Positions 1-63,991 of a stretch of DNA of 63,991 bases are shown here, in pieces; position 1 is the stretch's first letter; each line of letters opens with the position of its first letter. The notes under the pieces are model-generated. The model was not told where the DNA came from, did not search any database, and was given only the letters and a program-made list of their open reading frames with translations. The DNA comes from Acrocarpospora phusangensis (GTDB taxonomy: Bacteria > Actinomycetota > Actinomycetes > Streptosporangiales > Streptosporangiaceae), in contig NZ_BOOA01000051.1 in assembly GCF_016862995.1 (NCBI RefSeq), positions 1 through 63,991 of the forward strand. The letters run 5' to 3'. Both the position numbers and the translations under genes were made by a program.

Positions 1-1303
1 TGGTGGGGATGGTGGCCAGGGGGATGTCCCAGACGCGGATGTCCGGGGTGGTTGTCAGCACTTCGAGGACACGGATCAGGTGGTGGGCGAAGCGGGTGAC
101 GGTGGGAGCGTCGAAGAGGTCGGTCGCGTAGTCGATGTGGAGGTGGGTGGCTTCGGCGATCACCGTCATGTCGAAGCGGGCGGGAGGTGCGGAGAGGGCC
201 CAGGATTCGGCGGTGAGGCCGGGAGCGGGGTGGTGTACGCCTCCGGGCTCCCCGGTCACCAGCATGACCTGAAATATCGGGTTGAAGCTGAGATCCCTTC
301 GGCCGCCGAGCATGTCGACGACGACGTCGAACGGCAGCGAACGGTGATCCAACCCCGACATGGTCGTCTCGCGGACCTGCGCCAGCACGTCGCCCAGTGT
401 CGGATTGCCCGCCAGCCGCGTACGAAAGGCGAGCGTGTTCACGTAGAACCCGACCGACTGCTCCAGATCCGGATGATCGCGATCGGCGACCGGGGATCCG
501 ACGACGACATCGTCCACATCCGCCAGGCGGGCCAGCACCACTGCGAGCGCCGCCATCACCACCATGAACGGGGTGTGATCCGCCCGCCGGATGCCCTCCG
601 CGACCTTCTGCGGCAACGGCACCGAACATCGATCCCCGCGATGCGTCGCCCGGCTCGGCCGTACCCGATCGGTCGGTAAGGGAAGGAAACCGGGCGCGCC
701 GTCGAGTTCTCGCCGCCAGTAGTCGGCGGCCGACGTGTCCCTGCGCCCCGACGCCCACACCGCGTAATCGGGGAACTGGACCTTCACCTCCGGGAGGACC
801 TCACCGCGGTAGAGCGCGTAGACCTCCCCGAAGATCACCCCCACGGTCTCGCCGTCCGAGATCAGATGGTGCAGGCAGAGCACGAACACGTGCTCATCCA
901 CCCCTGTCTCCACCAGCAACGCCCTGATCAGCGGCCCCGTCGCGAGATCGAACCCGCGTCCCAGAAACTCGGCGACCGCCTCGTGAGCCGGGCCGATGAC
1001 GTAGTCCAGGACGACCTCGACGTGGGCATGGACTATCTGGGTGGCGCGGCCGTTCTCTTCGGTGAAAGACGTGCGGAGGGCTTCGTGGCGGTTGACGACT
1101 TCGGTGAGAGCCGCAGCAAGCGCCTTGGGGTCGAGAGGGCCGGTCAGGCGGTGGGCGGCCCAGCAAAGGTAGGTGTCGTCGGCGGTCCGGGAGAGGAACC
1201 AGAGGCGTTCTTGAGCGGATGTGAGCGGAATCGCGGCATCCGGGGAGCGCCGAGGAATCGTCGTGCGGGCGACTCGGGCCATACGAGCCCGCAAGCCGCC
1301 CAT
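1..1303 (-). CDS. NRPS, N-terminal condensation domain (3' end beyond window)
   Basis: Reading the minus strand from ATG 1303 gives an open frame to base 1 (about 434 codons). After a short leader (MGGLRARMARV) comes a standard condensation domain: SAQERLWFLSR entry motif, the catalytic HHLISDG motif, and later SVGFYVNTLAFR and HRSLPFDVVV. The C domain would catalyse peptide bond formation with the upstream carrier-bound chain. Adenylation and carrier domains are expected to follow but lie outside the window. The start overlaps the stop of the upstream DUF6875-like gene by one base (TGATG), so it is the fifth gene of a translationally coupled operon. The C-domain call is secure; module composition and product are unknown. 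Confidence 0.9.
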   Translation of the reverse strand, partial: MGGLRARMARVARTTIPRRSPDAAIPLTSAQERLWFLSRTADDTYLCWAAHRLTGPLDPKALAAALTEVVNRHEALRTSFTEENGRATQIVHAHVEVVLDYVIGPAHEAVAEFLGRGFDLATGPLIRALLVETGVDEHVFVLCLHHLISDGETVGVIFGEVYALYRGEVLPEVKVQFPDYAVWASGRRDTSAADYWRRELDGAPGFLPLPTDRVRPSRATHRGDRCSVPLPQKVAEGIRRADHTPFMVVMAALAVVLARLADVDDVVVGSPVADRDHPDLEQSVGFYVNTLAFRTRLAGNPTLGDVLAQVRETTMSGLDHRSLPFDVVVDMLGGRRDLSFNPIFQVMLVTGEPGGVHHPAPGLTAESWALSAPPARFDMTVIAEATHLHIDYATDLFDAPTVTRFAHHLIRVLEVLTTTPDIRVWDIPLATIPT

Positions 1304-1917
1304 CAGGTGATCACCACATCGCGCAGATGCGCGGGGACATGGTCACCGAAAAGCGCGCGATAGGCCCGCACATGCTCCGGATCATCGGCCAGAAAGGGCA
1401 GGTCGGTGGCGACCATGTGGCGGATGACCAGCATCGGTACCGGGCTCGCGAGCGGCCGCAGGTCCGGGTTCCAGAGCCCCGGCTTGTCCGGCGGCCCGTC
1501 ATGGAACTCCCCGATCATGAGCCCGTCCTGGACATACCGATCTTTGAGCCGCCTCTGGGCCGCGTCGATCAGATCCAACTCCCCGTACGCGTCCGGGAAC
1601 ACGATCAGGATCGTCGTGTGCAGCGCGTCCGGCTCCTCCCGCGGAGCCAGCTGAATGAACCACGCCCGGTACGGTTCGACCGCCTTCACCACCTCATCCA
1701 CCGACCTGAGCGCACCCGTCCGCAAAGCCAGATGGAATCGCCGGCGATCGATCGAGGACTGCGCGTACGGGCAGACCGGCCCGCGCCGGCCGAGGTCCGG
1801 GTGCGGGTTACAGAGATACTCGCGGGCCCAGCCGGCGGCCGCGCGGAGATGGCGGTGCTCGCCGACCTCGGTGATGTCGTAAAGGCGGAGCGCGGAGTCG
1901 CCGGGATTGATGATCAC
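1303..1917 (-). CDS. DUF6875-like hypothetical protein in NRPS operon
   Basis: A 204-residue protein of unknown function. I chose GTG 1917 because it overlaps the stop of the monooxygenase gene (GTGA) and has AGGAGG eight bases upstream; an ATG at 1941 is a weaker option. The sequence shows a GPVCPYAQ segment with a conserved-looking Cys near residue 50, a middle part typical of soluble globular proteins (ILIVFPDAYGE), and a VIRHMVATDLPFL stretch near the C-terminus. No signal peptide or membrane segment is seen. It resembles what I remember of the DUF6875 family, seen in biosynthetic clusters, but I cannot confirm this. Its position between the flavoenzyme and an NRPS suggests a tailoring or precursor role, which is inference only. 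Confidence 0.75.
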   Translation of the reverse strand: MIINPGDSALRLYDITEVGEHRHLRAAAGWAREYLCNPHPDLGRRGPVCPYAQSSIDRRRFHLALRTGALRSVDEVVKAVEPYRAWFIQLAPREEPDALHTTILIVFPDAYGELDLIDAAQRRLKDRYVQDGLMIGEFHDGPPDKPGLWNPDLRPLASPVPMLVIRHMVATDLPFLADDPEHVRAYRALFGDHVPAHLRDVVIT

Positions 1918-3197
1918 TGCACGTGCCTCCTGCGTTTCCATGCCGCCAGGACGGCTGCACCGGCGACCAGGCCGGCGAGCCCGGCACGCAGGACCAGCCG
2001 GTCCTGGGCTCGGGCGCGGTCGAGCGCGTCGCCGTACGGCATGGCGGTGTGGCTGATCATGGTGTAGAGGGGGCGCCAGTGGCCGGGGAAGGCCCGGCTG
2101 AGCAGGGTGTCGAGCCGTTTTCTGGCGCGGTGGAGGGGGGAACGCAGGCGGTCGCGCAGTTCCAGGAAGTTGTCCTCGGACAGGTCGGCGAGGACGTCGG
2201 TGTGCGGCTTTCTGGCCCGCTGGTAGGCGGCGAAGGCGGCGGCGCGGTCGGCGGGGTGGTCGGCCAGGCAGCCGTCGAGGACGACGCAGTCCTCGAAGGC
2301 GGAGTTCATGCCTTGTCCGTAGAAGGGGTACACGGCATGGCAGGCGTCGCCGATCAGGACGACCCGGTCGGCGTGGTGCCAATGCGAGGTCCGTACGGAG
2401 ACGAGGTGCCCGACCGGGTTCGCGGCGAACTGTGCGGAGACGTAGGGGATCGCGGCGGAAGGGAAGTTCCTCCGGAAGAAGCCGGCCACGTCGGAAAGTG
2501 CGGCCAGCTCCGCGTACGGCATGAAGAGGGTGCAGGTGAGGGAGCCGTCCACGTTCGGGTGGGCGACCATGAGGCCGCGTTCGCCGGGCCAGACGTGGAG
2601 GGCTTCCAGACGGTCGGTCGTCGGAAGGTGGAGCTCCTTGTAGCCCCAGTCGAGGAAGTCCTGCCGGAAGTCGGCGGGCAGGCCGCGGTGGGTCTCCTGG
2701 CGCACGGTGGAGAACGCGCCGTCGGCGCCGACGATGTAGTCGGGGGTGACGCGGCCGTGGCCGGTGACGGTGAGGGCGGGAACGTCACGTTCGATGCCGG
2801 TGCAGGGAGCGTCGAAGTGGAAGCGCACGCCGGGGGCGGCCTGTTCGACGAGGACGCGGGCGAGGGTGTCGCGGCGGATCGAGTAGAGGATCTCGGTGGG
2901 GTCCTGGCCATACGGCTGGAAGAAGGGTTCGCCGTCGCGGGGGTGCACGTATCGGCCGCGCATGGGGACGGTATGCGGGCGCACGTCCTCCCAGAGCCCG
3001 GCCAGGCGTAAGGCCCGGATCCCGCGGGCGGACAGGCCGAGGTTGATCGATCGTCCTTCGCCCGCGCTGCCCCGGCGGGGGTCGCCGCGGCGTTCGAAGA
3101 CCTCGACGCGGTGCCCGCGTTTGGCCAGATAGATCGCCATCAGGGAACCGGCGAGGCCGGCGCCGACGATGGCGACGTGGTTCAGCTGGTCGGGCAC
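1914..3197 (-). CDS. kmo: Kynurenine 3-monooxygenase-like FAD hydroxylase
   Basis: A 427-residue flavoprotein. The N-terminal VAIVGAGLAGSLMAIYLAKRG is the dinucleotide-binding fold, GRSINLGLS follows, and GDACHAVYPFYGQGMNSAFED is the second FAD motif. It follows eukaryotic kynurenine 3-monooxygenase (KMO) almost throughout, including PMRGR and QPYG. Arg82 and Tyr96 sit 14 residues apart, as do the carboxylate-binding Arg85 and Tyr99 of human KMO. The expected reaction is NADPH- and O2-dependent hydroxylation of L-kynurenine to 3-hydroxykynurenine. A C-terminal hydrophobic helix (about 405-420) followed by KRRR resembles a membrane anchor. The gene overlaps the upstream NRPS by 16 bases, so it probably supplies an aromatic building block; no kynureninase or tryptophan dioxygenase gene is in view. 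Confidence 0.85.
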   Translation of the reverse strand: MPDQLNHVAIVGAGLAGSLMAIYLAKRGHRVEVFERRGDPRRGSAGEGRSINLGLSARGIRALRLAGLWEDVRPHTVPMRGRYVHPRDGEPFFQPYGQDPTEILYSIRRDTLARVLVEQAAPGVRFHFDAPCTGIERDVPALTVTGHGRVTPDYIVGADGAFSTVRQETHRGLPADFRQDFLDWGYKELHLPTTDRLEALHVWPGERGLMVAHPNVDGSLTCTLFMPYAELAALSDVAGFFRRNFPSAAIPYVSAQFAANPVGHLVSVRTSHWHHADRVVLIGDACHAVYPFYGQGMNSAFEDCVVLDGCLADHPADRAAAFAAYQRARKPHTDVLADLSEDNFLELRDRLRSPLHRARKRLDTLLSRAFPGHWRPLYTMISHTAMPYGDALDRARAQDRLVLRAGLAGLVAGAAVLAAWKRRRHVQ

Positions 3198-6157
3198 CGC
3201 TCCGCCTCCTCCAGGATGGCCTCGACGGCCAGGGCGAACTCGGCGACCGTGCGCCGGGTGAACAGCGTGCGCACGGGGACGGCCAGGTCGGCGGCGTGGC
3301 GGATGCGGGCGATGACGCGGGTGGCGAGCAGGGAGTGGCCGCCGAGGGTGAAGAAGTCGTCCCCGGCGCCGACCCGGTCGAGGCCGAGCACGTCCGCCCA
3401 GATCTCCGCGACCAGTTCCTCCGCTTCGGATCGTGGCGGAATGTACGCCCCCGCGGATGTGGCCGGCGCGGGCAGGGCGGCGCGGTCCAGCTTTCCGTTC
3501 GCGGTCAGGGGGAAGCCGTCGACGTTCACCCAGTGGGTGGGGAGCAGATGCGGAGGAAGCGCCATAGAAACGTGCCGCCGCAGGTCGTCGTGGTCGGCGG
3601 TGCCGTCGACATAAGCGATGAGATCCCCGTCTCGTACGGTGACGACCGCTTGGCGAACTCCGGGGTGCGTCGCGAGGCAGGATTGGATCTCGCCTGGTTC
3701 GACCCGGAAGCCTCGGACCTTCACCTGGTCGTCGAGCCGCCCGAGGAATTCGAGCTGCCCGTCACGAAGCCAGCGGACTCGGTCACCGGTCCGGTAGAGG
3801 CGCGACCCTGGTTGTCCCTCGGGGTCGGGGACGAAACGCTCGGCCGTCAGTCGTGGTTGTCCGAGGTATCCGCGTGCGACCCCGATGCCGCCGATGAGCA
3901 GTTCGCCCGCCACGCCGACCGGGACCAGTTCCCCGTACTCGTCGGTCACGTGCACGGTCGTCTCCCCGATCGGACGGCCGATCGGCGGATTGCCCGGTCC
4001 GTCCAGGTCCGCCGCCGTCGCGACCACCGTCGTCTCGGTCGGGCCGTACGTGTTGACCAGCCGCACCCGATCCCCGAACCGCTGCCGCCAGGTCCGTACG
4101 GCGTCCGCCGCGACCTGCTCGCCGCCCAGGATTACCAGCCGCAATCCGTCCGGCCAGGCCAGGCCGTCGAGATCGCGTACCAGTTCGTGCCAGTACGCCG
4201 TCGGCAGGTCGAGCACCGTGACCTGCCGGCCTTCGGGCGTACGCAGGAAGTCGGGGAAGCTCCGCCCGCCGTCCGGCACCATGACGACCGTGGCCCCCGC
4301 CGCCAGGGCCGGGAAGATCTCCTCCACGTGCGCGTCGAAGCTCAACGCCGCGAACTGCGCCACCCGATCCCCGGGTTTCAGCCCGTACGCGTCCGCCATC
4401 CACCGCACCCGCGCGGCCACACTCCGCCGCTCGACCACGACGCCCTTGGGCGTTCCCGTCGATCCGGAGGTGTAGATCACGTAGGCCGGGTGGCTCTCGC
4501 GTATCCACATATCAGGCGGATCCACCGCTGAGGTGAGCCGCTCGACCTCGGATGCATCCGAGATGATCAGGCTCGCTTCGCTGTCGGACAGGAGATGGTC
4601 GACCCGCTCCGCCGGATATTCCGGATCTATCGCCAGGTAGGCGGCGCCCGTTCGCCAGATGGCGAGCAACGTCGCCACCAGGTCAATCGACCGGCCGAGC
4701 CGCACCCCGACGACCTGACTGGGACCGATGCCGCGGGCGAGAAGAACGGCGGCCAGCTCATCGATCCTGCGCGCGAGACCTCGGTATGTCAGTCGCCGAC
4801 CGGCGCACTCGATCGCAACGGAGTCCGGTGCGCCGCCCAGCACGACGACCTCGTCGACAGCACCGGTCTCAGCGGCCTGATCTCCTGCCCAGGAGGCGAG
4901 AAGGGCGCGTTCGGCCGGCGGGAGGAGAGGGAGACGGCTGATCTTCGTGTCCGGTTGGGTGGATATGCCGGACAGGAGCGTGAGGAAGCGCGTGGCGAGG
5001 TCGGCGATGGTTTCGGGGTCGAAGAGGTCGGTGTCGTAGGTGAAGGTGAGGCCGGTCAGGGTCGGGCCTTGGTAGATGTCGAGGGACAGGTCGGTCTTGG
5101 CGGTGGCGAGACCCGAGTCGAAGATCTCCACGGTCAGGTCGGCAAGGCGGGGGCGCTCCGACTGCGTCCGCATATACATGAACATGGCCTGAAAAGGCGC
5201 ACCGAATGGCAGTTCGCCCTGGTCGTAGGCGCGTAGGCAGGTATTGCGAGTGATCCGCAGCAGGTCACGGAAGAGGATGTCTCCGGAAATTTCGGTCCTG
5301 AGCATGATCAGCCCGGTGAAGTAGCCGATCAGTCGTTCCGTGTCGACGCGGCCACGGGCGATGATCGGCGTGGCGATGGTGACGTCGCGCTGACCGCAGT
5401 GCCGGGCCAGAAGAATCTGGAAGGCCGCGAGGAAGACCATGAAAACGGTCGCCCGTTCGGCCCTGGCCAATGATTCGAGCGTTTTGACCAGGTCAGGCGG
5501 AATCTCCCGATGAACCTGCGCTCCCCGAGCCGAACGCGTGGCCGGCCGGGGGCGGTCCGTAGGAAGCTCCAGCGGCGGAGCATCTTCGAGAACCCCCGTC
5601 CAGTACGCCGTGCGGGTGGCGGTGGCTTCGTCACGCGAACGGCGTACATGATCGGCGTATCGGATCGGGAGTGGCGGCAGGGGCGACGGCCGCCCCTCGA
5701 TGAACGCTTCGTAGAGGTCGGCCAGTTCGCGGAGCAGGACGTCGACCGACCAGCCGTCCGCCACGATGTGGTGCATGACCAGGCACAGAACATGGTCATC
5801 CTGGGCGATCCGGAACAGCGCGAAACGCGCGACAGGCCCGTTCGCGAGATCGAAAGGCTCGTTGGCCAGCCCGGCCACCCACTCCCGAACTTCCTCAAGC
5901 GACGCTTCGCGATGTTCGAGCGGAATGCCCTCCTGCACGACCACACAGACCGGAGAACCGTCCTCTTCGGCGAAACGGCTCCGCAGCACGTCATGGCGAT
6001 CCACGATCTCGACCAGCGCCCGGCGCAGCGCCGCCGCGTCAAGGGGCCCGTGGATTCGAAGGGCGATCGGCATGTTGTACGAGGCGTCGCCCGGATCGAG
6101 CCGATGCAGAAACCAGAGCCGCTCCTGGCCCGGAGTCAGCGGCCCCGCCGGGGTCAT
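3182..6157 (-). CDS. NRPS module C-A-T (predicted basic substrate)
   Basis: A 991-residue single elongation module. The condensation domain (about 1-430) has HHIVADG at 129-135. The adenylation domain (about 440-860) has YIYTSGSTG-type A3, NTYGPTE A5 and the A10 lysine in NGKLDRAAL. The carrier domain (about 890-960) has DDFFTLGGHSL with the phosphopantetheine serine. Aligned by eye to GrsA, the ten specificity positions read D-A-E-D-I-G-T-V-V-K. Glu at 239 and Asp at 278 resemble the lysine-type code of BacB, so a basic or amino-bearing substrate is my guess. No epimerase or thioesterase is present. The start overlaps the stop of the upstream Gly module (ATGA). Confidence 0.93.
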   Translation of the reverse strand: MTPAGPLTPGQERLWFLHRLDPGDASYNMPIALRIHGPLDAAALRRALVEIVDRHDVLRSRFAEEDGSPVCVVVQEGIPLEHREASLEEVREWVAGLANEPFDLANGPVARFALFRIAQDDHVLCLVMHHIVADGWSVDVLLRELADLYEAFIEGRPSPLPPLPIRYADHVRRSRDEATATRTAYWTGVLEDAPPLELPTDRPRPATRSARGAQVHREIPPDLVKTLESLARAERATVFMVFLAAFQILLARHCGQRDVTIATPIIARGRVDTERLIGYFTGLIMLRTEISGDILFRDLLRITRNTCLRAYDQGELPFGAPFQAMFMYMRTQSERPRLADLTVEIFDSGLATAKTDLSLDIYQGPTLTGLTFTYDTDLFDPETIADLATRFLTLLSGISTQPDTKISRLPLLPPAERALLASWAGDQAAETGAVDEVVVLGGAPDSVAIECAGRRLTYRGLARRIDELAAVLLARGIGPSQVVGVRLGRSIDLVATLLAIWRTGAAYLAIDPEYPAERVDHLLSDSEASLIISDASEVERLTSAVDPPDMWIRESHPAYVIYTSGSTGTPKGVVVERRSVAARVRWMADAYGLKPGDRVAQFAALSFDAHVEEIFPALAAGATVVMVPDGGRSFPDFLRTPEGRQVTVLDLPTAYWHELVRDLDGLAWPDGLRLVILGGEQVAADAVRTWRQRFGDRVRLVNTYGPTETTVVATAADLDGPGNPPIGRPIGETTVHVTDEYGELVPVGVAGELLIGGIGVARGYLGQPRLTAERFVPDPEGQPGSRLYRTGDRVRWLRDGQLEFLGRLDDQVKVRGFRVEPGEIQSCLATHPGVRQAVVTVRDGDLIAYVDGTADHDDLRRHVSMALPPHLLPTHWVNVDGFPLTANGKLDRAALPAPATSAGAYIPPRSEAEELVAEIWADVLGLDRVGAGDDFFTLGGHSLLATRVIARIRHAADLAVPVRTLFTRRTVAEFALAVEAILEEAERCPTS

Positions 6158-9100
6158 GTGCGGTCCCCCCGTTCACCGATCGCGGCGGCGATTCCAGTGA
6201 TCGTCGGGGTGTCGAAGAACGTGTAGAACGGCACGTCCACGTCGAAGCGGTCACGGATCCTTGCGGCGATCTGGGCAATGGTGAGCGAGTGCCCACCCAG
6301 GTCGAAAAGGCTCTCCTCCGGACCGATGCCCTCCATGCCGAACACGTCCGCCCAGATCTCAGCCACCGCTTCGAGCGGTGACTCACTCGCGGAGACCGCG
6401 GCGGCGGGCTCGTCATGCCGGGGCAGGGCGGCACGGTCAAGCTTGCCGTTCGGCGTGAGCGGCATGCTGCCGAGCTCGACGAACGCGGCGGGCACCATGT
6501 AGGCAGGCACCTGCCGGGCAAGATGACGACGCAGGTCAGGCCCCCCACCCACTGTGTACGCGATCAGCTCCTCGTCCTGGACGACGACCGCGGCCTCCTT
6601 CACGTGGGCCAGCAGGCACGCCTCGATCTCGCCGAGCTCGATCCGGTGGCCACGAAGTTTGACCTGATTGTCGGTACGCCCAAGGAACTCCAGCCCGTCA
6701 CCGCGCAACCGAACCCGATCCCCCGTCCGGTACATGCGCACCGGCTCGGAACGGAAACGCTCGGCGGTCAGCTCGGGACGATTCAGGTAACCGCGGGCGA
6801 GTCCGGCTCCCGCGATGTAGAGCTCACCAGGGATGCCCGCAGGCACGGGGTCCAGGTCGTCATCCAGGACGAACACCTGGGTGTTGGCGATCGGACGACC
6901 AATCCGCACATGCTCCGGATTGAGCGGAATCTCGGCCAGGGTCGACCAGATCGTGGTCTCCGTCGGGCCATACATGTTGAGCAAGCGGCCGACGCGGGGC
7001 CGCAGCCGCGCCGCCAGCGGCAGAGGAAGGGCTTCTCCGCCGGTCAGCACGGTTCCATCGAACCGGAATCCCGCATCCAGGAGCATCCGCCAGGTGGACG
7101 GGGTCGCCTGCACATGCGTGACCGCGTGACGTCCGGCCAACCGCGTCAACGCGTCACCGTCAGCGGTCTCGCCCTCCCCGGCGATGACGACCGACCCGCC
7201 GGTGACCAGCGGCAGCCAGAGTTCAAGCGCGGAAATATCGAACGACCACGACGTCACCGCAAGCCAGACATCCCCCGATCCGGCCCGCAACTCATCCCGC
7301 ATCGACAGCAGGAGGTTAACCAGCGCCCGATGCTCGATCTCCACCCCTTTCGGCCGCCCAGTGGACCCGGAGGTGTAGATCACGTACGCAAGCACCCCAG
7401 CCGAACCACGCTCGGCCGAACCCGAACCCGAACCCGAACCCTGTGCGGAAGTCGATTCGTCGTCTGGAACATCGGCGAGAGGGACTACCGTCGCGCCCGC
7501 CAACCAGGTACCCGGATCCGCGAGTAGGACCTTGGCCCCGGAGTCGGCGAGGATGTAGTCGAGCCGCTCAGCCGGATATGCCGGATCAAGCGGCAGATAA
7601 GCGGCTCCCGCCTTCCAGCAGGCCAGCACCCCGGCCACCATCCGCTCCGACCTACCGGCGGCCAGCGCGACCAGATCGCCCGCCTCAACCCCGGCATCCC
7701 GGAGCCGCCCCGCCAGCCGCCCCGCCAACCGATCCAGGTCGACATAGCTCAGCCGCACATCCCCGCTGACCACAGCCACCGCGTCCGGCGTGGCCGCAAC
7801 CTGCTCCAGAAATAGCTCCAGAGCCCCTACCTGCGGATACTCCACAACCGCGCCAGTCATAGCCGACACCGATCCACCCGCGACCGCACTCGCCGTAGCG
7901 ACCATGGCCGCACCCGCCATGGCCGACGGTGGGCCACCCACGACCGCACCCTCCAGTGCCAGCGCCGAGCCACTCTCGACCGCACTCACGACGGCTAGCT
8001 TCGAGACATCCTCGACCGCACCCTCCACAGTCGGCGCCGAGCCACCCACGACCCCACCCGCTATGGCCGACGCCGAGCTACCCACGACCTCAGCCACGAT
8101 GGCCGACTTCGAGCCACCCTCGACCGCAGGCACGATGGCGAACGCCGAGCCTCCCGCCACCCCGCCTCCCACGGCGAGGTTCACCGGTGCCGAGCCACCC
8201 ACGACCGCTTCCGTGAACGACTCACCCGCTAGCCGGTCGCTCAACACCAGCTCGCGGACCCTTATGTCAGGATTTTTCGTGATCTGCGTAAGGATGGATT
8301 GCCAGTGGGACGCGATTCGTTCCACGTCGGTTCGGGCGATCGACCCGGGGGCGAACTGCAACATGACGCCCAGCCCGTCGGGCCCGTCCACCAGGTGGAT
8401 CCGCAACGCGTTCCGGGCGGTGTGGTTGAAAAGCACCCAGTCCACGGTCGTCCCGGGCGGGGGCGCGATCCGGCGGCGATAGGTCAGCGATACGGGCGCG
8501 AGCGACACCCCGGGCCGGACTCCGGAGACCGCCCTGCTCAGGGGAACTTCGCGGACCTGGTAAAGCTCTCGCAGGCCCGCGCGTACAGACCGGGCGAACT
8601 CCGCGAAGCCCATCTCACGCGCAGGCTCGGAGGCGAAGGGCAACTCGTTCACGTACACGCCGATGCGGCCACGCGCCTCCGCAGGCCGTACGCCGAGATC
8701 CAGGGCGGTCACCGGCCGGTGGTTGCCGTAGCGGCGCAACAGCGCGTGCACGCTCGCGACGACCGTCTCGAACCTGGTCACGCCAAGACGCGCGGCGGCG
8801 TTCTCCAGCACCGACGAGGGCAGCCGGAACTCGACAGCATCGCCGGGCTGAACCTCCTGGCCGGACCGCTCGAAGCCGGGCAGCACGACCTCGTCGGGTT
8901 CCGCCCACCGCCCCGACCAGTACGCCCGCGCCGCCGGAGTCCCGGCCGCGATCCGCGCCGCCTCGACCTCGGGATGCTCCCCCGGCCCGAGCTCAGCCAG
9001 CTCGGGCGCGAACCCCGCCGTCTCCGCCCGGTAACACGCCGCCAGATCGGCGACGAAGATGTCGGTGGACTGCCCGTCGAAGGCCAGGTGGTGCACGATG

Positions 9101-9435
9101 ACGAGCAGCCGCCCGTCCTCCAGCAGGCTGAACCGCGCCAGCGGCCCTTTCTCCAGGTCGAACGGCCGGAGAATCTCCGTACGAGGGTCTGAACCGAGTT
9201 CGACGCGGACCGGAGCGCCTTCGACCAGGTACGGAACCCCGTCCGACTGCCGGACCGCCGCCCGGAGCAGCGGATGCCGGTCGACCATGCGCGCGCACGC
9301 GCGGCCGAGGGCCGGCACGTCGACAGGACCGGCGAACCGGACCGCGAACGGCATGTGGTGTACCGCTCCCAGGTCGCTGAGCTGCTCGTTGAACCAGATG
9401 CCGCGCTGCGGTACCGAGATCCGAACGTGTTCCAT
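6154..9435 (-). CDS. NRPS module C-A-T (predicted glycine) with repetitive C-A linker
   Basis: A 1093-residue module and the first gene of the minus-strand operon. The condensation domain (about 1-400) has HHLAFDG at 115-121. The adenylation domain (about 535-950) has YVIYTSGSTG, NMYGPTETT and NGKLDRAAL. The carrier domain has LFDLGGHSL. The by-eye specificity code is D-I-L-Q-L-G-M-I-W-K, nearly the classic glycine code DILQLGLIWK. Between C and A (about 410-533) lies an odd 124-residue stretch of Ala, Val, Gly and Ser in roughly ten degenerate 12-residue units (VVGGSAP-type), far longer than a usual C-A linker. The start is 130 bp from a divergent plus-strand NRPS gene, so the intergenic region probably carries back-to-back promoters. 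Confidence 0.93.
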   Translation of the reverse strand: MEHVRISVPQRGIWFNEQLSDLGAVHHMPFAVRFAGPVDVPALGRACARMVDRHPLLRAAVRQSDGVPYLVEGAPVRVELGSDPRTEILRPFDLEKGPLARFSLLEDGRLLVIVHHLAFDGQSTDIFVADLAACYRAETAGFAPELAELGPGEHPEVEAARIAAGTPAARAYWSGRWAEPDEVVLPGFERSGQEVQPGDAVEFRLPSSVLENAAARLGVTRFETVVASVHALLRRYGNHRPVTALDLGVRPAEARGRIGVYVNELPFASEPAREMGFAEFARSVRAGLRELYQVREVPLSRAVSGVRPGVSLAPVSLTYRRRIAPPPGTTVDWVLFNHTARNALRIHLVDGPDGLGVMLQFAPGSIARTDVERIASHWQSILTQITKNPDIRVRELVLSDRLAGESFTEAVVGGSAPVNLAVGGGVAGGSAFAIVPAVEGGSKSAIVAEVVGSSASAIAGGVVGGSAPTVEGAVEDVSKLAVVSAVESGSALALEGAVVGGPPSAMAGAAMVATASAVAGGSVSAMTGAVVEYPQVGALELFLEQVAATPDAVAVVSGDVRLSYVDLDRLAGRLAGRLRDAGVEAGDLVALAAGRSERMVAGVLACWKAGAAYLPLDPAYPAERLDYILADSGAKVLLADPGTWLAGATVVPLADVPDDESTSAQGSGSGSGSAERGSAGVLAYVIYTSGSTGRPKGVEIEHRALVNLLLSMRDELRAGSGDVWLAVTSWSFDISALELWLPLVTGGSVVIAGEGETADGDALTRLAGRHAVTHVQATPSTWRMLLDAGFRFDGTVLTGGEALPLPLAARLRPRVGRLLNMYGPTETTIWSTLAEIPLNPEHVRIGRPIANTQVFVLDDDLDPVPAGIPGELYIAGAGLARGYLNRPELTAERFRSEPVRMYRTGDRVRLRGDGLEFLGRTDNQVKLRGHRIELGEIEACLLAHVKEAAVVVQDEELIAYTVGGGPDLRRHLARQVPAYMVPAAFVELGSMPLTPNGKLDRAALPRHDEPAAAVSASESPLEAVAEIWADVFGMEGIGPEESLFDLGGHSLTIAQIAARIRDRFDVDVPFYTFFDTPTITGIAAAIGERGDRT
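7837..8208 (-). repeat. Degenerate 36-bp in-frame repeats in NRPS linker
   Basis: About ten imperfect 36-bp units encode a 12-residue pattern of the kind A-V-V-G-G-S-A-P-A-I-A-G between the C and A domains of the glycine module. On the plus strand the recurring core is gccgagccacccacgac. Units vary by substitution and small in-frame length changes, as in an old expanded minisatellite. Confidence 0.75.
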
Positions 9436-9565
9436 TGAACCGCCCCAACGATCGCTTATTTCGTGAGTATGACTAGAAATTGCATCCGTTTGCTAGATAC
9501 TTGTGATGATTCGTTCGGAGTGGTTTACTCCGAGGGATCATCGACGGCTGCGGAGAGGCGGGACG

Positions 9566-12500
9566 ATGACCGTCACACTCCCCGGACTGCTCCGGGCCCG
9601 GGCTGGTGAGCAACCCTCAAGAACGGCTCTGATCTGCGACGACAGTGTGAAGTTGAGCTTCGGGGAGTGGGACGAGCAGGCCGACGCCACCGCGTCCGCG
9701 CTACTCGGCCGGGGACTCGCGCCCGGGACCGGGTCGGCCTGCTGTTCGAGAACGACCGCTGGGCTGAGTACGCGGTCGCGTTCCTGGGCGTGCTCCGGGC
9801 CGGCGGAGTGGCGGTCCCGCTCCCAGCGCGGCAGTCCGAGGCCACCCTCCGCCTGATGATCGACGACTGCCAGGCCCGCTGGGTCCTGGACCAAGCGCTC
9901 CACGACACCCGCCGGACTCGGGCCGATGATCCGGACGTCCAAGATCCACAGATTGATCCGGGACGACCCAAGGCTGATCCCGGAGCCGACTCGACGGCAG
10001 GACCGAGAGTGGAGCCGGACAACGAGAAGAAGCCCACCCTCAATCCGGACGATCCCGCACAGATCCTCTACACGTCCGGGACGACCGGACGGCCGAAGGG
10101 CGTCGCGGCCAGTCACGCGAACCTGGCGTTCGGGCATCGGCCGCATCCCGCCCACCGGATGTTGTCGCATTCGGAGTATTTCCTGCACGCGTTCCCGATC
10201 GGGACGAACGCCGCGCAGATGATGCTCGTCAACACGCTCGTCGCGCACCCCACCGCGCTCGTCGCGTCCGTCTTCGACGCCGAACGTTTCTGCGCCGCGA
10301 TCGCGGAGCGCAGGGTCGGCACGGTGTTCGTGGTCCCCTCGATGGCCGCCGACCTGCTCAGTTCGGAGGCGTGGCGGCGACACGACCTGTCGTCGGTGCT
10401 CCTGCTCAGCTCGTCGGCCGACGCGCTCCCCCCGCACGTGGCGAGCGCGCTCCCGCGGGCCTTTCCCAAGGCCACGATCGTGAACTTCTACACCTCCACG
10501 GAGGCCGTACCCGCCCAGACCACCATGATCGTCGATCCGGCGCGCCCGCACTCGGTGGGCCGGGCGACCGAGTCCGGCGATCTCCGGATCGTCGGCGAGG
10601 ACGGGGAACCGGCCGCGACCGGGGAGGCCGGCGAGGTCTGGTTACGGGCTCCCGCCGCGCAGCGCTCCTACTACGGGGACCCCCAGGCGAGCGCGCGCGT
10701 GTTCCAGCGGGGCTGGACGCGCATGGGCGATCTCGGCTACCTCGACCGGGACGGATACCTCTACCTGGTCGGACGCGACTCCGACGTGATCAAGTCGGGA
10801 GGCCTGAAGGTCTCCGCGCCGCAGGTGGAGGCGGCGCTGCGGGAACATCCCGCGGTGGCCGAGGCCGCCGTGCTCGGCGTGCCGCACCCGGTGATGGGCG
10901 CGATGGTCGCCGCCGCCGTCGTGGCACGCGACCCGGTGAGCGCCGACGAGCTCAGGACCTTCCTGCACCAGCGCCTCGCCCGCAACGAGATCCCCACCCG
11001 GTACGCCTTCGTCGACCGCCTCCCCAGAAACGACCTGGGCAAGGTCGTCAAAGGCGAGCTGCGGGAGCTGTTCACCGCTCCGCGGAGCACCGGCGGACGG
11101 CCGCTGGAAACCCCGGAGCAGCACGCCCTGGCCCGGCTGTGGAGCGCGGTGCTCGGCCTGCCGGTGACGAGCCCGGACGACGACTTCTTCGCGCTGGGCG
11201 GCGACTCGCTCAAAGCCGCTCAACTCGCCACAAGGGCGGCGGTGGAGTTCGGCGTGGACGTGCCCGGCACCCTCGCCTTCGACCACCCGGTCTTGTCCGC
11301 ACAGGCCGTCCAGGTAGCCGCGGAACGCCCAGCGCGGAGCCCGGTTGATCCGGAGACTGCTCCGGCGGAGGGGGCGCTGTCCGGGGTCCAGGAGCATTGG
11401 TGGCGCTGGATGCACGCCACCGCCGAGACCCGGCACATGCCGCCCGTGCACGTCGCCGTGGAGATCGACGGCGACCTCGACGCGGACCTCCTGGATCGCT
11501 GCCTGACCGAGCTCACCATCAGGCACGAGGCCCTGCGCACCGTCTTCCGGGACGGCCGTGCCGTCGTCATGCCGGAATCCGGCGTACGCCTCACCCTGCA
11601 CGAAGCACGTGACGCTCAAGAAGCCGGTGACCTGGCCGCCGAGTTGGTCCGTGCGCCCTTCGACATCCGCCGGGGACCCCTGCTCCGCGCCGCCCTGATC
11701 CGCCTCCGCCGTGGGCGTACGGGTGGCGCGGCAGAACCCGCCGCCGGTGGTGGCCGTTTTCGGGATTGCGGCCCCACCGGCGGCGTGAGTTCCGCCGTCC
11801 TCGTCCTGGCGGCCCACCACATGGTCTTCGACGGGTGGTCGGCCGGGGTGCTCCTGCGCGAACTGGGCGTGCTCTATTCCGCCTTCGCGCATGACGCCCC
11901 TTCCCCCCTGCCGACTCCGTCCCCGTACGCCGACTTCGTCGCCTTCGAGCACCGCGAATGGCACCGGACCCGCGACCACTGGACGGCCACCCTGGCGGGC
12001 GCCCCGCGTACGCTCCCGGACCTTCCCGGCCGCGCCCCCGACGTGACCAGGTGCGCCGCCATCGCCCACGAGTTCCCCGTCGATCCCGTACGGGACCTGG
12101 CCGTCCGCCGCAACGCGACCCCCGCCATGGTCCTGGCCGCCGCCTGGGCCGTCACGCTGGGCGCCTGGGCGGGCTCCCCCGAGGTCGTCCTGGCCACTCC
12201 CGTCACCGGCCGTTCCCGTCCCGAGTTCGACGCCACGGTCGGCTGCCTGTTCCGCTGGAACCTCCTGCGCGTCCCCGTCGCCGGCGACGTCATCGCCCAC
12301 GTACGGCAGGCCGCCCTCACCGCGGGCGAGCACCAGTTCCACAACTTCGCCCGCCTGCACGACCTGGTGCCCTACCCGGCGTACTTCCGTTTCGAGAGCT
12401 GGGGCCGCCCCGCCCACCTCCCCGGGCTGCCGTCCCGGGAGTTCGCCGTCCCCGCCGGCCCGATCATGGAATGGCGGCTGGCCGACGACGACCCCGACAC

Positions 12501-12642
12501 CCATCCGCCCGAACTGCTCGTCACCGAGCACCCCGACGGCTCCCTGACCGGCTCGATGATCTACAACAGGCACGCCTACCGCACGCCGGACATGAGCCGG
12601 CTCGCCACCGCCTTCACCGAGACGATCACCCGGCTGACCTGA
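9566..12642 (+). CDS. NRPS A-T-C protein, acyl/aryl-type adenylation, apparent frameshift
   Basis: The start at ATG 9566 follows GAGAGG and reads MTVTLPGLLRARAGEQPSR in one frame up to LAPG. Near 9725-9728 (cccgggacc) homology jumps to the -1 frame (DRVGLLFENDRWAEYA), which then stays open to 12642. One extra G in the GGG run would restore LAPGDRVGLLFEND. The long part contains a CoA-ligase-like A domain (LYTSGTTGRPKG, NFYTSTEA, LVGRDSDVIKSGGLK), a carrier domain (FALGGDSLKAAQLA) and a C-terminal condensation domain (AAHHMVFDGWS). The A domain looks like those activating carboxylic acids without an amino group, so it may load a starter acid. Whether the frameshift is real or a sequencing error cannot be told from here; if real the protein is broken. 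The stop abuts the convergent permease stop. Confidence 0.8.
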
Positions 12643-13428
12643 TCAGGCGGTCAGCAGGCGCCGCCACCTGCGGCGGGCCAGCAGGAAGCAGACCAGGCCC
12701 ACCGCGGCCAGATACCCGGCGTTCCCCAGCAGCCCCGGCCCCACCTGGCCGAGCGCGGGCCCGCGCACCAGCTCGATGGCGTGATAGAGCGGCAGCGCCC
12801 GCACCACGGCCGCCACCGGCTCGGGATAGACCGTCACCGGATAGAAGGTGGTGGCGAACAGGAACATCGGCAGCATGACCAGCTGCATGTACTGGAAATC
12901 ACTCCATCCGCGCACATACCCGGCGGTGAGGAAGCCCGCCGCGCCGAACGTGAACGCGATGAGCAGCCCTGCGGGCACGGCCAGCAGCACCCAGGGCGAG
13001 GTCACCAGGCCGAGGGCGGTGACCACGGCCAGGAAGCCGAGCCCGGTGATGAGGCCGCGCAGCATGCCCCAGGCGATCTCCCCCAGCACCAGGCCGGAGA
13101 CCGTGATCGGCGTCACGGCCAGCGAATGGTAGAACCGGTCGAAGGCGAACTTCGCGTACGCGGTCTGGGTGGTCTCCTCCAGCGCGCTGTTCATCACCGC
13201 CGTGGCCAGCAGCGCCGGCGCGACGAACGCCGCGTACGGAACCTCCACCCCCGGCACCTCCCCCACCAGCCCGCCGATGCCCACCCCGATCGCCAGCAGG
13301 TAGAGGATCGGCTCGAAGACCGAGAACAGCGCCATCGTCCACGGGCTGCCGCCCTTGTGCACCCAGAGGTTGCGCAGCACCACCAGGTGGGCGCCGCCGG
13401 CCGGCGGGAGCGCGATGCGGTCGTTCAT
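12643..13428 (-). CDS. ABC-2 type exporter permease (DrrB-like), second copy
   Basis: A 261-residue membrane protein starting at ATG 13428, which overlaps the preceding permease stop as ATGA. About six hydrophobic segments are visible: LFSVFEPILYLLAIGVGIG, VAPALLATAVMNSA, a GLITGLGFLAVVTALG stretch, and FLFATTFYPVTVYPEPVAAV. The arrangement is that of ABC-2 membrane subunits of drug and natural-product exporters. It is the third gene of an ATPase-permease-permease set. It probably forms a heterodimer with the adjacent permease and exports the peptide made by the neighbouring NRPS, which is inference from proximity. It is convergent with the A-T-C gene with no bases between the stops. Confidence 0.88.
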   Translation of the reverse strand: MNDRIALPPAGGAHLVVLRNLWVHKGGSPWTMALFSVFEPILYLLAIGVGIGGLVGEVPGVEVPYAAFVAPALLATAVMNSALEETTQTAYAKFAFDRFYHSLAVTPITVSGLVLGEIAWGMLRGLITGLGFLAVVTALGLVTSPWVLLAVPAGLLIAFTFGAAGFLTAGYVRGWSDFQYMQLVMLPMFLFATTFYPVTVYPEPVAAVVRALPLYHAIELVRGPALGQVGPGLLGNAGYLAAVGLVCFLLARRRWRRLLTA

Positions 13429-14213
13429 GCGTGCAGACACCGCCGGAAGGTCACGCGCGCGACCAGGACCCCGGCCACGCAGCAGAGGGTCAGATAGCCG
13501 GCGTGGAGCAGGCTCGTGCCGGGCGTCGCCGTGCCCAGCGCCAGCGCCCGGCACAGGTCCACGCCGTGCCAGAGCGGCAGCGCGTACGCGACCGCGCGCA
13601 GCGGCCCCGGCAGCTGGGTGACCGAGAAGAAGGTCCCCGAGAACAGGTACATGGGCATGACCACGAACCGGAACACGGTGTTGAGCTGCGGGAAGTCGGA
13701 CACGGTGACCGCCCAGGCGGCCAGCGGTGCGGCGAACGCCAGCCCGGTCAGGGTGGCCGCGAGCGTCACCGCCAGGGCCACGCCGACGCTGCCGGTCAGC
13801 CCGAACAGCGCCATCACCACGACGAAGGCCGCCGCGCTGAGCATGAGCCGGAGCGTGATGAACATCAGGTGCCCGGCCAGGATGTGCCCCGGTTCGAGTG
13901 GAGTCGCCGCGGCCGTCGAGTAGATCCGCTCCCGCCGCAGCGCGCTGTTGACCTTGAACCCGGCCTCCACGAAGGCGTTCTGCAGCGTGGCCGCGGCCAG
14001 CAGCCCCGGCGCGAAGAACGCCAGGTACGACGCCCCTTCCACGGTGCCCTCGACCAGGGTGCCGAGCCCGGCCCCGATCGCCAGCAGGAACAGGATCGGG
14101 TTGGCGACGCTCACCACGATCGTGCCCCGCCAGGTCCGCCGGTAGCGCACCAGCCAGTACGCCAGCGCCCGGAACGCCATCCCCGCCCCACCCCCCGAAT
14201 CCCGAAATTTCAT
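13425..14213 (-). CDS. ABC-2 type exporter permease (DrrB-like), first copy
   Basis: A 262-residue membrane protein. The start taken is ATG 14213, two bases after the ATPase stop; an internal ATG at 14180 with a G-rich sequence in front is also possible and would remove eleven residues. Hydrophobic segments include TIVVSVANPILFLLAIGAG, FFAPGLLAAATLQNAF, AAFVVVMALFGLTG and VVMPMYLFSGTFFSVTQLPG, the usual ABC-2 permease pattern. It is related to the downstream permease, so the pair probably arose by duplication and acts with the ATPase encoded just upstream. Confidence 0.87.
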   Translation of the reverse strand: MKFRDSGGGAGMAFRALAYWLVRYRRTWRGTIVVSVANPILFLLAIGAGLGTLVEGTVEGASYLAFFAPGLLAAATLQNAFVEAGFKVNSALRRERIYSTAAATPLEPGHILAGHLMFITLRLMLSAAAFVVVMALFGLTGSVGVALAVTLAATLTGLAFAAPLAAWAVTVSDFPQLNTVFRFVVMPMYLFSGTFFSVTQLPGPLRAVAYALPLWHGVDLCRALALGTATPGTSLLHAGYLTLCCVAGVLVARVTFRRCLHA

Positions 14214-14215
14214 GC

Positions 14216-15147
<932 letters not shown>

Positions 15148-15160
<13 letters not shown>

Positions 15161-16680
15161 ACCGCTGTGTCGGACGGCAGCTCGTCGCCTTCCAGCGGGC
15201 CGCTGGCGAGCAGGACGGTCTCGTGGGGCGGGAGCCGTACCGGGTCGGAACCGAGGTTGACGACGCAGGTCACACCGGAGTCGCGGGTGAAGGCGAGCAC
15301 CTCGGGGGCGGAGTCGAGCCAGGTCAGGGTGCCGTCGCCGAGGTGTTCGCGGCGCAGGGCGAGCGCGTTGCGGTAGAGGGTGAGCATGGAGCCGAGGTCC
15401 TGGGACTGGGCTTCGGCGGTGAGCTTGTTCCACGCCTCCGGCTGGGGCAGCCACGGCTCGCCGGTGCCGAACCCGAACGGCGGCTCGCCGCCGGACCAGG
15501 GCAGCGGCACGCGGCAGCCGTCGCGGCCGGGCACGGTGTGGCCGGAACGGTGGTAGATCGGGTCCTGGCGCAGCTCGTCGGGGATGTCGTCCACCTCGGG
15601 CAGGCCCAGTTCCTCGCCCTGGTAAATGTAGACGCCGCCGGGCAGCGCCATCGCCAGCAGCGCGGCCGCGCGCGAGCGCCGGTAGCCCAGCTCCAGGTCG
15701 GAGGGCACGCCGTCGCGGCGGGCGCCGTGGTCCCAGGAGGTGTCCTCGCGGCCGTAGCGGGTGACCACCCGGGCCACGTCGTGGTTGGAGAGCACCCAGG
15801 TGGGCGGCGCGCCGAGCGGGATGTGGGTCTCCATCGTCTCCTCGATGGAGCGGCGCAGCGCGGCCGGGTCCCACGGGCAGGCCAGGAAGTCGAAGTTGAA
15901 GGCGGTGTGCATCTCGTCGGGGCGCAGGTAGCGGGCGAACCGCTCCTGGTCGGGGAACCAGACCTCGCCGATGAAGATGCGCTCGTCGTACTCCTCGGCG
16001 ACGCGGCGCCAGCTGCGGTAGACGTCGTGCACGCCCGGCTGGTCGGTGTAGCCGTCGGGGTCGCCGCCGTCGAAGTCCTTCACGAGTACGGCGGCCGAGT
16101 CGATCCGGATGCCGTCCACGCCCCGGTCGAACCAGAAGCGCAGCACGTCGTGGAACTCCTGGTGCACCTCCGGGTTGGTCCAGTTGAAGTCCGGCTGCTC
16201 CGGGGCGAACAGGTGCAGGTACCACTGCCCGTCGGGCACCTGCGACCAGGCGGGGCCGCCGAAGATGGACTTCCAGTCGCCGGGCTCGTCCTGGAACCAG
16301 AACCGGTTCCTCGCCGCGGATCCCGGACCGGCCGCCAGCGCCTCCTGGAACCACGCGCTCCGGTCGGAGCTGTGGTTGGGCACCACGTCGATGATGACCT
16401 TGATGCCCAGCTCGTGGGCCTCCTGGATGAACTTCTCCGCCTCCTCCAGGGTGCCGAAGGACGGCTCGATGTCCCGGTAGTCGGCGACGTCGTAGCCGCC
16501 GTCCGCCATCGGGGAGGGGTACCAGGGGGTGAGCCAGACGGCGTTGACACCGAGGTCGGCGAGATACGGCAGGCGACTCCGCAGACCGGCGAGGTCGCCG
16601 ATGCCGTCGCCGTTGCCGTCGGCGAAGCTGCGCGGGTAGACCTGGTAAATCGCGGCCCCCCGCCACCACGTTTCGGGCAT
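15148..16680 (-). CDS. aglA: GH13 alpha-glucosidase
   Basis: A 510-residue cytoplasmic glycosidase of the alpha-amylase superfamily. The motifs WWRGAAIYQVYPRSFADGNG, DVVPNHSSD, GIRIDSA (nucleophile Asp194), FIGEVW (acid/base Glu239) and LSNHD (Asp301) are complete, and the length fits alpha-glucosidase and oligo-1,6-glucosidase enzymes. There is no signal peptide. It should hydrolyse alpha-linked gluco-oligosaccharides taken up by the transporter encoded just upstream. It is the fourth gene after malE-, malF- and malG-like genes, 43 bases behind malG, with AGGAG-like bases close to the ATG. The 3' end overlaps the exporter ATPase gene. Confidence 0.93.
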
Positions 16681-16723
16681 GCTGGAAACAACTCCTTAAG
16701 GGTTGGGAATGCGGTCGGGTGGT

Positions 16724-17698
16724 TCAGCCCTTGAGGCTGCCCGCCGTGAGACCGGCCATGATGCTGCGCTGGAAGATGAGAAAGACCACGATCGCCGGGA
16801 CACTCGCGATGAAGAGCGCGGCAATCAGGACATTCTGCGGCATTTGGGCCGAAAGTGAGGAAATGCCGACACTGATCGACATCTTCTCGCTATCCGGCAG
16901 CACCAGGAGCGGCCACACGAAGTCCTTCCAGACGTTGACCACGGCGAGGATGGAGACCACGCCGATGATCGGCCGGGACACCGGCAGGACGACCGACCAC
17001 AGGATCCGCAGCGGCGAGGCCCCGTCGATCTGGGCCGCCTCCAGCAGTTCGCGTGGAATCGAGTCGAAGAATCGTTTGAGCAGGAAGATGAAGAACCCGT
17101 TGGCCACCGCCGGCAGCCAGATGGCCCACGGCGTGTTCAGCAGATTCCACCCCAGGATGGGCAGGTCCTTGACCGTCAGGTAGGCCGGCAGCAGGATCAC
17201 CGTCGGCGGGATCATCAGCGTGGACAGCATCAGCGCCAGCACGAGCTTGCCCAGCACCGGCCGCAGCTTGGACAGCGCGTAGGCCGCCGCCACGTCGAAG
17301 GCCAGCGTGAACAGCCACGCCCCGGCCGCGTAGAGCAGGGTGTTCCGCAGGAACAGCCCCAGATCCAGCAGATCCCACGCCTCCGCCCAGACCCCCCAGT
17401 TCAGCGTCTCGGGGAAGAACGTGGGCGGCACCTGGGCCAGCTCCTCGGGCGACTTCATCGCGCCGGTGAACATCCAGTAGAGCGGGAACACGAACGCCGC
17501 CGTGAAGGTGACGAGCACGAAGCTCATCACCACCCAGTAGATGATCTTTCCCCGGGTGGTGGTCAGCGTGTGCGGCGAGACCAGGCCGCGGAACTGGGGG
17601 CCCTCCCGCCTCCGGCGGGGCCGGCGCGTCCGCTGCGGGGTCGGCGCGGACGTGACCGGCCGCGTCGTGGCGCGGTCCCGCACAGTGCTGTACGACAT
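16724..17698 (-). CDS. malG: Maltose-type ABC importer permease MalG
   Basis: A 324-residue inner-membrane permease. The start ATG 17698 is preceded by AGGAGGGG at good spacing. A basic N-terminal tail of about 50 residues precedes six membrane segments. The EAA loop that docks the ATPase reads EAAQIDGASPLRILWSVVLP, as in MalG proteins. It lies 13 bases behind malF and upstream of aglA. No ATPase gene is in this operon, so it must borrow one, as Streptomyces transporters do from MsiK; the SugC-like protein at 41895-42977 is a candidate. Confidence 0.92.
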   Translation of the reverse strand: MSYSTVRDRATTRPVTSAPTPQRTRRPRRRREGPQFRGLVSPHTLTTTRGKIIYWVVMSFVLVTFTAAFVFPLYWMFTGAMKSPEELAQVPPTFFPETLNWGVWAEAWDLLDLGLFLRNTLLYAAGAWLFTLAFDVAAAYALSKLRPVLGKLVLALMLSTLMIPPTVILLPAYLTVKDLPILGWNLLNTPWAIWLPAVANGFFIFLLKRFFDSIPRELLEAAQIDGASPLRILWSVVLPVSRPIIGVVSILAVVNVWKDFVWPLLVLPDSEKMSISVGISSLSAQMPQNVLIAALFIASVPAIVVFLIFQRSIMAGLTAGSLKG

Positions 17699-17711
17699 GC
17701 GCCCCTCCTCT

Positions 17712-18626
17712 CTAGGTCCGGTCCCGCGAGACACGCAGGTAGACGGCGGAGAACACGATCAGCACCAGCATGAGCATCAGGCCCAGCGCGCCGCCGCCAC
17801 CCCAGTTCCCGAAGCTGAACGCGTACTGGTACATGAGGTACGCGACGGTGACGGTGCCGTTCTCCGGCCCGCCGCCGGTCAACAGGAACGGCTCGATGAA
17901 GACCTGCATGGTGGCCACGATCTGCAGCAGCAGCATCACCAGCAGGATGAGCTTGGTCTGCGGGATGGTCACGTGCCAGACCCGCTTGAACAGGCCGGCG
18001 CCGTCCAGCTCCGCGGCCTCGTAGAGCTCGCTCGGGATGCTCTGCAGCGCGGCCAGGTAGATCAGCGTGCCGGTGCCCAGGTTCATCCAGGTGGAGACGA
18101 TCACCAGCGAGAGCAGCGCGGTGTCGGTGGAGTCCAGCCAGGCCAGCGGGCCCAGGCCGAACACGTCCAGCGCCTGGTTGAACAGGCCGGCGCCCGGGTC
18201 GTAGAACCACTTGAACAGCAGCACGGCCACCGCCGGCGGGAGCATCACCGGAAGGTAGACCACCAGGCGCAGGTACGACCGCGCGTGCCGCAGCTCGTTC
18301 AGCACGATCGCGAACACGAACGGCACCAGGTAACCGAAGACGAGCGCGAGCAGGGTGAACATCGCGGTGTTCGCCCAGGCGGACACGAACGCCGAGTCGT
18401 CGATGACCGTCGCGAAGTTCTCGAAGCCCACCCACTCCGGCGGGTCGATGAAGTTCGTCTTCTGGAAACTCAGAATGAACTCCCGGATCATCGGATACCA
18501 GGAGAAGAAGGCGAAGCAGATCAGTGCCCCGCTGAGAAACCCGTAGGCCGTCAGGTTCCGGCTGACCGAGCGCCGTGTCGCCCCGGGGGACCGCCGCCGC
18601 GATCCCTTCACGGTCATTGTGCTCAT
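17712..18626 (-). CDS. malF: Maltose-type ABC importer permease MalF
   Basis: A 304-residue permease with six membrane segments and the EAA loop EAAELDGAGLFKRVWHVTIP. The start ATG 18626 was preferred over an ATG 21 bases upstream because GGGAG lies nine bases ahead. It partners MalG in the transmembrane channel of an alpha-glucoside importer. The gene is 68 bases behind the binding-protein gene and 13 bases ahead of malG, a normal operon layout. Confidence 0.92.
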   Translation of the reverse strand: MSTMTVKGSRRRSPGATRRSVSRNLTAYGFLSGALICFAFFSWYPMIREFILSFQKTNFIDPPEWVGFENFATVIDDSAFVSAWANTAMFTLLALVFGYLVPFVFAIVLNELRHARSYLRLVVYLPVMLPPAVAVLLFKWFYDPGAGLFNQALDVFGLGPLAWLDSTDTALLSLVIVSTWMNLGTGTLIYLAALQSIPSELYEAAELDGAGLFKRVWHVTIPQTKLILLVMLLLQIVATMQVFIEPFLLTGGGPENGTVTVAYLMYQYAFSFGNWGGGGALGLMLMLVLIVFSAVYLRVSRDRT

Positions 18627-18694
18627 CGGATGGCTCCCGATCTCCAAGTGAGTGTCGGGGGCCGGCCACGAACGGCCGGCCCCCGGTTGTCAGG

Positions 18695-20074
18695 TCAGCC
18701 CGCTGCCAGCAGCTTGTTGACCTTCGACTCGGCGTCGGCGAGGAGCTCGTCGACGTTCGCGTCCTCGCGGGTCAGGACCGCCGACATCGCGGTGTCGAGG
18801 ATGGCGTAGATCTCCTGGGCCTTCGGCGGCTCCAGCTTGAACTGCACCGTCTTGGCGGCCTCGACGTACGGGGCGAAGTGGGCGACCGGGACGTTGGCGA
18901 ACTGCTCGCGCTGGGCGTTGATCTCCGTGCCGGGGGCGGCGGGGCCGTACAGGTCGGTGGTGGGCAGGCCCACCGGGGTGCCGTCCTTGGCCGCGCGCTC
19001 GTAGTTGAACTGGCCCTGGCCGGGGGTCAGGAAGCGGAAGTCCAGCCAGAGCAGGCCGGCCTTGATCTGCTCGGGGGTGGCCTTCGGGTTGAACATGTAG
19101 CCGTCGCCGCCGCTCAGGGAGGCGGTGGACTCGGGCAGCGCGGTGACGCCGTAGTCCTCGAACTTGCCCTTGAAGTCGTTGTTGACGGCCTGCACCACGT
19201 CCGGGGCGCCGATCATCATGCCGAGCTTGCCCGCGCCCATCATCCGCATCAGGTCTTCCCAGCGGTGGAGCTGCTTGGTGCCCATGCTGTTGTCGGTCCA
19301 GCGCATGGTCTTCAGGTTCTCCAGCACGGCCTTGCCCTGCGGGCTGTTGAACGCCGCGGTCTTGCCGTCGGCGCTCACCACGTCGCCGCCGCGGCCGTAG
19401 ATGGAGGACGTGAAGTGCCAGCCGCCGGTGTTGCCGGCGCTGTACTCGCCGTAGCCGACGTAGCCGGCGCCGAGCGCGCTGATCTTCTTGGCGGCGTCCT
19501 GGACCTCGGCCCAGGTCTTGGGCGGCATGTCCGGGTTGAGGCCGGCCTGGGTGAAGAGCTTGCGGTTGTAGACCAGGCCGGTGCCGTAGTTGGTGCGCGG
19601 GATGCCGTACACCTTCTCGCCGTCCTTGAAGATGCTCATGACGTCCTGGCGGAGCTCGCCGACCTTCGGCACCTCGCTCAGGTACTGGCTGATGTCAGCC
19701 GCCTGACCCGCCTGAATGATCTTCCGTACGTCCGTGTAGTAGACGTAGAACAGGTCCTCCATCTCGCCGCCGGCGAGCTTGGCCTGGAAGGTCTCCGGGA
19801 CGATGCAGGGGAACGCGTCCTTGCTCTCGATCGTGATGTGCGGGTACTGCGCCTGGAACGCCGTGACGTCGGCGTCCCACTGAGCGCGCTCCTTGGGGTT
19901 CGTCTTCGGCGGCTGGCAGCCGACGCTGATCGTCACCGGAGCGGCGGCGGCGGGGGCGGCCGAACCGGAGGCGGCCTGGGTGGGGGCAGCGGCCGGCTCC
20001 TCGGCGCCACACGCCGCGGCGGCCAGGACGAGTCCGGCCGCGGCGAACACTGTCGCGATCTTTCGGGATTGCAT
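18695..20074 (-). CDS. malE: Extracellular sugar-binding lipoprotein MalE-like
   Basis: A 459-residue solute-binding protein. The start ATG 20074 has AGGAGGG ahead. The signal peptide ends in a lipobox-like LAAAAC, with Cys22 as the likely lipidated residue, followed by an Ala/Pro-rich linker. The mature part has the two-lobed family pattern (TNYGTGLVYNRKLFTQAGL, LPESTASLSGGDGYMFNPKA). It should capture maltose- or nigerose-type oligosaccharides and hand them to MalFG. Regulation is probably by the LacI-family protein encoded upstream, which ends in its own terminator, so this operon starts at a separate promoter near 20213-20241. Confidence 0.9.
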   Translation of the reverse strand: MQSRKIATVFAAAGLVLAAAACGAEEPAAAPTQAASGSAAPAAAAPVTISVGCQPPKTNPKERAQWDADVTAFQAQYPHITIESKDAFPCIVPETFQAKLAGGEMEDLFYVYYTDVRKIIQAGQAADISQYLSEVPKVGELRQDVMSIFKDGEKVYGIPRTNYGTGLVYNRKLFTQAGLNPDMPPKTWAEVQDAAKKISALGAGYVGYGEYSAGNTGGWHFTSSIYGRGGDVVSADGKTAAFNSPQGKAVLENLKTMRWTDNSMGTKQLHRWEDLMRMMGAGKLGMMIGAPDVVQAVNNDFKGKFEDYGVTALPESTASLSGGDGYMFNPKATPEQIKAGLLWLDFRFLTPGQGQFNYERAAKDGTPVGLPTTDLYGPAAPGTEINAQREQFANVPVAHFAPYVEAAKTVQFKLEPPKAQEIYAILDTAMSAVLTREDANVDELLADAESKVNKLLAAG

Positions 20075-20212
20075 GAATGTTTCCCTCCTGCCGTGGGTCG
20101 CCCACGACATCGTGAGAACACCAGTTCGGTGGTGGTGCCGTGTGAACGAGCCCCCGAGGTCCCGCTCGATGTAGTTGGGGTTACGAGATTGATTCGTTTA
20201 CCAGTTGCGAGA

Positions 20213-20241
20213 AACATACAGAGACGGACAATGCCTAGCAA
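20213..20241 (-). promoter_or_regulatory. Candidate promoter of malEFG-aglA
   Basis: On the minus strand a TTGCTA hexamer (20236-20241) and TATGTT (20213-20218) are separated by exactly 17 bases, upstream of the malE start at 20074. CTTGCTA and CTCGCAAC lie within or beside it and could be weak LacI-family half sites. Seen by eye only. Confidence 0.5.
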
Positions 20242-20322
20242 GAGGCCGTCACGCATGATGCAAAAAAGTGACAGGTGTCTGGACCCGGCGGAGAACCCGC
20301 AGGTCGGGCGGGCATACGAAAA

Positions 20323-20353
20323 GAGCCCGCGTCGCCGGAGGCGACGCGGGCTC
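20323..20353 (-). terminator. Intrinsic terminator of the LacI-family gene
   Basis: A perfect 14-bp stem (GAGCCCGCGTCGCC) with a 3-base loop is followed on the minus strand by TTTTCG. It lies 24 bases past the regulator stop and separates the regulator transcript from the malE operon. Confidence 0.9.
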
Positions 20354-20376
20354 GGGGTTGGGGAGGGGTCCGGGGG

Positions 20377-21390
20377 TTACACGAGGGCCCTGACCTTCGC
20401 CGGGGCGGTGGAGCCGCGGACCACGAGTTCGGGTTCGTAGAGCAGTTCCTCGGCGGTGACCACGGCGCCGTCGATCTGGTTGACCAGGAGGGTGACGGCC
20501 GCCCTGCCGATCGCCTCGATCGGCTGGCGCACGGTGGTCAGCGGCGGGTTGGTGCAGTTCATGAAGTTCGAGTCGTCGAAGCCGACCACGGAGATGTCCT
20601 CGGGCACCGACATGCCCAGCCGCCGGACCGCTCTTATGGCGCCGAGGGCGAGCGGGTCGCTGGCGCAGATGATGCCGGTGACGCCGCTGCGGATCAGCCG
20701 GTTGGTCACCGCCTGGCCGCCCTCCAGCGAGAACATCGCGTGCTCGACCGAGATCTGGTCGATCCCCGCGGCCTCGGCGGCCAGCCGCAGCGCGGCCAGC
20801 TTGCGCCGGGACGGGATGTGGTCCTCGGGGCCGAGCACCAGGCCCAGGTGCTCGTGGCCGAGCGAGACCAGGTGGCCGAAGGCCTGCTCCACGGCGACCG
20901 CGTCGTCGGTGGAGACGCGCGGGAACTCCAGGTTGTCGCTGGCCGCGTTGACCAGCACCACCGGCAGGCCCAGGGCGAGCAGCCGGTAGTAGTGCTCGTG
21001 CGGGGCGTCGGCCTCGGCGAAGTGCCCGCCGGCGAACACGACTCCGGAGACCTGCTGCTCCAGCAGCATCTCCACGTAGTCGGCCTCGGACAGGCCGCCG
21101 GCGGTGCGGGTGCACAGCACCGGCGTGAAGCCGCGCTGGGCGAGCGCGCCGCCGACGATCTCGGCGAGCGCGGGAAAGATCGGGTTGCCCAGCTCGGGCA
21201 GCACCAGGCCGACCAGGCGGGCGCGCTCGCCCCGCAGCTGGGTCGGGCGCTCGTAGCCGAGAACGTCCAGGGCGGTCAGCACCGCGGCCCGGGTCGCGTC
21301 GGAGACCCCGGGTTTGCCGTTGAGAACCCGGCTCACGGTGGCCTCGCTGACCCCGACTTTCTTCGCCACTTCAGCAAGTCGACGTGTCAC
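20377..21390 (-). CDS. malR: LacI-family regulator, MalR type
   Basis: A 337-residue regulator. The start is taken at GTG 21390 (MTRRLAEVAKKVGVSEATV), which aligns with the N-terminus of Streptomyces MalR/Reg1; an ATG 12 bases upstream is possible. The N-terminal helix-turn-helix and hinge (GVSEATVSRVLNGKPGV) precede a periplasmic-binding-like sensor domain with LVGLVLPELGNPIFPALA, ICASDPLALGAIRA and DISVVGFDDSNFM. The likeness to Streptomyces MalR continues to the C-terminal ELVVRGSTA. It probably represses the malEFG-aglA genes and perhaps the GH87 genes in response to alpha-glucosides. A perfect palindrome at 21414-21430 just ahead of it suggests autoregulation. Confidence 0.9.
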   Translation of the reverse strand: MTRRLAEVAKKVGVSEATVSRVLNGKPGVSDATRAAVLTALDVLGYERPTQLRGERARLVGLVLPELGNPIFPALAEIVGGALAQRGFTPVLCTRTAGGLSEADYVEMLLEQQVSGVVFAGGHFAEADAPHEHYYRLLALGLPVVLVNAASDNLEFPRVSTDDAVAVEQAFGHLVSLGHEHLGLVLGPEDHIPSRRKLAALRLAAEAAGIDQISVEHAMFSLEGGQAVTNRLIRSGVTGIICASDPLALGAIRAVRRLGMSVPEDISVVGFDDSNFMNCTNPPLTTVRQPIEAIGRAAVTLLVNQIDGAVVTAEELLYEPELVVRGSTAPAKVRALV

Positions 21391-21413
21391 AGCGCAAATC
21401 ATACGCCAGATTC

Positions 21414-21430
21414 ACGCAACCCGCTTGCGT
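21414..21430. promoter_or_regulatory. Palindromic operator, probably for MalR
   Basis: ACGCAA-CCCGC-TTGCGT is a perfect 6-5-6 inverted repeat, 24 bases upstream of the regulator's GTG. CGCAA/TTGCG halves are typical of LacI-family operators, and the Streptomyces MalR motif is CTTGCAR. Confidence 0.6.
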
Positions 21431-21945
21431 TCCAGCGACGAGATCTGCCGAGGAGAGCGTTTTCCATCGCACGGCCGGGACCGGGCTGGAGTGAAGACGG
21501 TCCAGCTAGTCCCGAATATTCACGTATTTGCGCGGAAATTCAGGGGTTTGCGAGGTGCCGGGGCTCGATCAGCCGTGGGAGGGGTTCCACGGCGCGAGAT
21601 CGACCGGTTTCGTCCCGCAAACGTGCCGCAACTCGCACAGAACGCCGAAGTTTCCCCAGCTCAACGCCTTGACAAAAGGGCAATCCAGGAGCAAGGAGGG
21701 GCGTGGAGGGTGGATGGGACGTCCGACCAGCAAAGACGTACTTGTTACCGCACACATCCGGGATGTTCTTTTGCGAAACCCAGTAGAAATATTGCGGACT
21801 TCTGTTCGCCATCCTATGGTGTGCTCAACTCGATGCCTCCGATCGCAGGCCGACCGGTGGCGTCAAACACCCCCCGCCGGTTCGCGTCATCAGAAGCGTC
21901 CCTGGTCACGTGGCACGCCCGGCTCTGCTGAGGAAGGGTCCGCCG
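21431..21945 (+). promoter_or_regulatory. Intergenic region with candidate GH87 promoter
   Basis: No convincing gene in these 515 bases between the divergent regulator and GH87 gene. The best promoter for the GH87 gene is TTGCGG (21792-21797), a 17-base spacer and TATGGT (21815-21820), leaving a leader of about 120 bases. The region is noticeably less GC-rich than its surroundings. Confidence 0.5.
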
Positions 21946-24867
21946 ATGATGACATCGGGCCATCCCCCCACCGACGGCGCCTCACGCGCCAGGACGACCC
22001 GCAAGATGTCCGCCATCGTGGCCTCCGTGGCGCTGACCCTGACCGCCGGCGCGGTCGCGGTCCCGCTGCTGTCCACCAGCGCGAGCGCGGCCACCTCCAC
22101 GATCGGCCCCTTCGACGTGCCAGGACGCGGCGCGACGGTTCCGTTCATCGAGTTCGAAGCCGAGGCCGCCGCCACCAACGGCACGGTCATCGGCCCCAAC
22201 CGCATCTACGGCACGCTGCCCTCCGAGGCCTCCGGCCGCCGCGCGGTCACCCTCGACTCCGCCGGCGAGTACGTCGAGTTCACCCTGACCCAGCCCGCCA
22301 ACGCGATGACCGTGCGCTACAGCATCCCGGACGCGAACGGCGGCACCGGCCAGACCATCAACGCCGACATCAGGGTCAACGGCACGAAACTCAAGGACCT
22401 CTCCCTGACCAGCAAGTACGGCTGGTACTACGGCGGCTACCCGTTCAACAACAACCCGGGCGACACCAACCCGCACCACTTCTACGACGAGACCCACACC
22501 CTGCTCGGCAGCACGTACCCGATCGGCACCAAGATCCGGGTGCAGACCGCGTCCGGCACGCCGGTCACCGTGGACCTGGCCGACTTCGAGGTGGCCCCCG
22601 GCGCGATCGGCCGGCCCGCCAACTCGCTCTCGGTGGCGGACTTCGGCGCGGTGCCGAACAACGCGGGCACCGACAACACGGCCGCCTTCCAGGCCGCCGT
22701 CGACGCCGGCCGGGCGCAGGGCCGCGAGGTGTACGTCCCCGCCGGAACCTGGACGCTCTGGGACCACGTGGTCGTGGACGGCGTGACCCTGCGCGGCGCC
22801 GGGCCGTGGCACACCACGCTCACCGGCCGCCACCCCACCCAGCGCAACCGCGCGGTCGGCATCTACGGCAAGTACGTGGCCGGCGGCGGCTACCAGGGCG
22901 GCATCCGGCCGCACGAGGCCGGCGGCCCGAGCCGCAACGTGACCGTCCGCGACCTGGCCGTCCACGGCGAGATGCAGGAGCGCGAGGACAACGACCAGGT
23001 GAACGCCTTCGGCGGCGCGATGAGCAACTCGGTCATCGACAACGTCTTCATGGAGAACACCAAGGTCGGGGCCTGGATGGACGGCCCGATGGACAACTTC
23101 ACCATCAGGAACAGCCGGATCGTGGACCAGATCGCGGACGGCGTGAACTTCCACACCGGCGTGACGAACTCCACGGTGACCAACACCTTCGTCCGCAACA
23201 CCGGCGACGACGGCCTGGCCATGTGGCCGGACCGGATGGCGAACGTCAACAACTCCTTCACCTTCAACACGGTGGTCTCGCCGATCCTGGCCAACAACAT
23301 CGTCACGTACGGCGGCAGGGACATAAGGATCACCGACAACGTGGTCACGGACACGGTCACCAACGGCGGCGGCATCCACATCGCCAACCGCTACCCCGGC
23401 GTCAACTCCGGCCAGGGCACCGCGGTCGCGGGCACCCACACGGTCTCCCGCAACACCCTGATCCGGGCCGGGAACAACGACTTCAACTGGCGCTTCGGCG
23501 TCGGCGCGATCTGGTTCTCCGGCCTCAACGAGCCGGTCAACGCCACCATCAACATCACCGACACCGACATCCTGGACAGTTCGTACGCCGCGATCCACTT
23601 CATCGAGGGCTCCACAAGCACGGTCAACTTCCGGAACGTCAACATCGTCGGCGTCGGCACGTACGTGATGCAGGCGCAGTCCGGGGCGAACACCACCTTC
23701 CAGAACGTGGACGCCTCCTACATCGGCGCGGGCACCCCGATCCACAACTGTGTGGGGACCTCGTTCAGCCCGGTGGACCTGGGCGGCAACTCCGGGTGGA
23801 ACATCCCGAACAACACCACCTGTAGCGGGGTCTGGCCGCAGCCGAACTACATCTACCCGGGTGGCGGCGGCCCGACCCAGTCCCCTCCGCCGAACTCGCC
23901 GTCCCCGTCTCCGTCGCCCTCACCTTCACCTTCTCCGTCGCCGCCACAGTGCAACGTCGGCACCGGGGACCTGGCCCGCGGCAAGACGGTCACCGCCACC
24001 AGCCAGAACCTGGGCTTCGTGCCGGCCAACGCGGTGGACGGCAACGCCGACACCTACTGGGAGAGCGCCAACAACGCCTTCCCGCAGAGCATCACCGTGG
24101 ACCTGTGCGGCAACGCGAACGTGCAGCGGGTGGTGCTGAAGCTGCCGCCGCCGGCGGCCTGGAACACCAGAACCCAGACCCTCTCGGTCCAGGGCTCGAC
24201 CAACGGCTCCTCGTTCAGCACGCTGGCGGCCTCAGCGGGCCAGGTCTTCAACCCGGCCACGGGCAACACCGTGACGATCAACTTCGCCACGGCGAACGTG
24301 CGCTACGTCCGGATCAACGTGACCGGCAACACCGGCTGGCCGGCCGCCCAGCTGTCCGCCTTCGAGGTGTACGGCACCGCCGCGAGCCCGAGCCCGTCCC
24401 CGTCCCCCTCTCCGTCACCCTCGCCGTCCCCGTCACCCTCGCCTCCGGCGGGGAACCTCACCCTGGGCCGCCCGATGACGGCGAGCAGCTTCACCGACGT
24501 CTACCCCGGCTCCAACACCAACGACGGCAACGCCGGCACCTACTGGGAGAGCGCCAACAACGCCTTCCCGCAGACGCTGACCGTGGACTTCGGCCAGAAC
24601 CGCACGGTGAGCCGGGTCGTGCTGAAGCTGCCGCCGCCGGCGGCCTGGGCCACCCGTACCCAGACGCTCTCCGTGCAGTGCTCCACCGACAACAACATCT
24701 ACAACGTGGTCTCCGCCTCCCAGGGCCGGGTCTTCAACCCCGCCACGGGCAACACGGTGACGATCACGTTCCCGCAGGCCACCTGCCGCTACCTGCGGCT
24801 GCACGTCACGGGTAACACCGGCTGGCCGGCCGCCCAGCTGTCGGAATTCGAGGCGTACGCCTCGTGA
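21946..24867 (+). CDS. Secreted GH87 alpha-1,3-glucanase with two discoidin domains
   Basis: A 973-residue secreted enzyme; the start ATG 21946 has AGGAAGGG seven bases ahead. A signal peptide (about 1-50) ends in STSASAAT. A carbohydrate-binding-like region (about 70-205) precedes the parallel beta-helix catalytic domain (about 220-640). Asp398, Asp421 and Asp422 lie in IADGVNFH and RNTGDDGLAMW. Their 23/24 spacing equals that of the catalytic Asp triad reported for Paenibacillus GH87 alpha-1,3-glucanase Agl-FH1. Two (Ser-Pro)n linkers separate two nearly identical F5/8C discoidin domains that would bind insoluble glucan. It should attack alpha-1,3-glucan of fungal walls or mutan; mycodextranase activity is the alternative. 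It stands divergent from malR. Confidence 0.88.
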   Translation: MMTSGHPPTDGASRARTTRKMSAIVASVALTLTAGAVAVPLLSTSASAATSTIGPFDVPGRGATVPFIEFEAEAAATNGTVIGPNRIYGTLPSEASGRRAVTLDSAGEYVEFTLTQPANAMTVRYSIPDANGGTGQTINADIRVNGTKLKDLSLTSKYGWYYGGYPFNNNPGDTNPHHFYDETHTLLGSTYPIGTKIRVQTASGTPVTVDLADFEVAPGAIGRPANSLSVADFGAVPNNAGTDNTAAFQAAVDAGRAQGREVYVPAGTWTLWDHVVVDGVTLRGAGPWHTTLTGRHPTQRNRAVGIYGKYVAGGGYQGGIRPHEAGGPSRNVTVRDLAVHGEMQEREDNDQVNAFGGAMSNSVIDNVFMENTKVGAWMDGPMDNFTIRNSRIVDQIADGVNFHTGVTNSTVTNTFVRNTGDDGLAMWPDRMANVNNSFTFNTVVSPILANNIVTYGGRDIRITDNVVTDTVTNGGGIHIANRYPGVNSGQGTAVAGTHTVSRNTLIRAGNNDFNWRFGVGAIWFSGLNEPVNATINITDTDILDSSYAAIHFIEGSTSTVNFRNVNIVGVGTYVMQAQSGANTTFQNVDASYIGAGTPIHNCVGTSFSPVDLGGNSGWNIPNNTTCSGVWPQPNYIYPGGGGPTQSPPPNSPSPSPSPSPSPSPSPPQCNVGTGDLARGKTVTATSQNLGFVPANAVDGNADTYWESANNAFPQSITVDLCGNANVQRVVLKLPPPAAWNTRTQTLSVQGSTNGSSFSTLAASAGQVFNPATGNTVTINFATANVRYVRINVTGNTGWPAAQLSAFEVYGTAASPSPSPSPSPSPSPSPSPSPPAGNLTLGRPMTASSFTDVYPGSNTNDGNAGTYWESANNAFPQTLTVDFGQNRTVSRVVLKLPPPAAWATRTQTLSVQCSTDNNIYNVVSASQGRVFNPATGNTVTITFPQATCRYLRLHVTGNTGWPAAQLSEFEAYAS
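23878..24864 (+). repeat. Ser-Pro linkers and duplicated discoidin domains
   Basis: Two SPSPSP linkers (about 23878-23946 and 24385-24445) each precede an F5/8C domain (about 23955-24384 and 24450-24864). The domains share long identical runs such as TYWESANNAFPQ, VVLKLPPPAAW and VTGNTGWPAAQLS, pointing to a recent internal duplication. Confidence 0.8.
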
Positions 24868-24876
24868 CAGACCGGT

Positions 24877-24911
24877 GCCCGGGAGGAGGGAGGACGCCCC
24901 TCCTCCCGGGC
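24877..24911. terminator. Bidirectional terminator
   Basis: A perfect 14-bp stem (GCCCGGGAGGAGGG with its complement) and 7-base loop sit between the convergent GH87 and thioesterase genes. Confidence 0.85.
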
Positions 24912-24932
24912 GCCGCAATCATCTCACCGGCG

Positions 24933-25364
24933 CTATTTCAGCAGGACAGCGCAGGCGTCACGGACGTCGGCCCCGATCGGGGCGGGCCGCAGGGTGGCCG
25001 GGTCGATCTTGACCTGGACCCGGCGGCCTTCGGCGTGGATCACGCTGCGGTCGGCGGAGAGCACGCGGAAGCCGTACACCAGGCTGGTGGTGCCGACGCG
25101 GTCCAGCCAGAAGTGCACGCCGATCGGGCCGACCGCGGCGATGGGGACGTGGTAGGTGATGGCGAACTCGCGGACCACGAAGAAGATGTCGGCGAAGTGC
25201 GGCGTGGCGGGGTCGAACGGCCAGCCGCGCTCGGACCAGTAGGCGGCCAGGGCGCGTTCGAGCAGCAGCACGTAGCGGCCGTTGTGGAGGACGCCCATCG
25301 CGTCCAGGTCGTCGAAGTGGATCAGCACGTTCTCGATGTGGCCGGGCTCGACTGCCGTCGTCAT
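24933..25364 (-). CDS. Hotdog-fold acyl-CoA thioesterase
   Basis: A 143-residue protein of the 4-hydroxybenzoyl-CoA thioesterase family: HFDDLDAMGVLHNGRYVLLLERA carries the DxDxxGxxxN-type active-site helix start. The length fits a single hotdog domain. The start ATG 25364 overlaps the stop of the TetR gene (ATGA), with GGAGACC inside that gene as the ribosome site. The pair is probably one transcript controlled by the TetR protein. The substrate is unknown; a fatty or aromatic acyl-CoA is likely. Confidence 0.88.
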   Translation of the reverse strand: MTTAVEPGHIENVLIHFDDLDAMGVLHNGRYVLLLERALAAYWSERGWPFDPATPHFADIFFVVREFAITYHVPIAAVGPIGVHFWLDRVGTTSLVYGFRVLSADRSVIHAEGRRVQVKIDPATLRPAPIGADVRDACAVLLK

Positions 25365-25996
25365 GGGGAGGTCTCCGGGAGGACGCTGGGATCTGTGGCG
25401 AGGAAGCGCAGCCGGTCCAGCACGGCCTGGCGCGCGAACCGGAAGCTGGGCTCCTTGCGGAGCACCAGCGTGTGGGTGATCACCGCGGCGCCGAGCGCCT
25501 GGATCTCGAAGGCGAGCTGGGCGGCGTCGGTGCCCGGCCGCAGCTCGCCCATCTCGACGGCCCGCGTGGCGAGGTCGCCGAGCAGGGTCACCCAGTCCTG
25601 CTTGGCGGCGGCGATGGCGTCCCTGACCGGACCCGGGTGGTCGTCCACCTCGGGTTCGACGGCCGCGAAGAAGCAGCCGCCGGGCAGCACCCGCCGCTCG
25701 TAGAAGTCCATCCGATTGGCGTGTACGGCCCAGAGCCGCCGGACCCCGCGCGGCTCGCGCAGGGCAGGCCGGACGATCTCCTCGATCCACTGGTTCCTGG
25801 CGTGCTCGACCATGTCCAGCTGGAGCCGCTGCTTATCCGGCCAATGACTGAAAAGTCCGGACTTGCTGACGCCGAGGCTCTGGGCGAGCCTTGCCAGCGA
25901 CAGGCCCTCCAGACCTTCCACGGAGGCCAGAGCCACCGCGCTGCCGAGCACCGCCTGCCGGGTCCGCTCACCCCGCGCCAACCGTCCGTCGATCAC
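25361..25996 (-). CDS. TetR/AcrR-family regulator
   Basis: A 211-residue regulator with the N-terminal TetR helix-turn-helix (SLARLAQSLGVSKSGLFSHWPDKQRL, about 33-58) and a C-terminal ligand domain of TetR_C type (FYERRVLPGGCFFAAVEPEVDD). It heads a two-gene unit with the thioesterase, and a palindrome at 26015-26036 directly upstream is a likely autoregulatory operator. The ligand may be an acyl-CoA, judged only from the partner gene. Confidence 0.92.
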   Translation of the reverse strand: MIDGRLARGERTRQAVLGSAVALASVEGLEGLSLARLAQSLGVSKSGLFSHWPDKQRLQLDMVEHARNQWIEEIVRPALREPRGVRRLWAVHANRMDFYERRVLPGGCFFAAVEPEVDDHPGPVRDAIAAAKQDWVTLLGDLATRAVEMGELRPGTDAAQLAFEIQALGAAVITHTLVLRKEPSFRFARQAVLDRLRFLATDPSVLPETSP

Positions 25997-26014
25997 GCGG
26001 CCAGCATAGCAACA

Positions 26015-26036
26015 ATAAGACCGACCGGTCGCTTAT
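26015..26036. promoter_or_regulatory. TetR-type operator
   Basis: The core CGACCGGTCG (26022-26031) is a perfect 10-bp palindrome flanked by ATAAG and CTTAT, 19 bases upstream of the TetR start. ACCGACCGGT-like sites are common targets of TetR repressors. Confidence 0.65.
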
Positions 26037-26048
26037 ATTTTTCGGGGT

Positions 26049-27344
26049 CTACAGCTGGGAGACCGGCACCGGGATCGCGGGGAACGGGTTGTCGGGAAGC
26101 AGGATGACCCGGCGGCACGCCTTGCCGTCCCTGGCCGCCGCCAGATGCAGCAGCGCCGCGCCGATCCCGGCCGCGCCCACCAGATAGCCGGTGTCGGCGG
26201 TGACCTCCCCGGGCCGCAGCCGCCGATAGGCCTGGTACCAGCGGTAACCGCCGTTCTGCGTGGCCCGCCCGATCAGGTCGTCCGCGATCGCCCCCGCCAC
26301 CTCCAGGTGCCCGGCCTCCCCGGTCGCCGCCCACAAGCCGACGAACAGCTCCAGCAGCCCGGCCGCCCCGCAGCACTGGCATGCCACGTTCCAGTACCCC
26401 TCGGTACGCCGCCCCGGCACGCCGCTGTTGACGATCCCGCGCGCCAGCCGCTCCACCCAGTCCAGGTCGCCCGGGTCTCCGGTCACCCGGTACAGCTCGT
26501 AGAACATCCTCGCCACTCCGGCGGAACCCGAGCAGAAGCCCAGATAGTGCAGCGCTCTGGCCTGCGGCACATGATGCGGCACGAGCGCGCACTTCTCGCT
26601 CACCGCGCTGATGGTCCGGACGAAGTCCGCCCCACGTCGCGCCGCGGCAAGAAAGCGCTCGTCCCTGGTCACCCCGTACAGACGGGCCAGAAGGAACCCC
26701 GTGCCGGAGGTTCCGGACAGGAACCCGGGGGTGACCGCGTCCATCGGCAGGTCGGGCGTCTCGACACCGAACCGGTGGCCCGGCACGACGAGTTGGGCGA
26801 TGCGCTCGCCCGCCTCGACGGCCACCTGCTCGTACGCGGAGACCCCGAGGATGCCGGCCGCGTGGAGCAGCCCCAGGATGATCCCGCCGTCGCCGCGCTG
26901 GGCGGGGTCCCCCGTCCAGCCGATGCCCTGGTCCAACGTGCGCACGCTCCCCACGACCTGGTCCGCGACCCGCTTGGCCGCGGCCGAGAAGCGTTCGCCG
27001 CCGGTCGCCCAGCCCACCTCGGCGAGTGCGAAGGCGATCCCCGTCAGGCCGTGGTAGAGCGAGAGGTCGCGCACCTCCGGCCAGGTGGCCACCAGGTAGT
27101 CGGCGCCCAGCTCGGCGTCCCTCAGGTACGTGTCGTCGCCGGTGGCGGCGGCCAGTTCCAGGAAGAACAGCACGATCCCGGCGGCGCCGGAGTAAAGGGA
27201 CGCCTCCTGGCCCGGGGCGGCGGAGCGGCCGTCCGGGTCCGGGTTGGGCCGCCAGTGCCGCCCGCGCTCGTCGTCCACGGCGGCGGCGCGGATCCAGCGG
27301 CCGGCCCCGATCGCGGCCGGCACGGGTGACTCGGCACACTGCAT
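26049..27344 (-). CDS. LanC-like (lanthionine synthetase C family) protein
   Basis: A 431-residue soluble protein with the repeated GxxG helices of the LanC alpha-toroid: YSGAAGI, YHGLTGIAFAL, FLSGTSGTGFLL, FCSGSAGVA, CCGAAGLLEL and LVGAAGIGAALL. Zinc ligands would be Cys271 (FCSG) and Cys324 with Cys325 (CQCCG). The usual Cys-His-Gly is thus Cys-Cys-Gly, giving a three-cysteine zinc site as in some LanM cyclases. The start ATG 27344 has GGGGAG six bases ahead. No lanthipeptide precursor, dehydratase or transporter gene is next to it. It may cyclise a peptide encoded elsewhere or add thiols to dehydrated residues as proposed for LanC-like proteins. Confidence 0.88.
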   Translation of the reverse strand: MQCAESPVPAAIGAGRWIRAAAVDDERGRHWRPNPDPDGRSAAPGQEASLYSGAAGIVLFFLELAAATGDDTYLRDAELGADYLVATWPEVRDLSLYHGLTGIAFALAEVGWATGGERFSAAAKRVADQVVGSVRTLDQGIGWTGDPAQRGDGGIILGLLHAAGILGVSAYEQVAVEAGERIAQLVVPGHRFGVETPDLPMDAVTPGFLSGTSGTGFLLARLYGVTRDERFLAAARRGADFVRTISAVSEKCALVPHHVPQARALHYLGFCSGSAGVARMFYELYRVTGDPGDLDWVERLARGIVNSGVPGRRTEGYWNVACQCCGAAGLLELFVGLWAATGEAGHLEVAGAIADDLIGRATQNGGYRWYQAYRRLRPGEVTADTGYLVGAAGIGAALLHLAAARDGKACRRVILLPDNPFPAIPVPVSQL

Positions 27345-27398
27345 CGGATCTCCCCAGTGCATTCAGCCTCCCGGTATTTCCTACAAGGATAGTCCTGA

Positions 27399-29567
27399 TT
27401 AGACTCTCCGAGTAGCCCCGCGCAGCGTGGCCGGCAGCTCCCCCTCGTGAAGCACCGTCAGCCGCCGGGTCGCCCTGGTCATCGCGACGTACAGCTCGCG
27501 ACCCGCCATCTCCTCCGGCGCCACGACGATCACCTCGTCGAACTCCAGCCCTTTGGACCGCGTCACCGTCAGCACGGCCACCGGAGAATCCAGCGGATCG
27601 AGCGTAACGGCTTCCGGCAACAGCGCGGCGACTTCGGCGTAGCGTTCGTCAGTCGTGATCACGGCGAGCCGGCCGTCCACGGGGGTGCCCACCAGGCGGG
27701 CCAGGACGCCGGGGAGGGTGTGCGGGGTGACGCGGATGGCGTGGGGTGGTTCGCCGTGCCGTACCGACCGGGGAGGTTTCTGGTCGGGGGCGACCTCGCG
27801 GAGGACGTCGGCGGCCACGTCCATGATCTCCTTCGGGGTGCGGTAGTTGACGGTCAGCCGCTCCTCGCGCCAGCGCACGTAGCCGTCCAGCATCTCGCCC
27901 CAGCTGCGGGCGCCCGCCGCGTTGCCGGTCTGGCCGAGGTCGCCGACGACGGTCATCGAGCGGGTCGGCACCCGGCGCATCACCATGCGCCAGGCCATCG
28001 CGGACAGTTCCTGGGCCTCGTCCACGATGACGTGGCCGTAGATCCAGCCGCGGTCGGCGGCGGCGCGGCTCGCGGTGGTCAGGTACTCCCGGCCCCGGTC
28101 GTGCTGCCACTCGGCGAACGCGGCGACGTCGATGTCCTCCAGGCCGGTGATGGTCAGCACCTCGCGGGCGTACAGCTCGTCCTCCTCGCGGGCCCTCCTG
28201 GCGGCGGTCCGCTGGGCCTGCGTCTGCGGTTCCTCCCCGACGAGCTCGGCGGCCTCGTCCAGCAGCGGCACGTCGTCCACCGTCCAGGGAGCGCCGCGCG
28301 GGCGCAGCAGGTCCTCGCTGAGCCCGGCCGCCGCCAGCCGCACCGGGTCCGTGAACAGCTCCCCCACCAGCCGGTACGGCGTGAGGGCCGGCCACAACGC
28401 GTCGATGGCCTCACGCACCTGGGGTTCCTGCCAGAGGAGTTTGCGGGCGTACTCCAGGTCCTCCGGATCGTCGGGGGCGTCGAGGCGGCGGGCCTCGTCG
28501 AGGGCCAGGGCGCGCAGCAGGTCCAGGGCGAAGAGCTTGCGGCCGGCGTTGTGCGGGTGGCGGGAGGCACGCTTTCTCGCCTTGACGCAGACGGCGTGCG
28601 GGACCGTCAGCGTCAGCGGGCCCAGCTCGATCTCCAGGTCGCCGTCGGGCACGCGCTGCCGGTCGGCCACCGCCCTGGCCATCGCCTCCACCATGGCGAG
28701 GTCACCCTTGATCCGGGCCACCCCGGGGACGTCCACCTGGGTGGCGGCGAGGCCGGGGAAGAGTTCGCCGACGCTGGAGAGCACGACGTCGGTCTCGCCG
28801 AGCGCGGGCAGGACCTGCTCGATGTAGCGGGAGAAGGTGGCGTTCGGGCCGACCACGAGCACGCCACGGCGTTCCAGGGTGTCCCGGTAGGTGTAGAGCA
28901 GGTAGGCCGCGCGGTGCAGGGCGGCGACCGTCTTGCCGGTGCCGGGGCCGCCCTGGACGACGAGGGTTCCGTGCAGGCCCGAGCGGATCACCCGGTCCTG
29001 CTCGGTCTGGATGGTGGCGACCACGTCGCCCATGCGTCCGGTGCGGCCGCGTTCCAGCGCGGCCAGCAGGGCGGCCTCGCCGACCAGGGTGTCGCGGTCG
29101 CCGTCGCTCATCTGGGTCAGGTCGAAGACCTCGTCGTCCATGCCGACCACGGTCCGGCCGCGGGTGCGCAGGTGCCGGCGGCGGACCAGGCCGGCGGGGT
29201 CGGACGCGGTGGCGGCGTAGAACGGGCGGGCGGCCGGGGCGCGCCAGTCCACCAGCACGGTCTCGTGCTCCTCGTTGCGCAGACCGACGCGGCCGATGTA
29301 CAGCGCCTCGCCGAGTTCGTCGATGCGGCCGAGGTCGATACGGCCGAAGCAGAGGCCGCGTTCCACCGAGTTCAGCTGGGCCAGGCGGCGGGCGTACTCG
29401 TCGGCGGCTACCTCGCGCTCCACGCGCGCCTGCCGGGTGCCGCCCGGTCCGCCACGGGCGTGCGCGCCGGCGAGGGCTTTCTCGGTCTGTTCGCGTACGG
29501 TGTCGAGGCGGCGGTAGAGCATGGAGACGCGCTCTTGCTCCAGTTGAATATCTTGACGTTGGATCAC
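27399..29567 (-). CDS. helD: HelD-like RNA polymerase-recycling helicase
   Basis: A 722-residue UvrD/Rep-superfamily ATPase of HelD type. The N-terminal coiled-coil (about 1-75) is the arm that enters RNA polymerase channels. A HelD-typical region (ALYIGRVGLRNEEHETVLVDWRAP) is followed by Walker A GGPGTGKT, a poorly conserved insert, Walker B VIVDEAQELSAMAW, LTVNYRTPKEI and a C-terminal YVAMTRATRRL. The start is GTG 29567 with GGAAGGA ahead. HelD proteins remove stalled RNA polymerase, and some actinobacterial forms (HelR) give rifamycin tolerance. I saw no clear rifamycin-associated element in the AT-rich upstream region. Confidence 0.92.
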   Translation of the reverse strand: MIQRQDIQLEQERVSMLYRRLDTVREQTEKALAGAHARGGPGGTRQARVEREVAADEYARRLAQLNSVERGLCFGRIDLGRIDELGEALYIGRVGLRNEEHETVLVDWRAPAARPFYAATASDPAGLVRRRHLRTRGRTVVGMDDEVFDLTQMSDGDRDTLVGEAALLAALERGRTGRMGDVVATIQTEQDRVIRSGLHGTLVVQGGPGTGKTVAALHRAAYLLYTYRDTLERRGVLVVGPNATFSRYIEQVLPALGETDVVLSSVGELFPGLAATQVDVPGVARIKGDLAMVEAMARAVADRQRVPDGDLEIELGPLTLTVPHAVCVKARKRASRHPHNAGRKLFALDLLRALALDEARRLDAPDDPEDLEYARKLLWQEPQVREAIDALWPALTPYRLVGELFTDPVRLAAAGLSEDLLRPRGAPWTVDDVPLLDEAAELVGEEPQTQAQRTAARRAREEDELYAREVLTITGLEDIDVAAFAEWQHDRGREYLTTASRAAADRGWIYGHVIVDEAQELSAMAWRMVMRRVPTRSMTVVGDLGQTGNAAGARSWGEMLDGYVRWREERLTVNYRTPKEIMDVAADVLREVAPDQKPPRSVRHGEPPHAIRVTPHTLPGVLARLVGTPVDGRLAVITTDERYAEVAALLPEAVTLDPLDSPVAVLTVTRSKGLEFDEVIVVAPEEMAGRELYVAMTRATRRLTVLHEGELPATLRGATRRV

Positions 29568-29605
29568 GCGTGTGATATCCTTCCAGCGGCACGCATTGTA
29601 AATAC

Positions 29606-29621
29606 TTTGCTTAATAGCAAA
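29606..29621. promoter_or_regulatory. AT-rich inverted repeat upstream of helD
   Basis: TTTGC-TTAATA-GCAAA is a perfect 5-6-5 inverted repeat in a strikingly AT-rich island 39 bases ahead of the helD start. It may be a promoter or operator; nothing more can be said from sequence. Confidence 0.4.
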
Positions 29622-29838
29622 TAATCAGAATAGTGCTCGCAGCCGCGCCCCTCAAGCGCGGCTTTTCTCGTGCCATCGGTGAAACCACCGCGTGAGGCGC
29701 GGGACAGGTGATCTCACCGATGCGTGGCGGCGTCGCGGTCTTCACGATGACGGCAGTCAGCAATTCCGTCGGAGCCGCAGTGCGTAGCCCGAAACACGCC
29801 CGCAACACAGCGGCTCCCAGAACCGGGAGAAGACCGCC

Positions 29839-30726
29839 GTGCACCCCACCCCCCTGTCGCGCCTCACCCAGCTCGCCACTCGGCTCACCGTCGTCCTAGT
29901 CCTCGCCGCCGCCACCGTCGCCGTGGCCTCCCCCGCGCAGGCCGCCGGCCCGTACGAGCGGGGGCCGGACCCCACCAACACGATCCTGACCGCCTCCCGC
30001 GGGCCCTTCGCGACCGCGACCGCCTCGGTCTCGTCGCTCGTCTCCGGGTTCGGGGGCGGGACCGTCTACTACCCGACCGACACCAGCCAGGGCACCTTCG
30101 GGGCCGTCGCCATCTCGCCCGGGTACACCGCGCGGTGGTCCAGCCTCTCCTGGTTAGGCCCGCGCATCGCCTCGCACGGGTTCGTCGTGATCGGGATCGA
30201 GACCGACTCCGTCTACGACCAGCCCGACAGCCGGGGGCGGCAGCTCCTGGCCGCGCTCGACTACCTCGTCAACGACAGTTCGGCCACCGTGCGGAACCGC
30301 ATCGACCGCGACCGGCTCGCGGTGGCCGGGCACTCCATGGGCGGTGGAGGCACCCTCGAAGCCGCCTCGTCCCGGCCCGCGCTCCAGGCCGCGGTGCCCA
30401 TCGCGCCGTGGAACCTCGACAAGAGCTGGTCCGAGGTACGCGTTCCGACCCTGATCGTGGGCGGTGAAAGCGACAGCATCGCCCCTGTTTCGTCGCACTC
30501 GGAGCCCTTCTACTCGAGCATCTCCCAAGCTGAGAAGGCGTACCTCGAGCTCAACAACGCCAGCCACTTCTTCCCGCAGACGACGAACACGCCGCTCGCC
30601 CGGCAGATGGTCGCCTGGCTCAAGCGCTTCGTCGACGACGACACCCGCTACGACCAGTTCATCTGCCCCGGCCCCACCCGCGGCGGCGACACCGAGGAAT
30701 ACCGCTCAACCTGCCCGATGTCGTAA
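29839..30726 (+). CDS. Secreted cutinase / PET hydrolase homologue (type I)
   Basis: A 295-residue secreted alpha/beta hydrolase. A signal peptide ends near VASPAQAAG (about 36), and the mature protein begins GPYERGPDP, very close to Thermobifida fusca cutinases TfCut2/Cut190-type. The catalytic triad is Ser166 (GHSMGGGG), Asp212 (SDSIAPV) and His243 (NASHFFP). The oxyanion residues are Tyr96 (SPGYTA) and Met167, and Trp191 of the substrate cleft is present. One disulfide, Cys276-Cys292 (FICPGP, STCP), marks type I enzymes. It should cleave polyester such as cutin and possibly PET. At calcium-site positions of TfCut2 (Asp174, Asp204) this protein has Glu210 and Asn239 by my alignment, which could change thermostability. 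A terminator-like hairpin follows at 30793-30829. Confidence 0.93.
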
Positions 30727-30792
30727 CCACTTTCCCCCACCCACCCACCCTTTGATCCCCTCCGGGGCTCCGCTCCCTCCCTTGATCGCCCC

Positions 30793-30829
30793 GGCCCCCA
30801 GCGTAGGGTCACGCCCTACACTGGGGGCC
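30793..30829. terminator. Bidirectional terminator
   Basis: GGCCCCCAG-C-GTAGGG pairs with CCCTAC-A-CTGGGGGCC around a 5-base loop, giving a 16-position stem with one mismatch between the convergent cutinase and toxin genes. Confidence 0.85.
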
Positions 30830-30885
30830 ATCTGATTGCCGGCGCACCTGCTCGACGAACACTCAATCGCGCACCCGGCAGCGAC

Positions 30886-31020
30886 CTACTCGGTGTCCTT
30901 GGGGTGCCGGGGAGATGCGTATACCACCCATACTGTGTGGGCCGCATCGTCGATGACGTAGCGCACACGACCGTCCGCCAGCGGTGGCACGGTGACTCGA
31001 TCACCGCGCTTCGGACTCAT
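30886..31020 (-). CDS. Very short RelE/ParE-like toxin
   Basis: A 44-residue ORF from ATG 31020, whose start overlaps the antitoxin stop (ATGA). It reads MSPKRGDRVTVPPLADG followed by RVRYVIDDAAHTVWVVY. The latter looks like the C-terminal strands of RelE/ParE toxins (RYRV-YxIDD-xxTVxVL), but the N-terminal helices are missing. It may be a remnant or a minimal toxin. Coupled translation behind a Phd/YefM-like gene supports a real toxin-antitoxin relationship. Confidence 0.6.
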   Translation of the reverse strand: MSPKRGDRVTVPPLADGRVRYVIDDAAHTVWVVYASPRHPKDTE

Positions 31021-31487
31021 GCCGAGACCTGCACCGGTCCGAAGTCGCCGCTCGTGGGTCTGCGAGCCTCCGCGTAACGTTCGGGATCAGCCTTGATCCT
31101 TGCCGTTGCTCGCCAGCCCGCGATGACCTCGTGGGTGGTGGCATCGACATCCAGCTCGGCCGCATCGGAGAGCGCTTCGACCAATTCGAGAGTGAAACTG
31201 CGCAGTTCGTCCGAAGACAGATGACGCACCCAGGGAAAGACCTCCGGCATGGCGATGACCAGCGCCCGCGCGGTGGGGTCGTGCTTGATCAGGGCAAGGA
31301 ACAGCCGAGAGGCGGTGGCCAGCGTCCTGTCCCGCTCCTCTTCACGATCAGCCGCAGTCAGGTAGAAGTCCGGAGCATCCCGATGAGTGACCCGTACGCG
31401 TCCCAAGCGGGATGCGCGCTCAGCCACGGCCCGGGGATTCCTGGACAGGTCAGAGAAGGTCACCGCGTCGGCGTGGCTCGTGCTCAT
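31017..31487 (-). CDS. Phd/YefM-like antitoxin
   Basis: A 156-residue protein starting MSTSHADAVTFSDLSRNPRAV. This resembles the prevent-host-death N-terminus that binds DNA and toxin (FSDLSRNPRAVAERASRLGRVRVTHRDAPDFYL). The remaining helical part is longer than in a minimal Phd. It lies directly upstream of and overlapping the short RelE-like gene, the standard antitoxin-first order, and such proteins normally autorepress the pair. The family assignment is by pattern only. Confidence 0.7.
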   Translation of the reverse strand: MSTSHADAVTFSDLSRNPRAVAERASRLGRVRVTHRDAPDFYLTAADREEERDRTLATASRLFLALIKHDPTARALVIAMPEVFPWVRHLSSDELRSFTLELVEALSDAAELDVDATTHEVIAGWRATARIKADPERYAEARRPTSGDFGPVQVSA

Positions 31488-31554
31488 GCCACAAGTGTAT
31501 GTCAGAACACCTTCTGATATCCGTGGCTAAGGAGTTCGGCCAGCGTGGCCCGGG

Positions 31555-31908
31555 TTAGGTGAGGGCTTCTTGGATGGAGGGGTATAGGCGGATTTTGTTG
31601 AGGAGGCCTAGTTGGGTGAGGAGGCGGAGGATTCGGGGGGTGGGGGCGCAGAAGGCGGTGGGGGTGCGGCGGTGGGCGTCGAGGAGGACCTGGAGGCCGG
31701 AGCTGTCGATGAAGGACAGGCGGGAGAGGTCGAAGATGAGGTGGCGGTCGAGGTGTTCCTGGACGAGGTCGCGGAAGGGCGGCTCGGCGAGGGCGTCGAT
31801 CTCGCCTTCGAGCTCGATGATGGTGTAGGGGCCGCTGGACCGGCAGGCGAGCCGGAAATGCTTGGCGGAGAAGACGGATTCCTCCGTCCACGGGCCTAGA
31901 GACGACAT
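31555..31908 (-). CDS. STAS-domain anti-sigma factor antagonist
   Basis: A 117-residue STAS protein: IIELEGEIDALAEPPFRDLV, then LIFDLSRLSFIDSSGLQVLL with the phosphorylatable Ser in DSSGL, then a C-terminal helix. It would bind an RsbW-like kinase and release a stress sigma factor. The start ATG 31908 has only a weak GGCGAG site. No kinase or sigma gene is adjacent; an RsbW-like kinase is encoded at 57917-58378 and a PP2C phosphatase at 60509-61651, which may or may not be partners. Confidence 0.88.
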   Translation of the reverse strand: MSSLGPWTEESVFSAKHFRLACRSSGPYTIIELEGEIDALAEPPFRDLVQEHLDRHLIFDLSRLSFIDSSGLQVLLDAHRRTPTAFCAPTPRILRLLTQLGLLNKIRLYPSIQEALT

Positions 31909-32062
31909 CTCGCCATCGTCATGATTCTCCGCAGCCGCCACATGATTCTCCCGGGTCGGTGTGCAACCACGATGAGTATCCCCGATGGTAGGGCCAGCAC
32001 TACCCCAGAACGGGATACCACCGTCATGTCGTGAGGTCAGCCTGCTCCCTACGGTAGAAGAC

Positions 32063-33310
32063 ATGGCAATATCGGTCGAAATGACCAGTCCATGGGAGCG
32101 GGTTCGCGGCCACTGGGCGGCGCCGGCCTGGCTGCGGACCGCGCACGTCGTGACCGGATTCCCGATCGCGCTCGCGTCGGCCGCCGTCATCGGCGGACTC
32201 ACCGCGGCCTCGATCCTGATGATCTGGACGGTCGTGGTCCCGGTCGCCTCCCTGATGTTGCTGTTCTGGCTGGTCCCCGTCCTCACGAGGATCCAGCGCG
32301 GCCGATTCAACGCCTTCCTGGGCCTGGACATCCCCCAGGTCACCCGCCGCCCGGCCAGAAGCTGGAACCCTTTCAAGATCCTCTACCAGGAGGCCCGGGT
32401 CGCGAGCACGTGGCGGCAGCTCGGCTACCACCTGGTGGCCCCGCTGATCGCCGGCATCGGCTCGCTGCTGGTGATCATGGCCTGGTCGGGGGCCCTGGTC
32501 GCGATCGCGTTCGCCGTACAGATGTGGGTCGAGGACGGCACCACCTGGCCGGGCACCCTGGCCACCCTGGTCGCGATGGGCCTGCTGGTGACCGGCCCGT
32601 GGGTGGCCCGGGGAGTGACCGCGCTGGACGAGTACGCCGCGGCGGCCCTGCTCGGCCCCAGCCAGAAGGAACTGCTGGCCCAGCGCGTGGAGACCCTCCA
32701 GGAGAGCCGCGCCGAGGTGATCGACGCCGCCGACACCGAGCGCCGCAGGATCGAGCGGGATCTGCACGACGGCACCCAGCAGCGCCTGGTCTGGCTGGCG
32801 ATGAACCTCGGCATGGCCCGCGCCACCCTCACCGACCTGCCCGAGCCCGCCACGAAGCTGATCTCCCAGGCGCACGAGGAGGCCAAGCTCGCCCTGAAGG
32901 AACTCCGCGACCTCGTTCAGGGCCTGCACCCCGCCGTCCTCAACGACCAGGGCCTCGACGCGGCCCTGTCCGGCATCGCCGCCCGCGCGCCCGTCCCCGT
33001 ACGGCTGAGCGTGGACGTCAGGGAACGGGTCACCCCGACCATCGAGGCGGTGGCCTTCTTCGTCGTCTCCGAGGCCCTGACCAACATCGCCAAACACGCC
33101 GGGGCGTCCTCCGCGCAGGTCCTGGTGTGGCGGGAGGCCGACCGGCTGAACCTGGTCATCCACGACGACGGCCGGGGCGGCGCGGACCCGGCCGGGGGCA
33201 GCGGCCTGCGCGGCCTGTCCCAGCGGGTCGGCTCGGTCGACGGCGACCTCCGCATCGACAGCCCGCCCGGCGGCCCCACCACGATCCGCGTGGAACTACC
33301 GTGCACCTAA
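32063..33310 (+). CDS. Sensor histidine kinase (HisKA_3 type)
   Basis: A 415-residue membrane kinase. An N-terminal sensor region has four hydrophobic segments in two pairs (about 25-75 and 125-180). The dimerisation/phosphoacceptor helix is ERRRIERDLHDGTQQRL with His235, and the HATPase part includes SEALTNIAKHAG and HDDGRGG...GSGLRGLSQR. The sensor looks like the putative-sensor domain common before such kinases. It should phosphorylate the response regulator encoded 37 bases downstream. The start ATG 32063 has a poor ribosome site; the stimulus is unknown. Confidence 0.92.
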   Translation: MAISVEMTSPWERVRGHWAAPAWLRTAHVVTGFPIALASAAVIGGLTAASILMIWTVVVPVASLMLLFWLVPVLTRIQRGRFNAFLGLDIPQVTRRPARSWNPFKILYQEARVASTWRQLGYHLVAPLIAGIGSLLVIMAWSGALVAIAFAVQMWVEDGTTWPGTLATLVAMGLLVTGPWVARGVTALDEYAAAALLGPSQKELLAQRVETLQESRAEVIDAADTERRRIERDLHDGTQQRLVWLAMNLGMARATLTDLPEPATKLISQAHEEAKLALKELRDLVQGLHPAVLNDQGLDAALSGIAARAPVPVRLSVDVRERVTPTIEAVAFFVVSEALTNIAKHAGASSAQVLVWREADRLNLVIHDDGRGGADPAGGSGLRGLSQRVGSVDGDLRIDSPPGGPTTIRVELPCT

Positions 33311-33347
33311 GCAACCCGACCACCACCACGATCCGGGCGGAGTAGAC

Positions 33348-33992
33348 ATGCGCGTGGTCCTCGCGGAGGACTCTGTCCTGCTCAGGGAAGGGCTTGTCTG
33401 GGTGTTGCGGTCGGCCGGGATCGAGGTGGTCGCGGCGGTCGCGGACGCGGAGGGGCTGCTGCGCGCCGTGGACGAGCACGTGCCCGACCTGGTCGTCACC
33501 GATGTGCGCATGCCGCCGTCGCACACCGACGAGGGCCTGCGCGCGGCCCTGGTCCTGCGCCGCCAGCGCCCCGACCTGGCCATCCTCGTCCTCTCCCAGT
33601 ACGTCGAGGAGCGGTACGCGACCCAGCTGCTCTCCTCGGCCACCAGCGGAATCGGCTACCTGCTCAAGGACCGGGTGGCCGACGTGCCGGAGTTCCTGGA
33701 CGCGCTGCGCCGGGTCGCGGCGGGCGGCACCGCCCTCGACCCCGAGGTGGTGGCCCAGCTCCTGCTCCGCCGGCACAGCGACCCCCTGGATCGGCTGACC
33801 CGCCGCGAGCGCGAGGTGCTCGCGCTGATCGCCGAGGGTCGCTCCAACACCGCCATCGGGGAGACCCTGGTCATCTCGGAGAGCGCGGTCGGCAAGCACA
33901 TCAACAACATCTTCACCAAGCTCGAACTCTCGGGCGCCGACAAGGACCACCGGCGGGTGCTGGCCGTGCTGCGCTTCCTGAAGGTGGGCTGA
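33348..33992 (+). CDS. NarL/LuxR-type response regulator
   Basis: A 214-residue regulator. The receiver domain has the acidic pair AED and phosphoacceptor Asp52 (VVTDVRMP), and Lys in YLLKD. The C-terminal LuxR helix-turn-helix reads LTRREREVLALIAEGRSNTAIGETLVISESAVGKHI. It pairs with the kinase just upstream and is followed after two bases by a membrane-anchored protein gene. Confidence 0.94.
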   Translation: MRVVLAEDSVLLREGLVWVLRSAGIEVVAAVADAEGLLRAVDEHVPDLVVTDVRMPPSHTDEGLRAALVLRRQRPDLAILVLSQYVEERYATQLLSSATSGIGYLLKDRVADVPEFLDALRRVAAGGTALDPEVVAQLLLRRHSDPLDRLTRREREVLALIAEGRSNTAIGETLVISESAVGKHINNIFTKLELSGADKDHRRVLAVLRFLKVG

Positions 33993-33994
33993 GC

Positions 33995-34429
33995 ATGGGG
34001 GTGCGGGCCTGGCGGATCGTGGGCGGCGCGTTCACCGTGATCGTCGTGGTCGCGACCGCGGTGACCGCGTACACGGAGATCGAGTGGCGCGGCGGCATGG
34101 ACAGGAACGCCCCCACCTGGCTGCTCTCCCAGCAGCACACGGAAATTCTGACCGAGGTGTACGCCTTCGTCTCCCCCACCCTGGTCGTACGCGCGGGCGA
34201 GAACGTGCGCGTGGACGTCGAGACCGGCGTGGACGGCCAGCTGACGGTCCGGCGTGAACTCACCTGGACCGGGGACCCGCCGGATGTCCGGCAGTCCTGG
34301 AACGGCAGGACCCTGCGCGTCGACGTGTCCTGCCGGAGCGACTGCGAGGCCGTCTACCTGCTGACGGTCCCCGACACCGTCGAAGTGGAGCGGCCCGGCG
34401 CCTCCCCGATTGCGCCAGGAATACCGTAG
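33995..34429 (+). CDS. Membrane-anchored hypothetical protein with two-component system
   Basis: A 144-residue protein: one N-terminal membrane segment (IVGGAFTVIVVVATAVTAYTEIEW), then an extracytoplasmic beta-rich region (VVRAGENVRVDVETGVDGQLTVRR, WNGRTLRVDVSCRSDCEAVYLLTVP). The beta pattern resembles DUF4097-type adhesin-like domains, but the match is loose. It starts two bases after the response regulator, so it belongs to that operon and may modulate sensing. Its stop codon lies inside the CsoR-type operator of the following copper genes. Confidence 0.75.
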   Translation: MGVRAWRIVGGAFTVIVVVATAVTAYTEIEWRGGMDRNAPTWLLSQQHTEILTEVYAFVSPTLVVRAGENVRVDVETGVDGQLTVRRELTWTGDPPDVRQSWNGRTLRVDVSCRSDCEAVYLLTVPDTVEVERPGASPIAPGIP

Positions 34430-34437
34430 GGGGGTAT
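34421..34437. promoter_or_regulatory. CsoR-type copper operator
   Basis: ATACCGTAGGGGGGTAT has ATACC/GGTAT arms around a G-rich centre, as in actinobacterial CsoR operators, and lies 27 bases ahead of csoR. TATGGT (34435-34440) overlaps it as a likely -10 with TTGCGC (34410-34415) at 19-base spacing, so bound CsoR would block the promoter. Confidence 0.75.
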
Positions 34438-34464
34438 GGTGTTCCGTGAGTGGGAGGCAATGAC

Positions 34465-34746
34465 ATGCACGGATACACCGATCGTAAGCAAGACCATCTC
34501 AAACGGCTGCGCCGGATCGAGGGACAGATCCGCGGCCTGCAGCGGATGGTAGAAGAAGACGACTACTGCATCGACATCCTGACGCAGGTGTCGGCCGCGA
34601 ACCGGGCCCTGCAGTCGTTCGCCCTCGCGCTTCTCGAAGAGCACCTGGCCCACTGTGTGGCCGAAGCCACCGCCAAGGGCGGCCCCGAGGCCGACGCCAA
34701 AGTCAAGGAAGCCTCCGCGGCCATCGCCCGCCTCGTCCGCTCATGA
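34465..34746 (+). CDS. csoR: Copper-sensing repressor CsoR
   Basis: A 93-residue CsoR/FrmR-family repressor. The Cu(I) ligand pattern Cys35 (DDYCIDIL), His60 and Cys64 (EEHLAHC) equals the C-H-C spacing of Mycobacterium CsoR. The all-helical fold starts with LKRLRRIEGQIRGLQRM. The start ATG 34465 has GGGAGG seven bases ahead; an in-frame GTG at 34450 is less likely. It should repress itself and the downstream copper genes until Cu(I) binds. Confidence 0.94.
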   Translation: MHGYTDRKQDHLKRLRRIEGQIRGLQRMVEEDDYCIDILTQVSAANRALQSFALALLEEHLAHCVAEATAKGGPEADAKVKEASAAIARLVRS

Positions 34747-34953
34747 CCCCGCCGGCTCGGAGCGGATCAGACGTCAGGCGTTCGCCGTCATCCGGAGCAG
34801 GTGACGCCGCTCGCCGCATCGGCGACGAGATCAACCGGTCCATTCCGCCGGAGACGCCTTGAGCCCAGCCGCTCGAACCCCGCACATCCCTTGATCCCCA
34901 TTCCTCTTCAGCCGCCATCGCGACGGCACCAGATTCTTGACCAGGAGAACTAA

Positions 34954-35163
34954 ATGAGCACCAGCACCTTCACCGTTTCCGGCATGACCTGTGGGCACTG
35001 CGTCTCCTCCGTGCGTGAAGAAGTCGAAGGCATCCCGGGTGTGACCTCCGTCGAGGTCGATCTGCCGACCGGTAAGCTCACCGTCACCGCCGACACCCCC
35101 GTCGACTCCGAGGCCGTGTCCAAGGCCGTCGCGGAGGCGGGGTACTCGGTCACGGCTTCGTGA
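34954..35163 (+). CDS. copZ: Copper chaperone CopZ
   Basis: A 69-residue heavy-metal-associated domain protein with the metal motif GMTCGHC (Cys13, Cys16), full ferredoxin-like length and a CAGGAG ribosome site. It would deliver Cu(I) to the P-type ATPase encoded downstream. A 207-bp gap behind csoR contains nothing recognisable; the next gene overlaps its stop. Confidence 0.95.
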   Translation: MSTSTFTVSGMTCGHCVSSVREEVEGIPGVTSVEVDLPTGKLTVTADTPVDSEAVSKAVAEAGYSVTAS

Positions 35164-36110
35164 TGAACACCGCGGTCAAGCTCGGGATCTACTTCGCGGG
35201 CCTCGTCGTCGTCTTCGGCGGAGCACTGGGAGTAGGCGCACTGGCCGGACCCCAGGAAACGACCCAGACCGCTCATGCGAGCGAGGGCGCGACAGCAGCC
35301 CACGGCACCGATGACCACTCAGCCACCGCCCAGGAGCAATCCGGCCAGGAATCCGGCCACGGCTCGGACGGTCATGGGACCGACGGTCGCGCAGGCGAGC
35401 AGGTCGGGGTCCCGGGTGGCTTGCAGGTGTCGGAGGGCGGGGTCGCGCTCGTCCCCGAGTCCCCCACGCTCACGCCCGGCGAGGAGACCCGTTTCCGTTT
35501 CACCGTGACGGGAGCCGACGGACGGCCCGTCACCGCGTACAAGACGGAGCACGAGAAGAAGTTGCACTTCATCGTGGTCTCGCGGGATCTCGGGCACTTC
35601 CAGCATCTTCATCCGGAGCTGGGCGGGGACGGCGTGTGGTCGGTTCCGCTCGAACTCCCCTCGGCTGGGACGTACCGGGCGTTCGCTGACTTCACTCCCG
35701 ATCCGGGGGACAACCTCACCCTCGGCGTGGACCTCTTCGCCGCCGGCGACTACACCCCGGAGCCCGCTCCCGCCGTGAACCGCGTGGCCACCGTGGACGG
35801 CTACACCGTCACGCTCGCCGGCGACCTCGTCCCCGGCACCGCGAGCACGCTCACCGTTCAGGTCGCCAAGGACGGCAAGCCGGTCACCGACCTCCAGCCC
35901 TACCTCGGCGCGTACGGCCACCTGGTCGCCCTCCGTTCCGGCGACCTGGCCTACCTGCACGTGCACCCGGAGACGAGCACCACCGCGGGCCCGGCGATCA
36001 CCTTCCGCACGGAGGTGCCGAGCCTGGGCGACTACCGCCTCTTCCTCGACTTCCAGCACGGCGGCAAGGTCCGCACCGCGGACTTCACCGTCCAGGCCCA
36101 CCAGCACTAG
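35163..36110 (+). CDS. Membrane-anchored His-rich copper-associated protein
   Basis: A 315-residue protein. One N-terminal membrane helix ([21 protein letters not shown]) is followed by a His-rich flexible stretch (about 38-78, with [14 protein letters not shown]) and two beta-sandwich-like halves. The first half has [22 protein letters not shown], the second [24 protein letters not shown], each rich in metal-capable His. The protein ends AHQH. It starts at ATG 35163, overlapping the copZ stop by one base, and lies between copZ and copA. A role in extracytoplasmic copper binding is inferred from residues and context. Confidence 0.8.
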
Positions 36111-36123
36111 AGAGGAGCAGACG

Positions 36124-38409
36124 ATGACCATCATCACCGACGACCGGGCCAGGCACGCGATCGAGCTGTCGATCACCGGCATGACCTGCGCCTCCTGTGC
36201 CAACCGCATCGAACGCAAGCTCAACAAGCTGGACGGCGTCTCCGCCTCGGTGAACTACGCCACCGAGAAGGCGACCGTCACCTTCAGCCCCGGCATCGCC
36301 CCGGAAACCCTCATCGACGAGGTCCGCAAAGCCGGGTACGACGCCAGCCTGCCCACCCCGGAACCCCCGGAGACCACCCCCGCCGACGACCTGGCCCCGC
36401 TGCGGCAGCGCCTGATCGTCTCGATCGTCCTGGCCGTCCCCGTGATCGCCATGGCGATGATCCCGGCCCTCCAGTTCGACTACTGGCAGTGGCTCTCGCT
36501 GACCCTCGCCGCCCCGGTCGTGCTCTACGGCGGCTGGCCGTTCCACCGCGCCGCCTGGACCAACCTCCGGCACGGCGCGGCCACCATGGACACGCTGGTC
36601 TCGATCGGCACGCTGGCCGCCTTCGGCTGGTCGGTCTGGGCGCTCTTCCTCGGCACGGCGGGCATGCCCGGCATGACCCACCCGTTTGAGTTCGTCATCC
36701 AGCGCACCGACGCCTCCGGCAACATCTACCTGGAGGCCGCCGCCGGGGTGACGATGTTCATCCTGACCGGCCGCTACGTCGAGGCCCGCGCCAAACGCCG
36801 CGCCGGTTCGGCCCTGCGCGCCCTGCTCGACCTGGGCGCCAAGGACGTCGCCGTGCTCCGCGACGGCCGGGAGACGCGCGTCCCGATCGACAGCCTCCAG
36901 GCCGGCGACCACTTCGTCGTACGGCCCGGCGAGAAGATCGCCACGGACGGCGTGGTCGAGGAGGGCGGCTCCGCGGTCGACGCCTCGATGCTCACCGGCG
37001 AACCCGTGCCCGTGGACGTCGGCCCCGGCGACCCGGTCACCGGCGCCACCCTCAACACCTCCGGACGGCTGGTGGTGCGCGCGACCCGGGTCGGCGCGGA
37101 CACGCAGCTGGCCCAGATGGCCGCCCTCGTCGAAGCCGCCCAGGCCGGCAAGGCCCAGGTCCAGCGCCTGGCCGACCGCATCTCCGGCGTGTTCGTGCCG
37201 ATCGTGATCGGCCTGGCCGTGGCCACGCTGGGCTTCTGGCTGGGCACCGGCGGCGGCGTGGCGGCGGCGTTCACGGCGGCCGTGGCCGTCCTGATCATCG
37301 CCTGCCCGTGCGCGCTCGGCCTGGCCACCCCGACCGCGCTCCTGGTCGGCACCGGCCGGGGCGCCCAGCTCGGCATCCTCATCAAGGGCCCCGAGGTCCT
37401 GGAGTCCACCCGGGCCGTGGACACCGTCGTCCTCGACAAGACCGGTACGGTCACCGAAGGCAGGATGACCGTGATCGAGGTCATCCCCGCCACCGGCGAG
37501 GACCGGGACGAGACCCTGTTCTACGCGGCGGCCCTCGAACACGCCTCCGAGCACCCGATCGCGAAGGCCATCACGGCGGCGTACCCCACTACCCCGGTCG
37601 CCACCCTGCCCGCCCCCCGCAAACCCGCCGACGCCGAAACCGGTGAGACGGCGCCCCGGCGCGCCCTGCCGACGCCCGAGGGTTTCGCCAACCTCGAAGG
37701 GCTCGGCGTCCGCGGCGTGGTCGACGGCCGCACCGTCCTCGTGGGACGCCCCCAGCTGGTGGGTTCCCTCCCGCCCGAGCTGGAGGGCGCGGTGGCCGAG
37801 GCGCACGGGCTGGGCCGTACGGCGGTCGTGGTCGGATGGGACGGCCGGGCGCGGGCGGTGATCACCGTCGCGGACCGGGTGAAGGCGACGTCCGGCGAGG
37901 CGGTCCGGAGCCTGCGGGCGCTCGGGCTGACCCCGTTCCTGCTCACCGGCGACAACCGGGCCGCCGCCGACGCGGTGGCCGCCGAGGTCGGCATCGAGAA
38001 GGAGCACGTCATCGCCGACGTGCTGCCCGCCGACAAGGTGGACGCGGTCAAGCGCCTCCAGGCCGAGGGCCGGATCGTCGCGATGGTCGGCGACGGCGTC
38101 AACGACGCGGCGGCGCTGGCCCAGGCGGATCTGGGCCTGGCCATGGGCACCGGCACCGACGCGGCCATCCAGGCGGCCGGTCTCACCCTGGTCCGCGGCG
38201 ACCTGCGGGTGGCGGCCGACGCCATCAGGCTGGCCCGGCGCACCCTCCGGGTGATCAAGGGCAACCTGTTCTGGGCGTTCGCGTACAACGTGGCCGGGCT
38301 GCCGCTGGCCGCGCTCGGCCTGCTCAACCCCATGATCGCGGGAGGCGCGATGGCGCTGTCCTCGCTGTTCGTGGTGGCCAACAGCCTGCGGCTGCGCGGC
38401 TTCAGGTGA
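36124..38409 (+). CDS. copA: Copper-exporting P1B-type ATPase CopA
   Basis: A 761-residue pump. One N-terminal metal-binding domain has GMTCASC (Cys22, Cys25). The transmembrane metal motif is CPC at 394-396 ([15 protein letters not shown]), the phosphorylation site DKTGT at 438-442, the actuator TGEPVPVD, the HP motif SEHPIAKAI, and the hinge [10 protein letters not shown]. This is the full P1B-1 set for Cu(I) efflux. GAGAGGAG precedes ATG 36124, 13 bases after the His-rich protein gene. The last 8 bases overlap the convergent acetyltransferase gene. Confidence 0.96.
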
Positions 38410-38905
38410 GCTCGCCGGCCAGCAGGTCCATGAGCAGGCCGTCGTGCCAGGTTCCGTCGGGGCCGAGCTCGTACTGGCGCATGACCCCGACGGATCGGAA
38501 GCCGACCTTCTCGTAGCAGCGGATGGCCGCGGCGTTGTCGGCGGCCGGGTCGATCGCCAGGCGGTGGAAGCCGTGGTGGTCGAACAGGTGGCGGGCCAGG
38601 GTGCGGATCGCGTCCGCGCCCAGCCCGCGCCCGTGCACGGCCGGGTCGAGATAGAGGTCGACGCTGGCGTGGCGGTAGTCGGGGTCGGTCTCCTCGCCCC
38701 ACTGGATCGCGCCCACCACCCTGCCGTCGTGCTCGATGACGAGGACCTCGGTGTCGTCGCAGGTCAGGTCGTCCGCGACGGCCGCCGCCAGGTCGTCCCC
38801 GCCGCGCCAGCGACGGTAGACCTCGGGGGTCGAGCGGATGGCGATCAGGGCGGGGCGATCGGCGTCGGCGGCGGGCCGCAGGTGTACGAGGGTTCCGTCC
38901 AGCAT
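38402..38905 (-). CDS. GNAT-family N-acetyltransferase
   Basis: A 167-residue acetyltransferase. [25 protein letters not shown] contains the acetyl-CoA loop, and the C-terminal [26 protein letters not shown] resembles aminoglycoside 6'-N-acetyltransferase-like and ribosomal-protein acetyltransferase-like GNATs. The substrate is unknown. It is convergent with copA and divergent from lpqY, and no strong ribosome site was seen. Confidence 0.85.
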
Positions 38906-38989
38906 GATCTGAAGGCTAGACGTTTCCGGCGAAGGTCTCTTTAGAGTTTCCGGGCGTCCGCGAGATGGCGATGCGGGTACGCCTCCCGC

Positions 38990-40219
38990 ATGATCAGGAC
39001 TGTCACGGCCGCGCTGCTGGCGGGCGCCGTGGCGGGCTGCGGATCCACCGAGGACGGGATCACCCGGATCAACCTGTACAACGCGCCGCAGCAGAACATC
39101 CAGCTGATCGCCGACCGCTGCAACCGCCTGGCCGCCGGACGCTACCGGATCATCGTGAACGTGCTCCCCCGGGACGCCAACGGACAACGGGAACAACTCG
39201 TACGGCGGCTGGCGGCCGGGGACCCCGGCCTGGACGTGCTCGGACTGGACGTCACCTGGACCGCCGAACTGGCCGAGGCCGGGTGGATCCGGGAGTGGAC
39301 GGGCAGTCACGCGGAGCGGGCACGGGCGGGGACGCTGGCGAAGCCGCTGGACACGGCGGTGTGGCGGGGCCGGCTGTACGCGGCGCCGTACAACACGAAT
39401 GTGCAGTTGTTGTGGTATCGGGCGGATCTGGTGGAGCGGGCGCCCGTGACCTGGCAGGGGATCATGGAGGCGGCCGAACGGCTGGCGGCGGCGGGCAAGC
39501 CCGCGTACGGGGAAGTGCCGGGCGCGCAGTACGAAGGGCTGGCCGTCTGGCTCAACAGCATGGTCGCGGCGGCGGGCGGCTCGATTCTCACGCCGGACGG
39601 GAACGCGGTCGCGCTGGGGCCGCCCGCGCTGCGCGCCCTGGGGGTCATGCGGGCGTACGCGCGGTCGAAAGCGGCCGATCCGTCCCTGTCCAACACGCAC
39701 GAGGACGAGGCCCGGCTGGCGGTGGAGGCCGGACGGGCGGCCTTCGAGGTCAACTGGCCCTACGTGTACGCGTCGATGGCGGCCAACCGCCCCGACCTGC
39801 TGCCGCACTTCAGATGGTCGGCGTATCCGGGCATCGACGGCCCGGGACGCCCACCCCTGGGCGGGGCCAATTTCGCGATAAGCCGGTATTCGGAGCACCC
39901 GCGGGAGGCGTTCGAGGCGGCCCTGTGCCTGCGCGACCCGGAGAGCCAGCGCCTCGCGGCGATCAAGGACGGACTGCCCCCGACGATCGAGGCCGTCTAC
40001 GCCGATCCGGAGCTGGCCCAGGTCTACCCGATGCGCCAGGCCATCCTGGACGCGCTCGAAACGGCCGCGCCCCGCCCGAAGACGCCCGTCTACCAGAACG
40101 TGTCCACGGTGATCGCCGCCGTCCTGTCGCCCCCGGCCGAGATCGATCCGCCGGTGACGCTGGCGGCGCTGCGGCGGCAGATCTCGGACGCGCTCCAGAG
40201 CAAGGGCGTGCTGCCGTGA
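38990..40219 (+). CDS. lpqY: Trehalose-binding lipoprotein LpqY-like
   Basis: A 409-residue solute-binding lipoprotein with a short signal peptide and lipobox VAGC (Cys17). It aligns through its length with mycobacterial Lpq[55 protein letters not shown] and [14 protein letters not shown]. LpqY captures trehalose for recycling. The following genes encode two permeases and an ATPase in the order of lpqY-sugA-sugB-sugC, each overlapping or nearly touching the next. Confidence 0.9.
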
Positions 40220-41082
40220 CCGCCGGCCGGGCGCGGGACGAGCGGCGGCTGGCGCTGTGGCTGTGCGCGCCGGCCACGCTGGTCATGATCGCGGTCACCG
40301 GTTGGCCGATCCTCTACTCCGTCCTCCTGTCGTTGCAACGCGCCGACCTGCGCTTCCCGCAGGACCAGGCGTGGATCGGGCTGTCCAACTACACGACCGT
40401 CCTGAGCAGCCCGCACTGGTGGACGGCGTTCGGCGTGACCGCGCTGATCACCGTGGTGAGCGTGGCCATCGAGCTGGTGCTCGGCATGCTGGTGGCGCTG
40501 GTCATGTTCCGCACGCTCGTCGGGCGCGGGCTGGTGCGGACGGTGGTGCTCGTCCCGTACGGGATCGTGACGGTCGCGGCGGCCTACGGCTGGAAGTACG
40601 CGTGGACTCCGGGCACCGGCTGGCTGGCCAACCTGCTGCCGGCGGGGCAGGCGCCGCTGACCGGGCAGTGGTCCTCGATCGCGATCATCATCCTGGCCGA
40701 GGTGTGGAAGACGACGCCGTTCATGGCACTGCTGCTGATGACCGGGCTGGCGCTGGTCCCGGAGGAGTTGCTGCGGGCGGCCGCGATGGACGGGGCGAAC
40801 CGACGGCAGCGCTTCACGAAGATCGTGCTGCCGCTGATGAAGCCCGCGATCCTGGTGGCGCTGCTGTTCCGCACCCTGGACGCGTTCCGGATCTTCGACA
40901 ACGTGTACGTGCTGACCGACGGCGCGCACGACACGGCGTCCGTGTCGATCACCGCGTACCACAATCTGATCGGCGGGCTCAATCTGGGCATCGGCTCGAC
41001 CATGTCCGTACTGATCCTGATAAGTGTGGCGATCATTGCGTTCGTCTTCATCAGGGTGTTCGGGGCGGCGGCTCCCCGATGA
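40216..41082 (+). CDS. sugA: ABC sugar importer permease SugA
   Basis: A 288-residue permease starting at GTG 40216, overlapping the lpqY stop (GTGA). Six membrane segments are visible, and the cytoplasmic loop reads [20 protein letters not shown], the EAA-type ATPase contact. It forms the channel with SugB for trehalose or a related disaccharide. Confidence 0.92.
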
Positions 41083-41891
41083 GACTCCGGTGGGGACTGA
41101 TCGACGTCCTGGTCGTCCTGTACGCGCTGATCCCCGTGCTCTGGATCGTGTCCCTGTCGTTCAAGGACCCGAGCACGATCACCGACGGCGCGCTGCTGCC
41201 GACGAAATGGACGTGGAGCAACTACGCGGGCATCTTCCGCAACGACGACTTCACCCGCGGGCTGGTCAACTCCATCGGCATCGGGCTGATCGCGACCTTC
41301 ATCGCGATGCTCTTCGGCACCATGGCCGCGTACGCGATCGCCCGCCTGACCTTCCCCGGCAAACGCGCGCTCATCGGCTTCTCCCTGCTGATCGCGATGT
41401 TCCCGCAGATCTCCCTGGTCACCCCGCTGTTCCAGATCGAGCGCGCGCTGGGCCTGTTCGACACCTGGCCGGGGCTGATCCTGCCGTACGTGACCTTCGC
41501 CCTGCCGCTGACGATCTACACGCTGTCCGCGTTCTTCAAGGAGATCCCCACCGAGCTGGAACGCGCGGCGAAAATGGACGGCGCCACCCCGTTCCAGGCG
41601 TTCTGGAAGGTCATCGTGCCGCTGGCCGTGCCCGGCATGGTCACCACCGCGATCCTGGCGTTCATCTTCTGCTGGAACGACTTCCTGTTCGCGATCTCGC
41701 TCACCTCCTCCTCGGCGGCCAGGACCGCCCCGGCGACGATCTCGTTCTTCACCGGCGGCTCGCAGTTCGAGGACCCGACCGGGTCGATCGCGGCCGCGGC
41801 GGTGGTCATCACGATCCCCATCGTGGTCTTCGTGCTGCTCTTCCAGCGCCGGATCGTGGCCGGGCTGACCTCCGGTGCGGTGAAGGGATGA
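41079..41891 (+). CDS. sugB: ABC sugar importer permease SugB
   Basis: A 270-residue MalG-like permease starting at ATG 41079, overlapping sugA (ATGA). The EAA loop is [21 protein letters not shown], and the C-terminus is [16 protein letters not shown], as in MalG proteins. It partners SugA. Confidence 0.93.
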
Positions 41892-41894
41892 GCG

Positions 41895-42977
41895 ATGGCT
41901 GAGATCGTGCTCGACGGCGTGAGCAAACGTTTCCCCGACGGCACCACGGCGGTGCACGACGTCAACCTGACCATCGCCGACCGCGAGTTCGTGATCCTGG
42001 TCGGGCCGTCCGGCTGCGGCAAGTCCACCACCCTGAACATGATCGCCGGCCTGGAGGAGATCAGCGCGGGCGAACTCCGCATCGACGGCGTACGCGTCAA
42101 CGAGCGCGCCCCCCGGGACCGCGACATCGCCATGGTGTTCCAGTCCTACGCGCTGTACCCGCACATGACCGTCCGGGAGAACATGGCGTTCCCCCTCACG
42201 CTCGCCAAGACCCCCAAACCGGAGATCGCGGCCAAGGTTCAGCATGCCGCCGAACTCCTCGACCTGACCGCCCTGCTGGACCGCAGGCCCGCCAACCTCT
42301 CCGGCGGGCAGCGCCAGCGGGTCGCCATGGGCCGCGCCCTCGTCCGCGACCCGAAAGCCTTCCTGATGGACGAACCCCTCTCCAACCTGGACGCCAAACT
42401 CCGCGTCCAGATGCGCACCTCCATCTCCCGCCTGCAGAAACGCCTCGGCACCACCACCGTCTACGTCACCCACGACCAGACCGAGGCCATGACCCTCGGC
42501 GACCGCATCGTCATCATGGAGTCCGGACTCGTCCAGCAGGTCGGCGCGCCCCAGGACATCTACGACCATCCCGCCAACCGCTTCGTCGCGGGCTTCATCG
42601 GCTCCCCCGCCATGAACTTCCTGCCCGCCGAGGTCCACGACGACGGCCTCCACACCGTCATCGGCACCATCCCCGTCCGCCGCGCCGGGCTTCCCCGCGA
42701 GGTCGTGGCGGGCATCCGCCCCGAACTCTTCCAGGACACCCGGATCAGGCACGGCGCCTCCTTCACCGGCACCGTCGACATCATCGAGTCCATGGGCGCC
42801 GAGAAGCTCGCCTACTTCACCTTCGAACCCGGAACGTCCTTCACCCAGGAGACCCAGGTGGTCGCCCGCCTGGACGCCAAGTCCCCCATCAGCGAAGGCG
42901 ATCCCACCACCCTCTGGTACGACCCGGCCGCCGTCCACCTCTTCCATCCGGAGACCGGGGTCAACCTCACGCGTTAG
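41895..42977 (+). CDS. sugC: Sugar ABC transporter ATPase SugC / MsiK-like
   Basis: A 360-residue ATPase with Walker A GPSGCGKST, signature NLSGGQRQRVAMGRA, Walker B FLMDEPLSNLDAKLR and switch His in VTHDQTEAMT. The C-terminal TOBE regulatory region (about 240-360) is as in MalK/MsiK. It energises SugAB and, because malEFG in this window lacks an ATPase, may also serve that importer. It starts three bases after sugB; its stop overlaps the convergent hypothetical gene by four bases. Confidence 0.94.
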   Translation: MAEIVLDGVSKRFPDGTTAVHDVNLTIADREFVILVGPSGCGKSTTLNMIAGLEEISAGELRIDGVRVNERAPRDRDIAMVFQSYALYPHMTVRENMAFPLTLAKTPKPEIAAKVQHAAELLDLTALLDRRPANLSGGQRQRVAMGRALVRDPKAFLMDEPLSNLDAKLRVQMRTSISRLQKRLGTTTVYVTHDQTEAMTLGDRIVIMESGLVQQVGAPQDIYDHPANRFVAGFIGSPAMNFLPAEVHDDGLHTVIGTIPVRRAGLPREVVAGIRPELFQDTRIRHGASFTGTVDIIESMGAEKLAYFTFEPGTSFTQETQVVARLDAKSPISEGDPTTLWYDPAAVHLFHPETGVNLTR

Positions 42978-43516
42978 AGCACCGGTTCGCCGCTTCTCCT
43001 GGCTCGGGGCGTGACGGCCAGGCGGCGCCGTACGCCGGAGGTGGCCATCTCGGGGCGGGCCGAGGCGGGCGCGATCACCGGGACCACGTCCGGGTGGAAG
43101 ATCTCGCGGGTGTAGCGGGAGGCGATGCCGTTGGTGGTGGTGAGGATCTCGCGCCAGGCGGAGACGCGGTGGATTCCGCCGGGCTCGCCCCAGTACCAGC
43201 GGCGGGTGCCGACGCGGAGGACCTCGTGCTCGTCGCGGCGGGACCCGGCTTCGCAGAGCAGGTCCACGTACGCGACCACGACGGCGGCGGAACCGTCGGC
43301 ACGTTCCAGCCGGGACTGCCGGGAGGTCAGCAACTCCCCCTCCGGGATGCCGAGGCGTTCGCGGAGGTCACGCGGGATGAGCACGGCCGCCGGCTGTTTG
43401 CCGTGCTTCGTGGTGCGGGGGTGCAGGGGCTCGGTGACCAGCGCTTGGAGTAATCGCACGGCCGAACCGTCGTACTGGAGCACCATTCGCGTGACGGGAG
43501 TGTCGAGAGGATTCAC
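42974..43516 (-). CDS. Hypothetical protein behind a palindromic promoter
   Basis: A 180-residue protein of unknown function. AAVLIPRDLRERLGIPEGELL resembles AbrB-like strands (IPRDLRERLGI-EG). The middle RLERADGSAAVVVAYVDLL and VLRVGTRRWYWGEPGGIHRVSAWREILTT look like an alpha/beta sensor domain such as UTRA. Neither match is strong and no helix-turn-helix is clear. Its promoter region carries a perfect 8-9-8 palindrome over a TATAAT box, so it is tightly regulated, possibly by itself. Confidence 0.65.
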   Translation of the reverse strand: MNPLDTPVTRMVLQYDGSAVRLLQALVTEPLHPRTTKHGKQPAAVLIPRDLRERLGIPEGELLTSRQSRLERADGSAAVVVAYVDLLCEAGSRRDEHEVLRVGTRRWYWGEPGGIHRVSAWREILTTTNGIASRYTREIFHPDVVPVIAPASARPEMATSGVRRRLAVTPRARRSGEPVL

Positions 43517-43545
43517 GTACCACGACCTCTGGTCGATTCCGCAGG

Positions 43546-43570
43546 TAATTCCGGATTATAAACGGAATTA
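43546..43570 (-). promoter_or_regulatory. Operator overlapping a consensus -10
   Basis: TAATTCCG-N9-CGGAATTA is a perfect inverted repeat. Its 9-base centre holds TATAAT on the minus strand (43555-43560), 39 bases upstream of the hypothetical gene. No clear -35 at 17 bases was found, so an activator or repressor site is likely. Confidence 0.65.
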
Positions 43571-43616
43571 TTGACAGAATCCGTAAAGGTCGCTGACAGC
43601 ATGGGTCCGTGGGGAT

Positions 43617-44648
43617 TCAACGGCGATCATACGCACCCGCGCGGCTCAAAGCTCGCTCCGGGTCCCGGAACTCGGCGAGATACTTCTCGAAGTCCCAGCG
43701 GGCCAGGAATTCCTTGACGCCGAGCTGTCCGTTGCGGAACAGCTGATCGCGGGCCTCGTCGCCGAGGGAGAAGTCGGTGGCGGAAACCTCGTCGCTCGCC
43801 ACGAATATCGTCCGCGCCGTCACGGCGGGCTCGTCCTGCACCAGCCGGTCGTGCGCGTTGACCATGGTGGTGACCAGTGCCTTCGCCATGCTGACGGGGC
43901 CGGCGATGGGCGCCCACGCGCTGCCCCACGGTCCGTTCGGCGGCGGCGCCGACAGTTTGATGCCGAACGTCGGCCACCGCGGCTTGACGGTGTCGCGGCG
44001 GTCGAACACCGTCACGGGGTAGTTCGACAACATCCCGCCGTCGACGTACAGGGCGACCGGCTTGCCGCCGGGGCGGCGCAGCAGCCGTACGGGACGGAAG
44101 TAGAAGGGGATCGCCGCGGAGGCGCGGACGGCGTCCGCGACCGACTGCTCGTCCGGGTCGAGGCCGTAGTGGGCGTAGTCCCAGGGCAGGCGCACCATCC
44201 GCCCGTTGGCCACGTCCGAGACGATGACCAGCAGCTTGTAGGCACGCTCGGGCGGCAGGTCGCTGCCGGGATCCTCCAGCCGCAGGTCGGCGAAGGTGCG
44301 AACCCCGAGGTCCTCCAGATGACCGGCGATCCACTCGCGCAGGTAGTCCCCCCGGTACATGGCCTGGTGGAAGATCAGGGACCAGGCGCGGCCCAGCAGC
44401 CCCAGCGGCGGGCCGTCACGGAAACTCCGGTAGTCCAGCTCCCGGATCACCTGGTTCATCCGCTCCTGCGGCATGCCCGCCGCCAGAAGCGCGCCGACGA
44501 TGGCACCGGCGGAGGTCCCCGCCACCCGCCCCGGCCCGCCGAATCGGTAGTCGGCATCGGTCAGCGCGGACAACGCCCCGACGAGCCCGATGCCCTTGAC
44601 TCCCCCGCCCTCCAGGACCACATCGGCCACCGGTCTGCTGTCTGCCAT
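43617..44648 (-). CDS. Patatin-like phospholipase
   Basis: A 343-residue lipid acyl hydrolase. The oxyanion loop is EGGGVKGIGLVG, the nucleophile elbow GTSAG with Ser46, and the catalytic Asp203 is in YVDGGMLSNYP. The start ATG 44648 has GGAGGAG ahead. No signal peptide is seen, so it probably acts on membrane lipids from the cytoplasm or as an exported effector. It stands alone, divergent from the small membrane protein gene. Confidence 0.92.
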   Translation of the reverse strand: MADSRPVADVVLEGGGVKGIGLVGALSALTDADYRFGGPGRVAGTSAGAIVGALLAAGMPQERMNQVIRELDYRSFRDGPPLGLLGRAWSLIFHQAMYRGDYLREWIAGHLEDLGVRTFADLRLEDPGSDLPPERAYKLLVIVSDVANGRMVRLPWDYAHYGLDPDEQSVADAVRASAAIPFYFRPVRLLRRPGGKPVALYVDGGMLSNYPVTVFDRRDTVKPRWPTFGIKLSAPPPNGPWGSAWAPIAGPVSMAKALVTTMVNAHDRLVQDEPAVTARTIFVASDEVSATDFSLGDEARDQLFRNGQLGVKEFLARWDFEKYLAEFRDPERALSRAGAYDRR

Positions 44649-44966
44649 CGGCTCCTCCCGCCTCTCTTGCCGCGTGAGCCGGACGCTGTCTGGTGCCCTA
44701 CCACCGGGCCGCCGCCTCCCATGCCGGGCTGCCGGTGAATCTGTGCAGATGAAGACCCTTCGGCCGCATCCTTTGCCTGGTCCGTCAGCGGAACGGGGAT
44801 TCCCGTATACGTTTCGCCTTTTCACCGAGGATCCACGAAAACGCATAACACTCGCACAAAACAGACAATTTGCGTAATGTGTCACGGAGAAGGTCCCGCG
44901 TTGCGCCGCGGCCTCCGCAAGCGGGAGGATCTTCCGCATACACCACCTTCGACGGGATGAGGCGAG
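44649..44966. other. Intergenic region between divergent genes
   Basis: These 318 bases contain no gene I can support. They include an AT-rich stretch around 44790-44880 and must hold the promoters of the patatin-like and membrane-protein genes, but no clean -35/-10 pair was found. Confidence 0.6.
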
Positions 44967-45239
44967 ATGCCCACCGTGTCCAAGAACGCCGCCCGCGTCG
45001 CCAGCTGGCTCGGCCTCATCGGGCAGCTCTGCACCCTCCCCTTCTACAGCGCCAGCGGCCTGCTGGCCCCCGCCTGGGCGATCGCCGTCCTGCTCCTGGT
45101 CTGGCTCGCCCTGCTGGCCACCGCCGTCTGGGCGGTACGCGCGAACTCGGCGTGGGGTCTGCTCGTGCCCTTCGTCTCGGTGGGCCTCTGGTTCGCCCTG
45201 ATCTCCGCCGGTGAGGCCTTCCTCCATTGGAAGGGCTGA
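44967..45239 (+). CDS. Small membrane protein, unknown function
   Basis: A 90-residue protein with three hydrophobic segments (ASWLGLIGQLCTLPFYSASGL, AWAIAVLLLVWLALLATAVWAV, WGLLVPFVSVGLWFALISAG). GGATGAGGCGAG precedes ATG 44967. Function unknown; no partner is apparent. Confidence 0.75.
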   Translation: MPTVSKNAARVASWLGLIGQLCTLPFYSASGLLAPAWAIAVLLLVWLALLATAVWAVRANSAWGLLVPFVSVGLWFALISAGEAFLHWKG

Positions 45240-45355
45240 CAGGGATATTTCTCGAAAAAACGCATTAACCCCTCTCATATTCGACAAATCTGCTCTTTAC
45301 GTAGGGATCACCAGAGGTTACGGTCGGTGCGGTCAACCGACGAGGGGAACGTTCC

Positions 45356-47239
45356 ATGCACAGTGGGGTCTCCGACGGCCAGGTCGCCCTGAACGCGCTG
45401 TTGGAGGCGCTCAAGAACGCGCGAAGCGGAGCGTTGACCACTCGGCAGCAGCGGCTGGCGCATCTGGCCACGATGCGGGAGCAACTGACCGCGGCGGTGC
45501 AGGCGTACGCGTCGAGCCATGACGCCGAGGGCGCCGAGGTCTTCGTCAGGTCCCTGGTGGCCTGGATCAACGCCTGCCCGGTCACCTCGGCCGCGCTCGC
45601 CTCGGCGACCCTCGACCAGAACGACGTCCAGCAGCTGGCCCCGGCCTGGGAGGCCGCCTTCGAGGAGTACCTGGGCGTCCTGGTCCAGCAGCTGGGCACT
45701 GCCGGTCCCCTCACCCCGGCCGTACGGCCCTGGCGGACCTGGATCCTCGCGGGCATCCGGCGGAGCGCGGTCACCATCGGGGTGGACGCGGGCAACCGGA
45801 TCCGGGTGTGCGCGCTCACCGACCCCCGCCTGGTGCGGTGCCGCCGCCAGGCCGTCTATCTCCTGCTGGAGAAGGGCAACGGCGCCCCGCTCGTCATCCA
45901 CAAGGTGCCGCTCCCGGCGTACCAGCTGGGCGATGAGGACCTGACCGGCGCGCTCAAGGAGCGGAACGTCGCCGTCGATCTCGCCTTCGTGCCGGCGGCG
46001 GAGAGCAGGGCCGTGGTCCGCGCCGTCTTCGCGGCCGATTCGACCGGCGCGATCGCGCAGGCCGGGCCCGGCTTCGTCTGGCCGCTGACCATTCCCGTCC
46101 CGGGCGGTTTCGTCCGGTACGAACTCGTGGTCGGCGCGGGACAACCAGGCAAGAAGGTCCGGCCCGAACGGCTCGGCGAGGTGGCCGACTGGCCGTTGCC
46201 CGCCTATCTCACGGGTGTCCCCGGCCTCCAGGGACGGAAGGACGCCCTCCAGCGGACGTTCCGGCTGGCCGCCCTCGACGACCGGCGGGCCACCCAGTGG
46301 ACGGCCGGCGAGCTGGGCCGGGTGGCCGCCGCGTTCGCCAGGATGCCCGCCCACGCGACCGACGCGCTGCGCGGCGCCGCACTCGTACGCGACGGCGACG
46401 CGACCGCGGCGAGAAACGGCGTCACCCACGGCGGCTACACCCACAACGGCTACGACGCGCTGGACAACGGGGACCAGCTGAGCCCTCCCCCGCACGCGCA
46501 CTACTACAACGTCGCCTTCGACCCCCACGACCGGCGAAGCTGCGGCCCGCCCGGTGACGCCGGCAGCGGCGGCGACTTCACGCTGCTCCACGAACTCGGG
46601 CACGTGGTGTCGTTCTGCCCCCGGACCACGCTGCTGGCCGACCGCAACGCCCTGGTGCGCAGCTGTGAGCCGAAACTCGACGACCTGCTCGCCCGCGCCA
46701 AGCGGCTCGTGGCGGTCGACGACCGGCCAGCCGTGGTCACCTGGACCAAGCTGCTCGACCAGCACGTCTCCGCGTCCAGCCACCAGTGGGACGCGGCCGA
46801 GACCCTGTGCGACGCGCTGCACGCCTGCGACGCGCAACGGATCGCCCAGGCCGTCACGGTCTACCGGGGCAAGCAGCAGGCGGCGGCCACCGCGAGCGAC
46901 CAGTTACGCGACGCCGCCGTGAACCTCGACCTGGTCCTGCCCGCGACCGACCGTGACGCGGTACGGATCACCGGCGAGCAGCTCAGCCAGAACGCGATCC
47001 CCGACACGATGATCGGCATGACCCGCCGCCTGTACGACTTCGTGCGCTACGCGGCCGCGGTCGAGTTCACCCCGTTCACCGACTACGGCCACAGCAGCAA
47101 CGAGGAGTTCTTCGCCGAGACCCTCGCCCTGTTCGGCAGCGACAGGGAACGGCTCTTCGAGCTCAACTGGCGCGTCTGCCGCTGGCTGGAGGACGGCTAC
47201 CCCGGCCCGACCGGCTACAACCCGGACCCCCTCGGCTGA
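45356..47239 (+). CDS. Putative zinc metallopeptidase, lethal-factor-like catalytic end
   Basis: A 627-residue protein without a recognisable signal peptide or membrane segment. The zinc motif is LLHELGHVVSF (His412, Glu413, His416), and a downstream SSNEEFFAETLALF offers Glu584 as third ligand. The NEEFFAE block followed by a basic/aromatic helix resembles the ATLF domain of anthrax lethal factor (peptidase family M34). The first 400 residues show a helical N-terminal part (about 1-130) and a beta-rich middle I do not recognise. It could be an intracellular protease, or an effector exported by a non-Sec route. The metallopeptidase call is firm; the role is unknown. Confidence 0.78.
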   Translation: MHSGVSDGQVALNALLEALKNARSGALTTRQQRLAHLATMREQLTAAVQAYASSHDAEGAEVFVRSLVAWINACPVTSAALASATLDQNDVQQLAPAWEAAFEEYLGVLVQQLGTAGPLTPAVRPWRTWILAGIRRSAVTIGVDAGNRIRVCALTDPRLVRCRRQAVYLLLEKGNGAPLVIHKVPLPAYQLGDEDLTGALKERNVAVDLAFVPAAESRAVVRAVFAADSTGAIAQAGPGFVWPLTIPVPGGFVRYELVVGAGQPGKKVRPERLGEVADWPLPAYLTGVPGLQGRKDALQRTFRLAALDDRRATQWTAGELGRVAAAFARMPAHATDALRGAALVRDGDATAARNGVTHGGYTHNGYDALDNGDQLSPPPHAHYYNVAFDPHDRRSCGPPGDAGSGGDFTLLHELGHVVSFCPRTTLLADRNALVRSCEPKLDDLLARAKRLVAVDDRPAVVTWTKLLDQHVSASSHQWDAAETLCDALHACDAQRIAQAVTVYRGKQQAAATASDQLRDAAVNLDLVLPATDRDAVRITGEQLSQNAIPDTMIGMTRRLYDFVRYAAAVEFTPFTDYGHSSNEEFFAETLALFGSDRERLFELNWRVCRWLEDGYPGPTGYNPDPLG

Positions 47240-47244
47240 CCGAA

Positions 47245-47270
47245 GCCGGACGGCGCTGATCACGTCCGGC
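47245..47270 (+). terminator. Weak hairpin after metallopeptidase gene
   Basis: GCCGGAC and GTCCGGC arms (7 bp) around 12 bases, six bases past the stop; no T tract. Confidence 0.35.
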
Positions 47271-47297
47271 GTCCTCGCGTGCCCACGATTACGAAAG

Positions 47298-47359
47298 CTT
47301 GCAACGTCTCATGACGTACACCGCAAGAAACTGCGCGAAGAACCGCAGGTCGCTTGCAG
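47298..47359 (+). promoter_or_regulatory. CTTGCA-type motifs upstream of second GH87 gene
   Basis: CTTGCAA (47298-47304), an inverted CCGCAAG (47321-47327) and CTTGCAG (47353-47359) lie 130-190 bases ahead of the GH87 start. CTTGCAR repeats are the established MalR-type motif upstream of Streptomyces amylase and maltose genes. Confidence 0.5.
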
Positions 47360-47486
47360 ACCGGCGAAACTATCTCGCAGAGACCTTGTGGAACGGGGTA
47401 TTCGCGGCCTACTGTCACCTCACCCCGTGGTGTTCTCCGCCGTGAACGCCGTCGGGTGCTCACCCCCCGAGAGAAACGAGCAGACG

Positions 47487-49538
47487 ATGGCACCCAGCAG
47501 CACCGGCGCGTTACCGAGGTCAGGAAGAACGTCCCGACGGGCCGCGGGGGCGGTCGTGGTGGCGCTCACCCTGGGGCTCGGCGCCGTACTCAGCGGACCG
47601 GCCATGGCGACCGCCGGCGCGGCGGGACCGGTGGTGACCAGGGCCGCGCTCAACCCGGCGCTGGTCGCGGGCCGGGGCGCCAACGTCGCCTTCGCCGAGC
47701 AGGAGGCCGAGAACGCCACCACCAACGGCACGGTCATCGGGCCGGACCGCACCGCCTACACGCTGCCCTCGGAGGCGTCCGGGCGGAAGGCGGTACGGCT
47801 CACGCCCGGCCAGCATGTGGAGTTCGTCCTGCCCAACGCCGCCAACGCGATCAACGTGCGCTACAGCATCCCGGACGCGCCGGGCGGCGGCGGCATCACC
47901 GCTCCGCTGCAGGTCACGGTCAACGGCAAGGACCGCAGGACCATGACCCTGACCTCGCAGTACGCGTGGCTCTACAACCAGTATCCGTTCAGCAACGACC
48001 CGAACGCGGACCTGCTCCACCCCGACTGGTGGATCACCGAGTGCGCCTGTGTGCCCAACGCCACCACCCCGGCCCCGGTCATCACCAAGCCGTTCCGGCC
48101 GAGCCACTTCTACGACGAGCAGCGCCTGCTGCTGGGCAAGAAGTACAAGGCCGGCGACAAGGTGCGGCTGACCGTGCCGGCCGGGAGCAACGCCGCCTGG
48201 ACGGTCATCGACCTGCTCGACTCCGAGCTCGTGGGCGCGCCGCACGTGCGGGTGCTCGCCGCCAACGTGCTGCTGTTCGGCGCCGACCCGCTGGGCCGCC
48301 GCGACTCGGCGGACGCCTTCGACAAGGCGATCGCCTTCGCCAAGCGCAGCCACCTGAAGGTGTACATCCCGCCGGGCGTCTACCAGGTGAACCGCCACAT
48401 CATCGTCGACGACGTGACGATCGAGGGCGCCGGCAACTGGTACACGATCATCAAGGGCAAGGAGGTCGCGCTCGACCCGCCGGCCCCCGACGGCTCCGTG
48501 CACACCGGCGTCGGCTTCTACGGCAAGGACGCGAAGGACGGCGGCAGCAGGAACGTGCACCTGTCCGGGTTCGCCATCGAGGGCGACGTGCGCGAGCGCA
48601 TCGACACCGACCAGGTGAACGGCATCGGCGGCGCGATGAGCGACTCGACCATCGACGGCCTCTACATCCGGCACACCAAGGTCGGCCTCTGGTTCGACGG
48701 CCCGATGAGCAACGTCAAGGTCACCAACAACATCGTCGTCGACCAGATCGCCGACGCCCTCAACTTCCACATCGGCGTCACGAACTCGCTGGTCGCCAAC
48801 AACTTCGTCCGCAACACCGGCGACGACGGCCTGGCCATGTGGTCGGAGAAGACCGCCAACGCGAACAACACCTTCGACCGCAACACGGTCCAGACGCCGG
48901 TGCTCGCGAACGGCATCGCCGTCTACGGCGGCAAGGACAACACGATCTCCAACAACCTGGTCGCGGACCCGATCCGCGAGGGCAGCGGCATCCAGGTCGG
49001 CTCCCGCTTCGGCGCGGAACCGTTCACCGGCAGCATGTGGATCACCAACAACACCACGGTCAGAGCCGGCACGTACGAGCTGAACTGGAACATCGGCCTC
49101 GGGGCCATCTGGTTCTACGCCCTGGAGAAGAACATCGAGGCCAACATCCAGGTGGTCGGCAACCACTTCCTGGACAACGGGTACAACGCGATCATGCTGG
49201 TCAGCGAGTGGTCGGTGAAGGACCTCTACTCCATCACCAACGTGCACTTCAAGGACATCCGCGTGGACGGCACCGGCACCTCCGTGGTGAGCGCCCGCGT
49301 CAAGGGGTCGGCGACCTTCGAGAACGTGGACGCCCGCAACGTCGGAGCCGTCGGCATCAACAACTGCGGCTCCTTCAACTTCCCCCCGACCGGCTCCGAG
49401 TTCACGGTCACGGACCTGGGCGGCAACGACGGCGGCGGCACGACCGGCCCGTGGATGGCACCGTGGGAGCTCCCCAACACCATCACCTGCGACGACCGGC
49501 CGCCCGTCGTCACGCCCCCGGCCCCCGCGCCGTGGTGA
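47487..49538 (+). CDS. Secreted GH87 alpha-1,3-glucanase, second copy
   Basis: A 683-residue secreted enzyme. The start ATG 47487 gives a Tat-like signal (RTSRRAAGAVVVALTLGLGAVL, cleavage near AMATAGA). A binding-module region (about 60-280) precedes the beta-helix catalytic domain. Asp423 (IADALNFH), Asp446 and Asp447 (RNTGDDGLAMW) have the same 23/24 spacing as in the other GH87 here. Compared with that enzyme it lacks the discoidin domains and Ser-Pro linkers and ends in a short Pro-rich tail. It has an extra insertion with CACV. It probably works on the same alpha-1,3-glucan with different binding preference. A strong terminator follows. Confidence 0.88.
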   Translation: MAPSSTGALPRSGRTSRRAAGAVVVALTLGLGAVLSGPAMATAGAAGPVVTRAALNPALVAGRGANVAFAEQEAENATTNGTVIGPDRTAYTLPSEASGRKAVRLTPGQHVEFVLPNAANAINVRYSIPDAPGGGGITAPLQVTVNGKDRRTMTLTSQYAWLYNQYPFSNDPNADLLHPDWWITECACVPNATTPAPVITKPFRPSHFYDEQRLLLGKKYKAGDKVRLTVPAGSNAAWTVIDLLDSELVGAPHVRVLAANVLLFGADPLGRRDSADAFDKAIAFAKRSHLKVYIPPGVYQVNRHIIVDDVTIEGAGNWYTIIKGKEVALDPPAPDGSVHTGVGFYGKDAKDGGSRNVHLSGFAIEGDVRERIDTDQVNGIGGAMSDSTIDGLYIRHTKVGLWFDGPMSNVKVTNNIVVDQIADALNFHIGVTNSLVANNFVRNTGDDGLAMWSEKTANANNTFDRNTVQTPVLANGIAVYGGKDNTISNNLVADPIREGSGIQVGSRFGAEPFTGSMWITNNTTVRAGTYELNWNIGLGAIWFYALEKNIEANIQVVGNHFLDNGYNAIMLVSEWSVKDLYSITNVHFKDIRVDGTGTSVVSARVKGSATFENVDARNVGAVGINNCGSFNFPPTGSEFTVTDLGGNDGGGTTGPWMAPWELPNTITCDDRPPVVTPPAPAPW

Positions 49539-49551
49539 CGATCGGCTAGCG

Positions 49552-49583
49552 ACGTGCCGTCCGGGCGATCCCGGGCGGCACGT
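49552..49583 (+). terminator. Terminator of second GH87 gene
   Basis: A 14-bp stem (ACGTGCCGTCCGGG, one G-U-type pair) with CGAT loop, 13 bases past the stop, followed by TCGGCTTT. Confidence 0.85.
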
Positions 49584-49677
49584 TCGGCTTTCTGCGTAAA
49601 AATCCACGGAATCGGAGCGCTCGTCCACGTGTTCGCTTTTCGTTGAGGGAGCAGGACAGACGCTACGGAGACGTTTC

Positions 49678-50499
49678 ATGGATCGAGAGCTCACGGTCAT
49701 GGCCGTGCACGCGCACCCCGACGACGAGGTGATGGGCACCGGCGGCATGCTGGCGCGCTACGCCGAGGAAGGGATCCGCACCGTCCTGGTGACCTGCACG
49801 AACGGGGAGCAGGGCGACGGACCCGGCGGGGTCAAGCCGGGCGAACCCGGCCACGACGACGCCGAGGTGGCCCGCGTACGCCTCGGCGAACTGCGGGAGT
49901 CGGCCGCCCATCTGGGCATCACCCACGTGGAGACGCTCGGGTTCCGGGACTCGGGCATGGACGGCTGGGACGGCAACGGCCACGACGCCGCGTTCGCGAA
50001 CGTCCCCGTCGACATCGCGGCGGCCAGACTCGGCGACCTGATCCGCCGGTATCAGCCGCAGGTCGTCGTGACGTACAACGAAAAAGGCGGGTACGGGCAC
50101 CCGGACCACATCCAGGCGCATCGCATCGCGGTGGCCGCGGTGGCGGCGACCGGCATTCCGGACAAGTTCTACTACCAGGCCTCACCCCGGAGCTGGATGG
50201 AGGACATGATCACGTACATGGCCGAGTCCGGCATGGACACCGAAGGGTGGGAGAACGCCGACGACTTCACCGACCCGGACGACCAGATCACCAGCGTGCT
50301 GGACGTCGCCGCCTACTTCGAGCGGAAGATCAAGGCGATCAGCGCGCACGCCAGCCAGGGGGACAGCGAATTCTTCCTGAACATGCCCGACGCGCTCCAG
50401 CGTCGCGTGTTCGCAGCTGAGGCCTACATCCGGCAGTGGTCGAAGGTGCCCGCCCCCGACCACGAGGACGACCTTTTCGCCGGAATCCGCGGGAGCTGA
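49678..50499 (+). CDS. LmbE/PIG-L family zinc deacetylase
   Basis: A 273-residue N-acetylglucosaminyl deacetylase-like enzyme. AHPDDE supplies His13 and Asp16, and GYGHPDH supplies His144, near the zinc ligands His13, Asp16 and His147 of MshB. The family includes MshB (mycothiol synthesis) and Mca (mycothiol conjugate amidase), and length and motifs fit either. It stands alone between terminators, with GGGAG-like bases upstream. Confidence 0.88.
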   Translation: MDRELTVMAVHAHPDDEVMGTGGMLARYAEEGIRTVLVTCTNGEQGDGPGGVKPGEPGHDDAEVARVRLGELRESAAHLGITHVETLGFRDSGMDGWDGNGHDAAFANVPVDIAAARLGDLIRRYQPQVVVTYNEKGGYGHPDHIQAHRIAVAAVAATGIPDKFYYQASPRSWMEDMITYMAESGMDTEGWENADDFTDPDDQITSVLDVAAYFERKIKAISAHASQGDSEFFLNMPDALQRRVFAAEAYIRQWSKVPAPDHEDDLFAGIRGS

Positions 50500-50554
50500 T
50501 GTTTCAGTCCGTCGTGTCGGGTAGCCGAACTCCCAACGAAGGGAGAGACAAACC

Positions 50555-50914
50555 ATGACACCGGATCTTTGGTCGTACCGTTCCCACGTGTACGGCACCG
50601 GACAGACCCTCGACGTCATCGGTTACGACGTCGAGGCCACGGACGGCAAGATCGGGTCCGTGGACGAGGCCACCTACGAGGTCGGCCAGAGCTACCTCAT
50701 CGTCGACACCGGTCCGTGGATCTTCGGTAAGAAGGTCATGCTCCCTGCCTCCGTCGTCACGCAGATCGACCCGCAGGAGCGGAAGGTCTTCGTGAGCCGG
50801 ACCAAGCAGGAGATCAAGAGCGCTCCGGAGTTCGACGAGTCGGAGTTCAAGGAGCCGACCTACCAGAACAGCCTCGGGGAGTACTACGGACGCTTCCCCT
50901 ACGGAACCCCGTAA
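50555..50914 (+). CDS. PRC-barrel domain protein
   Basis: A 119-residue soluble protein. DVIGYDVEATDGKIGSVDEATYEVGQSYLIVDTGPW is a PRC-barrel-like strand pattern, followed by GKKVMLPASVVTQID and an acidic tail. GAAGGGAGAG precedes the ATG. Such small proteins are frequent in actinobacteria and are linked to stress; the precise role is unknown. Confidence 0.8.
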   Translation: MTPDLWSYRSHVYGTGQTLDVIGYDVEATDGKIGSVDEATYEVGQSYLIVDTGPWIFGKKVMLPASVVTQIDPQERKVFVSRTKQEIKSAPEFDESEFKEPTYQNSLGEYYGRFPYGTP

Positions 50915-50940
50915 GAACCGAGTTCAATCCCCTAGTTGGG

Positions 50941-50966
50941 AGGGCCGCGCCGGAAGGCGCGGCCCT
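50941..50966. terminator. Bidirectional terminator
   Basis: AGGGCCGCGCC-GGAA-GGCGCGGCCCT, a perfect 11-bp stem with a GGAA tetraloop, between the convergent PRC-barrel and nucleotidyltransferase genes. Confidence 0.9.
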
Positions 50967-50974
50967 TCCCGCGT

Positions 50975-51592
50975 TCACGGCCAGGTCGTGTCCATCGCGG
51001 GCGTCGGCGGCGCGATCACCCCCAGCTTCTCCAGCAGGATCAGAAACGTGGACGCGTACGGCGAATGCGCCACCACGCCCGCCACCCTGTCCCAGTCCAC
51101 CTGCTCGCGCAGCGCCCGTACGGTGGGCAGCAGGCCCCCGTAGTCGCAGCTGTGCTCCGACATCGGCAGGATCCAGGAGATCACCAGATCGGTGGCCTCC
51201 AGCACGGGCAGGCTCAGCGCGGCCGTGCTCAGCAGGTCGGCCCGCGCGATCATCTCGTCGGTGACCGGATGGTCGGCCAGCGAGAAGATCAGATCGACCA
51301 GCACCCCCTCCCGGTCGTACGCCTTGACCAGCCAGTCCTCGGGCGGGCGTTCGGTCCGGAAACCCATGCCCTCCAGTGTCTTGAGCGCGAGCGGGACGTC
51401 CTCCTCCACCAGCGCGAAATCCACGTCGTGCAGGGAGGGCGCGGCGCCGCGCGCGTACCCCGCGCAGCCGCCGGCGAGCGCGAACCGTACGCCCACCTCT
51501 TTGAGGCCGGAACCGGCGCGTTTCAACGTGTCCAGAATGGCGTCCGTGACGGCGTGACTGTGACTACCCACTTGCGTCGATTGCCCCGGCAC
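50975..51592 (-). CDS. Nucleotidyltransferase-fold protein
   Basis: About 205 residues. RFALAGGCAGYARGAAPSLHDVDFAL has the GG and DxD pattern of the nucleotidyltransferase fold, then KAYDREGVLVDLIF with a third acidic residue. The start is uncertain: GTG 51592 has GGAG five bases ahead, TTG 51607 and GTG 51571 are alternatives. It resembles MNT/AbiEii-type or aminoglycoside-type nucleotidyltransferases, but no partner toxin or antitoxin gene is adjacent. Substrate unknown. Confidence 0.75.
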   Translation of the reverse strand: MPGQSTQVGSHSHAVTDAILDTLKRAGSGLKEVGVRFALAGGCAGYARGAAPSLHDVDFALVEEDVPLALKTLEGMGFRTERPPEDWLVKAYDREGVLVDLIFSLADHPVTDEMIARADLLSTAALSLPVLEATDLVISWILPMSEHSCDYGGLLPTVRALREQVDWDRVAGVVAHSPYASTFLILLEKLGVIAPPTPAMDTTWP

Positions 51593-51669
51593 GTTCGCTC
51601 CAAACAATCTTGGGTAGTGCCGGGCCAGGACAGCGACCCCGTCGAGGACGGCGAGAAGGCGAGGCCTGG

Positions 51670-52206
51670 ATGGCTCACGACCAGCCCCTGTTACTGGAGA
51701 ACCCCGAGGAGAACCCGAAGGAGCGGGTCGATCGGGAACTGGGCGAACTGCTGCAGGGGCTGCGCGTGGCGGCCACCGGCGTGCAGGTGCTGTTCGCGTT
51801 CCTGCTGACGCTGCCCTTCTCGAGCGGATTCGGCAAGGTCGACGCCACCGGGAAATGGCTCTTCTACATCGCCCTGGTGGCGGCGGCGACCGCGTCGATC
51901 TGCCTGATCGCGCCCGCCACCCAGCACCGGATCCTGTTCAGGTCGGGGCTGAAGGAGATCATGCTGCACCGGGCCAACGAGCTGGCCCTGGCCGGGGGCA
52001 TCGCCATCGCCGTCTCGATGACGTGCTCGACCGCGCTGGCGGTGGAGGTCTTCCTGGGCACCTGGCCGGCCGTGTTGCTGGCGGGCGGCATCGCCCTGCT
52101 GAGCAGCTGGCTCTGGTTCCTGCTGCCGTTGATCACACTGCGCCGCCACCGGCCGGAGGCGGCCGAAGCGCGGCGGCTAGCGGAGCTGGGGCAGGACAAC
52201 CGTTGA
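51670..52206 (+). CDS. DUF6328-like membrane protein
   Basis: A 178-residue protein with four membrane segments. ELLQGLRVAATGVQVLFAFLLTLPFSSGF is the hallmark of the DUF6328 family, followed by LFYIALVAAATASICLIAPA and a segment before RHRPEA. The start ATG 51670 has GAGAAGGCGAGG ahead. Function unknown. Its last 30 bases overlap the convergent F420 enzyme gene. Confidence 0.85.
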   Translation: MAHDQPLLLENPEENPKERVDRELGELLQGLRVAATGVQVLFAFLLTLPFSSGFGKVDATGKWLFYIALVAAATASICLIAPATQHRILFRSGLKEIMLHRANELALAGGIAIAVSMTCSTALAVEVFLGTWPAVLLAGGIALLSSWLWFLLPLITLRRHRPEAAEARRLAELGQDNR

Positions 52207-53124
52207 GTAGAACTCGAAGAACTCCTCCTGCTGCGGCCCGATCTGGGCGATGTAGATCTCGTCGAAGCCGGCGTCCACGTACTCCTGGATGCCCTGGAGG
52301 TGGTCCTCCGGGTCGGGTCCGCAGGGCAGGGTCAGCGACTCCGGGGTGACGAGCCGGGCCAGTTCCTCGAAGTGGCGGGGCTGCGGCAGCAGCTGGCTGG
52401 CCTCGCCGGTGATGGCGCTGGTCGGCCAGAGCCGGTGCGCCGTGGCGCGGGCCTCCTCCTCGTCGGTGCCCCAGCAGACCTTGAGCCCGCCCGCGGTGGG
52501 TTTGCCCGCGCCGCCCGACTTGTGGAAGACGTCCAGCAGCTCCTGGTCGGGCATGGTGGAGATGTAGCCGTCGCCGATCCGGCCGGCCATTTCGGCGGAC
52601 TTGGCGCCCAGCCCGGAGACGTAGATGGGCGGCGGCTGCTCCGGCAGGCTGTACAGGCGGGCGGTCTCCACGTCGTAGAACTCGCCGTGGTAGGTGGTGA
52701 GCCTGCCGCTCCACAGCTCGCGGATGATCTCGATGGCCTCCTCCAGCATGCTCCGCCGGTCGTGCGCGGGCGGCCAGGCGTGGCCGACGACGTGCTCGTT
52801 GAGCGCCTCGCCCGTGCCGACGCCGAACCTGAACCGGCCGTCCAGCAGGATCTGGGCGGTGGCGGCGGCCTGGGCCGCGACCGCGGGGTGCATCCGGACC
52901 AGCGGGCAGGTCACCGCCGTGGTGACGGGCAGCGACACGGCCTCCGACAGCGCGCCGATGACCGACCAGACGAACGAGCTCTGCCCCTGTTCGTCGATCC
53001 ACGGGTGGTAGTGGTCGGAGATCCACAGGGCCTCGAAGCCGGCCCGCTCGGCCAGGACGGCCTGCCGGATCAGCTCCTTGGGCGAGTGCTCCTCACTGGA
53101 GAGGAAGTAACCAAAAATCGTCAT
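52177..53124 (-). CDS. F420-dependent LLM-class oxidoreductase
   Basis: A 315-residue luciferase-like enzyme: FEALWISDHYHPWIDEQGQSSFVWSVIGAL, FRFGVGTGEALNEHVVGHAWP, then PPPIYVSGLGAKSAEMAGRIGDGYI. This is the pattern of F420-dependent glucose-6-phosphate dehydrogenase-like proteins of TIGR03557 type. It should transfer hydride between F420 and an unknown substrate. F420 use supports the actinobacterial assignment. It is convergent with the DUF6328-like gene. Confidence 0.9.
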   Translation of the reverse strand: MTIFGYFLSSEEHSPKELIRQAVLAERAGFEALWISDHYHPWIDEQGQSSFVWSVIGALSEAVSLPVTTAVTCPLVRMHPAVAAQAAATAQILLDGRFRFGVGTGEALNEHVVGHAWPPAHDRRSMLEEAIEIIRELWSGRLTTYHGEFYDVETARLYSLPEQPPPIYVSGLGAKSAEMAGRIGDGYISTMPDQELLDVFHKSGGAGKPTAGGLKVCWGTDEEEARATAHRLWPTSAITGEASQLLPQPRHFEELARLVTPESLTLPCGPDPEDHLQGIQEYVDAGFDEIYIAQIGPQQEEFFEFYSTVVLPQLR

Positions 53125-53185
53125 ATGGGACTCCTGCCCCGCAGGATCGCGTTAATGACCCATTCGTCAGGGCAGTGGGGGTCTC

Positions 53186-53335
53186 ATGGTTACTCTGCTC
53201 TGGCTCATAGCCGTAGTACTGGTAATTGCCGGGATCTACGTCATCCTGGCCCGTCGGGACATCCTCTGGGGGATCGTCCTCATCGTTCTCGGGTTCCTCG
53301 TGGGCCCGGGTGGTGTCAGCATCTTCAACGTCTGA
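53186..53335 (+). CDS. GPGG-motif small membrane protein
   Basis: A 49-residue protein with two hydrophobic stretches around a short basic turn: MVTLLWLIAVVLVIAGIYVI, LARRD, then ILWGIVLIVLGFLVGPGGVS. The C-terminal GPGG motif matches a small actinobacterial membrane protein family. GTGGGGG lies just upstream and a long hairpin follows at 53356-53410. Confidence 0.8.
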   Translation: MVTLLWLIAVVLVIAGIYVILARRDILWGIVLIVLGFLVGPGGVSIFNV

Positions 53336-53355
53336 CTCAGGGTAAAGAAATGAGC

Positions 53356-53410
53356 GAACAGGACGGTGGTGGACGGGTGCCCAATGCATTCGCCCACTGC
53401 CGTCCTGTTC
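53356..53410. terminator. Bidirectional terminator
   Basis: GAACAGGACGG pairs perfectly with CCGTCCTGTTC (11 bp) around a 33-base centre that can partly pair, between the convergent small-protein and phosphoesterase genes. Confidence 0.7.
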
Positions 53411-53423
53411 GGTCAGCCCGCCC

Positions 53424-54143
53424 TCAGAGTTCTTCGCCGCCCAGGCAGTAGATCGCGTACGCCCTGCCCAGCACCGGGAGCGCCACGTTGCGCACCCGGA
53501 TTCCGCCAGGTGTGACGCCCTTCTCGGTCCCCGCGTGCGCGTGCCCGTGCACGATCAGGTCCGCTCCCGCCGCGTCCGCGGCCTCCGCCAGGAGATAACT
53601 CCCTAAGAACGGGTAAATCTCCGGCGGTTCACCGGCCAGCGTTTCCTTGACCGGCGAGTAGTGGCTGAGCACGATGCGATGGTCGGTGTCCAGCCCTTTC
53701 AGCGCGATCCGCCACCGGTCCGCGATCTCCCGGGTGTGCCGGACGAAAGCCTTCGTCTCCGGTTCCCCGAATTCACTCGCGCATTTTCCCGCGAATCCGC
53801 CGCCGAATCCTTTTCCGCCGGCGACGCCGAGCCTGCCGTCCAGCAATACCTCGGCGGAATCGTCCAGCGCGTACATGCCGGCCGTCCGGAGCATCGCGGC
53901 GATCTCCTGTTCGGCGTCCGAATGGTAGTCGTGGTTGCCCAGGACGAACACGACCGGGATGCCCAGGTCGCGGAACTCGTCCACGACCACCTGGCCCTCC
54001 TCGACCGTGCCGTGCCGGGTGAGATCCCCCGCGACGAGCAGCACGTCGGCGCGCTCGTCGATCCCGTCCAGGTGGGCCCGGTACGTCCCCCGGGCGTGCT
54101 CGCTCAGATGGATGTCGCCCACTGCGGCTATCCGAATCGTCAC
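53424..54143 (-). CDS. Calcineurin-like metallophosphoesterase
   Basis: A 239-residue phosphoesterase with the full metal set: AAVGDIHLS, VAGDLTRHG, LGNHDYH, LSHYSPV and VHGHAHAG. The start GTG 54143 overlaps the BON gene stop (GTGA) with AGGAGG close by. The substrate is unknown; a cytoplasmic nucleotide or phosphoprotein role is typical. Confidence 0.92.
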   Translation of the reverse strand: MTIRIAAVGDIHLSEHARGTYRAHLDGIDERADVLLVAGDLTRHGTVEEGQVVVDEFRDLGIPVVFVLGNHDYHSDAEQEIAAMLRTAGMYALDDSAEVLLDGRLGVAGGKGFGGGFAGKCASEFGEPETKAFVRHTREIADRWRIALKGLDTDHRIVLSHYSPVKETLAGEPPEIYPFLGSYLLAEAADAAGADLIVHGHAHAGTEKGVTPGGIRVRNVALPVLGRAYAIYCLGGEEL

Positions 54144-54394
54144 AGGACCTCCTGTTCGCCGGGCTCGCCGACGGCGACGCAGATCACCTCGTTGTGCACG
54201 ACCATGCCGGGCGCGGCCTCGGCGGCCACCTGCGCGACCCGCTCCCGTTGGTCCTCCTCGCACACTTGCCCCTGAAGAAACAGATGGTCTCCCCTTATAT
54301 CCACCCTTATGCCGAGTTCGTTGGTTCGCTCATCCTCGGCGATGGCCCGCTGCACGCGAGCAGCGACATAGTGCGGCGGATCCCAGATGTCCAT
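54140..54394 (-). CDS. BON-domain protein
   Basis: An 84-residue protein. YVAARVQRAIAEDERTNELGIRVDIRGDHLFLQGQVCEEDQRERV is one BON domain with its alpha-beta-beta pattern; no signal peptide. It is translationally coupled to the phosphoesterase. BON domains are thought to bind lipids or surfaces; the role here is unknown. Confidence 0.82.
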   Translation of the reverse strand: MDIWDPPHYVAARVQRAIAEDERTNELGIRVDIRGDHLFLQGQVCEEDQRERVAQVAAEAAPGMVVHNEVICVAVGEPGEQEVL

Positions 54395-54532
54395 GCCGCT
54401 GGGCTGCCCCGAACCACCTAGACAAAACCCCAATGTTTGGTACGGACCAGTATGGATAGATCTATACGGAATCTTGTGCCTAGGAAGCAGGCACCTCCAT
54501 CGCTGACGTTTGCCGTCATGGAGGCGCCGACC

Positions 54533-55729
54533 ATGAAGATCGCCATGATTTCCGAGCACGCCAGCCCGCTCGCCGGGATCGGCACGCCCGACGCGGGCGG
54601 CCAGAACGTCCACGTCGCCGCTTTGTCCACGGCCATCGCCCAGCTTGGCCACGAGGTAACCGTCTACACCCGCCGCGACGACGAAAGGCTTCCCGAGCGC
54701 GTGCCGTTCACACCCGGCGTCACCGTTGCCCATGTCCCCGCCGGACCCCCGGCGGGGATCCCCAAGGACGACATCCTCCCGTGGATCCCGCAGTTCGCGC
54801 GCTGGCTGCGCGACCAGTGGCGGTTCGACCGGCCGGACCTCGTGCACAGCCACTTCTGGATGAGCGGCCTGGCCGCGCTGGCCGCCACCCGGTGGGCGGA
54901 CGTGCCGGTCGCGCACACCTACCACGCGCTCGGCTCGGTGAAACGGCGGCACCAGGGCCTCGCCGACACCAGCCCGCGGACCCGCATCGAGTCGGAGTCC
55001 CGGATCGGCCGGGCGGCGGACACCATCATCGCCACCTGCCCCGACGAGGTGGACGAGCTGATCAGGATGGGCGTGCCCCGGCAGCGCGCCCGGATCGTGC
55101 CCTGCGGGGTGGACCTGGCGCAGTTCCAGGCCCGGCTGCGGCCCCCGAACGGCCGCCCGCGCCTGCTCTCGATCGGCAGGCTCGTCCCGCGCAAGGGCGT
55201 GGAGACCGTCATCCAGGCCCTGCGCCACATCCCCGGCGCCGACCTGGTGATCGCGGGCGGGCCGCCCGCGCAGGACCTGCACCGCGACCCCGAGGTGACC
55301 CGGCTGCGCTGGATCGCCGCCCGGGCCGGGGTGGCCGACCGGGTCACCTTCGTCGGCCAGGTGACCAGGGCCGACGTGCCCGCGCTCATGCGCTCGGCCG
55401 CCGCCGTGGTCACCGTGCCCTGGTACGAGCCCTTCGGCATGGTCGCCCTGGAGGCCATGGCCTGCGGCGTCCCCGTGGTCGCGTCCTGCGTCGGCGGCCA
55501 GAAGGACACCGTCGTGAACGGCGTCACCGGCGTCCTCGTGCCGCCGCGCCGCCCGCGCGCGCTCGCCGGGGCGGTCCGCCGGCTGCTCGCCGACCCGGTC
55601 CGGCAGATGGCGTACGGCATCGCCGGCGCCGACCGCGCCCGCGCCAGGTACGGCTGGAACCGCATCGCCCAGGAGACCCTCGCCGCCTACGCGGGCGCGC
55701 TCGCCCAGGCGCGGAGGACCGCGTCATGA
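54533..55729 (+). CDS. Family 4 glycosyltransferase
   Basis: A 398-residue GT-B glycosyltransferase. MKIAMISEHASPLAGIGTPDAGGQNVHV is the acceptor-domain start. LLSIGRLVPRKGVETVIQAL opens the donor domain, and VPWYEPFGMVALEAMACGVPVVAS contains the E-x7-E donor motif. ATG 54533 with GGAGG eight bases ahead is preferred over 54518. It resembles MshA and sucrose-phosphate synthase-like enzymes. The next gene is a GT9 enzyme, so both may build a surface glycan or glycolipid. Confidence 0.9.
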   Translation: MKIAMISEHASPLAGIGTPDAGGQNVHVAALSTAIAQLGHEVTVYTRRDDERLPERVPFTPGVTVAHVPAGPPAGIPKDDILPWIPQFARWLRDQWRFDRPDLVHSHFWMSGLAALAATRWADVPVAHTYHALGSVKRRHQGLADTSPRTRIESESRIGRAADTIIATCPDEVDELIRMGVPRQRARIVPCGVDLAQFQARLRPPNGRPRLLSIGRLVPRKGVETVIQALRHIPGADLVIAGGPPAQDLHRDPEVTRLRWIAARAGVADRVTFVGQVTRADVPALMRSAAAVVTVPWYEPFGMVALEAMACGVPVVASCVGGQKDTVVNGVTGVLVPPRRPRALAGAVRRLLADPVRQMAYGIAGADRARARYGWNRIAQETLAAYAGALAQARRTAS

Positions 55730-55754
55730 CCGCGCGGGCCCACGGGAGACCCCG

Positions 55755-56684
55755 GTGACGACGGCACTGGTGCTGCGCGCGCTCGGGCTCGGCGACCTGC
55801 TGACGGCGGTCCCGGCGCTGCGCGCGTTACGCCGGAGCGGCCTGCGGGTCGCGCTCGCCTGCCCGCCGGAGCTCAGCGAGGCGGCGGCGCTCACCGGCGC
55901 GGTGGACCGGCTGATCCCCACCCACGACGGGGAGCCGGTCGTCTGGCCGGGCATGGCCGACCGCCACTCCGACCTGCCGCTCATGCCCGACCTGGCCGTC
56001 AACCTGCACGGCCCCGGCCCGCACAGCCTGGAGCTCCTGCGGGATCTGCGGCCGCGGCGGCTCTGGGCGTACCGGACGGAGGACTTCCCCAACGGGCCGG
56101 AGTGGGACCCGGCCGAGCACGAGGTGCGCCGCTGGTGCCGCCTGATCGACTGGTACGGCCTGCGCAGCGACCCCCGCGACCTCCACCTGCCCACCCCTCT
56201 GGTGACCAGCGGCTTCCCCGGCGCGGTGGTCGTGCACCCCGGGACGGGCACCCCGGCCGGGCGCTGGCCCGCGGAGCGGTTCGGGCAGGTGGCCAAGGCC
56301 ATGGCCGCGCGCGGCCTCCCGGTGGTGGTCACCGGCACCCGGCGGGAGCGGCCGAGCGCGCTGCTGGTGGCGACCAGGGCGGTGCTGCCGCCGCAGGTCG
56401 TACTGGCGGGCCGGACCACGCTGCGGGAATTGTGCGCGCTGGTGGCCGGGGCCGCCCTGGTCGTCAGCGCCGACACCGGCGTCGCCCACCTGGCCACCGC
56501 GTACGGCGTGCCGTCCGTGACCGTGTTCGGCCCGGAGCCGCCGTCCCGGTGGGGACCCCCCGAGGATCAGCCCCGCCACCAGGCCCTGCACCGCGGCCCC
56601 GATCCGGCGGCGGTGTCCACGGAGGAGGTGCTGGCCGCCGTGGACCGCGCGCTGGACCGCCCTGGAGTAAAGGTCATGGAATAG
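55755..56684 (+). CDS. Family 9 glycosyltransferase (heptosyltransferase-like)
   Basis: A 309-residue protein: VLRALGLGDLLTAVPALRALRR is the ADP-heptose:LPS-type N-terminal loop, VVVHPGTGTPAGRWPAERFGQVA the donor-domain entry, and VVSADTGVAHLATAYGVPSVTVFGP the C-terminal motif. It starts at GTG 55755, 25 bases after the GT4 gene. Since actinomycetes have no LPS, it probably acts on another cell-surface glycan. Confidence 0.9.
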   Translation: MTTALVLRALGLGDLLTAVPALRALRRSGLRVALACPPELSEAAALTGAVDRLIPTHDGEPVVWPGMADRHSDLPLMPDLAVNLHGPGPHSLELLRDLRPRRLWAYRTEDFPNGPEWDPAEHEVRRWCRLIDWYGLRSDPRDLHLPTPLVTSGFPGAVVVHPGTGTPAGRWPAERFGQVAKAMAARGLPVVVTGTRRERPSALLVATRAVLPPQVVLAGRTTLRELCALVAGAALVVSADTGVAHLATAYGVPSVTVFGPEPPSRWGPPEDQPRHQALHRGPDPAAVSTEEVLAAVDRALDRPGVKVME

Positions 56685-56741
56685 TTCCGAACCCGTTCCG
56701 CCGCGACGATATCGAGGGGGATGAAAGGGTAGGGGCTCGGT

Positions 56742-56990
56742 ATGACAGAGGAACAGCGATCGCCGACCGGCAAGCCGATGGTGCCGTCCACCCCCATGGA
56801 CGTCATCCACATCCGCCTGGGGTCGTTCGCGCTGGTGTTCTGCCTCGCGGTCCTGGTCCTGTCGATCGTGACCCGGCTGTGGTGGCTGACCGCCATCGCT
56901 GCGATTCTGGGGGTGTTCGTAGTCGTTGACATGATCCGCGCAAGCCGCCGCCAGGGGTCCCTGGGCGGCGGCCCACAGTCGGAAGGTTGA
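56742..56990 (+). CDS. Small membrane protein, unknown function
   Basis: An 82-residue protein with a 24-residue soluble head and two membrane segments (LGSFALVFCLAVLVLSIVTRL, WWLTAIAAILGVFVVVDMI), then a basic tail and Gly-rich end. A clear AGGGG-type ribosome site precedes ATG 56742. No function assigned. Confidence 0.75.
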   Translation: MTEEQRSPTGKPMVPSTPMDVIHIRLGSFALVFCLAVLVLSIVTRLWWLTAIAAILGVFVVVDMIRASRRQGSLGGGPQSEG

Positions 56991-57016
56991 GCACGCACCC
57001 TCGATCTTCCATTTAC

Positions 57017-57061
57017 GCCCCGGTCTCCCGGCATCAATGGCCGAGGCCGAGAGACCGGGGC
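57017..57061. terminator. Bidirectional terminator
   Basis: GCCCCGGTCTC pairs perfectly with GAGACCGGGGC (11 bp) around 23 bases, between two convergent small membrane-protein genes. Confidence 0.8.
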
Positions 57062-57071
57062 TCAAGAATCT

Positions 57072-57320
57072 CTACAGGGGATCGTTGTAGCGCCGCTCCT
57101 CGTACACGCGGCGGGTGGCGGTCTCGTCCACCGGCACGACCGGGGTAGCCGTCCGCCGGACCGCGTTCAGCCGGTACAGCCCGAACAGCAGGCCGGCGAG
57201 TCCTCCGAGCATGAGGATGACCCCGATGACCTGGATGTCGATGCCGGCCAGAGTGAACTCGACCGCCCAGGTCAGGATGGCCCCCAGCATGATGAGCACG
57301 ATGCTTCCCGCGATGGTCAT
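57072..57320 (-). CDS. DUF6458-like membrane protein
   Basis: An 82-residue protein, MTIAGSIVLIMLGAILTWAV then IDIQVIGVILMLGGLAGLLFGLY, matching the DUF6458 pattern: two membrane helices and a charged C-terminal tail ending RRYNDPL. ATG 57320 has GGAGGAAA ahead. Function unknown. Confidence 0.85.
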   Translation of the reverse strand: MTIAGSIVLIMLGAILTWAVEFTLAGIDIQVIGVILMLGGLAGLLFGLYRLNAVRRTATPVVPVDETATRRVYEERRYNDPL

Positions 57321-57391
57321 GGCATTTCCTCCTTCGCCCGGTAGCTCTATCCCCACCACGGATCTCAAACGTGGGGGCAGAATTGCTCCCC

Positions 57392-57898
57392 ATGCGGGAC
57401 ATACCAGTGGTGATCGTCGGGTTGATGGGGGCCGGGAAGAGCACGGTCGGCCGGCTGGTCGCCGACGCCCTCGGCCGCGACCAGCGTGACAGCGACGCCG
57501 ACCTGCACGACCGGTACGGCCTGACCGCCGCCGAGATCGCGGCCACCCTGGGCGCCGACGTGCTGCACGAACGGGAGGCGCGGGTGCTGCGCGCGGCCCT
57601 GGACCGGCGCCCGCCCCTGGTGATCGGCGCGGCGGCCAGCACGGTCGAGGACGCGGAGGCGCGGCAGGCGCTGCGGCGGGCGTTCGTGGTGTTCCTGGAC
57701 GGCCCGCCCGCGCTGCTGGCCGAGCGCATGCGCTCGTCCGCGCACCGGCCGCATTTCCTGCCCGACCTGGAGCGCATGCTGACCGAGCAGCGCGAGCGGC
57801 GGTTGCCGTACTTCGTGGAGGTGGCGGATCTGACGGCGGACGCGACGCGCCCCGCCGAGGAGATCGCGGCGCAGGTGCTGGCCGCCCTGGATGATTAG
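57392..57898 (+). CDS. Shikimate kinase-like P-loop protein
   Basis: A 168-residue P-loop kinase: IVGLMGAGKSTVGR (Walker A), DSDADLHDRYG (substrate-binding Asp) and LHEREARVLRAAL, equivalent to the FREXE region of shikimate kinase. Where shikimate kinase has a Gly-rich GGG loop this protein has VIGAAAST, so it is probably not the housekeeping AroK. An upstream GTG at 57371 could add seven residues. It ends inside an 11-bp triple repeat. Confidence 0.78.
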   Translation: MRDIPVVIVGLMGAGKSTVGRLVADALGRDQRDSDADLHDRYGLTAAEIAATLGADVLHEREARVLRAALDRRPPLVIGAAASTVEDAEARQALRRAFVVFLDGPPALLAERMRSSAHRPHFLPDLERMLTEQRERRLPYFVEVADLTADATRPAEEIAAQVLAALDD

Positions 57899-57925
57899 CC
57901 GACGATTAGCCGACGACTAGCCGAC
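57893..57925. repeat. Three 11-bp tandem repeats with stops in six frames
   Basis: GATTAGCCGAC occurs twice and GACTAGCCGAC once in direct tandem. Because 11 is not a multiple of 3, TAG occurs in all three plus frames and TAA/TAG in all three minus frames. The natural stops of both convergent genes lie inside it. Confidence 0.9.
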
Positions 57926-58378
57926 GACGGCGTGCGGGCGGGGGGCGAGGGGGCGGTCACCGTACCCGGTGCCGAGGATGAACCAGACGATCTTGCCGCC
58001 GCGCAGCGACTGCACCACGCCCCAGTCGTCGGAGAGCGAGCCGACGATGAGCAGGCCGCGGCCGTCGGTGGAGTCGAGGTCGGGTTCGCGCTGGCAGGGC
58101 ACGCCCTCGCCGGTGTCGAAGATCTCGCCGTACACCCAGCGGCCGTTGCTGCACAGCCGGAGCGCGAACGCGGTCCCGGCGTGCCGGATGACGTTGCTGA
58201 CCAGTTCGCTGACGATGAGGGAGCAGTCGTCCACGAGGCCGTCGGTGCCCCAGCGCACGAGTTCGCGGCGGACCAGTGCGCGGGCTCCGCGCACGCTCGA
58301 ACCGACGGCGGGAAGCAGGCATTCCGCCGTCCTGGTCGGGCCCGGGTCCAGCGCCACGGTGGCGAAGGGGAGAGTCAC
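57917..58378 (-). CDS. RsbW-like ATP-binding anti-sigma/regulatory kinase
   Basis: A 153-residue HATPase_c protein: SELVSNVIRHAGT (N box), IFDTGEGVPC (G1 box) and DGRGLLIVGSLSDDWG (G2 box), with the FILGTG end typical of Streptomyces RsbW/SpoIIAB-type proteins. It would phosphorylate a STAS antagonist and hold a stress sigma factor. No sigma gene is adjacent; the STAS protein at 31555-31908 is a possible partner. Confidence 0.88.
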   Translation of the reverse strand: MTLPFATVALDPGPTRTAECLLPAVGSSVRGARALVRRELVRWGTDGLVDDCSLIVSELVSNVIRHAGTAFALRLCSNGRWVYGEIFDTGEGVPCQREPDLDSTDGRGLLIVGSLSDDWGVVQSLRGGKIVWFILGTGYGDRPLAPRPHAVVG

Positions 58379-58785
58379 GTAAGCCTCCTTGGCATGGGAG
58401 CGCTCCCATCACCAAGGTACGGCACCGCTACCGGCATGTGAATTCGTCGCTACGGGATTGTTACCTGTCAATCTCCGCGACAATTGTCACTCCCCCTGTC
58501 AGACCGGACAAAACTCCAGCTCAGCGACACTGGGGACGCGAACCCGCGATCAGGACGGACTACCGACCGGTACATGAAAGTAGCTGAAACACTGCGCTCC
58601 GCGATCGGAGCAGATTAGACGACGATCACCCGCCATCCGGTTCCACCGAAAAGTGTGATCTGGATCACAGATTCCCGGGATTCCCCTGACTTGCGGAAAC
58701 GTCGCCGGTAGGGTCCCTGACAATCCATTTACTGACGGATGGGACGCAAGTGACGTTCCACGCCAGAGCAAGGGGGACCCCAGCA
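58379..58785 (+). promoter_or_regulatory. Upstream region of trypsin-like gene
   Basis: No gene is supported in these 407 bases. They contain the CRP-type palindrome at 58654-58669. The start and first part are less GC-rich than the genes around it. A promoter for the protease must lie between the palindrome and 58785, but no good -35/-10 pair was found. Confidence 0.5.
58654..58669. promoter_or_regulatory. CRP-type palindrome
   Basis: TGTGATC-TG-GATCACA, arms of seven perfectly complementary bases, matches the CRP/FNR-family consensus TGTGA-N6-TCACA exactly, 117 bases upstream of the protease start. Confidence 0.65.
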
Positions 58786-60357
58786 GTGAACCGCACCCTC
58801 ATCCGCAGCACTCTCGGCAGCCTGGGTGCCGCCTCCGGCCTGCTGGCCGCCGCGCTGGTCGCCCTCCCCGCGCACGCGGACCCGACGTACACCGAGAAAG
58901 AAGCCCTGGCTGGTTCCAGTGAGGCGCAGGCCATCGCCTACTTCTGGGACAAGGCACAGCTTCAGGACGCGACGCCGTACAACGTGGAGACCACGGTCTC
59001 GGCCAAGCACGTCTCGACCGGAGGCCCCTCGGCCTCCAGCAAACCGGGTACCGTGCCCGCGATCGGGGACGAGAAGAAGAAGACCAGCACCAGCACCAGC
59101 AAGAACGTGAACCTGCCCAGGACCACGGGCAAGGTGTTCTTCATGGGCGCCGACGGCAAGCCGCACTGGTGCTCCGGCACCTCGGTGCAGTCCAACTACC
59201 GCAACGTGGTCGCCACCGCCGGCCACTGCGTGTACGACACGGTCAGCAACAAGCCCACCCTGGAGCACTGGGTCTTCGTGCCCGGCTACTACCAGGGCAA
59301 GACGCCCTGGGGCATCTACGTGGGCAAGACCGCCTACACCCACTACGACTTCGACGTGTACGAGGACGGCGACCGCGACTACGCCTTCGTCACCGTCTAC
59401 AACGGCGTGCAGCTCACCGGGGACAAAGAGGTCGACAAGAAGGCCTACGACTCCTGGAAGGGCGCCAAGAAGATCCTCTCCGAGGAGGTCACCAAGGCCG
59501 AGTTCGAGGCCAAGTACACCGACGGCGGGCCGTACTGGAAGAAGACGCTCGCGCCGGTGAGCTCCCCGGTGGACCCGCCCAAGGCCAACTTCACCCAGGC
59601 CGAGGCGGAGAAGTACTACACCGACGGCGTGGACGGGGTGAAGCTGACCACCGAGTCGGTGGCCGTGGCCACCTACAACGCCGCCCCCGCCGGGACCAAC
59701 GCCCTCAAGAACGGCGAGAAGTGCCCCAGCTGGTGCGGCCCGGACAGCGGCGTCTGGTACCCGATCGACGAGAAGGCCTACAACGAGCTGAAGGCCGACG
59801 CGAACTTCAAGGGCGAACTGAAGAAGGTCGACCCCGGCCAGTACTTCAAGCGCGAGTGGTTCATCAAGAAATGGGTGAAACTCTCCACGCCCGAGGTCTA
59901 CTACAAGGACCACTACATCATCCGCGGCCTGCAGGACATCGGCCGCCTGGGTGACCGCGTCGGCGGCCAGGGCCTGGCGTACAACCAGAAACTCGGTAAG
60001 GCGCACTTCGTCTTCGGTTACCCCAGCGGCTCCCACCCGGATGGCAACCACGCATTCTCCGGAAAAACCCTCAAATGGTCGTACGGCACGACCTTCGCGG
60101 CGGTGTCCTCGGCCATCAAGGGCGAGGAATTGGTCGGCATCAAGTCGTCCTTCACCGGTCAGGGCGCGCTCGGTTCCTCCTGGCTGGCGGGTTACAAGAG
60201 CACCCGCCGCCTCGGTTACCTGAACGGCGTCACCATCGCGGTGGCCGACCGGGACGGCAACCGGCGCATCGACACCTCGGTGTCGCCGTATTTCGACGGC
60301 GAGACATACGGCGTTTACAAATCGGCTGCCAACGTTTGGTCCGGCTCGATCGTCTAA
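58786..60357 (+). CDS. Secreted trypsin-like serine protease with large insertion
   Basis: A 523-residue secreted protein. GTG 58786 with AAGGGGGA eight bases ahead gives a signal peptide ending LPAHA; an earlier GTG at 58750 is less likely. The triad would be His147 (VVATAGHC), Asp198 (DRDYAFVTV) and a Ser near 464 (GQGALGSSWLAGY). Between Asp and Ser lie about 266 residues, nearly three times the usual trypsin distance, with a Lys/Tyr-rich insertion (about 215-385) containing CPSWC, and then FVFGYPSGS. The GDSGG box is unusual (GALGSSW), so activity is not certain. Regulation by a CRP-family protein is likely. Confidence 0.82.
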   Translation: MNRTLIRSTLGSLGAASGLLAAALVALPAHADPTYTEKEALAGSSEAQAIAYFWDKAQLQDATPYNVETTVSAKHVSTGGPSASSKPGTVPAIGDEKKKTSTSTSKNVNLPRTTGKVFFMGADGKPHWCSGTSVQSNYRNVVATAGHCVYDTVSNKPTLEHWVFVPGYYQGKTPWGIYVGKTAYTHYDFDVYEDGDRDYAFVTVYNGVQLTGDKEVDKKAYDSWKGAKKILSEEVTKAEFEAKYTDGGPYWKKTLAPVSSPVDPPKANFTQAEAEKYYTDGVDGVKLTTESVAVATYNAAPAGTNALKNGEKCPSWCGPDSGVWYPIDEKAYNELKADANFKGELKKVDPGQYFKREWFIKKWVKLSTPEVYYKDHYIIRGLQDIGRLGDRVGGQGLAYNQKLGKAHFVFGYPSGSHPDGNHAFSGKTLKWSYGTTFAAVSSAIKGEELVGIKSSFTGQGALGSSWLAGYKSTRRLGYLNGVTIAVADRDGNRRIDTSVSPYFDGETYGVYKSAANVWSGSIV

Positions 60358-60363
60358 GCAGGT

Positions 60364-60411
60364 GACACAACGCCCGTGCTCTTCCAGGGCACGGGCGTTC
60401 TGCGTTGTGTC
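60364..60411 (+). terminator. Nested hairpin terminator
   Basis: AACGCCCGTGC (60369-60379) pairs with GCACGGGCGTT (60389-60399), and GACACAACGC (60364-60373) can instead pair with GCGTTGTGTC (60402-60411). The two stems share AACGC, so they compete or extend one another. Located six bases after the protease stop. Confidence 0.8.
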
Positions 60412-60508
60412 GCGGTGTGCAGAGCGTTATCGGGACTTCGCATCTCAGGCTGGATCGTGAAGTATGGTCGCAAGCGCAGATGACATGCGATTGAAGGGGA
60501 TTCTCCGG

Positions 60509-61651
60509 ATGCCGCTTCAGCTCGGCGGGCTGTTCAGTCCCCGACGGGGCCGGCGGCGGGCGGCGGGGGCGCGCACGGCGTTGGCTCTGGCCGTGCTGCC
60601 TTTCCTCATGATGCTGATCGTGACGGTGGTGGAGGCGGTGACCGGCCCGGACAAGGGCTTCCTCCCGCTGCTCGCGGTGGGGCCCGCGTTCGCCAGCCTC
60701 ACCGGCGGGGTCCGGCGCACGCTGATCGTGGGGTTGACGGCGCTGGTGCTGGCGGTGGCGCTCACCACGTACAACGACCTGGAGATGAGCCGCGCCTACG
60801 TCACGGCGGGATCCATCGCCGGGGTGACGGCGGCCAGCGCGCTGGCCACGGTCGGGCGGCGGCGCCGGGAGAAGGAACTGGCCAACGTGCGCTCGGTGGC
60901 CGAGGTCGCGCAGCGGGTGCTGCTGCGGCCGGTGCCGCGCCGGGCCGCGCACATGCGCATGGCCGTCTCCTACACCTCCGCCATGGCCGCCGCGCACATC
61001 GGCGGCGACCTGTACGAGGTGGTGACCGCCCCCGCGGGCGTCCGGGTGATCGTCGGCGACGTGCAGGGCAAGGGCCTGGAGGCGGTGGAGACCGCCGCGC
61101 TCGTGCTGGGCGCCTTCCGGGAGGCCGCGCACGACGAGAAGGACCTGCAGGGCGTCAGCGCCCGGCTGGAGAAGGCGCTCAACCGGCGGCTGTCCGGCGA
61201 GGAGTTCGTCACCGCGGTGCTGGCCGAGGCCAACCCGGACGAGACCACCATGACGCTGCTCAACTACGGCCATCCGGCGCCGCTGGTCATCCGCGCCGAC
61301 GGGGAGATCGAGTGGGCCGAGCCGGCGGACCACGTGCCGCCGCTGGGTCTGGCCGCCCTGGGCCCCGAGGGCCCGGTTCCCTACAGCGTCCGCTTCGAGC
61401 CCGGCGACCAGATCCTGCTCTACACCGACGGTGTGGTGGAGGCCCGGGACCAGTGGGGCGCCTTCTATCCGCTGGGCGACCGGGTCCCGCTCCTCAAGGA
61501 CGAGGACCCGGAGGCGGCGCTGGAAGCGCTGCGGCGTGATCTGATCGCGCACATCGACGGGACGCCCAAGGACGATGCCGCGATGCTCCTGCTCCGCTGC
61601 CGCGAGCCCCAGGGAACGGGACTCGCGGCAGACGGAACCTCTCAGGTGTGA
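60509..61651 (+). CDS. PP2C/SpoIIE-type membrane phosphatase
   Basis: A 380-residue protein. Three to four N-terminal membrane segments (TALALAVLPFLMMLIVTVVEAV, FLPLLAVGPAFASL, TLIVGLTALVLAVALT) precede a SpoIIE domain: AAHIGGDLYEVV, VIVGDVQGKGLEAVETAAL, LLNYGHPAPLVI, LLYTDGVVEARD and DDAAMLLLR. It would dephosphorylate STAS-type antagonists in a partner-switching stress circuit. ATG 60509 has GAAGGGGA eight bases ahead; two upstream ATGs are possible. Confidence 0.92.
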   Translation: MPLQLGGLFSPRRGRRRAAGARTALALAVLPFLMMLIVTVVEAVTGPDKGFLPLLAVGPAFASLTGGVRRTLIVGLTALVLAVALTTYNDLEMSRAYVTAGSIAGVTAASALATVGRRRREKELANVRSVAEVAQRVLLRPVPRRAAHMRMAVSYTSAMAAAHIGGDLYEVVTAPAGVRVIVGDVQGKGLEAVETAALVLGAFREAAHDEKDLQGVSARLEKALNRRLSGEEFVTAVLAEANPDETTMTLLNYGHPAPLVIRADGEIEWAEPADHVPPLGLAALGPEGPVPYSVRFEPGDQILLYTDGVVEARDQWGAFYPLGDRVPLLKDEDPEAALEALRRDLIAHIDGTPKDDAAMLLLRCREPQGTGLAADGTSQV

Positions 61652-61698
61652 GTCGCGGTCCTGCCGAGGAGGACCCCCAACCGCGGCAGGACCACGAC
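61652..61698. terminator. Bidirectional terminator
   Basis: GTCG-C-GGTCCTGCCG pairs with CGGCAGGACC-A-CGAC around 17 bases, immediately after the phosphatase stop and 25 bases from the convergent GH6 stop. Confidence 0.85.
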
Positions 61699-61722
61699 GA
61701 TCAATCGGCTACAGCCGCGTCC

Positions 61723-63991
61723 TTACAGGGGCGGGTACGCGTTCTGCAGCAGCTGGCGGAACTGGGCCGAGAACCAGTGACCGGACAGCGGGGAGTTGGC
61801 CAGAGCGCCGGTGGAGTTGTTGCCGTTGCGCTCGTTGCCGCCGTAGGTCGGGTCGCACATCCGGTCGAAGCCCTTGCCCTCGTCGTTCGGGATGGCGGTG
61901 CTGGAACCGTCCGACTCGCCCGGAGGCTTGATCCACACGTAGGCGTCGATACCGGAGGCCGGGGTCGCCCTCGGCCGCTCGCCCAGACCGGCCCCGCTCT
62001 GGTTGCACCAGTTACCGGCGTGGATGCGCCGGTCGACGCGGGACTCGTTGACGAAGGTGTTCAGGTTCGTCGAGGTGCTCGGGCCGGTCGGCCGCGCCGA
62101 CCCGCCCCAGCCGTTGCGGGAGGTGTCGATCAGCATGCCGATGTTGGACGAGAAGCCGTCCTGGATCAGCCGCTGCCGGAACGCCTGCGCGAAGCTGAGC
62201 TCGTCGATGTAGAAGTTCCAGTCCACCCAGGTCGACTGGCGGATCTGCTGGCCGTTCACCGAGCCGTTCACGGTGAAGTACGGCTCGGTCAGGGCCGAGT
62301 AGTTGGCGGTGTTGGTGATGAAGCCGTCCACCGTCGCCCGGCCGCCGGTCGCGCTGTTGGCGGTGGAGGAGAACAGCTGCGAGGACGGGCCGAAGTTGGT
62401 GTCCCAGCCCAGCCAGCCGTGGTGCCCGGCGTCGACGTAGTTGTAGACGTTCGGGATGGCGTGCAGCTTGCCGAGGGCGTAGGCGACACCCTGGACGTAG
62501 GCGCCGGTCTGCTGCGCCTCCTGGCACTTGGCCACGTTGGCGTTGGTGATCAGGTTGGGCAGCGAGTCGATCTCGATGACCGCCACGATGCGGAGCGGGG
62601 CGTACTTCGGGTCCGCCATGATGCCGGCGATGACGTCGATGTACTCGGTCTTGTAGCGGTTGAGGCCGTTCTGCGCGATCAGCAGTTCACCGTTGGAGGC
62701 GAGCGCCGAACAGTCGCGGTTGGGCAGGTTGTAGATGACGACCTGGATGACCAGCTTGGAGCTGCCGTTGGCCGCGTCCTGCTGGAGCGCCAGGTCCAGG
62801 TGGTCCCGGAGGCCCTTGCTGTTGCTGCCGGCCGAGCCGGAGGTGATCGCCGCGATCCGGTCCAGCCAGACGCCGGTGGAGACATTGGCGACCGCGGAGC
62901 CGCCGGGCTCGGAGGAGGCCTGAGCGGACCAGTCCGGGTTCACGTAGCCGGTGGCGCCGACGTACGGGTTGTCCTGGTGCGGCTCGTACGTGGGGTTGGT
63001 GCCGTCGTTGTCGGCCTCGGTCGCGACGACGGTCACGGGGGTCAGGCCGCTGGAGGCCACGGTGATGTTCCGGGTGCCGTTGGTGGTGTCGGCGTCCTCG
63101 GCGGCGGCCAGAGTGACCGTCTGCGGAGTGTTCCAGTTCGCCGTGGTGAAGGTCAGCGACCCGCCGGCCGAGACGGTGATGTTGGTGTCGCCACCGGCGG
63201 CGGCGGTGTTGGTCACGGTCACGTTGCCGGTCGGCTGCGCGTTCAGGCGCACGCTGTAGCTGGCGGTGGCGCCCTCGGGCACGCCGACGCTGGTCGTGCT
63301 GACCACCAGCGACTGGGTGGTCGAGGTGTCGTTGTCGGCCTCGGTCGCGCCGACCGTCACCGAGGTCAGGCCACTGGAGGCCACCGTGATGTTCCGGGTG
63401 CCGTTGGTGGTGTCGGCGTCCTCGGCGGCGGCCAGAGTGACCGTCTGCGGAGTGTTCCAGTTCGCCGTGGTGAAGGTCAGCGACCCGCCGGCCGAGACGG
63501 TGATGTTGGTGTCGCCACCGGCGGCGGCCGTGTTCGTCACGGTCACGTTGCCGGTCGGCTGCGCGTTCAGGCGCACGGTGTAGCTGGCGGTGCTGCCCTC
63601 GGGCACGCTCACAGCGGTCGAGCTGACCACCAGCGACTGGGTCTGGGCGGTGTCGTTGTCGGCCTCGGTCGCGGCGACCGTCACCGAAGTCAGACCGCTG
63701 GACGCCACGGTGATGTTCCGGGTGCCGTTGGTGGTGTCGGCATCCTCGGCCGCGGCCACGGTGACGTTCTGCGGCGTGTTCCAGTTCGCGCTGGTGAAGG
63801 TGAGGCTGGAACCGCCGGAGACGGTCAGGTTGGTGTCACCACCGGCGGCGGCGGTGCTGCTCACCGTCACGTTGGAGGTCGGCTGCGCGTTGAGGCGCAC
63901 CGAGTAGGTGGCGGTGCCGCCCTCGGGCACGCTCACGCTGGTCGGCGTGACCACCAGCGACTGGGTGGGGTTCGGGTTGGAGCCCGTGCAC
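61723..63991 (-). CDS. GH6 cellobiohydrolase with three Calx-beta-like repeats (5' end beyond window)
   Basis: The frame is open to the right edge, so the start, signal peptide and any N-terminal binding module are missing. The visible part begins CTGSNPNPTQSLVV, a linker after a possible cellulose-binding module. Three 108-residue repeats follow (VSVPEGGTATYSVRLNAQPT...WNTPQ.VT.AAAEDADTTNGT), similar to Calx-beta-like domains. The GH6 catalytic domain of about 430 residues contains LPNRDCSA with the acid Asp, VNVYNYVDAGHHGWLGW-like YNYVDAGHHGWLGW, IDTSRNGWGG, NWCN and WIKPPGESDG, the full cellobiohydrolase set. It is a secreted exoglucanase for cellulose. The track of adjacent start codons inside the repeats is not a true start. 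Confidence 0.93.
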   Translation of the reverse strand, partial: CTGSNPNPTQSLVVTPTSVSVPEGGTATYSVRLNAQPTSNVTVSSTAAAGGDTNLTVSGGSSLTFTSANWNTPQNVTVAAAEDADTTNGTRNITVASSGLTSVTVAATEADNDTAQTQSLVVSSTAVSVPEGSTASYTVRLNAQPTGNVTVTNTAAAGGDTNITVSAGGSLTFTTANWNTPQTVTLAAAEDADTTNGTRNITVASSGLTSVTVGATEADNDTSTTQSLVVSTTSVGVPEGATASYSVRLNAQPTGNVTVTNTAAAGGDTNITVSAGGSLTFTTANWNTPQTVTLAAAEDADTTNGTRNITVASSGLTPVTVVATEADNDGTNPTYEPHQDNPYVGATGYVNPDWSAQASSEPGGSAVANVSTGVWLDRIAAITSGSAGSNSKGLRDHLDLALQQDAANGSSKLVIQVVIYNLPNRDCSALASNGELLIAQNGLNRYKTEYIDVIAGIMADPKYAPLRIVAVIEIDSLPNLITNANVAKCQEAQQTGAYVQGVAYALGKLHAIPNVYNYVDAGHHGWLGWDTNFGPSSQLFSSTANSATGGRATVDGFITNTANYSALTEPYFTVNGSVNGQQIRQSTWVDWNFYIDELSFAQAFRQRLIQDGFSSNIGMLIDTSRNGWGGSARPTGPSTSTNLNTFVNESRVDRRIHAGNWCNQSGAGLGERPRATPASGIDAYVWIKPPGESDGSSTAIPNDEGKGFDRMCDPTYGGNERNGNNSTGALANSPLSGHWFSAQFRQLLQNAYPPL
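63004..63975 (-). repeat. Three 324-bp tandem repeats
   Basis: Units 63004-63327, 63328-63651 and 63652-63975 each encode a 108-residue Calx-beta-like domain in the GH6 enzyme. The first two are almost identical at the DNA level over long stretches; the third is more diverged. Confidence 0.92.

Follow-up and report, generated by a model that had tools for sequence, protein, structure and literature searches.

The window analysed here, a stretch of 63,991 nucleotides from the soil actinomycete Acrocarpospora phusangensis, appears to hold one end of an NRPS cluster with reductive release, arranged around a cassette of a KMO paralogue, a DUF6875 protein and a C-A-T-reductase, which would work by an oxygenated-tryptophan mechanism. 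We give this explanation a probability of about one half. The cluster is apparently undescribed, as had been proposed: a literature search at listings level gave no match for such a cluster, for products of the organism or for a tryptophan 7-hydroxylase, and found no paper describing a cluster of this kind.

The five overlapping or abutting genes on the minus strand and the divergent A-T-C gene on the plus strand are present where the original prediction had placed them:

2..1303, minus strand, N-terminal C domain belonging to the terminal NRPS and truncated where the contig stops (PF00668, 5.2e-76; HHLISDG motif)
1303..1941 (alternative start 1917), minus strand, DUF6875 protein (PF21780, 7.5e-67)
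1914..3197, minus strand, KMO-like flavoprotein monooxygenase (class A) from the clade linked to DUF6875 (PDB KMO matches, 5.8e-76)
3182..6157, minus strand, NRPS module C-A-T with the A code D-A-E-D-V-L-T-V-V (Pfam and A code)
6154..9435, minus strand, NRPS module C-A-T with the Gly-like A code D-I-L-Q-V-T-M-I-W (Pfam and A code)
9436..9565, no strand, divergent intergenic region common to both transcription units (alignment)
9566..12642, plus strand, gene for the A-T-C protein, whose adenylation domain is of the acyl-CoA-ligase type and which ends in a C domain (Pfam)

Since the window begins at the end of contig C51 (position 1 coincides with where that contig starts in the assembly), the leftmost gene and the cluster are cut. 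The leftward extension that had been advised thus stops at the contig end, but the remainder of the cluster was found at the end of contig C36, with a reductase remnant, an MFS gene and a methyltransferase gene, and the cluster stands uncut and syntenic in the related genome G036. These three parts, sited on another contig, had been missed. Contigs C165, C166, C94 and C65 were considered as the missing part and set aside; the remainder lies at the end of C36. The matches listed for the two Acrocarpospora assemblies contain no A-T part for the terminal module. The uncut cluster of G036 comprises an acyl-ligase-type A-T-C protein, a C-A-T module with a Gly-like code, a C-A-T module probably for a basic residue, a KMO-like flavoenzyme, a DUF6875 protein, a terminal C-A-T-reductase (reductase domain PF07993, 6.2e-58), an exporter of the MFS type and a protein of the O-methyltransferase type. 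The C domain at the edge of the window shares 56% identity with the first domain of the C-A-T-reductase gene in G036 and is, judged by this orthology, the start of the terminal C-A-T-reductase. The claim of one compact NRPS cluster is supported.

The starter, Gly-like and probable basic-residue modules of the original prediction are supported by the domain calls and the A codes. The code of the module at 3182..6157 contains two acidic pocket residues, and this module therefore probably loads a basic amino acid; the same code type was also found in G002, G036 and L020. The gene at 6154..9435 carries a repeat-rich in-frame insert between its C and A domains, and in G002 the orthologue has 109 residues fewer and fails to align at the insert. 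For the starter A domain, the nearest solved structures are fatty-acyl- and feruloyl-CoA synthetases. In the A-T-C gene, the ATG at 9566 leads into a different frame from that of the open reading frame 9667-12642, with the break near 9.7 kb; in G002 and G036, the orthologous genes read through without interruption from the corresponding ATG. Either an assembly error or a real mutation would explain this break. The reductase of the window strain also has a frame break, and thus the cluster of this strain itself may be inactive. The divergent region contains a block of about 60 bases that the window, G002 and G036 share almost unchanged, and a scan of this region (9436..9565) revealed no sigma-70-type consensus promoter.

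Of 24 related loci, 15 combine KMO, DUF6875 and the C-A-T-reductase, behind upstream modules that vary, and in a contig search KMO adjoins DUF6875 in 16 of 24. When 16 cassette genomes were searched with KMO, and 30 loci from 32 matches were examined and two left out, a DUF6875 neighbour was found for 18 of 18 KMO homologues of the cassette type compared with none of the 12 canonical ones. Starting from DUF6875, a sample of 151 genomes from the genus of the Micromonospora locus has a KMO at 14 of 26 places (13 of 24 outside the genome of that locus) and no KMO at the other 12; in L014 the cassette is present without an adjacent KMO. A methyltransferase was called in 13 of the 16 reductase-bearing stretches. 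The terminal A domain has the code DAGDx(V/I)HVC in all 19 relatives aligned, and its pocket residues Gly239, Asp278 and His322 are identical in every one of them. Read from these sequences, the constant element of the cassette is the terminal module and not the starter.

The label of the flavoenzyme as KMO-like was confirmed: it is a full-length homologue of KMO (5.8e-76 to 6lkd, residues 7-415 of 427) with the FAD-binding fold (PF01494) and 37% identity to the P. fluorescens enzyme. Like KMO (EC 1.14.13.9), it possesses the carboxylate- and amine-binding residues R84, Y98, N369 and Y404, of which the first three are kept in 23 of 23 DUF6875-linked KMOs and Y404 in 22. It differs from KMO in belonging to a separate clade and in being encoded in NRPS operons beside DUF6875 rather than beside TDO or kynureninase: the 23 DUF6875-linked enzymes separate from 17 others in unrooted trees (support 1.0 in FastTree, 100 in IQ-TREE), and nine otherwise fixed columns differ between the two groups. 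Five of these (A56G, I106L, I224V, L226H and M373L in PfKMO numbering) belong to the 11 published ring-contact positions, an enrichment with a hypergeometric probability of 5e-7 (424 residues) or 5e-5 (147 conserved columns), calculated on sequences that are related and not independent; the other four (222, 362, 366 and 409) lie beyond this set. A text search of PMC8747024 for residues of the pocket had no hits. A56G, I106L, L226H and M373L are present in all 23 enzymes, and I224 is replaced by V in 22 and by L in one. The canonical hydrophobic ring pocket (A56, I106, L213, I224, L226, F238, P318, F319, M373) is therefore not intact in the DUF6875-linked enzymes, in which L213, F238, P318 and F319 are kept in 23 of 23; the mammalian residue at position 106 is I in the alignment. 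Seemingly, this KMO relative has been re-fitted for a different substrate.

Ordinary KMO chemistry would offer another explanation: kynurenine made by the host TDO would be converted to 3-hydroxykynurenine, methylated and loaded, and DUF6875 would do a separate job. The full-length homology and the four retained residues are compatible with a kynurenine-type substrate too, of the 21 cassette genomes tested, 20 have TDO (15 of 16 named and 5 of 5 others), so that kynurenine should be available to most of them, and pyrrolobenzodiazepines employ kynurenine-derived hydroxyanthranilates, as described in the excerpted text of PMC9570651. We nevertheless consider it rather improbable, given the tight pairing with DUF6875, the substitutions enriched in the ring pocket and the presence of the cassette in the Actinocorallia genome G070, which gave no TDO or IDO match. 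In addition, G036, G031 and G002 encode a separate KMO beside TDO/kynureninase, and these TDO-linked paralogues have retained the canonical pocket residues. The original prediction had named a role of the flavoenzyme in primary tryptophan catabolism as the finding that would speak against it; with the cassette enzyme in its own clade, no TDO or kynureninase beside it and the linked KMO being a separate paralogue in these three genomes, such a role is ruled out. The genome of the window itself has TDO and no second KMO-like match above 71.1 bits.

Searches of the 22 cassette stretches and the window for TDO and kynureninase (with a query confirmed as kynureninase, E <= 1e-5) gave a single weak PLP-type match, in L014, with 25% identity to the kynureninase query over 192 residues. 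Apart from this match, the kynureninase that was to be looked for was not found in these stretches, and the proposed 3-hydroxykynurenine or 3-hydroxyanthranilate unit is not upheld: with no kynureninase found and one cassette genome showing no TDO or IDO match, either compound in free form is less likely as a building block, and the ring pocket is changed as well. This also concerns a pathway of the pyrrolobenzodiazepine or actinomycin type, in which 3-hydroxyanthranilate would prime the A-T-C protein. The clusters for anthramycin, sibiromycin and tomaymycin have a kynurenine-monooxygenase step, a methyltransferase and C-A-T-reductase release in common with the cassette, according to the excerpts of PMC9570651; here, a C-A-T-reductase is present in G036 and, by orthology, expected for the window. 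However, the cassette contains DUF6875 and more modules, its special residue is read as terminal, and its starter A domain is acyl-CoA-ligase-like and located outside the conserved core. The missing kynureninase and the terminal module, not the starter, as constant element rule out this type for practical purposes, and we regard it as extremely improbable.

The DUF6875 label was likewise correct, with a nearly full-length match to PF21780 (7.5e-67; 225.3 bits, the cut-off being 24.5), but the link of this family to reported heme tryptophan oxidases (PMC13307353) had been overlooked. The window protein contains the blocks LGRRGPVCP and GLMIGEFHDGPP, and C57 and H147 are invariant in 25 of 25 aligned sequences. 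In the PDB, no useful match to this protein turned up (best E 5.6). The DUF6875 proteins L101 and L102, located beside methyltransferase and P450-like genes, show 43% identity and have the blocks LGR-x-G-x-VCP and LMIG(E/Q)FH in common with it. Identity within DUF6875 does not reveal the type of reaction. Members of the family have been reported as heme L-Trp oxidases ('cytochrome P422'), and deletion of the DUF6875 gene zigI from the zigralone cluster resulted in a demethoxylated shunt product (PMC13307353). The likeness to ZigI is one of family (PF21780), and the contexts differ: zigralone is a terpenoid quinolone, whereas the cassette protein belongs to an NRPS setting with a KMO paralogue.

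It might also be that DUF6875 opens the indole ring as a substitute for TDO and that the KMO paralogue then works on an oxygenated kynurenine, so that the peptide would end in a residue of the kynurenine type. This would account for the KMO ancestry and the TDO independence alike, and tryptophan 'oxidations', in the plural, have been credited to DUF6875 proteins (PMC13307353). The one genetic test, however, assigns aromatic hydroxylation and not ring opening (PMC13307353), and we judge this route unlikely.

With a KMO relative located beside a DUF6875 protein, a newly recognised kind of tryptophan-oxidising heme protein, the two together probably make an unusual amino acid for the end of the peptide. 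The sequence itself shows the domains, the order of the genes, the pairing of KMO with DUF6875, the altered pocket, the shared code and the reductase domain; from these features we infer substrates, order of steps, regiochemistry and product of the oxygenated-tryptophan mechanism as follows. The DUF6875 protein would oxygenate L-tryptophan, most likely at C7, a site that rests on the account of one paper (PMC13307353). The KMO paralogue would grip the amino-acid head group as KMO does and, with its re-shaped, more polar ring pocket, put a second oxygen on the already oxygenated ring system; the methyltransferase would then cap a hydroxyl. The terminal module with its invariant A pocket would load the modified amino acid, and the starter acid, the Gly-like and the basic residue, joined upstream, would be condensed onto it. 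The reductase would release an aldehyde form of the peptide, after which further reduction or imine closure may follow, and the MFS protein would export the peptide. SfmC of the saframycin-type tetrahydroisoquinoline NRPS is likewise a C-A-T-reductase. There, in the excerpted text of PMC9570651, the heme hydroxylase SfmD and methylations provide the modified aromatic amino acid for SfmC, a likeness in logic only, as that unit is tyrosine-based.

More tentatively, DUF6875 might form 7-hydroxytryptophan, to which the KMO paralogue might add a second ring hydroxyl (at C6 or C4), giving an O-methylated indole amino acid of the catechol or hydroquinone type. The terminal reductase module could then turn it into a reactive tryptophan-derived aldehyde warhead, possibly common to a whole family of peptides from rare actinomycetes that differ in their N-terminal parts.

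One conserved NRPS cassette thus links KMO-type flavoenzymes with the barely studied DUF6875 heme proteins, and the short list of residues together with a single A-domain code makes the question of the substrate directly testable. If true, the mechanism would add a way of making a new amino-acid building block, and it would supply a genome-mining rule for predicting reductively released peptides of rare actinomycetes.

Gene calls and Pfam searches bore out the arrangement in the original prediction, minus-strand NRPS, KMO-like and DUF6875 genes with a divergent A-T-C gene. The window covers positions 1 to 63,991 of contig C51 in an actinomycete genome of 9.1 Mb and 219 contigs, and its left end encodes:

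2-1303, minus strand, C domain, truncated by the contig end
1303-1941, minus strand, DUF6875 protein
1914-3197, minus strand, KMO-like flavoenzyme
3182-6157, minus strand, C-A-T module
6154-9435, minus strand, C-A-T module
ending at 12642, plus strand, A-T-C protein, divergent from the minus-strand genes

The closest named relative found for this locus was Acrocarpospora corrugata NBRC 13972 (L013), with 87% identity for the DUF6875 protein and 91% for the KMO. An uninterrupted orthologous locus was found in G036, a genome of the same family (stretches L038 and L039). It encodes a starter A-T-C protein, two C-A-T modules, the KMO paralogue, the DUF6875 protein, a C-A-T-reductase, an MFS transporter and a PF00891/PF08100 O-methyltransferase-domain protein. 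The C domain at the window's edge is 56% identical to that of the G036 C-A-T-reductase, and in the window's genome the far end of the cluster lies at the end of contig C36. There the reductase end, interrupted by a frame break, is followed by the MFS and methyltransferase genes. No A-T part of the terminal module appeared among the matches listed for either Acrocarpospora assembly; it seems to fall in an assembly gap in both.

The A-T-C reading frame is disrupted near 9.7 kb; the orthologues in G036 and the related genome G002 are open. Frame breaks of this one cluster lie at 9566-9730 in the starter gene and at G000:C36:88568-88644 in the reductase domain, with open orthologues elsewhere, and reflect either two assembly errors or cluster decay in this strain. 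A repeat-rich in-frame insert (7908-8163, minus strand, units of 36 and 108 bases) lies between the C and A domains of the NRPS at 6154-9435. The G002 orthologue, 984 aa versus 1093 aa, is unaligned across it, and low-complexity stretches are present in the G002 starter protein. Adjoining the cluster are two ABC-2 permeases and an ATPase (12643-15160, minus strand); judged from gene starts, similar-looking genes occupy the corresponding position in G002 (L037) and G036 (L039). This transporter may be an export or resistance set of the cluster, or unrelated.

Joint control of both cluster halves is supported by the alignment of the divergent intergenic region, since a block of about 60 bases is near-identical in the window, G002 and G036. 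A search for a sigma-70 consensus at 9436-9565 found none; the conserved block there is possibly a binding site for a pathway regulator.

Among 24 genome_contigs loci carrying a close DUF6875 relative, the KMO paralogue was adjacent in 16, a C-A-T-reductase and an MFS protein were present in 16, and a methyltransferase lay within the fetched stretch in 13. KMO, DUF6875 and C-A-T-reductase occurred jointly in 15/24, not 16, because in L014 no KMO adjoins DUF6875 and L013, like the window, is truncated; the other seven loci have different surroundings. Cassette records come from Acrocarpospora, Nonomuraea, Rhizohabitans, Sinosporangium, Planobispora, Actinophytocola, Actinocorallia, Micromonospora, Actinokineospora and Thermoactinospora. 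The modules upstream differ between loci (among the 14 stretches listed), whereas the terminal A-domain code reads D-A-G-D-(M/V/L)-(V/I)-H-V-C in all 19 C-A-T-reductases examined (16 from genome_contigs loci, plus G036, G019 and G031). A terminal code that stays constant while the upstream modules vary speaks for a cassette that would make and install a single special C-terminal residue. Further KMO-DUF6875 pairs beyond the first-found locus were observed at G060:C4, G064:C7/C13 and G067:C20 (L078, L080, L087, L086), and some strains may thus harbour several such cassettes.

The flavoenzyme of the window type is a separate KMO paralogue. Searching the 16 cassette genomes with a KMO adjoining TDO and kynureninase (E <= 1e-70) gave 32 matches, 30 of which were fetched. 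Eighteen were of the window type, all with adjacent DUF6875; the 12 canonical ones had DUF6875 in no case and TDO within the fetched 1.5 kb in six. Both types occur in 11/16 genomes and the paralogue alone in 5/16. Because these genomes had been chosen for DUF6875, we used a second sample of 151 genomes from the genus of the Micromonospora locus. There, DUF6875 was found at 26 places in 22 genomes, with the paralogue adjacent at 14 (13/24 without the Micromonospora genome itself). The paralogue is uncommon, as only 4/394 genomes of the class, including the window's own, contain it at E <= 1e-105. In trees, 23 DUF6875-linked sequences separate from 17 others (nine TDO-linked, six unlinked, two known enzymes) with a FastTree support of 1.0 and an IQ-TREE ultrafast bootstrap of 100.

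Nine columns distinguish the two sets (fixed in >=95% of the 23, fixed differently in >=90% of the 17). The head-group residues R84, Y98 and N369 are retained in 23/23 and Y404 in 22/23. Ring contacts described for Pseudomonas fluorescens KMO include F238, P318, F319, H320, G321, A56, I106, L213 and M373 (PMC5477544) and L213, L226, I224, F238 and M373 (PMC6376250). Five of the nine columns fall within this combined set of 11 (hypergeometric 5e-7; 5e-5 versus conserved columns only), figures that describe concentration and are no formal test because related sequences are not independent. Leu226, described as bordering a water-filled pocket near the ligand (PMC5477544), is His in 23/23. The plain reading of these residues is that the amino-acid grip would be retained and the ring end re-specified.

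In the putatively heme-binding DUF6875 family, Cys57 and His147 are invariant in 25/25 aligned sequences. DUF6875 proteins are reported to oxidise L-Trp with a heme, and loss of the DUF6875 gene zigI reportedly yields a demethoxylated shunt product (PMC13307353); the cassette's pairing of DUF6875 with a methyltransferase fits this scheme. In L101, L102 and L104, the neighbours of DUF6875 are a methyltransferase-like gene and gene starts of P450-like type, resembling the zigralone arrangement; these are candidate zig-type clusters. A distant subgroup (L105, L107, L108, L109; about 31-32% identity) lies beside an adenylation-type gene and, as judged by eye, a dioxygenase-like gene, and belongs to a different pathway type.

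In our preferred reading, the DUF6875 protein would oxygenate tryptophan and the KMO paralogue would oxygenate the product again before loading. Plain kynurenine chemistry, in which TDO-made kynurenine is hydroxylated, methylated and loaded and DUF6875 has a separate job, appears less likely. TDO in 5/5 and 15/16 cassette genomes means that kynurenine is usually available, which counts against our reading; however, no match to TDO or IDO was found in the available assembly of Actinocorallia sp. API 0066 (G070), which carries the cassette. Furthermore, no TDO or kynureninase was found in 22 cassette stretches and the window, apart from one 25% match in L014 taken as another PLP enzyme, and genomes with a kynureninase-linked KMO hold it as a second, canonical copy. 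Ring opening by the DUF6875 protein is possible. TDO, kynureninase and KMO stand side by side in G036, G031 and G002, unlike in G000 and G019; these two have TDO (G000:C1, L055; G019:C9, L057) and lack canonical KMO, and by eye no kynureninase-like start was seen among the neighbouring gene calls.

For assembly on the preferred reading, an A domain of the ligase type, whose nearest solved structures are fatty-acyl/feruloyl-CoA synthetases, would load a starter acid, followed by a Gly-like residue (DILQVTMIW), a basic residue (DAEDVLTVV) and last the special residue (DAGDx(V/I)HVC, taken from relatives since the window lacks this A domain). The reductase would release the peptide as an aldehyde or aldehyde-derived product. 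An extra C domain terminates the starter protein; L022 and L024 have a homologue as a separate gene (34-35% identity).

The NRPS cassette is real and conserved. No account of it was found among the openly accessible papers searched, and on that basis the cassette is apparently undescribed. Its interesting part is the enzyme pair of KMO paralogue and DUF6875 protein.
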